Source: a virus
Strand: one strand, 5' to 3'
IMG/VR virus record: IMGVR_UViG_3300025789_000119
Location: 1-28,111 of that record
Length of the DNA stretch: 28,111 nt
The notes under the pieces were generated by a model. That model was not told the origin of the DNA. It saw only the letters and a list, made by a program, of their open reading frames with translations, and did not search any database. Position numbers and translations under genes: made by a program. Each line of letters begins with the position of its first letter. Within the stretch, counting starts at the first letter, position 1. Positions 1 to 28,111 of this stretch are shown here, one piece after another.

Positions 1-414
1 TCCATGCTCTACATTGTTTTCCGTAGATGCATAGCCTGGAATCATAAAATTCATTGCTTCGTCTTGAACACAGCCTATCCAGTAACCGCGTTTAGGATTA
101 CCTTCAATAAAAATAATAACAACAATGGATCCTACGTCAGGCGGAACAGCCCAGAAGCCATAACTTTTTTGTGTGTTATTATAGTCGTTGTCTTTTCCGT
201 TATATTTTACATCAGTTTTTCCAAAAAATGGACTCATGTATTTTACTTGATGTAATTGCCCTTCGCTATCACTATTACCAACATCATGCAAAATCTGAAC
301 TTCTAACATACCCATATAAGTAGCATCAAGGTGACTAACTACCTTGGCTAAAAACGGGCCGGGTTCTGGCTTTGGTTGATTTATTGTACTGTCGTTTGGA
401 TTATATTCTGCCAT
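1..414 (-). CDS. gp5: Baseplate hub gp5-like protein, N-terminal part (runs off the window)
   Basis: The minus strand is open from an ATG at 414-412 to the window edge: 138 codons with no stop, so the C-terminus is missing. The visible protein begins MAEYNPNDSTINQPKPEPG and continues with a beta-rich domain carrying LEVQIL, YMSPFFGKT, SYGFWAVPPDVGSIV and GYWIGCVQDEAMNFM. This pattern matches the N-terminal OB-fold domain of gp5/VgrG-like hub proteins of aquatic T4-type phages. In T4, gp5 forms the central spike under the tail tube and carries a lysozyme domain; whether a lytic domain follows here cannot be seen. The start overlaps the stop of the upstream gene by one base (TAATG), suggesting translational coupling. 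The assignment rests on sequence pattern plus the neighbouring gp53. Confidence 0.7.
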   Translation of the reverse strand, partial: MAEYNPNDSTINQPKPEPGPFLAKVVSHLDATYMGMLEVQILHDVGNSDSEGQLHQVKYMSPFFGKTDVKYNGKDNDYNNTQKSYGFWAVPPDVGSIVVIIFIEGNPKRGYWIGCVQDEAMNFMIPGYASTENNVEHG

Positions 415-2717
415 TATTCAGTTCCATCTTCTTCGTTACTATTCGGATCTTTAGTATTAATCTTATTATTATCTGCTGCAACACCTGCGTTTGGTGATCC
501 GCCGCCTGGCAATTCTTGTAGACGTAAGCGTAAACCTGTTAGTGTTTGTTTAAATTCATTTTTTGAAAAATTACTTACAACAGTAGTAATGCGATATAAG
601 CCACTAATCATGGCTACCGACTGTGTAGGATTATGAAAATTATATAACCCGTTATATCCAATATCTATTGGCGTTCTAAAATTAATTGAGACATGAACTT
701 CTCCAGATTGCCAGTTTACGCTGCCGTCGGCGTTGAGATTTTCAGTAACAGGCTGTGCTGTGTAATTGCCAGTACCGCTCATTGCAATATAATATGGATC
801 TCCGATTATTTCTAATGAAAGATCCGCCATGTCTGTTCCTTGAAATGCTCTATCAAAAAATGCACGAGCAGCACGAGTTGCTTCAATTTCAGCACCTCCG
901 CCTCCAAGTCTGTCAGTTTGTGATCGTTTTGCGCTATAACTTACAGCGGTAGGTGAAGTTCCTGGTTTTGTGGGTGGCGCACTACCTGTATTATTAAGTG
1001 CTTGTTCTTGAGTAACTGGCGTTTTTTCTTTTGCGCCACCTTGATCGGCAGCAGTTTTTGCATCTTGTGTTCCTGAAGTACCGTCTGCTGGCAATGTATC
1101 TATAAAATTATTAGTGTACTTTATATCAAATTTTAATACATCAACATTTTTACCTGTGTAGATATAATTATATTCTTTAACTACTTGAGATTGTAGTGGT
1201 CCGTTCAGACCAACAGGTTTAGTGCTTGGAGCTAATGGTCCAGAACTTTGATGAACATGGTATGGCAATACTCTATAGACTAATAACCTAGGTTTTAATC
1301 CAGTTGCTTTATTTTCTACTCCTGATTGATATACCTGTGTATCAATATGCCACCAGTCTTTGTATCCTTCAGGAGTAATTTTGCCAGGATCTAAAGATTC
1401 TACAACAAACCGACTAGCTAATATAGTTTGATTTATAGCATTTAATATGTCAGTATCTTGTTTAAATTTCATTTCAGTAACTTGCGGATCTACACCGTTT
1501 TTACTTCTAACATTAATTTTCTTTTTTTCGTCGTAGACTTCTTGTTCGCCGCCAATGGGTGGATCACCTTTTCGTAATTCATCAAATCCCATCTTGGCTT
1601 GTCCTATGGCATTCATAGACGATGGATCCTGAACTAAAATATCAACTTTGTCAGTTACAGATTTATTAGAAACATTTAAAGATGTCATAAAATCTGTAGG
1701 CAATGGTGTAGGATCCGTTGTTGCCGAGCCTGGAGATGATTCGCTATCACCACTAGATGGTTGATCAGTTGCACTTGACGCAGAATTTTGTGGGAATAGA
1801 ATTAAAATTCTATCAGGAACTTCAATACCATTTGTATCAGCTACTTCTTTTAATTTTTGATTTAGTACAGCTTCTAAACTTTTATCGCCCCACTGTAATA
1901 TTTCTCCAACGGTTTTTCCTCTAGCTGATACATCGCTCATAAAGTTTTTATTGCCATCATTAAGTGCAACTGCATTATAAGGAATTCCAGTACAGTTATA
2001 AACAGCACCGTTTTCATTTACTGTCATATCCATACCAGTAATTTGTATAGGTATTTGTCTATCAGTGCCTGGAATATCTTCCATTATGCCAGTTTCTGTA
2101 TTACCTTTAAAATTAATTGTTAAAAGAAATGGCGCAACATTCCAATTAGTATGCGAATTTTTAGCAGCAGATTGTTGAAGTGCTGTATAAAATAAACCCA
2201 TGCTATAAGGTTCTATAATTTTAAAACTAAGATCAGTTACATTTGAATTCGTACCACTTTTATGACCGATTGTGCTTTCAAGTTTAACATCATCTATATA
2301 GAATTCAAAAGATCCTTGAGGAATTTGAACTCGATTGTAAGGTTCGATACTAGCAGATTTTGCAATTATATCACCGTATAACCCAATTCTGTAAGTACTA
2401 TCAGGATTACTTAAAAACTCATCCGATATTGAACTTAATCCAATAATACAATTATAACTTGCATACCTAAATAATGGATTAGGTAACGGTAATGAGCTGC
2501 CTGGTGCAATTCCTAATGCACCGGCAATACCTGCTAATGCATTACTAATCGAAGATACTCCGCTTAAGCCTGACAGACCGCCAGTTAACGACGAGGTGAC
2601 TCCTGATATAGCGTTTGTTACACTAGAAAGTCCAGATGCTATTCCTGTAGATACGGCGTTTATTGCTCCTGATACTCCAGAAGAGATTGTGGCGCCAAGA
2701 TCATCAAACGCACCCAT
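414..2717 (-). CDS. Large baseplate hub-like structural protein (767 aa)
   Basis: The first 70 residues are a Gly/Ser/Ala-rich amphipathic stretch (repeated SGLSS, SGVSS, NAIS). An ordered region with IEPYNRVQIPQGSFEFYID follows. Residues about 305-345 are Ser/Pro/Thr-rich and look like a linker. The C-terminal domain (about 640-745) carries LSLEIIGDPYYIAMSG and ISGLYRITTVVSNFS. That end resembles the last domain of gp27/gpD-type hub proteins, which bind the gp5 spike, and the gene sits directly between gp53 and the gp5-like gene, so a hub role is inferred. It is about twice the length of T4 gp27 (391 aa). The start ATG lies 2 bases after the gp53 stop, with TTAGGA about 8 bases upstream. No gene symbol is given because the match is structural in style only. 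Confidence 0.6.
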   Translation of the reverse strand: MGAFDDLGATISSGVSGAINAVSTGIASGLSSVTNAISGVTSSLTGGLSGLSGVSSISNALAGIAGALGIAPGSSLPLPNPLFRYASYNCIIGLSSISDEFLSNPDSTYRIGLYGDIIAKSASIEPYNRVQIPQGSFEFYIDDVKLESTIGHKSGTNSNVTDLSFKIIEPYSMGLFYTALQQSAAKNSHTNWNVAPFLLTINFKGNTETGIMEDIPGTDRQIPIQITGMDMTVNENGAVYNCTGIPYNAVALNDGNKNFMSDVSARGKTVGEILQWGDKSLEAVLNQKLKEVADTNGIEVPDRILILFPQNSASSATDQPSSGDSESSPGSATTDPTPLPTDFMTSLNVSNKSVTDKVDILVQDPSSMNAIGQAKMGFDELRKGDPPIGGEQEVYDEKKKINVRSKNGVDPQVTEMKFKQDTDILNAINQTILASRFVVESLDPGKITPEGYKDWWHIDTQVYQSGVENKATGLKPRLLVYRVLPYHVHQSSGPLAPSTKPVGLNGPLQSQVVKEYNYIYTGKNVDVLKFDIKYTNNFIDTLPADGTSGTQDAKTAADQGGAKEKTPVTQEQALNNTGSAPPTKPGTSPTAVSYSAKRSQTDRLGGGGAEIEATRAARAFFDRAFQGTDMADLSLEIIGDPYYIAMSGTGNYTAQPVTENLNADGSVNWQSGEVHVSINFRTPIDIGYNGLYNFHNPTQSVAMISGLYRITTVVSNFSKNEFKQTLTGLRLRLQELPGGGSPNAGVAADNNKINTKDPNSNEEDGTE

Positions 2718-2718
2718 G

Positions 2719-3018
2719 TTATAATCCTAACACTTTAGTTAAACTAGATTTTTTACAAATATAAATTCCAGTTCCTGGAACAAAATCTAATATAGGATCT
2801 TCTATAATATTCATATTGCGTTGTGCAAATACCCACCACAATTGAGATGTGCCGTATAAATCAAAAGCTAGTAGATCAGGTCTTAATGCATACTGTGCTT
2901 CTATAACATAATAAAAATCATCAGGTTCTGCACTAACTGGTCTAATAGTCAATAAATCAAGATAATTATTTTTTACTTGTGTAGTATACCAAGGACTTGT
3001 ATTTTTATAAGTAGCCAT
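2719..3018 (-). CDS. gp53: Baseplate wedge protein gp53
   Basis: A 99-residue protein with the recognisable gp53 signature: PDDFYYVIEAQYALRPDLLA, then LYGTSQLWWVFAQRN and a C-terminal VPGTGIYI. This is the LysM-like fold found in T4 gp53 (196 aa), the wedge component that joins wedges around the hub during baseplate assembly. The protein is about half the T4 length and close to a single domain. It lies in the leftward baseplate operon, 3 bases after the stop of the 355-residue gene and 1 base before the ATG of the hub-like gene. Assignment is by clear motif similarity. Confidence 0.85.
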   Translation of the reverse strand: MATYKNTSPWYTTQVKNNYLDLLTIRPVSAEPDDFYYVIEAQYALRPDLLAFDLYGTSQLWWVFAQRNMNIIEDPILDFVPGTGIYICKKSSLTKVLGL

Positions 3019-3021
3019 AAA

Positions 3022-4089
3022 TTAAATATATCCAAATGGTGCATTTAGATATCCGCCAGATACAAATGTATCTAAACTAAAGTATCTTGCACTATCTCTG
3101 CTGTATACAGGCTGTAAGGTTACAGTAAATTCGCTTTTAGTAGGTATATGGCTTACTCCTCCGGTTACAGATCCGCCTATACTACTAATTCCGCCGGCGC
3201 CTCCACCGCCAAGTAAGTTACCCACAGCATTTGCTGCTCCAGCAATGTTGCCTACCGCTCCAGCAAGGTTACCTACTTGATTAGCAATACTGCCAAGTCC
3301 TGGGATGGCACTTGCGATTCCAGCAATGCCACCAACAACACTGGCTGCAGATGCAATATCTCCTAATGGACCGCCTCCAAATCCGCCGCCAAAACTAACA
3401 CCGTTTGGTGCGGCTACACTGATATAATCACAATCATTAGGCAATGTTGTCTGGAATGCCGTTACTACAACAGGAACATTTTTAAAAACATAGTTTCCAT
3501 AACCATTTAAAAATATAACTGGAGGAGGATTGCCTGCAAGATAATCATTTCCTGAAAACATTTTGGTAAGACTACGTAAATAATGCACGGCGGCAATCCA
3601 ATAAAGACCTTCTGTTGCATCTTCAACGTTCATCGGGGCTGTAATAGTTATACTTCCTGGATCACTATTGTGAAAGGCTTGGAAAGTATAGTTTGTATGA
3701 GTAGTACTGATAGCACTATATTTGGCAGTACTTTGCATAGTAATTGTAGGTGTATATGGGAATACCAAACCGCCAGCTTGTTGTAACGGTGCCAGTACCG
3801 GACTACCTTGAAAACTAGGAGCATTAGCAATACTTAATCGTACACGCCAATCTGCAGGATTAGCATCTCCTCCAAAAACAGCCGATGCTGCTCCTAGTAG
3901 GCCACCCGTTGGATCACCACCTGGAGGTAAATTGATACTTCTCAACGCACTAGAAACCCCGCCAGCAATATTGAGTCCTGTGTTTAATGCAGAACTTAAA
4001 TTATTGGCAATATTAACTCCAGCAGAAATACCGCTGGCAAGGCCGTCTACGGCTGAAACAGTTTGAAATAAGCTATCGCCAAATCCCAT
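3022..4089 (-). CDS. Baseplate/tail-tube initiator protein, gp48/gp54-like (355 aa)
   Basis: First gene of the leftward baseplate operon. An N-terminal Gly/Ser/Ala amphipathic stretch (about 1-65) leads to an ordered domain with DWRVRLSI, FPYTPTI, NSDPGSITITAPM and LYWIAAVHYLRSLTKMFSG. The C-terminus has PTKSEFTVTLQPVYSRD. The overall arrangement, ending in a short tube-like strand after a loop, recalls T4 gp48 (364 aa) and gp54, which cap the hub and start tail tube polymerisation. A low-complexity insert of about 70 residues (roughly 230-305, repeats of GNLAG, IAGIAS and GNIAG) interrupts the last domain. AGGA lies 8 bases before the ATG. The baseplate role is likely; the choice between gp48 and gp54 is uncertain. 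Confidence 0.6.
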   Translation of the reverse strand: MGFGDSLFQTVSAVDGLASGISAGVNIANNLSSALNTGLNIAGGVSSALRSINLPPGGDPTGGLLGAASAVFGGDANPADWRVRLSIANAPSFQGSPVLAPLQQAGGLVFPYTPTITMQSTAKYSAISTTHTNYTFQAFHNSDPGSITITAPMNVEDATEGLYWIAAVHYLRSLTKMFSGNDYLAGNPPPVIFLNGYGNYVFKNVPVVVTAFQTTLPNDCDYISVAAPNGVSFGGGFGGGPLGDIASAASVVGGIAGIASAIPGLGSIANQVGNLAGAVGNIAGAANAVGNLLGGGGAGGISSIGGSVTGGVSHIPTKSEFTVTLQPVYSRDSARYFSLDTFVSGGYLNAPFGYI

Positions 4090-4111
4090 ATTAAATTCCT
4101 AAATTGATATA

Positions 4112-4119
4112 ATATTTAG
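4112..4119 (-). promoter_or_regulatory. Candidate late promoter for the leftward baseplate operon
   Basis: Read on the minus strand this is CTAAATAT, a six-of-seven match to the ATAAATA late motif seen elsewhere in the window. It lies about 20 bases upstream of the first baseplate gene. It directly abuts the -35 box of the rightward early promoter, so the two could compete. Weaker than the other late motifs. Confidence 0.4.
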
Positions 4120-4148
4120 TTGACTTTTTAATGTGCGTAGTTTATAAT
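4120..4148 (+). promoter_or_regulatory. Sigma70-type early promoter for gp55-gp47-gp46
   Basis: TTGACT at 4120-4125 and TATAAT at 4143-4148 are separated by exactly 17 bases, a near-perfect host sigma70 promoter. Transcription would start near 4155, leaving a leader of about 19 bases before the gp55 ATG at 4174, with AAAGGA and AGG as possible ribosome binding sites. A host-type promoter here fits early expression of the late sigma factor. Confidence 0.85.
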
Positions 4149-4173
4149 TAGACATTAAAGGACTGAGAACAGG

Positions 4174-5007
4174 ATGACCGCAAAAGTAAATTACCTAAAC
4201 AACAAAGATATGTTAGCAGAGATACACAAATCAAAAAGCTCATATTGCAGTTTTACCGATCCAAAGTATCATCAATACGATTTGATTTTGCCTAGTGTGG
4301 ACAAGATTAACATTAGAAGTATAGCAGAAGCCAAACGAAATCAAGCTAAACGCCTAGGCGATGCAGAATATCAACGCAGAAAAGCAGCAGGCGAAAAAGT
4401 TAAACAAGCCGATTGCGAAGTCGACTACAAAAAAATAGCTAAAACAGATGTTGTTTTTAGAATCATGAGTTTTGATCATATTCCATTAAACAGCACACGC
4501 AAGAAAAATCCCAAAAGTCTAGCAGATCACAGAGACAAAGTTAACTTTCCTCCATTCCAACATTGGAAATTTGACGAAGAAGATCCAGAAAAATTATTAT
4601 GTGTAGGCAAAAGTCATTGGAAGGGCGACTTAGAGAAAGGTCATTTTGATAAAGATGCTGGACAAATTACAAATACATTGGCTAAGATGATGATCAAGCT
4701 ATGTGAACGTTATGCTACACGTGGCAATGTTCGCGGTTATACCTATAACGATGAAATGAAAGGCATGGCTATTTTACAATTAACACAAATCGGATTGCAA
4801 TTTGACGAAAGTAAATCAGATAATCCATTTGCATATTTTACAGCTGCCGTTACTAACAGTTTTGTTAGAGTAATTAACACAGAAAAACGTAATCAAAATA
4901 TTCGAGATGATATATTAGAAATGAATGGTATGAATCCTAGTTACAGCAGAACCGGTTCAGGAGAACATGCTGCTGCTATTAAACGTTTTGATGAGAGTAG
5001 TGAATGA
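4174..5007 (+). CDS. gp55: Late transcription sigma factor gp55
   Basis: A 277-residue protein. The C-terminal 120 residues carry the phage sigma core: KSHWKGDLEKGHF (about 146-158), RYATRGNVRGYTYNDEMKG (179-197), QIGLQFDESKSDNPFAYFTA (205-224) and NTEKRNQNIRDDILEMNG (235-252). In T4, gp55 binds host RNA polymerase core and recognises the TATAAATA late promoter together with the sliding clamp and gp33. The matching ATAAATA motifs in this window support that role. It is longer than T4 gp55 (185 aa): residues 1-145 form an extra charged N-terminal region with FRIMSFDHIPLN and KVNFPPFQHWKFD, which I associate with aquatic T4-like phages. The stop overlaps the gp47 start (ATGA). Confidence 0.9.
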   Translation: MTAKVNYLNNKDMLAEIHKSKSSYCSFTDPKYHQYDLILPSVDKINIRSIAEAKRNQAKRLGDAEYQRRKAAGEKVKQADCEVDYKKIAKTDVVFRIMSFDHIPLNSTRKKNPKSLADHRDKVNFPPFQHWKFDEEDPEKLLCVGKSHWKGDLEKGHFDKDAGQITNTLAKMMIKLCERYATRGNVRGYTYNDEMKGMAILQLTQIGLQFDESKSDNPFAYFTAAVTNSFVRVINTEKRNQNIRDDILEMNGMNPSYSRTGSGEHAAAIKRFDESSE

Positions 5008-6017
5008 CAAATTTATTCAAGAAAGTAGCCGTCTTTACAGATATTCACTTTGGTTTAAAGTCGAATAGTAGTATACATAACCAAGATTGTGAAGATTTTG
5101 TTGACTGGTATATTGCCAAAGCAAAGGAGGAAGGGTGTGATACAGGTATCTTTATGGGCGATTGGCATCATAATCGCAATAGCCTTAATATTACTACAAT
5201 GGATTATAGCCTTAGGGCCTTGGAAAAACTGGGCCAGGCGTTTGACAACTTCTATTTCTTTCCTGGTAATCATGATTTGTATTACAAAGACAAACGAGAC
5301 ATACACAGTGTGGAGTTTGGAAAGTATATACCTGGTGTTACTGTGGTACATGAGCCTACTACTATTGGAGACGTCACTCTTTGTCCGTGGCTTGTAGGAG
5401 AAGAATGGCGGTCAGTAAGCAAGAAGGGTGGCAAATATATCTTTGGTCACTTTGAATTACCCAGCTTCTTTATGAATGCCATGGTACAAATGCCCGATCA
5501 TGGAGAAATTCAGCTAGATAGTTTTAAAAACTATGAGCTTGGATTTAGCGGGCACTTTCATAAACGCCAACAACAAAAGAACATGATCTATATTGGCAAT
5601 GCATTTCCGCACAATTATGCAGATGCATGGGACGATGAACGTGGAATGATGACGTTAGAATGGGGAGGGGCTCCAGAATATCATACTTGGCCTGCTCAAC
5701 CTACGTTCCGTACTGTAAAATTAAGTCAACTGATCGATGATGCAGACTCAATAATCTTGCCCAAGCAACATCTTCGTGTTATACTAGACATAGATATTAC
5801 CTATGAAGAAGCTAGTTTTATCAAAGAGAAGTTTATTAGCGACTATGATATCAGAGAACTTACACTGATTGCTGAAAAGAAAGATGTTGAAATTAATACA
5901 AACATAGATATTCAAGCATTCGAAAGTGTAGATCAAATTGTATCAAGTCAAATCATAAACATTGAAAGCGATACTTACGACAAAAACATACTGTTGTCAA
6001 TTTATAATAGCCTATGA
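5004..6017 (+). CDS. gp47: Recombination endonuclease subunit gp47 (SbcD/Mre11 family)
   Basis: A 337-residue calcineurin-like metallophosphoesterase, nearly the T4 length (339). The metal-binding motifs are in order: TDIH (D13, H15), GDWHHN (D53), GNHD (N89, H90, D91), GHF (H149) and GHFH (H184, H186). With gp46 it forms the Mre11/Rad50-type nuclease that resects double-strand ends for recombination-dependent replication. It also takes part in host DNA degradation in T4. The start overlaps the gp55 stop and the stop overlaps the gp46 start, both as ATGA, so the three genes are translationally coupled in one operon. Confidence 0.95.
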   Translation: MTNLFKKVAVFTDIHFGLKSNSSIHNQDCEDFVDWYIAKAKEEGCDTGIFMGDWHHNRNSLNITTMDYSLRALEKLGQAFDNFYFFPGNHDLYYKDKRDIHSVEFGKYIPGVTVVHEPTTIGDVTLCPWLVGEEWRSVSKKGGKYIFGHFELPSFFMNAMVQMPDHGEIQLDSFKNYELGFSGHFHKRQQQKNMIYIGNAFPHNYADAWDDERGMMTLEWGGAPEYHTWPAQPTFRTVKLSQLIDDADSIILPKQHLRVILDIDITYEEASFIKEKFISDYDIRELTLIAEKKDVEINTNIDIQAFESVDQIVSSQIINIESDTYDKNILLSIYNSL

Positions 6018-7795
6018 GTATAAAACTTAAAGAATTAACTGTTAAAAACTTCATGAGTGTGGGTAACCAAACTCAAGCTGTAAACTTTGCACAAGAAAAT
6101 CTTACTCTTGTACTAGGTGAAAACTTAGATCAAGGAGGAGATGACAGCGGTTCGCGCAACGGTACAGGTAAAACAACTATTGTAAATGCACTTAGCTATG
6201 CATTATTTGGCAATGCACTGACTAATATTAAAAAAGATAATCTAATTAATAAAACTAACAATAAAAATCTGTTAGTTACATTGGCATTTGAAAAAGATGG
6301 AACAGATTATCGTATAGAACGTGGACGTAAACCCAATGTTCTGCAATTTTTTGTCAACGATATTGCACAAACTGAAGAAGAAATAGATGAAGCACAAGGT
6401 GATGTTCGTGAAACTCAACGAGATTTAGACGAGTTATTGGGCATGAGCCACGATATGTTCAAACATATTGTAGCACTCAATACCTATACTGAACCATTTT
6501 TAAGTATGCGGGCTAATGATCAAAGAGTTATTATTGAACAATTGTTGGGCATTACCTTATTAAGTGAAAAGTCTGAAACTCTCAAAGAGATGATTCGTCA
6601 GACTAAAGATGAGATACTACAAGAAACTGCCAACATTGAAGCTATAAAGAAAAGCAATGAGAATATTCAAAAGAGTATTGATAATCTGTTGACTAGACAA
6701 AGTGCTTGGCGTAATCAACATGCCAGTGAACTTGAGAAGATTGGCCGTGCTATTGTAGAACTTGAAAGTGTAGACATTGAAGCAGAACTTGCGAAGCATG
6801 CGGAGCTCAAAGTTTATGACGAGAAGGCAGCGAAGCTGAAAAGCCTGAATAAGGAACGTGCTACGTTAGAAAGCGCGATAGCGCAAGCGGAGCGAAGCGT
6901 TACGAAGTATGAACGTGAGCTTGGCCTATTGGCAAGTAAGACCTGTCACGCTTGTGAACAAGAACTGCACGATCACAAACATGAAGAAATGACTGCCACA
7001 GCACAGGGTCACCTAGGTGAAGCAAAGAAATATTTTGACAAGGTTACCAAGGACCTTGGAAAAATTGTCTCAGAGCTAGCGGACATTGGAGAAATAGCCC
7101 GACGTCCCGACACTTACTACGATACTGTAGAGCAGGCTCTCAAGCATCAAAACAATTTAACCACTCTTGAAAATCAACTTGTGCAAAAAAGCCATGAAAC
7201 AGACACTTATCAAGAGCAAATCGACGAGCTTATGGACACTGCTATGCAGGAAATTTCATGGGATCGCGTGAACAACCTCAATAGTTTAAAAGAACATCAA
7301 GAGTTCCTATTAAAACTGCTCACAAGCAAAGATAGTTTTATACGTAAAAAGATTATAGATCAAAACCTAGCTTATCTCAACAACAGATTGACCTACTACT
7401 TGGACCGTATGGGCTTGCCTCATACTGTGCTATTCCAAAACGATCTTACTGTTGAGATTACTCAGCTGGGGCAAGACTTAGATTTTGATAATCTCAGTCG
7501 AGGAGAACGTAATAGACTTATACTAAGTTTGTCTTGGAGTTTTCGAGATGTGTGGGAAAGTCTATATCAAAGTATTAATCTCTTGTTTGTCGATGAACTT
7601 ATTGACAATGGACTTGATGCATCAGGTGTTGAAGGTGCACTGGGTGTACTTAAAAAGATGGCACGTGAACGTAAAAAGAATATTTTCTTGATCAGTCATC
7701 GAGATGAATTAGTGGGCCGTGTAAACAATGTACTTAAGGTTGTTAAGGAAAATGGTTACACCAGCTATGCGAATGATTTAGAAATCAATGAGTAA
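6014..7795 (+). CDS. gp46: Recombination endonuclease subunit gp46 (SbcC/Rad50 family ATPase)
   Basis: A 593-residue SMC-like ATPase, similar to T4 gp46 (560 aa). Walker A is at 46-54 (GSRNGTGKT), the ABC signature LSRGER at 494-499, and Walker B LLFVDE at 523-528, followed by the H-loop region ISHRDE. Between the ATPase halves is a long coiled coil with a zinc hook CHAC at 311-314, through which two molecules join. It partners gp47, encoded immediately upstream. Bases 6786-6900, coding the coiled coil just before the hook, are unusually GCG-rich with three copies of GCGAAGC, unlike the AT-rich codon use around it. Confidence 0.95.
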   Translation: MSIKLKELTVKNFMSVGNQTQAVNFAQENLTLVLGENLDQGGDDSGSRNGTGKTTIVNALSYALFGNALTNIKKDNLINKTNNKNLLVTLAFEKDGTDYRIERGRKPNVLQFFVNDIAQTEEEIDEAQGDVRETQRDLDELLGMSHDMFKHIVALNTYTEPFLSMRANDQRVIIEQLLGITLLSEKSETLKEMIRQTKDEILQETANIEAIKKSNENIQKSIDNLLTRQSAWRNQHASELEKIGRAIVELESVDIEAELAKHAELKVYDEKAAKLKSLNKERATLESAIAQAERSVTKYERELGLLASKTCHACEQELHDHKHEEMTATAQGHLGEAKKYFDKVTKDLGKIVSELADIGEIARRPDTYYDTVEQALKHQNNLTTLENQLVQKSHETDTYQEQIDELMDTAMQEISWDRVNNLNSLKEHQEFLLKLLTSKDSFIRKKIIDQNLAYLNNRLTYYLDRMGLPHTVLFQNDLTVEITQLGQDLDFDNLSRGERNRLILSLSWSFRDVWESLYQSINLLFVDELIDNGLDASGVEGALGVLKKMARERKKNIFLISHRDELVGRVNNVLKVVKENGYTSYANDLEINE

Positions 7796-8066
7796 ACACG
7801 TTGAGCCGTCTGCGTATCAAAATGAAGAGTCGCATGAACAACTCATGGCAGCTTTTCGCGAATACTTTAAGGCAAATCAAGATTGGCAAGCAAAAGGCAC
7901 ACGCAGGGCAGGAGAAAATATGCGCTACTGGTTGGCGCAGATTCGTATCATAGCAAGGCAACGAAGAGAACATGTGCAGCAATATCGTGTACATCTAGAT
8001 CAGGCAAAACGAGCACGTAAGGCAAGCCAAAAGGCACAAGAGGAGAAACCAGCAGACACTAATTAG
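7788..8066 (+). CDS. Small basic helical protein of unknown function (92 aa)
   Basis: The start overlaps the end of gp46 by 8 bases (ATGAGTAA), so it is probably translated by coupling. The protein is highly charged and predicted helical: an acidic N-terminus, then AFREYFKANQDWQAKGTRRA, then an Arg/Lys-rich helix (RIIARQRREHVQQYR, QAKRARKASQKAQ). No catalytic motif, signal peptide or membrane segment is seen. Its place after gp47/gp46 suggests a DNA-related early role, but that is inference from position only. I do not recognise the family. Confidence 0.75.
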   Translation: MSKHVEPSAYQNEESHEQLMAAFREYFKANQDWQAKGTRRAGENMRYWLAQIRIIARQRREHVQQYRVHLDQAKRARKASQKAQEEKPADTN

Positions 8067-8069
8067 TGT
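8056..8069. repeat. Perfect 14-base palindrome before the GIY-YIG gene
   Basis: ACACTAATTAGTGT is its own reverse complement. It spans the stop of the 92-residue gene and ends at the base before the ATG at 8070. It could be a protein-binding site or an RNA hairpin limiting initiation of the nuclease gene. The same arms ACACTA/TAGTGT recur at 16987-17010. Confidence 0.6.
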
Positions 8070-8507
8070 ATGTCTTGGTACTATCTAAATCAAATTGTAG
8101 AGCAACTGCCCGAGGATTGTATTGGGTTTGTTTATCTTATAACAAACACATCAACTGGGCGCAAGTACATAGGCAAAAAACTAGCAAAATTTTCTAAAAC
8201 TACCTACAAAGTAGTAAAATTAAAAAACGGCACTAAGAAAAAAAAGAAAATCCGCAGTAAAATTGACAGCGATTGGCAGGACTATTATGGTTCCAGCGAT
8301 GAATTACTCAAAGATATTGCGCAGTTAGGTCAAGAAAACTTTCACCGAGAGATATTATTTTATTGTAAGTCCAAGGCAGAAACGTCATATATAGAGGCAC
8401 GAGAACAATTTACACGCAGAGTATTAGAATCTGACGAATATTACAACGGTCAGATATCAGTTCGTGTCCACGGCTCCCACATCAAAGGCAAACAAATTAA
8501 CGGTTAA
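8070..8507 (+). CDS. GIY-YIG nuclease-like protein (145 aa)
   Basis: Residues 19-37 contain both halves of a GIY-YIG motif: GFVYLI (19-24) and KYIGKK (32-37). After a Lys-rich insertion (about 53-64) come DWQDYYGSS, FHREILFYC and an AETSYIEAREQ helix that could supply the catalytic glutamate. The size matches a lone catalytic domain, like stand-alone Seg-type or repair-type phage nucleases, without an obvious added DNA-binding domain. The ATG sits 3 bases after the preceding stop, has no good ribosome binding site, and is preceded by a perfect palindrome. Substrate and role (homing, restriction of competing phage, repair) cannot be told from sequence. It lies next to a structured gene-free region. 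Confidence 0.7.
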   Translation: MSWYYLNQIVEQLPEDCIGFVYLITNTSTGRKYIGKKLAKFSKTTYKVVKLKNGTKKKKKIRSKIDSDWQDYYGSSDELLKDIAQLGQENFHREILFYCKSKAETSYIEAREQFTRRVLESDEYYNGQISVRVHGSHIKGKQING

Positions 8508-8664
8508 CAGCTAGCGCAGGCCAACATCATGCGCTCTATACCTGGATCTAGGATCACAGGGACGGAAATCTCCAGCCGTAGGAGTACTCAACCACTATCC
8601 TTAACAGGACGAGGATCGCAAAGCTGCCGCGGTTTGGTTGTTTTAGGAATTAAAGGCAAAAGGA

Positions 8665-8833
8665 AGGGCTGTAGCCCTACGTTTGCAAGCAAGTTAGCGT
8701 TTGTTTGCGAGCCGCCGTCATATAAAGACACAGCTCGAGGTACCGGATGACCGCCTCTGTAATGCTGTAACGCTAAGGTGATATTGTGCAACTCAGATAA
8801 TGTCAAAACATTCTTTGCCCTGTCTGGGCAAAG
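8665..8833 (+). ncRNA. Candidate structured RNA with a possible pseudoknot
   Basis: Four hairpins follow one another. Hairpin A is 8665-8678. Hairpin B is 8685-8692 with 8701-8708. Hairpin C is CGAGC 8708-8712 with GCTCG 8733-8737. Hairpin D is GAGG 8737-8740 with CCTC 8754-8757, and an inner CGG/CCG closing an ATGA loop. The loop of B (TTAGCGT, 8694-8700) is exactly complementary to ACGCTAA at 8770-8776, giving a potential 7-bp pseudoknot that encloses C and D. A further 8-bp hairpin lies at 8813-8833. The strand is chosen because neighbouring genes are on plus and is not proven. I do not recognise the RNA family. Confidence 0.4.
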
Positions 8834-8933
8834 TGTGACTGAACAATCTAGATAATATTTAAAGTGCTTCGCACTAATTGATCACTAACTATTCTTTGAT
8901 AGACTACGAAAAGTTCGAGCGCAAGCGAAGAAC

Positions 8934-8953
8934 AGAAGAACGTAAGTTCTTCT
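8934..8953 (+). terminator. Candidate terminator hairpin
   Basis: AGAAGAAC and GTTCTTCT form an 8-bp stem with a GTAA tetraloop, followed by a short T-containing stretch (TTAATG). The stem is AT-rich and the T-run is poor, so termination would be weak. Its position, after the structured region and just before a late promoter, suits ending an upstream transcript. Confidence 0.35.
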
Positions 8954-8964
8954 TTAATGTGCGG

Positions 8965-8971
8965 ATAAATA
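8965..8971 (+). promoter_or_regulatory. Late promoter motif ATAAATA
   Basis: GGATAAATATC lies 19 bases before the ATG at 8991. By analogy with T4 late promoters transcription would start near 8977, leaving a leader of about 14 bases that still contains AGGGA as ribosome binding site. Confidence 0.6.
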
Positions 8972-8990
8972 TCACATAGGGACAAATGCC

Positions 8991-10361
8991 ATGAAAGTAT
9001 ATGAAATAATCGCTGAATCTAGTCAGTTAGCTGAGATAAGTTTTGGAGGAGTTGCAGATCGAGTTTCTGGCTGGTTTGGTCGTGACGAAGCTGGTATGGC
9101 CAAACTGTCATTAAAAGCATTCTTAGAAAAAACCAGTAATGATGTTGCTCAACAAGCTGTTGCTAAAGGTGTAACTCCTTCAAAAATTATTGCTGATAAA
9201 GTGGCCAATATAGCCAGTGACGAAGCAAGAATTCAACAAGAAATTGAACGTGTGGCCAACAAAAACGGCACCACAATGACCAAAGAACAGGCTATAGATT
9301 ATATCAATGCTAGAGCTAGAAAGAAAAAACAACCGCCATTAGCAACTGAAAAAGATGTGTTGCTTGATGAAAAATGGCAAGATCCTAGCTTTCAAGATCA
9401 AATCAAAAAAGCAGCCAACAAAAGATTAAGAACCAACAATTATGGTCCTAATGCCACTAATGTTGGTGCCGGTACAGGTGGCAAAGTTGCCGCTGGAGCC
9501 GCTGGAGTAGGAGTAGTTGGCGGAGTTGTTGAATGGGCCACTAGTATGGGTGCTGTCGAAGCAGCTTTGACGGCGGCCAACATCTATGAATTTTACAAAG
9601 CCTACAGCGAATTTGCTTCGCGCATGCAATCAGCCAGCGAGCACAGAAAAGATAATTCATGGACATCTGCACAATATCAAGAAACTCTTAATCAAGAAAC
9701 TATGATTTTGATTTCCACATGGGCTGAATTGGTCATAGCTCCTGCTATTATTAAAAAGCTATTTAATTTTGTTGGCAACACATTTACTTTAACAGCCAGC
9801 GGACGTATCATCAAATGGATTGCCGGCAAGTTTCCCAAGTTTGCTTCTGCGGTAAACGGTGCAACCAATGTCATGATACGAGACTGGATCAATGAAAATG
9901 ACAATGCCAAATGGCTAGCTGTGCAAATTGGCACTTGGTTAGGATCTGCTGTTCCTGGAATTGCCGAAGCGTTTCAAGCTGTAGGTTCTGCTATCAATCC
10001 TTGGTTCCCAAGTGATCCTAAACCTGGCGACAATACAGCCGCAAGTCCTAACGGAACTACTAACAATGGTCAAGCAGCTGTTAATGCAACATCGACAGAT
10101 GGCGCCGGCGGGCAATATCAAGGTACGTGGCATATTGATCCATTAACTGGAAAAGATGCGCAAGGTCGTCAATTCTATGATAAGAACCCTAACGCTATAC
10201 GCAACTGGGATGTTACTGATTGGGTAACTGGTCCTGATAACAATTTTATTCAGAATCCTAAAAATCCTGTGCAAATATTGTCTAAACCAGTGTGGTGGCA
10301 TGTTGACCCATCATACTTAACTAAAGATCAGTTAAGATTAAAAACGCAAGGCGACGATTAA
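8991..10361 (+). CDS. Unrecognised protein, probably virion-associated (456 aa)
   Basis: The start is supported by AGGGA 9 bases upstream and a late promoter motif just before it. Residues 1-20 (MKVYEIIAESSQLAEISFGG) resemble the short leader peptides seen on many phage structural proteins. Residues 1-150 are charged and helical. Residues about 160-185 are Gly/Ala/Val-rich, and further hydrophobic stretches follow near 240-258 and 305-330, which may be membrane-active or buried helices. The C-terminus is Trp/Asp/Pro-rich (GTWHIDPLTGKDAQG, NWDVTDW, PVWWHVDPSYL). Such a mix could fit an internal or DNA-ejection protein, but that is only a guess. Its stop interlocks with that of the convergent gene in a shared TTAA. 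Confidence 0.75.
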   Translation: MKVYEIIAESSQLAEISFGGVADRVSGWFGRDEAGMAKLSLKAFLEKTSNDVAQQAVAKGVTPSKIIADKVANIASDEARIQQEIERVANKNGTTMTKEQAIDYINARARKKKQPPLATEKDVLLDEKWQDPSFQDQIKKAANKRLRTNNYGPNATNVGAGTGGKVAAGAAGVGVVGGVVEWATSMGAVEAALTAANIYEFYKAYSEFASRMQSASEHRKDNSWTSAQYQETLNQETMILISTWAELVIAPAIIKKLFNFVGNTFTLTASGRIIKWIAGKFPKFASAVNGATNVMIRDWINENDNAKWLAVQIGTWLGSAVPGIAEAFQAVGSAINPWFPSDPKPGDNTAASPNGTTNNGQAAVNATSTDGAGGQYQGTWHIDPLTGKDAQGRQFYDKNPNAIRNWDVTDWVTGPDNNFIQNPKNPVQILSKPVWWHVDPSYLTKDQLRLKTQGDD

Positions 10362-10591
10362 AGCAATGGCATTTGCGATGTCTTAGTGGCTTCAATATTT
10401 TCATTGATAATAGTGTACATGAATTCGCGGTCTTCTGCACTATAAACTGTGAGAAGATCGTTTACCGTAACTCCACCCCGCATGTACCAACTAATTCTAA
10501 ATAAATCTTCTTTAAATCGTTTGGTTTCTTTTTCTAGCCCAATTAGTTTGTCTTGAATCTCGTGAGGAGTCAAACCAATCAGGCTATCTCG
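10358..10591 (-). CDS. Tail assembly chaperone extension ORF, reached by -1 frameshift from gp26
   Basis: This reading frame overlaps the end of gp26 in the -1 frame. The only nearby start is a TTG at 10573 without a ribosome binding site and buried in a predicted RNA stem, so independent initiation looks unlikely. From the slippery site the frame is open through RDSLIG into TPHEIQDKLIG, LFRISWYMRGGVTVNDLL and DREFMYTIINENIEATK, 77 residues in all. A shift would give a gp26 fusion of 349 residues. Small proteins with an ISWYMRGG motif occur beside gp26 in related phages as I recall, and may correspond functionally to gp51. The helical, charged character fits the T domain of tail assembly chaperones that bind the tape measure. 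It ends convergently with the 456-residue gene. Confidence 0.7.
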   Translation of the reverse strand, partial: RDSLIGLTPHEIQDKLIGLEKETKRFKEDLFRISWYMRGGVTVNDLLTVYSAEDREFMYTIINENIEATKTSQMPLL

Positions 10592-10597
10592 AAAAAA
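10535..10597 (-). promoter_or_regulatory. Programmed -1 frameshift signal (slippery site plus stem-loop)
   Basis: On the minus strand, the codons AAT TTT TTC at the end of gp26 contain the heptamer T_TTT_TTC (10597-10591). After the 4-base spacer GAGA comes a stem: 5' arm UAGCCUGAUUGGUUUG (10586-10571), 3' arm CAAACUAAUUGGGCUA (10550-10535), loop of 20 bases. All 16 positions pair, 13 Watson-Crick and 3 G-U. The same three positions would be A-C mismatches in a plus-strand RNA, so the structure favours the gp26 mRNA. The gp26 stop codon TGA (10581-10579) lies inside the 5' arm, as is common for such recoding sites. Confidence 0.75.
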
Positions 10598-11406
10598 TTG
10601 CTTTGATCCAACTCTACAGTTAAATCAACTTCAGTTCCGCAATTGTCACATTTAACATGATAGGGAGGATTATTCATAGATTTTCTGTTTGCTTCAATAT
10701 GATTTTTGATAGCATCATAAATGTTTTTATCACAGTTGTTGAGCCATTCGTAAATAAAACTACTTTCAGTTACAACTTTGTTAGCTATTTCTACACTTTC
10801 TACGCTAGCCTTGTATAAGTCACTTTGAATAATTGCCAGTTCTTTAAACAATTCATTGATCAGTTCTTGTTGACGTGTTCTATCTTCAATTTCGTCTGTT
10901 TGACGTAATTTTTGTTGTAGCCTGAAGTTGCGTAGGTTAAAGTCTGTGCTTTGACGATAGCTCAAAGGCTGTATTTTGATCACTAGATCTTTAAGAACAA
11001 CTTTACTTTCATACTGCAAGTTACTGAAATACTCAATGATTTTACTTAGATCTAGTTCATATTCGTTTTCAGATTTGCATTTATTGCATGTATGAGTTAC
11101 TGTCATATTGTTACCAAATGTTGCAATACGCAACGCAGCAAAAATTACGTTAATATCCATGATGCTGACTTCCCAAGCGTCTTTGATAGAAGGCACACAG
11201 CTTTCGATAACTGCCACTGTGCTTTCACCACTCAGCAGCGCATCTGGAGTCTTGAGCACAATTTCGTCCATGCCAGTCATGCCGTACACTGGTACATTAG
11301 CAGGGTCTCCTTGAAAACTTCCAGGTGCGGAATAAGCTGCCTGACTGGGTAATTTGATGTAGACTTTAGGTTGTCTAAAAAATTGTTGTAAAGGATTAAC
11401 TGCCAT
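10579..11406 (-). CDS. gp26: Baseplate hub/tail assembly protein gp26-like (275 aa)
   Basis: The protein shows the T4 gp26-type baseplate family pattern: VPVYGMTGMDEIVLKTPDAL (39-58), IESCVPSIKDAW and DINVIFAALRIATFGNNM. Two CxxC pairs (C107/C110 and C253/C256) probably bind zinc. In T4, gp26 acts in baseplate hub assembly. Here the last codons carry a slippery heptamer at residues N270-F271-F272 followed by a strong stem, so a fraction of ribosomes should continue into the downstream -1 frame. The normal product ends EIA four codons after the slip. The start ATG follows GGAGA by 5 bases, and a TATAAATA late promoter lies on the minus strand at 11443-11436. The gene is divergent from the probable tape measure. 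Confidence 0.85.
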   Translation of the reverse strand: MAVNPLQQFFRQPKVYIKLPSQAAYSAPGSFQGDPANVPVYGMTGMDEIVLKTPDALLSGESTVAVIESCVPSIKDAWEVSIMDINVIFAALRIATFGNNMTVTHTCNKCKSENEYELDLSKIIEYFSNLQYESKVVLKDLVIKIQPLSYRQSTDFNLRNFRLQQKLRQTDEIEDRTRQQELINELFKELAIIQSDLYKASVESVEIANKVVTESSFIYEWLNNCDKNIYDAIKNHIEANRKSMNNPPYHVKCDNCGTEVDLTVELDQSNFFEIA

Positions 11407-11418
11407 GTTTATCTCCAG

Positions 11419-11425
11419 ATAAATA
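11419..11425 (+). promoter_or_regulatory. Late promoter motif for the tape-measure gene
   Basis: CAGATAAATATTG, 43 bases before the ATG at 11469. Predicted start near 11431 gives a leader of about 38 bases containing AGGA. It faces the minus-strand late promoter at 11436-11443. Confidence 0.6.
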
Positions 11426-11435
11426 TTGTATCTAG

Positions 11436-11443
11436 TATTTATA
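11436..11443 (-). promoter_or_regulatory. Late promoter TATAAATA for gp26
   Basis: The minus strand reads GCGTATATAAATACTAG, an exact copy of the T4 late consensus TATAAATA. The predicted start near 11430 leaves a leader of about 23 bases to the gp26 ATG at 11406. Confidence 0.7.
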
Positions 11444-11468
11444 TACGCACTTTTTCCAGGAAAAATTT

Positions 11469-14400
11469 ATGGCAGATCCAGAAATCATCAATGCAATCAA
11501 AGAAGGCTTTCAAGCTGTAGCTGGCATGTTGGGCGCAGGTGGCGGCCAAAGCAGTGGTGGAAACAGCGGTGCAGCACCAAAGCCTTCAGGCGACTCTGGT
11601 GTTATCAACAATGCTATGAACGGCATGAAAAAAGTTGGTGAAGAAGCCATACCACTGTATTTAGGTTTTAAACGACTGACCGAAGGAGCCAATCCTGCAT
11701 CAGAAGCACTATTGGGATTTAAAACAGCATTAAGTTCGGTTCATCTTGGACCTCTAGCTGGAGTAGCACAGCAAACTGTAGGATCTATTCTAGATTGGAA
11801 AACACAAATGGACGCCGCCTCCAAAGAAATGGGCATAGGTGGCAATAACATCGGTTTGTTTGTGAAAATGGCCGGTGATGCCGGCGTTACTACAAAACAA
11901 TTTGCAGATATTGTACACAACACTGGAGTGCAATCTGTAGGACTTGGAGCAAATGCACAAAAAGGTGCAGAAGCATTTAGTAAATTAGCTAGCGATGTAA
12001 GACAAAGCCCTATAGGCACTCAGTTGCAAGACTTAGGCATGAGTACTGAAGAGCTAGCATCCGTAACAGCTTTAAGTGCCATTCAAAATCGTAAATCTAA
12101 TATGTCATCGGCTGAAGCTGCTGTTTCAGCACAACAGTTAGCCGTGCAATTAGACGAAACAGCTAGATTAACTGGTGTTAGTCGTGAACAAATGGCTAAA
12201 GAATTAGCTGCAGACGAAAAACGTCCAGAAATTCGTGCGTTAGAAAACTTAATGCAAAAAGAACAAATCGAAGGCTATCAAAAATCTAAAAAAGCAATGG
12301 AGATGTTTGGTCAGCCTATGGTACAATTGACCAGCGAACTAGCATCGGGTAAGTTAAGTAAAGCCGGACAAGCGCAAATGGCTGCACTAGGAGATGCAGG
12401 TAGAGAATATGAAGCGGCATTAAAACAACAAATGGCCGCAAGAAGTCCAGCAGAAAAAGCAGCGGCAGATGCTGCTTTGGAAGTGGCACAAGCACACGTG
12501 GCCGCAAGAATGGCCAGCAAAGAATTTTCATCACAAGCTGTTTATTCAAGCGGTGCAATTGGAGACCAAAGTAAGAAAATGTTAGATGCCAATCAAGGCA
12601 TGGAAAACGTTCAAAAAGCAGCTGCAGAATTCCGTGCTAAAGGCATGAGTGAAAATGATGCATATGTTGCTGCTTTAAAGAAAAATAAAGAAGATGCTGC
12701 AAATTTGCGTCAAGGTAAAGATGAAAAAGGTAAAGATGATCCTGGACAAAACAGCGCAAGACTGTTGAACAAGGCCAACGAAAATGCTGCCACTCAGGCC
12801 GCTGGACTTGCCAACAATTTCAAATTGTTGAATGACGGTATCAAACCCGGTACAAAAATTTATGAAGTTTTTACCAATGCTGTGGGTTATACAGGCAAGG
12901 CACAGAGTACCCAAGAAGCCACTACAGATCAACAAAAAATTGCGAAAGGAGCTGTTGACAGTATTAATAATCAGATACCAGGATCTAAAGCCACACAAGC
13001 AATTCCAGACAAAGATAAAGATGAGACAGGGCGTGTTGCACCTTACAAATCAAGTAGAGATGGCGGAACATTGGCAAAAACCGGAAGCCCAGTTGAACCT
13101 GAAGATGCCATTGTAAAAATTCACAAAGGTGAAACTGTGCTAACACCTGAAGCTACTAAAGGCATGGGCAAGCAATTAAGTGAAGGCAGTAAAGCACCGT
13201 CACCAGCTGAAGTTGCAGAGAATATAAGCTCAGTACCTAGTGCAACAGCCGCTGGACCAGCACCAATGTCAGCTCGCGAAAAAGAAATTACAAAAGATTA
13301 TAGTGATCCTGAAGCAACAGCCGAAGAAATCAAAGGAGCTATTGCTGGTGCACAAAATCAAATTAAATCTTGGTCAAGCGACGTTGCTGAGCAACAAGAT
13401 AAAATTGATCAGCTCAAAGCTATAGGAGCTAAGAGACAGTTAACCAGCGTTGAAGAATTAGATTTAAAAGAAGCTGAACAACAAAAAGCTCGTGCTGAAA
13501 AAAATCTTGCCAGAGAACAAGATACTGTTAAAGTTTTAAGCAATTTAGACGAATATAAAGCTAAACTAGAAACTGAAAATAAACAAAAAACAGTCAAGGC
13601 TAGCGAAGAAGCAGTTAAGATTGCTGAAGATTTAGGAATAAAACAAGTAGAATCTGTAAAAGCCCATGAAGATGAAAAAACCAAAACACTCACTGAAGCT
13701 CAAAAAAATGTGTTGTTTGAAGTAGAAAATTCTCATATGAGTGTTGCTGATAAAATTTCAGGAGCAAACAAGATAGTAGCCAGTGCAACTGAAACATCTT
13801 TAGCATCTGAAAAAGCCGCAGCAACACTGAAGTCTGACATAACTGCCAAAGCCGCAGCAGAGGGTAGGGAATTAACCAATTTAGAAAAAGGCAGAATAGA
13901 ACGCGCCGAGCAAAAAGCAGCAACCGACAAAAAACACCTTGATAATGAAACAAATAGATTAGAAACTTTAAAGAATATTGATGCAATCAAAGCACAAGCT
14001 GAAATTGAAAACAAACAAAAAGTTGTTGAATCTGATAAACAAGCAAGCGAAATATCTGTTGAAGCTAATAAACAAGCAAGCGAAATATCTGGTATTAGTG
14101 CAAAGGAACAAGAAGCTATACAAAAAGAAGCTGTCAGCAAAGCTACAGCAAACGTAAAAGAAACATTAACTATAAACGGCAAAGCTGTTGATCCTAATAG
14201 TCCAGAAGGCAAAGAAGCCATGGGCAAGATACAAGAAGCACAAGCCAAGATGAAAGAAGCCATGGGAGGCATGTTACCCGACATGAGTCAAATGATGGCC
14301 AGCGGCGGCAAATTGACTGTTGACGGAAAAGAAGTTGATCCGAATAGTGTGGCTGGCAAAGACGCCATGAGCAAATTAGACGAAGCTAAATCTACAATGT

Positions 14401-14948
14401 CCAAGTCATTAGGTGGTATGCTGGATATGCCAACCGTCAACCCGCTCAGCAAAGAAGAAGCAATGAAGCAAATTTATTCAGGCGGAGGTACACCATTAAA
14501 TGAGAAAGATAACGGCAGACCAGAAATAAAACCAATTGAAACACTATATTCAAAAGAAGATTTGGCCAAGCGTAGTGCTAGTACCGGTGCTTTAGGAAGT
14601 ATGTTTGCTCCTAAGATTGTAGATCAAAAAGCAGCCGACGCTCAAAAAGCAAAAATAGCCGAAGCTAAAGCCGCTGAAGCTAAAAAGACTTCGGAAGCTA
14701 CACCTAAAAAATCAGATGCAGATAGTAAAAAAGAAGCAGAAGCAAAAAAACGTAACCCAGCCGAACTTAATGAAGGCGACCAAAAAAAAGCCAGTGCTAA
14801 AACGCATGATGCAACCTTAAAAGATCTCAATGACCAGCTAGTACTGTTAAATAAACATATGGTGCAACTAATTAATCACAGTGAGAAATCAGCCGATGCT
14901 AATGCTAAAACAGCTAAAGCCACACAAAAAGCTACAGGCGTAAGATAA
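11469..14948 (+). CDS. Probable tail tape measure protein (1159 aa)
   Basis: The longest gene in the window and almost entirely helical. A Gly-rich N-terminus (20-45) leads to a tail-like region (65-170) with GFKRLTEGANPASEALLGFK and TKQFADIVHNTGVQ. Long Ala/Glu/Lys coiled coils follow. A segment near 535-560 (EDAIVKIHKGETVLTPEATK) resembles the conserved C-proximal motif of tape measures. Internal duplications occur at 655-715 versus 799-859 and at 900-939 versus 949-988. The end is Ala/Lys-rich. The tape measure sets tail length and T4's is gp29 (590 aa); at about 0.15 nm per helical residue this one could span roughly 170 nm. The adjacent frameshifted chaperone supports the call, although it lies on the other strand. 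AGGAAAAA precedes the ATG. Confidence 0.65.
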   Translation: MADPEIINAIKEGFQAVAGMLGAGGGQSSGGNSGAAPKPSGDSGVINNAMNGMKKVGEEAIPLYLGFKRLTEGANPASEALLGFKTALSSVHLGPLAGVAQQTVGSILDWKTQMDAASKEMGIGGNNIGLFVKMAGDAGVTTKQFADIVHNTGVQSVGLGANAQKGAEAFSKLASDVRQSPIGTQLQDLGMSTEELASVTALSAIQNRKSNMSSAEAAVSAQQLAVQLDETARLTGVSREQMAKELAADEKRPEIRALENLMQKEQIEGYQKSKKAMEMFGQPMVQLTSELASGKLSKAGQAQMAALGDAGREYEAALKQQMAARSPAEKAAADAALEVAQAHVAARMASKEFSSQAVYSSGAIGDQSKKMLDANQGMENVQKAAAEFRAKGMSENDAYVAALKKNKEDAANLRQGKDEKGKDDPGQNSARLLNKANENAATQAAGLANNFKLLNDGIKPGTKIYEVFTNAVGYTGKAQSTQEATTDQQKIAKGAVDSINNQIPGSKATQAIPDKDKDETGRVAPYKSSRDGGTLAKTGSPVEPEDAIVKIHKGETVLTPEATKGMGKQLSEGSKAPSPAEVAENISSVPSATAAGPAPMSAREKEITKDYSDPEATAEEIKGAIAGAQNQIKSWSSDVAEQQDKIDQLKAIGAKRQLTSVEELDLKEAEQQKARAEKNLAREQDTVKVLSNLDEYKAKLETENKQKTVKASEEAVKIAEDLGIKQVESVKAHEDEKTKTLTEAQKNVLFEVENSHMSVADKISGANKIVASATETSLASEKAAATLKSDITAKAAAEGRELTNLEKGRIERAEQKAATDKKHLDNETNRLETLKNIDAIKAQAEIENKQKVVESDKQASEISVEANKQASEISGISAKEQEAIQKEAVSKATANVKETLTINGKAVDPNSPEGKEAMGKIQEAQAKMKEAMGGMLPDMSQMMASGGKLTVDGKEVDPNSVAGKDAMSKLDEAKSTMSKSLGGMLDMPTVNPLSKEEAMKQIYSGGGTPLNEKDNGRPEIKPIETLYSKEDLAKRSASTGALGSMFAPKIVDQKAADAQKAKIAEAKAAEAKKTSEATPKKSDADSKKEAEAKKRNPAELNEGDQKKASAKTHDATLKDLNDQLVLLNKHMVQLINHSEKSADANAKTAKATQKATGVR
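13431..14045 (+). repeat. Internal duplication in the tape-measure gene, 61-residue units
   Basis: Residues 655-715 and 799-859 align without gaps. Shared positions include R-x-LT, AEQ, N-x-D, KA and the block ENKQK followed by V two residues later. The offset is 144 residues. The two copies have diverged in DNA, so the duplication is old. Confidence 0.6.
14035..14091 (+). repeat. Short direct repeat in the tape-measure gene
   Basis: A 24-base sequence beginning ATAAACAAGCAAGCGAAAT occurs at 14035-14058 and again at 14068-14091, coding KQASEIS twice with an 11-codon period. The identity at DNA level indicates a recent slippage or duplication event. Confidence 0.75.
14166..14432 (+). repeat. 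Tandem 40-residue module in the tape-measure gene
   Basis: Residues 900-939 (LTINGKAVDPNSPEGKEAMG...) and 949-988 (LTVDGKEVDPNSVAGKDAMS...) are clearly related, both ending near GGML-D. The period is 49 residues. The units look like small folded domains in an otherwise coiled-coil protein. Confidence 0.75.
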
Positions 14949-14957
14949 GGATAATCT

Positions 14958-16697
14958 ATGAGTTGGAAAAAGTATTTTAGCCCTGTAGCTCAAAGCAGTC
15001 AGTTAAGCACAATTAGCGGGCTTAATAACGGCAACAGACCAGGCCCGGCAAGAAGTAATTACAGCAGTTATCTACCAGATGTTTACAGTGGTAGTCCAAA
15101 TCGTATTGAGCGTTATCAACAATATGAAGTAATGGATTCAGATCCTGAAGTCAATGCAGCTTTGGATATTCTTGCAGAATTTTGCACACAAAAATTAAAA
15201 GATTCAAAAAGTCCATTCAGTGTCAAATGGCGTCAACGTGCTACTAACGCTGAGATTAAGATTCTTAGCGAATACTTACAACAGTGGAATAGCCTACAAA
15301 AGTTTGACACACGCATATTCCGTATAGTACGTAATACATTCAAGTACGGCGACAGTTTCTTTATTAGAGATCCGGAAAATCAAAAATGGAATTATGTAGA
15401 TCCTAGCCAATTGATCAAAGTTATTGTTAACGAAAGCGAAGGCAAAAAGCCAGAACAGTTTGTGTTAAAAGATATTGCTCCTAATTTTGAAAATTTAGTA
15501 GCAACTATGATCACTCCTAATATCAATCCTAGAAATACCAATGGCGGCCCACAACCAGTTGGCGGATTTACTGGAAGCAGTAATCAAGCAGGAGCAGGTG
15601 GCGGAGGCAAAGGATCAAGTTCAACCAATCGTTTTGGTCTACAGCACACTGAAAACGCAATTAATTCAGAACATATTGTGCATTTGAGTTTGTCAGAAGG
15701 TCTTGATAACAACTATCCGTTTGGCAATAGTTTGTTAGAAAACATCTACAAAGTTTACAAACAAAAAGAATTATTAGAAGATGCCATTCTAATTTATCGT
15801 ATACAACGTGCTCCAGAGCGCAGAGTATTCCACATTGATGTGGGCAATATGCCCAGCCATTTGGCCATGGCATTCGTAGAACGTGTTAAAAACGAAATAC
15901 ATCAACGCCGTATTCCGTCACAAACAGGAGGCGGACAGAACGTCATAGACTCTGCATACAACCCTCTAAGCATTAACGAAGATTATTTCTTCCCTAAGAC
16001 AGCAGACGGCAAAGGATCAGACGTCACAATGCTAGAAGGCGGTAAGAATATTGGCGAAATTGATGATTTAAAGTACTTTACTAACAAGCTATTCCGCGGA
16101 TTACGTATACCAAGTAGCTATTTGCCAACAGGTCAAGATGACAGTCAAAGCAATTTCAATGACGGCCGTGTAGGTACTGCATACATTCAAGAACTGCGTT
16201 TTAACAAGTATTGCGAACGGTTGCAAGCACTGTTGACCAGCGTATTTGACGAAGAATTCAAGCTATATTTGAACAGTAAAGGCGTCAACATTGACCCTAA
16301 CTTGTTTGAATTAAACTTTAATCCGCCATTAAACTTTGCCAGCAGCAAGCAAGCTAGTATTGATGCTGAACGTATTAATACATTTAATACAATTCAAGCT
16401 ATTCCTTTTGTGTCAAAACGTTTTGCTCTCAAACGTTTCTTAGGTCTAACAGACGAAGAAGTAGCAGAAAACGAACGTGCATGGGCAGAAGAAAATGGCA
16501 AAGGTGAACCTACAACTACTGATGCCGCAGGCGAATTGCGTAGTGCAGGATTAAGTGCTGCCGGTATTGGTGGCGATCTAGACAGTGCAGGCGACATGAC
16601 AGCACCAGAAGATATGACTCCAGACGAAGGTGAAGCTGGCGGTTCACCTACAGCAACTCCAGCAACACCAGGCGGCGCTCCAGCACCTGCCGCATAA
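14958..16697 (+). CDS. gp20: Portal vertex protein gp20
   Basis: A 579-residue portal protein (T4 gp20 is 524). Typical portal segments are present: RYQQYEVMDSDPEVNAALDI near 51-70, FRIVRNTFKYGDSFFIRD near 120-137, and IYRIQRAPERRVFHIDVGN near 277-295. They continue with NEDYFFPKTADGKGSD and LKYFTNKLFRGLRIPSSYLP. The dodecameric ring is the DNA entry/exit channel and the point where head assembly begins. A Gly/Ser-rich insert lies at about 196-222 and an Ala/Pro/Gly-rich acidic tail of about 60 residues is added at the C-terminus. AAGGAT precedes the ATG, 10 bases after the tape-measure stop. Confidence 0.95.
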   Translation: MSWKKYFSPVAQSSQLSTISGLNNGNRPGPARSNYSSYLPDVYSGSPNRIERYQQYEVMDSDPEVNAALDILAEFCTQKLKDSKSPFSVKWRQRATNAEIKILSEYLQQWNSLQKFDTRIFRIVRNTFKYGDSFFIRDPENQKWNYVDPSQLIKVIVNESEGKKPEQFVLKDIAPNFENLVATMITPNINPRNTNGGPQPVGGFTGSSNQAGAGGGGKGSSSTNRFGLQHTENAINSEHIVHLSLSEGLDNNYPFGNSLLENIYKVYKQKELLEDAILIYRIQRAPERRVFHIDVGNMPSHLAMAFVERVKNEIHQRRIPSQTGGGQNVIDSAYNPLSINEDYFFPKTADGKGSDVTMLEGGKNIGEIDDLKYFTNKLFRGLRIPSSYLPTGQDDSQSNFNDGRVGTAYIQELRFNKYCERLQALLTSVFDEEFKLYLNSKGVNIDPNLFELNFNPPLNFASSKQASIDAERINTFNTIQAIPFVSKRFALKRFLGLTDEEVAENERAWAEENGKGEPTTTDAAGELRSAGLSAAGIGGDLDSAGDMTAPEDMTPDEGEAGGSPTATPATPGGAPAPAA

Positions 16698-16700
16698 ATA
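16694..16700 (+). promoter_or_regulatory. Late promoter motif overlapping the gp20 stop
   Basis: ATAAATA includes the TAA stop of gp20 and ends only 4 bases before the ATG of the next gene. By T4 geometry transcription would begin at about that ATG, implying a leaderless message or a motif that is not used. Confidence 0.45.
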
Positions 16701-16704
16701 CCAT

Positions 16705-16947
16705 ATGATACTTAGAGAATTGTTTTATATTGATGCCGATACTCGACATATTGCCAATGATTTGCGATATGAGCCTCGTCGAGACAACAGCCAATTGCAC
16801 AGAAGCGATACACGTAAAACTAGACTCACACTGAGACAAATTAGTGAGCTGAGGAAAAGCACTGAAGCTCATATACTTGAACAGGAAAGCGAACTGGACT
16901 TTATACATTCAATGTATGCCACACCGCCAGCAGCACCAGCCGGATAA
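16705..16947 (+). CDS. Small conserved head-region protein between gp20 and gp67 (80 aa)
   Basis: Begins MILRELFYIDADTRHIANDL and contains DTRKTRLTLRQISELRK and LEQESELDFIHSMY, a pattern I associate with the small ORF after the portal gene in aquatic T4-like phages. It is basic and helical in the middle with an Ala/Pro tail. T4 has gene 67 (80 aa) at this place, but the acidic core gene follows separately here, so function is left open. The ATG at 16705 is the only reasonable start, since the same frame upstream lies within gp20. No ribosome binding site is visible. The stop is followed at once by a strong terminator, isolating the gene between a promoter motif and a terminator. Confidence 0.75.
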   Translation: MILRELFYIDADTRHIANDLRYEPRRDNSQLHRSDTRKTRLTLRQISELRKSTEAHILEQESELDFIHSMYATPPAAPAG

Positions 16948-16950
16948 ATA
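16944..16950 (+). promoter_or_regulatory. ATAAATA motif at the stop of the 80-residue gene (possibly not functional)
   Basis: GGATAAATAAA contains the TAA stop and runs straight into the terminator hairpin at 16951. A transcript from here would start inside the hairpin. A better candidate for gp67 lies at 17010-17015. Confidence 0.25.
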
Positions 16951-16976
16951 AAAAACGGCCAAAACAGGCCGTTTTT
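16951..16976 (+). terminator. Strong intrinsic terminator after the small head-region gene
   Basis: AAAAACGGCC and GGCCGTTTTT form a 10-bp stem around an AAAACA loop, with the T-run as part of the stem. It would end the tape measure/portal transcript before gp67. The A/T symmetry means it could also act on the minus strand. Confidence 0.85.
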
Positions 16977-16984
16977 GGCCTATA

Positions 16985-17012
16985 TTACACTAGTTTCGTA
17001 ATATTAGTGTAA
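16985..17012. repeat. Inverted repeat upstream of gp67
   Basis: TTACACTA and TAGTGTAA are perfect 8-base arms around a 12-base spacer. The inner ACACTA/TAGTGT arms are identical to those of the 14-base palindrome at 8056-8069. It overlaps the candidate late promoter at 17010. Confidence 0.55.
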
Positions 17013-17015
17013 ATA
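17010..17015 (+). promoter_or_regulatory. Candidate late promoter for gp67-gp21-gp22-gp23
   Basis: GTGTAAATAATAC carries TAAATA 44 bases before the gp67 ATG and after the terminator at 16951-16976, where a new promoter is needed. It is a partial match (the leading AT is GT). Confidence 0.45.
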
Positions 17016-17059
17016 ATACACAGCCTTGTAATACTATATACAATCACAGGAGAACAAAC

Positions 17060-17920
17060 ATGACTGATCGCGCTCAATTTGAAGCAATGCTTGAGGCCTT
17101 AATTAACGAAGACCACGATGCAGCTAAAGAAATTTTTCACAACATCGTTGTTGGAAAATCACGTGAAATTTACGAAGAATTATTAGCTGAAGATTTCAGC
17201 CCAGAAGAAGCTAATCGTGCCGCTGGCGGCCACCATCAAGCTGAAAGTATGGAAGAAGAAGGTGCCGAAGAAGAAGGCATGGAAGAAGACATGGAAGAAG
17301 AAGGTGCCGAAGAAGAAGGTGCCGAAGAAGAGTCTGACGACAGCGAAGAAGATGAATTCGGCGGTGAAGATGACAGTGAAGAAGATGATGCAGATGAATT
17401 CGGCGGCGATGAAGAAGGCGGCGAAGACATGGAAGATCGCGTAATGGATCTAGAAGATGCATTGGAAGACCTAAAAGCAGAATTTGAAATGTTGCTAAAA
17501 GGCGAAGAACACGAAGAAGAAAACGAGCCAGGAATCCACGGTGCTGGCATGCCAATGCATGACATTGAAGGCGGCATGGAAGACGAAGGTATGCCAATGA
17601 TGGAATACTACAAGAAAGTATCTGTTAGCCATGGTGACAACGGTCAAAACACCAAGTCAACTATTGACAACATGAGAAACGACATGGGCGGTTCTGCAAA
17701 GAACATTGCACAAAGTTTTTCAACAGAAAAAGGCGGCACACAAGGTGGCTTGGCAGCTCCAACAACAAAACCATTGATTGGTGATGTTATGAACAGCCCA
17801 AAAGCCAATGCTGGTAAAACTGCTTTTAAGAAAACAGAACCAGGTCATGGTGCTGAGAAGAAAGGCAAAGGCGAAAGTAACGTTGATAAGAAAAGTCTTA
17901 TCGGCGGAAAGATTCGTTAA
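17060..17920 (+). CDS. gp67: Acidic prohead core protein, gp67-like (286 aa)
   Basis: The N-terminus (FEAMLEALINEDHDAAKEIF, then IVVGKSREIYEELLAED) matches the helical start of T4-type gp67. Residues about 63-133 are almost pure Glu/Asp/Gly, built on a repeated GAEEEG/MEEE unit. A Met/Gly-rich segment and a Lys-rich C-terminus (KKTEPGHGAEKKGKGESNV) follow. T4 gp67 (80 aa) is an internal scaffold component, essential for correct head shape and cut by gp21; this one is much longer. The charge reversal from acidic middle to basic tail is notable. AGGAG lies 9 bases before the ATG. The position between gp20 and gp21 supports the call. Confidence 0.75.
   Translation: MTDRAQFEAMLEALINEDHDAAKEIFHNIVVGKSREIYEELLAEDFSPEEANRAAGGHHQAESMEEEGAEEEGMEEDMEEEGAEEEGAEEESDDSEEDEFGGEDDSEEDDADEFGGDEEGGEDMEDRVMDLEDALEDLKAEFEMLLKGEEHEEENEPGIHGAGMPMHDIEGGMEDEGMPMMEYYKKVSVSHGDNGQNTKSTIDNMRNDMGGSAKNIAQSFSTEKGGTQGGLAAPTTKPLIGDVMNSPKANAGKTAFKKTEPGHGAEKKGKGESNVDKKSLIGGKIR
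17249..17332 (+). repeat. Acidic tandem repeat within gp67
   Basis: Imperfect 15-base units GGTGCCGAAGAAGAA and relatives code GAEEE and MEEEG. The unit is repeated about five times with a variant (ATGGAAGAAGAC), typical of a slippage-prone tract whose length may vary between isolates. Confidence 0.7.
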
Positions 17921-17941
17921 TAGATAAAGACATTGAAAAAT

Positions 17942-18568
17942 ATGTTATACCTCCGAGAGAATCTCAGTTTCAACGAAGCAAAAATGATCGTTGAATCTGA
18001 TGACAAAGATGGGAAAAACTTATACATGTCTGGGATTTGCATCCAGGGCGGTATACGTAACGCTAACCAGCGTGTTTACCCTGTTAATGAGATTGGCAAG
18101 GCTGTTAAGACCCTTAACGATCAGATTCAGAACGGTTATTCAGTTCTCGGAGAAGTGGATCATCCAGATGATCTAAAAATTAACCTGGACCGTGTGAGTC
18201 ACATGATAGTTAATATGTGGATGGACGGTCCTAACGGTTACGGGAAGTTGAAAATACTTCCAACACCAATGGGACAACTAATCAAGACAATGCTGGAAAG
18301 CGGAGTCAAGTTAGGTGTTTCAAGTCGCGGATCCGGGAACGTTAGTGATAACGGTTCCGGTGAAGTATCGGATTTTGAGATTATCACAGTAGATATGGTA
18401 GCTCAACCTAGTGCTCCTGGAGCGTATCCTACACCAATTTATGAACACTTGATGAATAATCGCGGTGGATTCAATGCCTTGCGTATAGCGCAAGAGGTGA
18501 AGGGCGATCCTAAAGCACAGAAATATCTCAAAGAGAGCTTATTGAATATAATAAGCAAACTCCAATAA
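17942..18568 (+). CDS. gp21: Prohead core protease gp21
   Basis: A prohead serine protease of the assemblin-like fold. The start region MLYLRENLSFNEAKMIVES is followed by NQRVYPVNEIG. The probable catalytic His lies in LGEVDHPDD (H74) and the probable Ser in LGVSSRGSG (S127/S128), with a conserved VDMVAQPSAPGAY further on. After head assembly gp21 cleaves gp22, gp67 and gp23 at L/I-x-E sites and then digests itself. I chose ATG 17942 because related proteins begin M-L-x-x-R-E; a TTG at 17933 would add three residues, and neither has a clear ribosome binding site. The gene follows gp67 by 21 bases and precedes gp22, as in T4. Confidence 0.92.
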   Translation: MLYLRENLSFNEAKMIVESDDKDGKNLYMSGICIQGGIRNANQRVYPVNEIGKAVKTLNDQIQNGYSVLGEVDHPDDLKINLDRVSHMIVNMWMDGPNGYGKLKILPTPMGQLIKTMLESGVKLGVSSRGSGNVSDNGSGEVSDFEIITVDMVAQPSAPGAYPTPIYEHLMNNRGGFNALRIAQEVKGDPKAQKYLKESLLNIISKLQ

Positions 18569-18581
18569 CAAGGAGAATCAC

Positions 18582-19676
18582 ATGTTGGATGCGCTAAAAT
18601 CGTTATTTGAAAGCAATGTGATTTCTGAAGAGATCCAAGAGTCAATTCAAGCAGCTTGGGATTCAAAAATAAATGAAGCCCGTGAACAAGTTGCTGAACA
18701 ACTACGCGAAGAATTCGCACAAAAATACGAACACGACAAAAACACAATGATTGAAGCTGTTGATCGCATGATCAGCGAGCAACTTTCTTCTGAAATTGTT
18801 GAGTTTGCCGATGACCGTCGTCAGTTAGCTGAAATGAAAGTTAAGCTAGCCAAGGAAAAGAAGAAGACAGCTGAAGTAATGAAGGAATTTGTTACACGTC
18901 AGTTAGCTACTGAAGTCCGTGAATTACACGAAGATCAAGTTGTAATGGCAAGCAAGTTCGGAAAGTTGGAACAATTCGTAGTTGAGGCTCTAGCTCAAGA
19001 AATTACAGAGTTCTTCAAGGACAAACAAGACCTAGCAGAAACTAAGGTACGCCTAGTTCGTGAAGGTCGCAATGAAATCAAGAAGGTAAAACAAGAGTTT
19101 GTAACTCGTGCTGCTAAGATGGTTGAATCAGTTGTGACTCAGAATTTAAATTCTGAAATCCATGCACTGAAAGAAGACATCGAAGCAGCTCGTCGTGCAG
19201 ATTTTGGTCGTAAGTTATTCGAAGCTTTTGCTGCTGAATACTCGACCAGCTACCTAAATGAAAAATCGGAAACAGCAAAATTACTCAAGGTCATAGACTT
19301 GAAAGATTTGGCAATGAAGGAAGCAGCGCAAGCTGTTGTCAAAGCTGAACAAATCCTAGAAAGTAAAGAATCTGAAATCCGTACTCTTAAAGAGAGTCAA
19401 GAAAGAAAAGAAATCATGAGTCAATTACTAAGTCCACTTAACAGTGAACAACGTGAAATCATGAGCGAATTAATGGAGAGCGTAAAGACTACTAAGTTGA
19501 ACGAAAGTTTTGACAAGTATCTTCCAGCCGTAATAGCTGGCAAAGCTCCGCAGAAGAAACAGGCACTAGTAGAGGCTAAAGAAATAACCGGAAATAAAAT
19601 TTCCAACAACCCACGTAGCAGCGAGATGGATTCGAATATTATCGATATCAGAAAGCTCGCAGGACTAAAAATTTAA
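18582..19676 (+). CDS. gp22: Prohead scaffolding core protein gp22
   Basis: A 364-residue, highly charged coiled-coil protein, longer than T4 gp22 (269). It contains two related units, about 72-115 and 141-184. Each reads I-x-EF-x-x-D followed by LAE-x-KV-x-L and EFVTR. A segment LFEAFAAEYSTSYLNE (about 212-227) is like the conserved gp22 C-proximal region. The scaffold fills the prohead, is degraded by gp21 and leaves before DNA packaging. A strong AAGGAG precedes the ATG. It sits between gp21 and gp23 with short gaps, in T4 order. Confidence 0.92.
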   Translation: MLDALKSLFESNVISEEIQESIQAAWDSKINEAREQVAEQLREEFAQKYEHDKNTMIEAVDRMISEQLSSEIVEFADDRRQLAEMKVKLAKEKKKTAEVMKEFVTRQLATEVRELHEDQVVMASKFGKLEQFVVEALAQEITEFFKDKQDLAETKVRLVREGRNEIKKVKQEFVTRAAKMVESVVTQNLNSEIHALKEDIEAARRADFGRKLFEAFAAEYSTSYLNEKSETAKLLKVIDLKDLAMKEAAQAVVKAEQILESKESEIRTLKESQERKEIMSQLLSPLNSEQREIMSELMESVKTTKLNESFDKYLPAVIAGKAPQKKQALVEAKEITGNKISNNPRSSEMDSNIIDIRKLAGLKI

Positions 19677-19687
19677 GGAGAATTTAA

Positions 19688-20863
19688 ATGTCAGAACTAC
19701 TTAATGGACGTTGGGCAGAAACAAAAGAAGCCCTATTAGAAGGCTTACAAGGCACTAAAAAATCAGTAATGGGTGTGACCCTTGAGAATACTCGCAAGTA
19801 TTTGATGGAATCTCCAACTGCTGGTGCTACTTCTGCTGGCAACGTTGCAACTTTAAACCGCGTGATTCTTCCAGTAATCCGTCGTGTTATGCCAACCGTT
19901 ATCGCTAACGAGTTGGTTGGTGTACAACCAATGACTGGCCCAGTCGGCCAAATTCACACATTGCGTGTGCGTTATGCAGACTCATCAAGCGGTGCTAATG
20001 TACTAGCTGGTGAAGAGGCACTAAGCCCATTCAAGATTGCGGCTGCTTACTCTGGTAACCAACAAGACGCAGTTGCTAAAGCAGCTACTACAGCTTCTTT
20101 AGAAGGTCAAGCTGGTAACAGAATGAGCATTCAAATCTTGAAACAAACAGTTGAAGCTAAGACACGTAAATTGTCTGCTCGCTGGACATTTGAAGCTGCT
20201 CAAGACGCTCAAGCTCAACAAGGTATCGACGTTGAAGCTGAAGTTATGGCTGCTTTAGCTCAAGAAATCACAGCTGAAATCGACCAAGAAATTATCGCTT
20301 CGTTGACTTCATTAGCTGGTACAGCTACACAAACTTATGACCAAGCTGCCGTTAGCGGTACAGCTACATTCGTTGGTGATGAGCATGCCGCTTTAGCTGT
20401 TCAGATCAATCGCGTAAGCAACTTGATCGCTCAACGTACACGTCGTGGTGCTGGTAACTACGCTGTTGTTAGTCCATTCACATTGACTATCCTTCAGTCT
20501 GCTACAACTTCAGCATTTGCACGTACAACAGAAGGTACATTCGAAGCTCCAACAAATACAAAATTCGTTGGTACATTGAACGGTGCTATGAAGATTTATG
20601 TTAACAGCTATTCATATGACAATGCTCCAGTTCTAATTGGATACAAAGGCTCAAGCGAGAGCGATGCTCCTGCTTTCTATTGCCCATATATTCCATTGAT
20701 GAGCAGTGGTGTTGTATTGGATCCATCAACATTTGAACCAGTCGTATCATTCATGACACGTTATGGTTATGTTGAGTTGTCAAATACAGCTTCTTCTCTA
20801 GGTAACGCAGCTGACTATCTAGGTCTAGTTGCTATTACTAACGGTAACGTCAAGTTCAGCTAA
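19688..20863 (+). CDS. gp23: Major capsid protein gp23
   Basis: A 391-residue HK97-fold major capsid protein of T4 type. Key segments are LNRVILPVIRRVMPTVIANE (55-74), LVGVQPMTGPVGQIHTLRVR (75-94), EAAQDAQAQQGIDVEAEVMA and IDQEIIASL. A likely gp21 cleavage site is L39-M40-E41 (YLME/SPTAG), which would remove the N-terminal delta domain. It is clearly shorter than T4 gp23 (521), consistent with absence of the insertion domain. AAGGAG lies 7 bases before the ATG. A strong terminator follows at 20894, as expected for the most abundantly made virion protein. Confidence 0.95.
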   Translation: MSELLNGRWAETKEALLEGLQGTKKSVMGVTLENTRKYLMESPTAGATSAGNVATLNRVILPVIRRVMPTVIANELVGVQPMTGPVGQIHTLRVRYADSSSGANVLAGEEALSPFKIAAAYSGNQQDAVAKAATTASLEGQAGNRMSIQILKQTVEAKTRKLSARWTFEAAQDAQAQQGIDVEAEVMAALAQEITAEIDQEIIASLTSLAGTATQTYDQAAVSGTATFVGDEHAALAVQINRVSNLIAQRTRRGAGNYAVVSPFTLTILQSATTSAFARTTEGTFEAPTNTKFVGTLNGAMKIYVNSYSYDNAPVLIGYKGSSESDAPAFYCPYIPLMSSGVVLDPSTFEPVVSFMTRYGYVELSNTASSLGNAADYLGLVAITNGNVKFS

Positions 20864-20893
20864 TTCAAACCTAAACAGTTTATTAGTAAAAAT

Positions 20894-20917
20894 AAAAAGG
20901 ACCTTCGGGTCCTTTTT
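20894..20917 (+). terminator. Strong intrinsic terminator after gp23
   Basis: AAAAAGGACC and GGTCCTTTTT form a 10-bp stem closed by the stable TTCG tetraloop, 31 bases after the gp23 stop. It marks the end of the head operon. Confidence 0.95.
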
Positions 20918-20924
20918 GTTTGGG

Positions 20925-20930
20925 TAAATA
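20925..20930 (+). promoter_or_regulatory. Candidate late promoter directly before the 195-residue gene
   Basis: GGGTAAATATATG: TAAATA ends 1 base before the ATG at 20932. It follows the gp23 terminator, so a promoter is needed here, but the predicted start falls inside the initiation codons. Confidence 0.45.
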
Positions 20931-20931
20931 T

Positions 20932-21519
20932 ATGATGCCTACAACTATATTTTATTCTCCGACTAGTATACAACAAATAAGTTCTGTTGAAGAAGCTACT
21001 GGACGTCCTAGTATTCCTTGGACACACAGCGAACTAGTTATTAGTAAAGATAGCTATGCTGTATCGCAACAACCTTTATATTGTATTAGCGGATTATGGA
21101 TGGAAAAATTTCGTAGTAAAACTAATGCATTATGGTGTACTGGTTTTAATATTCCCAATGTTAATTCTGCAATATTAGGCATAGAATTTCAATTAAACAT
21201 ACAACGTGCCGGACGTATACAAGACTTAATAATTCAATTAACTAAAGACGGTTTGACACTTGCAGGGGAAAATCGCGCAAGCGAAATTAATTCTGTTCAA
21301 ACAGATATGAATACTGGAGATTTTACTACTCCGCTACACCCAGTCGGTGATTTCAATGTATACGGTAGTAGTACAGATTTATGGGGCGATACTTGGACTA
21401 GCACAGAAATATCTAGTTCAACGTTTGGAATTGTTATTAGTTTTCAAAGTAATCCGATAATTCCTCATAGAGACTTAGCTTATGTTGACCAAGTAGCTTT
21501 AAGAATCACCTACGCATAA
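20932..21519 (+). CDS. Virion structural protein of unknown role (195 aa)
   Basis: Beta-rich protein beginning MMPTTIFYSPTSIQQI; the ATG at 20932 (or 20935) is preferred over a TTG at 20920. Motifs: ILGIEFQLNIQRAGRIQDLI, DLWGDTWTSTEI, then FGIVISF and a last strand VDQVALRITYA. The W-G-x-x-W and C-terminal V-D-x-V-x-L-R-I-x-Y pattern is typical of jelly-roll-like domains in phage capsid-decorating, neck or fibre proteins. No ribosome binding site is visible and the late motif almost touches the ATG. Its place after gp23 suggests a head or neck accessory role, which is inference. Confidence 0.75.
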   Translation: MMPTTIFYSPTSIQQISSVEEATGRPSIPWTHSELVISKDSYAVSQQPLYCISGLWMEKFRSKTNALWCTGFNIPNVNSAILGIEFQLNIQRAGRIQDLIIQLTKDGLTLAGENRASEINSVQTDMNTGDFTTPLHPVGDFNVYGSSTDLWGDTWTSTEISSSTFGIVISFQSNPIIPHRDLAYVDQVALRITYA

Positions 21520-21522
21520 ATA
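21516..21522 (+). promoter_or_regulatory. Late promoter motif for the structural gene block
   Basis: GCATAAATACA overlaps the TAA stop of the preceding gene. The predicted start near 21528 gives an approximately 83-base leader with several hairpins before the ATG at 21611. Confidence 0.6.
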
Positions 21523-21531
21523 CATAGTACG

Positions 21532-21588
21532 ATCCACATAGGGTGGATTTTATGCGGAAATCCAACCGCGTACGGCCTAGAACGCCGT
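21532..21588 (+). promoter_or_regulatory. Structured mRNA leader with mutually exclusive hairpins
   Basis: Hairpin 1 is ATCCAC (21532-21537) with GTGGAT (21543-21548). Hairpin 2 is TGGATTT (21544-21550) with AAATCCA (21558-21564). They share TGGAT, so only one can form. A third hairpin pairs ACGGC (21572-21576) with GCCGT (21584-21588). The strong AAGGAG of the next gene lies just after. This could tune translation or stabilise the message. No ligand-binding class is recognised. Confidence 0.4.
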
Positions 21589-21610
21589 GTTTTCATAAGG
21601 AGAAAATAAA

Positions 21611-22657
21611 ATGGGACGTCCTCTAAATAAGAAATATTTTGGTAATCGTAACGTCGGATCTGATGGAACATTCGCATCAGGTGCTACTTTGTCTAATACC
21701 AGCGCAGAAATTGGTGGTAAGAGCATCTCCAGTTTCAACATTACAAACCGTGGTTCATGGTTATCAAACAACGTAAGTCCAAATGTGCCTGTACTAGGTT
21801 TGGCAGTACCAGCTCCACAAATTGCTGATGGTATCCAAGCAACTTGGTCAGTGACTTATTGTATTGACACAGTAACAACTAATGCTGGAAAAACAGGATT
21901 GGTAACTGGCGATACTTATACAAGCTCAATATTCCCAGGATCAATAATCACTGTTGGCGACCTAAGCGGAGCAAATGCTTTGTTTACAGTTACTAATGCC
22001 GGTAGCACTGGTAACATTCCACTTGATACAACAACAGTTAGTATTACTCAATTAACTGGTACAGGGGCTGCTACTTCTTTTACTGTTGATATTCATACAA
22101 AATTAGCCACAGCCAATATTAACAATGTGGGTTCTGGTTATACAGAAGAACAAGTGTTTACTATTACATTAGCAAACGGTGCTACAGGTACTCCTCCAAC
22201 AATCAGTATTGTACTAACACAACCAGATCCAACACAGGCTGCAGGTAGCGTTGGTGATCGTGAGCCAGCTATTATTGCTTATGCTTGGTTAAGCGGTGCG
22301 CCAGCAGAAGTTGATATCGTTCGTCAAGTGTCAACAGATCGTTATCGTATAAACAAAAATGGCGAGTATACACGCACAGGCGCACACACTGGTAAACTAA
22401 AAGAAACTGGTTTAGTAAGCGGAACATTTACTGGTAATGAAGGCGCAGAAATGAATATCTGGGCATTTGATGCAAGCGGCAATTCATATCTTGTTAAGAA
22501 ATTAACAGCTCGCAAGGCAGTAGTTTATCCAGTTGCTTGTGCTCGTTTAAACAAGTCTGCTGGTTCAATATTTGCTGCAGGCACAGCAGTTCCTTGGAAA
22601 TTCTTCCCAGGACAAGCAAACGCTAGTGCAGGTTACGTGAAGATTGAAAACGCTTAA
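21611..22657 (+). CDS. Virion structural protein with MGRPLNKKYFG start (348 aa)
   Basis: Starts MGRPLNKKYFGNRNVGSDG, a leader I associate with structural proteins of aquatic T4-like phages. The middle is Thr/Gly/Asn-rich beta repeats (TVTNAGSTGNIPLDTTTVSI, NNVGSGYTEEQVFTITLANG), while the C-terminal half is a more compact domain (DIVRQVSTDRYRINKNG through the final VKIENA). It is probably a capsid- or tail-decorating protein; the precise location in the virion is unknown. It has the strong ribosome binding site AAGGAG and a structured leader with its own late promoter, suggesting high late expression. It heads a run of fibre-like genes. Confidence 0.8.
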   Translation: MGRPLNKKYFGNRNVGSDGTFASGATLSNTSAEIGGKSISSFNITNRGSWLSNNVSPNVPVLGLAVPAPQIADGIQATWSVTYCIDTVTTNAGKTGLVTGDTYTSSIFPGSIITVGDLSGANALFTVTNAGSTGNIPLDTTTVSITQLTGTGAATSFTVDIHTKLATANINNVGSGYTEEQVFTITLANGATGTPPTISIVLTQPDPTQAAGSVGDREPAIIAYAWLSGAPAEVDIVRQVSTDRYRINKNGEYTRTGAHTGKLKETGLVSGTFTGNEGAEMNIWAFDASGNSYLVKKLTARKAVVYPVACARLNKSAGSIFAAGTAVPWKFFPGQANASAGYVKIENA

Positions 22658-22672
22658 TAGTTAAGGACTAAG

Positions 22673-23773
22673 ATGTCAAGAATACTTAAAGTCAGTAACG
22701 GTGATTACAGAATACAAGTACAAGCTGTTTCACCTAGCGATACAACTCCTACTATCTTTTTAGATACAGGAGCGTTGCAAGGCCGAGTTGTTATTACTGG
22801 TAATCTTGACGTTAAAGGTTCTACAACCACTGTAGAAAGTCAAAACACAACTATCAAAGATAGTATTATTACTCTAAACAAAGGCGAAACCAGTGCAGGT
22901 GTTAATAGTTTATTATCACCTGCATATCAATCTGGTATTGAAGTTGACCGTGGCACTTTAAACAACAATGCACGTTGGGTTTGGGACGATCATAATGTTA
23001 ACTGGTATGATAACAAATCAGCTGCAACATCAAATGGTGCATGGGTTGCTTATAATGTTACAGACGGCACATCATCTGCCGTAGCAGAAGGTATTAAAGT
23101 AAGCAAAATTCAGCCATCAAATGGCGGAGATTTACAAGTTGATTTAGGCGGCGGCGATGGTGTATTACGTGTAACACACTACGATGTTAGTGCAGGCGCC
23201 AGTTATGCCAGTAGAATTCAAAACACAGATTACGATACAATTCCAAACGTTCAATACTTGCAACTTTATGTGGCTAGTACATATTCACCGGGCAGCGGAC
23301 AAGGACAAGCTATTGTACATAGCATACAAGATACTACAAGTGGAACAACTAGTTTAATAAATGCAACAACTAATTTATTAACATTTACTGTAGGTGGAAC
23401 TTCGTCTACCATGACATCTAGCGGATTATATCTAGGTGGACAATTATTAACTTATAACGTACAAGTAGCTGGAAATACAACTCCAAATACTATTACAACT
23501 ATTGGTTCAGGCAATCCTAAACATGTAGTATCTACTAATGATAATTTAATTTTAACATCAAATAATACTACAGTTGAAGTAAACGGTGTAATACAATTAG
23601 ACAATCATTCAGTTCCAGCAAGCAGTGTTTCTGGAGCAAGTTTAATATATTCAGGAGACCCTGGAACTGGTGTTGGTACACCAGGAAAGACAGGTTTGTA
23701 TTTTAAAAATACACTGACAACAGACGAATTAATCAGTAAGAACCGAGCAGTACTTCTAAGTATTTTACTATAA
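22673..23773 (+). CDS. Fibre-like virion structural protein (366 aa)
   Basis: Begins MSRILKVSNGDYRIQVQ, followed by a beta-helical segment VVITGNLDVKGSTTTVES and TTIKDSIITLNKGE. This pattern of alternating strands is common in trimeric phage fibres and baseplate-attached proteins. A central domain (about 85-240) contains VDRGTLNNNARWVWDD and NVQYLQLYVASTYSPG. The end (DPGTGVGTPGKTGLYFKN, then DELISKNRAVLLSILL) looks like a capping region. AAGGAC precedes the ATG, 15 bases after the previous stop. No enzymatic motif is seen. It is likely part of a fibre or adhesin complex with the following genes. Confidence 0.75.
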   Translation: MSRILKVSNGDYRIQVQAVSPSDTTPTIFLDTGALQGRVVITGNLDVKGSTTTVESQNTTIKDSIITLNKGETSAGVNSLLSPAYQSGIEVDRGTLNNNARWVWDDHNVNWYDNKSAATSNGAWVAYNVTDGTSSAVAEGIKVSKIQPSNGGDLQVDLGGGDGVLRVTHYDVSAGASYASRIQNTDYDTIPNVQYLQLYVASTYSPGSGQGQAIVHSIQDTTSGTTSLINATTNLLTFTVGGTSSTMTSSGLYLGGQLLTYNVQVAGNTTPNTITTIGSGNPKHVVSTNDNLILTSNNTTVEVNGVIQLDNHSVPASSVSGASLIYSGDPGTGVGTPGKTGLYFKNTLTTDELISKNRAVLLSILL

Positions 23774-23783
23774 GGAATAGAAC

Positions 23784-24134
23784 ATGGCATTAAGCGCAAC
23801 TCAAATTACAGCAACCGCAGTTACAAGTGGAAGTCCTAACGGAACCGTAGTGTATTCTAGTTCTGGTAATAACGCTATTACTAGTATTATAGCTTGTAAC
23901 AATCATAGTTCTACAACTATCAATTTGACACTTTATGCTGTTCCAAGCGGAAAGAATCCATACGGAAATCCAGAAACAACTATAGTTTCAGCACTACCGA
24001 TTCCTCCTGGAGAAACTGTAAGTTTTGATCAAGAAAAATTAGTATTAGGCAACGGAGATCAACTAGATGCAATCGCCAGTGTAGCATATTCAGGCACAGG
24101 TGTAAGCATAGTTGTAAGTACATTGGCGGTATAA
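23784..24134 (+). CDS. Small beta-sandwich virion protein (116 aa)
   Basis: A single domain with regular strands: VYSSSGNNAITSIIACNNHS, INLTLYAVPSG, ALPIPPGETVSFDQEKLVLG and GDQLDAIAS. It ends VSIVVSTLAV. This layout, with a hydrophobic I-x-x-I-I-x-C-N strand and P-P-G-E-T turn, is common in small phage decoration or fibre-associated proteins. AAGGAATAG lies before the ATG, and its stop overlaps the next start by one base (TAATG), so the two are probably translated together. Virion location is not known. Confidence 0.75.
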   Translation: MALSATQITATAVTSGSPNGTVVYSSSGNNAITSIIACNNHSSTTINLTLYAVPSGKNPYGNPETTIVSALPIPPGETVSFDQEKLVLGNGDQLDAIASVAYSGTGVSIVVSTLAV

Positions 24135-24736
24135 TGAGATACTTAAAAAGACAAACAATTAATCGCAGAATTGCTAACGATCCACAATTTTTTGTAGATC
24201 CTACCAACGCGGCTATAACGTCTAGTAGTTCTAATGCTGTGTTTGGATCAACAGCTAATATTGTTATGGGTGTGACAAATAATTTAATATTACCAACAGG
24301 AACCGTTGCACAACGTCCAAGCTCACCATTAAACGGAATGATTCGTTATTGTACAGATTTAAATGGCGGTCAAGTTGAAATTTATCAAGCAGGAACATGG
24401 CGTAGTTTACGTTTCAAAGAACCTGTTGTTGTTACAAGAGAAACTTATACAGGAGATGGGTCCAGTACAGTATATGGTCCATTGAACCCTCAACCTCCAA
24501 TGTATACTGGCGGTAGTGTACAAGATAATGCTACATGGACCGGTGATAACTTAGTGGTTATTGTTGGTAACGTGTATCAAACTTGGTCAACAAACTATCT
24601 GATTCAAACAGGAACAACAATTGGTGTAGCACCGTTTAATCAAGGTGCAAATGCCTCTAAGTACTATATCAAATTTACATCTGCTACACCGGGACTAAGC
24701 ACACCAATAGTAATATTGCACGGCTTTGACAGTTAA
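24134..24736 (+). CDS. Fibre-associated structural protein with a RP-G-RY module (200 aa)
   Basis: Translationally coupled to the previous gene (TAATG). The basic N-terminus MRYLKRQTINRRIANDPQFF is followed by LILPTGTVAQRPSSPLNGMI, then RYCTDLNGGQVEIYQAGTWR. This L-P-x-G, RP-x-x-P-x-x-G-x-x-RY, E-x-x-x-x-G-x-W module is widespread in phage fibre and tail proteins and appears again at the end of the 797-residue neighbour. The C-terminal half (YTGDGSSTVYGPLNPQPPMY to VILHGFDS) is a second beta-rich domain. Function beyond a structural or adhesin accessory role is not evident. Confidence 0.75.
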   Translation: MRYLKRQTINRRIANDPQFFVDPTNAAITSSSSNAVFGSTANIVMGVTNNLILPTGTVAQRPSSPLNGMIRYCTDLNGGQVEIYQAGTWRSLRFKEPVVVTRETYTGDGSSTVYGPLNPQPPMYTGGSVQDNATWTGDNLVVIVGNVYQTWSTNYLIQTGTTIGVAPFNQGANASKYYIKFTSATPGLSTPIVILHGFDS

Positions 24737-24750
24737 GCTAGGAGCTGACC

Positions 24751-27144
24751 ATGGGGCGAGAACTTGGTAGAATAAGCGGCCCGTTACTAGCAGAAAATCT
24801 CAAACGTAACGGCGTTGATCTTGCCTTTGAAAATACTTTATTATATTTTAATGTCACAAACAATTATGTTGGCATTAACAATAGCGGCCCTGCGTACGAC
24901 TTAGATGTCTCAACTTTTACTAATACAAGCGGTACAAGCACTGGTTTAACTAGTACTGACTGGTTAATTGTAGACAACAACGCTTTTTTAGCTAACCTCG
25001 AGTTTACAACCAATAACGTACAAAACGTAACTGGACCAATAGTTATTAGTCCTAATCAGTCTTCTAACCCTACGATTGTAGTTCCAAATTTAAAAGCTAC
25101 AGATGTTTATTTTAGCGGTAACAGCATTACCAATTATACCGCTAGCGGAGATTTAAATTTAACTCCTACTGGACAGATAGTAGTCAATTCTAACACATTA
25201 GTAAATGGTGATCTACATGCCACTGGCAATGTAACATTTGATGGTAACATAACTTTTGGTAATGCGCCAACTGATACTATTAATTTTAAAGCAGAAGTCA
25301 ATAGTGATATACTACCTAGTATAACAAATACAGATAGTTTAGGATCATCGACATTGGTATGGAAAACATACTATGGAAAGATCACAGTTAGTACTATACT
25401 AACATCTACTTTAGATGTGACTAGTACTTTTACAGCTACGGGCACTAACACATACAATAATAATTTTACAGTAGGTTCGTCTAGTTCTGATACAGTAAGA
25501 ATTCGATCTACTTTTGATAGTAGTTTAATTCCTAGTGCTAACGGAGTTTATAATTTAGGATCAAGTAGTTTATATTGGAATAATTTATTTGTAAACAAAA
25601 TAATAGTTAGAGGTAATACTGTAATTACCAATAACTCTATAGCAACTACTAATACTGATAGTAACCTAGTATTAGTTGCAAATGGATCTGGGTTGGTAAG
25701 AGTTTATCAGTCTAGCTTACAGCTTGATCAGAATGCAATTATTAACGGAAATTTGCTAGTAAATGTTAATACAACACTAGGCAATACAACCTCTAAAGCA
25801 ATTACACAGACTGGTAATTTTAACCAGACTGGTAGTACTACTATCAGTGGTTTACTTACAGCATCTGGCAATATTACAATTTCTGGTGCAAATACTTACT
25901 TAGATGTAGGTAATTTTGATTTCCGTGGAAGTACAATAACAAACACATCAGCTAACGCTGATATAACTTTGTTAACAACTGGTACTGGTAAGATTGCTAT
26001 ACCCAGTAGCGCACAAGTTGGAAAAGATATTAATCTTGTACAAAATTTATCAGTAACTGGAACTACTAATTTACAAAGCCTAGTAAACACTGGTACAATA
26101 GCACAAACTGGAGATTATTCTCAGTACGGTAATACTAATATAACTGGTACTCTAGTTTCTAATAATTTTATATTTCCAACAACTGGATCTTATATCAATA
26201 TAGGTAATTTCCAAATCAGCGGAAATACCATACAAAGTATAGCATCGAATAGTGATATATCATTTTTAGCAGCTGGCACTGGGTCTACTAATATTGAAAA
26301 ATTAACTATTACTAATAACAATATTAGAAATACATGGACCAGTACTTCTGAACAATTGATAACCCAAGATGCTCAGTTAATTGTAACTCAAGATGGAATT
26401 ATACTTACAACCGAGTTCTTTAATACTAGTATTTCACAAAAAAGTATTTACTTAACTCCTACCGGAACAGGTAATGTTTATACAAACTCTTATACAAGTT
26501 TAGTTTTACCTATAGGGGACGATCAAGTAAGATCTATGATATCTAACGGAGAAATTCGTTATAATGATATTTGGAATAACTACGAAGGTTTTAGTGAAAC
26601 TGGTTACGTAAATTTCATAGGACTAGTAAGCCAGAATCATCTAACATCTGCCGTTGCTAATAGCTCGGCTGAAACCCTAAATTTCACAGCAAATAATATA
26701 CTAACGACTACTATAGATTCAACTAAACTGTTTAATAATACTTTGCTAGCTGACACTATACAAATTAACTCAAATAATATCGATAATACAAATTTATCTA
26801 CAGATTTATTCTTAAATCCAACCAGTCAAGTTAATTTTGTCAATACAAATATAAAAGTTAATGGTAACACAATAAACGTTATAAACAATCCTCTAACATT
26901 TTATAGTACAGATTACGGACATGTAAGATTTACAGGTTCGAACGGATTTATACTACCTATTGGAAGTATCAATAATAGACCAGCAACTCCTGAATTAGGT
27001 ACAACTAGATATAACTCAAGCTCACAAGTTCCAGAGCTTTGGAATGGCACACAGTGGGTACAATGGAACGGAGCTTCAGCCAAACTTACCAAAGAAGAAG
27101 TGAGTGACGTCTCCTATACTTGGGCCCTTATCCTGGGGTTATAA
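24751..27144 (+). CDS. Large tail-fibre-like protein, GRISGPLL family (797 aa)
   Basis: N-terminus GRISGPLLAENLKRNGVDLA then FENTLLYFNVTNNYVGINN is an attachment-type domain shared with the partial gene at 27275. The bulk is Asn/Thr/Ser-rich beta repeats of the form G-N-x-T-x-x-G-x-L. Two copies of an NSDI/DSSL-x-PS...LGSS-x-x-W module occur near 185-210 and 250-280. The C-terminus has FILPIGSINNRPATPELGTT then RYNSS...ELWNGTQWVQW, the fibre tip-type module. This fits a long trimeric fibre or a virion-surface filament. AGGAG lies 8 bases before the ATG. Codons here are noticeably AT-rich. Its paralogue follows directly, suggesting a duplicated adhesin locus. Confidence 0.75.
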   Translation: MGRELGRISGPLLAENLKRNGVDLAFENTLLYFNVTNNYVGINNSGPAYDLDVSTFTNTSGTSTGLTSTDWLIVDNNAFLANLEFTTNNVQNVTGPIVISPNQSSNPTIVVPNLKATDVYFSGNSITNYTASGDLNLTPTGQIVVNSNTLVNGDLHATGNVTFDGNITFGNAPTDTINFKAEVNSDILPSITNTDSLGSSTLVWKTYYGKITVSTILTSTLDVTSTFTATGTNTYNNNFTVGSSSSDTVRIRSTFDSSLIPSANGVYNLGSSSLYWNNLFVNKIIVRGNTVITNNSIATTNTDSNLVLVANGSGLVRVYQSSLQLDQNAIINGNLLVNVNTTLGNTTSKAITQTGNFNQTGSTTISGLLTASGNITISGANTYLDVGNFDFRGSTITNTSANADITLLTTGTGKIAIPSSAQVGKDINLVQNLSVTGTTNLQSLVNTGTIAQTGDYSQYGNTNITGTLVSNNFIFPTTGSYINIGNFQISGNTIQSIASNSDISFLAAGTGSTNIEKLTITNNNIRNTWTSTSEQLITQDAQLIVTQDGIILTTEFFNTSISQKSIYLTPTGTGNVYTNSYTSLVLPIGDDQVRSMISNGEIRYNDIWNNYEGFSETGYVNFIGLVSQNHLTSAVANSSAETLNFTANNILTTTIDSTKLFNNTLLADTIQINSNNIDNTNLSTDLFLNPTSQVNFVNTNIKVNGNTINVINNPLTFYSTDYGHVRFTGSNGFILPIGSINNRPATPELGTTRYNSSSQVPELWNGTQWVQWNGASAKLTKEEVSDVSYTWALILGL

Positions 27145-27153
27145 CCAAAACCG

Positions 27154-27160
27154 ATAAATA
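27154..27160 (+). promoter_or_regulatory. Late promoter motif for the last fibre gene
   Basis: CCGATAAATACTATT, 10 bases after the stop of the 797-residue gene. The predicted start near 27166 gives a leader of about 109 bases to the ATG at 27275. Confidence 0.65.
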
Positions 27161-27168
27161 CTATTACT

Positions 27169-27257
27169 GTAAAATCTGACCAAGGTTTTACGATATTCAA
27201 CAGTGGTAAACCCGCTAAGAGCGTCCAGCTGAAAAAGTGGTTAACCGTGAAACACGG
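27169..27257 (+). promoter_or_regulatory. Hairpin-rich mRNA leader of the last fibre gene
   Basis: Three hairpins follow the promoter: GTAAAATCT/AGGTTTTAC (27169-27177 with 27183-27191, one G-U), CGCT/AGCG (27213-27216 with 27220-27223) and CCGTG/CACGG (27245-27249 with 27253-27257). The palindrome GGTTAACC at 27239-27246 competes with the last one. The ribosome binding site GGGAG at 27265 lies just beyond, unpaired in this view. Nothing else is seen in this 130-base gap. Confidence 0.4.
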
Positions 27258-27274
27258 GGTATACGGGAGCGTAA

Positions 27275-28111
27275 ATGGCTGTTGGTCGAATTTCGGGTCC
27301 GCTCTTAAAGGACAACCTCCTACGCAATGGCGTAGACTTGGCCTTCGAGACGAGCCTTCTTTACTTGGATGTTACAAACAGCCGCGTAGGTATTAATAAT
27401 GCCACACCCGCTAGCGACCTCCATGTAACTGGAACCACCCGTACTACCAATCTATATGTAACAAATCAAACACAAATTGGCCAACCTGGCAGTATGTTTA
27501 CTGTCAGCGGCAACACTATTGCCAGTGATAATTCAACAATTAATCTAACCCCAAGCGGATCAAACGCTGTAGTTTATCAAGGGTTAATCAGTGTTGGACA
27601 GTTGACTATTGGAACAAATAACATAAGTTCCACTGGTACAAATACAGATATAAACATAAATCCAAGCGGCACTGGCCAACTAGTTGTTGGTACTGTATCT
27701 GCAAATCGAAACGTATTAATCAACGGAAACTTACACGCAACTGGCGTAATCACAGCCGACGGTAATATTCAGCTGGGTAATCAAACTAGCGACACCGTTA
27801 CATTTGATGCCGAAGTAAACAGCGATATTATACCTAGCACAAATAACTATTACAACTTAGGTTCTAGCTCAAATGCTTGGAAAAACTTGTATGTTACTAA
27901 TGTAAGTGCCACCGGAATTACCACAACTGATTTTACATCAAGCGGTAATTTAACTATAAATGGCACTACTACTATTAGTGGTACTACTACAATTGGTGCA
28001 GATAGTACTAATTTGCTAAATGTAATTGCTAGAATTAATAGCAATTTAATTCCTAACACAACTTTACTCTACGATTTAGGAGCCAACGGGTTATACTGGA
28101 ATACAGCATAT
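27275..28111 (+). CDS. Second GRISGPLL-family fibre-like protein, N-terminal 279 aa (runs off the window)
   Basis: Starts MAVGRISGPLLKDNLLRNGV after GGGAG and stays open for 279 codons to the window edge. The first 50 residues closely match the start of the 797-residue gene (GRISGPLL, NL-RNGVDLAFE, LLY-VTN-VGINN). The rest is the same Asn/Thr/Gly beta-repeat style, again with two modules NSDIIPSTNNYYNLGSSS and NSNLIPNTTLLYDLGANG, each followed by W. The first 100 codons use more G/C than the preceding gene, hinting that the two copies have different histories. Probably another fibre or filament subunit using the same attachment point. The C-terminus is unseen. Confidence 0.8.
   Translation, partial: MAVGRISGPLLKDNLLRNGVDLAFETSLLYLDVTNSRVGINNATPASDLHVTGTTRTTNLYVTNQTQIGQPGSMFTVSGNTIASDNSTINLTPSGSNAVVYQGLISVGQLTIGTNNISSTGTNTDININPSGTGQLVVGTVSANRNVLINGNLHATGVITADGNIQLGNQTSDTVTFDAEVNSDIIPSTNNYYNLGSSSNAWKNLYVTNVSATGITTTDFTSSGNLTINGTTTISGTTTIGADSTNLLNVIARINSNLIPNTTLLYDLGANGLYWNTAY

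Follow-up and report, generated by a model that had tools for sequence, protein, structure and literature searches.

The window analysed here, a stretch of 28,111 nucleotides, is T4-related phage DNA from a 28.1-kb IMG/VR virus record that includes a gp20-type portal gene. Its gp26 locus raises the question of how the small open reading frame found downstream in the -1 frame is expressed: as a gene of its own or as the C-terminal part of a longer gp26 product. A first-pass annotation had proposed a programmed -1 frameshift of the kind known for tail assembly chaperones. The evidence assembled here makes it very probable that a slippery heptamer and a hairpin at the end of gp26 direct a -1 ribosomal frameshift, the predicted outcome being a short and a long (gp26-gp51 fusion) tail chaperone.

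Slippery site, hairpin and reading frames in the window

The gp26 protein of the window matches PF12322 (52.8 bits for a curated cut-off of 24.5, E 5e-14) and phrog_150 (E 1.4e-18). Its gene ends with AAT TTT TTC GAG ATA GCC TGA. The heptamer, 4-base spacer, 16-bp stem and 20-base loop described in the first-pass annotation were all recovered from the sequence and from its folding (Table 1). All 16 bp of the stem are paired, and the three pairs that depart from Watson-Crick rules are, as had been claimed, G-U in the minus-strand RNA and A-C on the opposite strand. The hairpin folds at -19.7 kcal/mol (z = -3.3), a value equalled by one of 200 shuffled sequences. Moreover, the heptamer is more than a chance occurrence: the 8,485 codons of the window's genes hold no other in-frame T_TTT_TTC, and among 12 Phe-Phe pairs one uses TTT TTC.

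Table 1. Features of the gp26 locus (positions in the window)
Feature	Position	Strand	Basis or remark
gp26, short form (T4 baseplate hub / tail assembly chaperone)	10579..11406	-	275 aa; PF12322 and phrog_150
Slippery heptamer T_TTT_TTC, gp26 frame	10591..10597	-	sequence; identical in 38/38 IMG/VR relatives and eight jumbo isolates
4-nt spacer GAGA	10587..10590	-	sequence
Stem 5' arm	10571..10586	-	holds the gp26 stop codon and the sole upstream TTG of the -1 frame
20-nt loop	10551..10570	-	fold
Stem 3' arm	10535..10550	-	fold and covariation
gp26 stop codon TGA	10579..10581	-	bypassed in the -1 frame
-1 frame extension	10358..10597	-	79 codons from the slip site, and stop; gp51-like C-terminal domain
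TTG, mechanical start of a 71-aa ORF	10571..10573	-	within the 5' arm; missing in many relatives

The -1 frame is open to position 10361, with its stop at 10360-10358 of the minus strand. The predicted fusion has 349 residues (270 + 79), as first calculated, and the extension amounts to 77 residues past the FF common to both frames. It was also correctly noted that the only start codon upstream in the -1 frame is a TTG (10573-10571) inside the stem; this codon is probably not used as a start.

According to the mechanism proposed here, gp26 would be the short (G-like) tail assembly chaperone. A fraction of the ribosomes at T_TTT_TTC would be slowed by the hairpin 4 nt downstream, both tRNAs would re-pair one base back (TTT TTC to TTT TTT), and the shifted ribosomes would read past the gp26 stop codon in the -1 frame, completing the 349-residue gp26-gp51 fusion, the long, GT-like form. 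The shift itself and its rate are what we infer from these signals. By analogy with lambda gpG/gpGT, the short and long forms, at a fixed ratio, may coat the tape measure protein and recruit it. Points against frameshifting include the short spacer of 4 nt and the other routes of some distant relatives (a separate gp51 or a TAATG overlap). No Shine-Dalgarno-like stimulator was seen by eye upstream of the site in 24 relatives.

The gp26 protein and the extension were modelled separately with AlphaFold. Mean pLDDT reached 85.5 for gp26 and 88.2 for the extension, which is helical, and was below 50 for the C-terminal residues of short-form gp26, including FF. When the models were compared with viral predicted structures, the named top matches were mostly gp26-type baseplate proteins. 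Comparing the folds of both models with solved structures yielded no usable match, and a PDB sequence search with the gp26 profile gave chance matches only.

Several neighbouring genes were also considered. The ORF at 8991-10361 (+), of 456 aa and no clear family, is convergent with the frameshift extension and overlaps it by 4 bases. On the other side, a candidate tape measure gene of 1159 aa (11469-14948, +) is divergent from gp26 and adjoins the portal gene; it has no Pfam or PHROG match, and the RaK2 gene at the equivalent position is annotated as tape-measure-like. Finally, the 145-aa ORF at 8070-8507 (+) matches phrog_447, a family that bears the label NAD synthetase, as well as several families of homing endonucleases. 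Its product is probably a nuclease of the HNH or endonuclease VII type and the phrog_447 label misleading.

Conservation of the heptamer and of the -1 frame

A tblastn search with gp26 gave matches in 60 phage records, mostly of 280-490 kb, at 23-31% identity, and the extension was detected by sequence search in Atu_ph07 and Phosso only. All eight isolates whose junctions were read first (Phosso, Atu_ph07, Cassandra, RaK2, XaC1, 121Q, CBB and SCTP-2) carry TTTTTTC in frame, followed by a -1 ORF of 73-79 codons starting with FFR or FFQ. The same heptamer and -1 extension occur in 38/38 close IMG/VR relatives, one of which (L010) has a gp26 100% identical to that of the window. Both features were also found in 87/87 contigs retrieved with cyanophage, RaK2 and phiAS5 queries, 80 of them cyanophage-type; both counts (38 and 87) are inflated by near-identical contigs. 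Once gp26 was clustered at 40% identity, 19 groups were obtained: eight have TTTTTTC only, one TTTTTTC/TTTTTTT, two TTTTTTT, one TTTTTTG and seven none.

The FFR motif across the junction is invariant in 35/35 aligned extensions, and the 0-frame codon 3' of the heptamer varies among relatives (GAG, GAC, GGG, GCC or GTA). This pattern points to protein selection on the -1 frame from the slip site onward. It bears directly on the possibility that the small ORF is an independent gene (a free gp51) expressed by re-initiation or from a weak start, the poly-T and the stem being incidental or regulating that start. Such a gene would find its start in the ATG that overlaps or adjoins the gp26 stop in Phosso, Cygsa01, phiW-14 and K364, in the TTG of the window, and in the cyanophage ATG located 5 nt past the gp26 stop and annotated as the start of gp51. 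However, conservation in the -1 frame extends to the residues of the junction that precede any start. Furthermore, in most of the 38 close relatives the first ATG, GTG or TTG of this frame does not occur before about +98, inside the WYMRGG motif of the extension's conserved core, and therefore a free full-length small protein is impossible there with common start codons. A start is likewise missing before +50 in phiAS5, and where an ATG or TTG exists, it sits in a conserved stem. We thus regard an independent small gene as very unlikely.

In whole records (seven named phages and two relatives of 345-356 kb), each frameshift phage has a single copy of the extension, at the junction. No convincing second gp26 or gp51 copy was detected in these records by a search that missed T4 gp51 itself and is hence not absolute. 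Extra gp26 matches were weak and lie, in RaK2 and phiAS5, on small hypothetical ORFs. No gp26 was found in the region of KVP40 that was examined.

Selection on the hairpin

Covariation was studied in 27 distinct sequences of the window's clade. Among stem cells, 79.9% are paired, compared with 20-54% after a shift of the partner by 1-3 columns, and 10 of the 16 stem pairs show changes on both sides. The covariation score was reached in none of 500 shuffles, which ignore relatedness. The consensus core of the hairpin consists of 9 pairs (GCCTAATTA/TAATTAGGC). Part of the likeness of the two arms is explained by the similar LI(R/G) motif that both encode.

Codon usage within the stem is also restricted. 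At codon 4 the residue is S, R, G or C and the second and third bases are invariably GC; Leu at codon 5 is CTA or CTG only; at codon 19, Arg is always AGG and Gly always GGG. All four CTN codons are in use for Leu at codon 20. Codon choice in the stem thus tracks base pairing. In addition, G-U cells outnumber A-C cells in the stem of the clade (46 vs 13), and therefore the folding strand is the gp26 mRNA strand, in agreement with the initial view that the stem favours the gp26 message. Judging from the aligned sequences, the hairpin of this clade appears to be selected as RNA. The comparison of relatives that had been set beforehand (heptamer, spacer and stem covariation) came out as expected for frameshifting.

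Cyanophages have a different hairpin, of 9 bp and beginning 7 nt past the heptamer, whose 5' arm includes the ATG of the annotated gp51. For 39 distinct junctions from cyanophage-type contigs (L055-L134), 90.3% of the hairpin cells are paired, compared with at most 48% in slid alignments. Covariation is thin (one co-varying pair) because sequence conservation is high. A start buried within the stem thus appears with two distinct hairpins, in the window and in cyanophages.

The joining of the two frames could also result from transcriptional slippage at the six T residues, with no ribosomal slip. A T6-T7 run is indeed present in every heptamer-bearing group. Nevertheless, six bases are a short run for polymerase slippage, and the TTT TTC phase in the gp26 frame together with an RNA hairpin at a fixed downstream distance suit ribosomal slippage, which makes the transcriptional explanation extremely unlikely. 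The hairpin is strong and lies where an ORF ends, but the probability that it terminates or attenuates transcription 3' of gp26 is negligible, given that the -1 frame runs through it as conserved coding sequence; this reading was rejected, with no T tract after the hairpin and no terminator-like site found.

Exceptions among distant relatives

The first-pass annotation had named as adverse evidence any relatives whose small ORF has a good ATG with a ribosome binding site while the slippery site is absent. None exists in the window's clade, whereas distant phages partly correspond to this description: in Cygsa01 and Vibrio K364 the heptamer is absent and the ORFs overlap at TAATG, and gp51 is a separate gene in T4, as in Stupor and Aes508. 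Other exceptions were seen. Salmonella phage S118 (L147) and Kuja (L148), both Ackermannviridae, have no canonical heptamer and a -1 frame open into a gp51-like domain; in S118, this domain is unannotated and there is no early ATG. Stenotrophomonas phage IME-SM1 (L150) has GAC TTT TCG GCT near the usual site, with gp26 then in an unusual frame, which possibly reflects another junction or a sequence error. Another route (re-initiation or a non-canonical slip) would have to operate in Cygsa01, K364, S118, Kuja and IME-SM1.

Relation to T4 gp26 and gp51

T4 gp26 is homologous to that of the window. Its gene ends with GAG TTC TTT GAG TTA CTA TAA, which has TTC TTT and no heptamer. Gene 25 comes next, and gp51 is encoded separately, by a divergent gene. 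In T4, gp51 is an essential hub-assembly protein whose function was given as unknown in a 2010 review (PMC3004832). A profile of gp26 proteins matches gp51 of T4, Stupor and Aes508 (E 4e-5 to 2e-4). An extension profile, built from the window clade, jumbo phages and cyanophages and searched against 433 background ORFs, matches the C-termini of the same three gp51 proteins (E 2e-5 to 3e-4) and, the window's own extension aside, nothing else below E 0.1 among the 433 ORFs. The link between extension and gp51 runs via the family profile because the window extension by itself gives no significant PHROG match. The PHROG 150 match spans positions 13-280 of 282 for T4 gp51, 4-233 for the window gp26 and 241-278 for cyanophage gp51. 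Given these profile matches and ranges, T4 gp51 shows the architecture of the predicted fusion. It consists of a gp26-like part and, at its end, the extension domain, and T4 would differ from the window in making its long form from this separate fused gene in place of the predicted frameshift.

Sullivan et al. (2010) described cyanophage gp51 as reaching about 20% of the usual length, the similarity being C-terminal, and reported that Aeh1 lacks gp51 (PMC3037559). In phiAS5 and related Aeromonas phages (L138-L141, L052), gp26 ends with the heptamer and the extension mostly has no start before +50 in the -1 frame. This may account for the reported lack of gp51 in Aeh1, as phages of the phiAS5 group have the frameshift layout with no start codon early in the extension. 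The chances are evenly balanced that T4-related phages (of the jumbo, cyanophage, rhizobial and phiAS5/Aeh1 types) made the long chaperone ancestrally, and still make it most widely, by frameshifting from gp26 into the gp51 domain, that a hairpin hides the start of the small ORF and thereby leaves the fusion as the main product, and that T4 gp51 arose by duplication of gp26 plus the extension.

Comparison with known frameshift chaperones

If frameshifting occurs as predicted, gp51 can be read as the long form of the tail chaperone. Annotations of many marine and jumbo phages, which overlook the extension, label it hypothetical or list it as a free gp51 of small size, would then be corrected.

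The -1 frameshift tail assembly chaperones of long-tailed phages were reportedly described by Xu, Hendrix and Duda in 2004. In lambda, gpG/gpGT has the same organization: a short chaperone and a minor -1 fusion, a heptamer near the 3' end and a downstream ORF without its own start. The likeness is one of layout; the lambda site is G_GGA_AAG and its proteins belong to the gpG/T family, whereas those of the window are gp26/gp51 (PF12322, phrog_150).

The tail assembly chaperones of T4-like phages were identified by Vladimirov, Gautam and Davidson (2022, Virology 566:9-15), as cited in PMC12846349 and PMC10885494. The first of these papers credits them with -1 slippery sites of the poly-T kind for some members of the T4-like group; the authors of PRFect (PMC10885494) summarise the same study as describing, again for some T4-like phages, a short copy and a fused long copy that are separate. 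According to the description of the citing papers, these are the same genes as gp26/gp51 of the window. The initial remark, that its author was aware of no described equivalent for T4-type gp26 and its neighbour, was hence partly wrong. The literature search, to which the full text of the 2022 study was external and which is accordingly weak on this point, retrieved nothing on jumbo lineages of this kind or on a covarying hairpin.

Phage Adele (Vandenendeviridae/Andersonviridae) likewise has a poly-T -1 site at the end of its chaperone gene, argued from conservation. Unlike the window, it represents other phage families and has a GTTTTT site, and the frameshift section of that paper does not describe hairpin covariation (PMC12846349). 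The frameshift chaperone is therefore already known outside the present lineages, some relatives of T4 included, and is strongly documented here in further ones.
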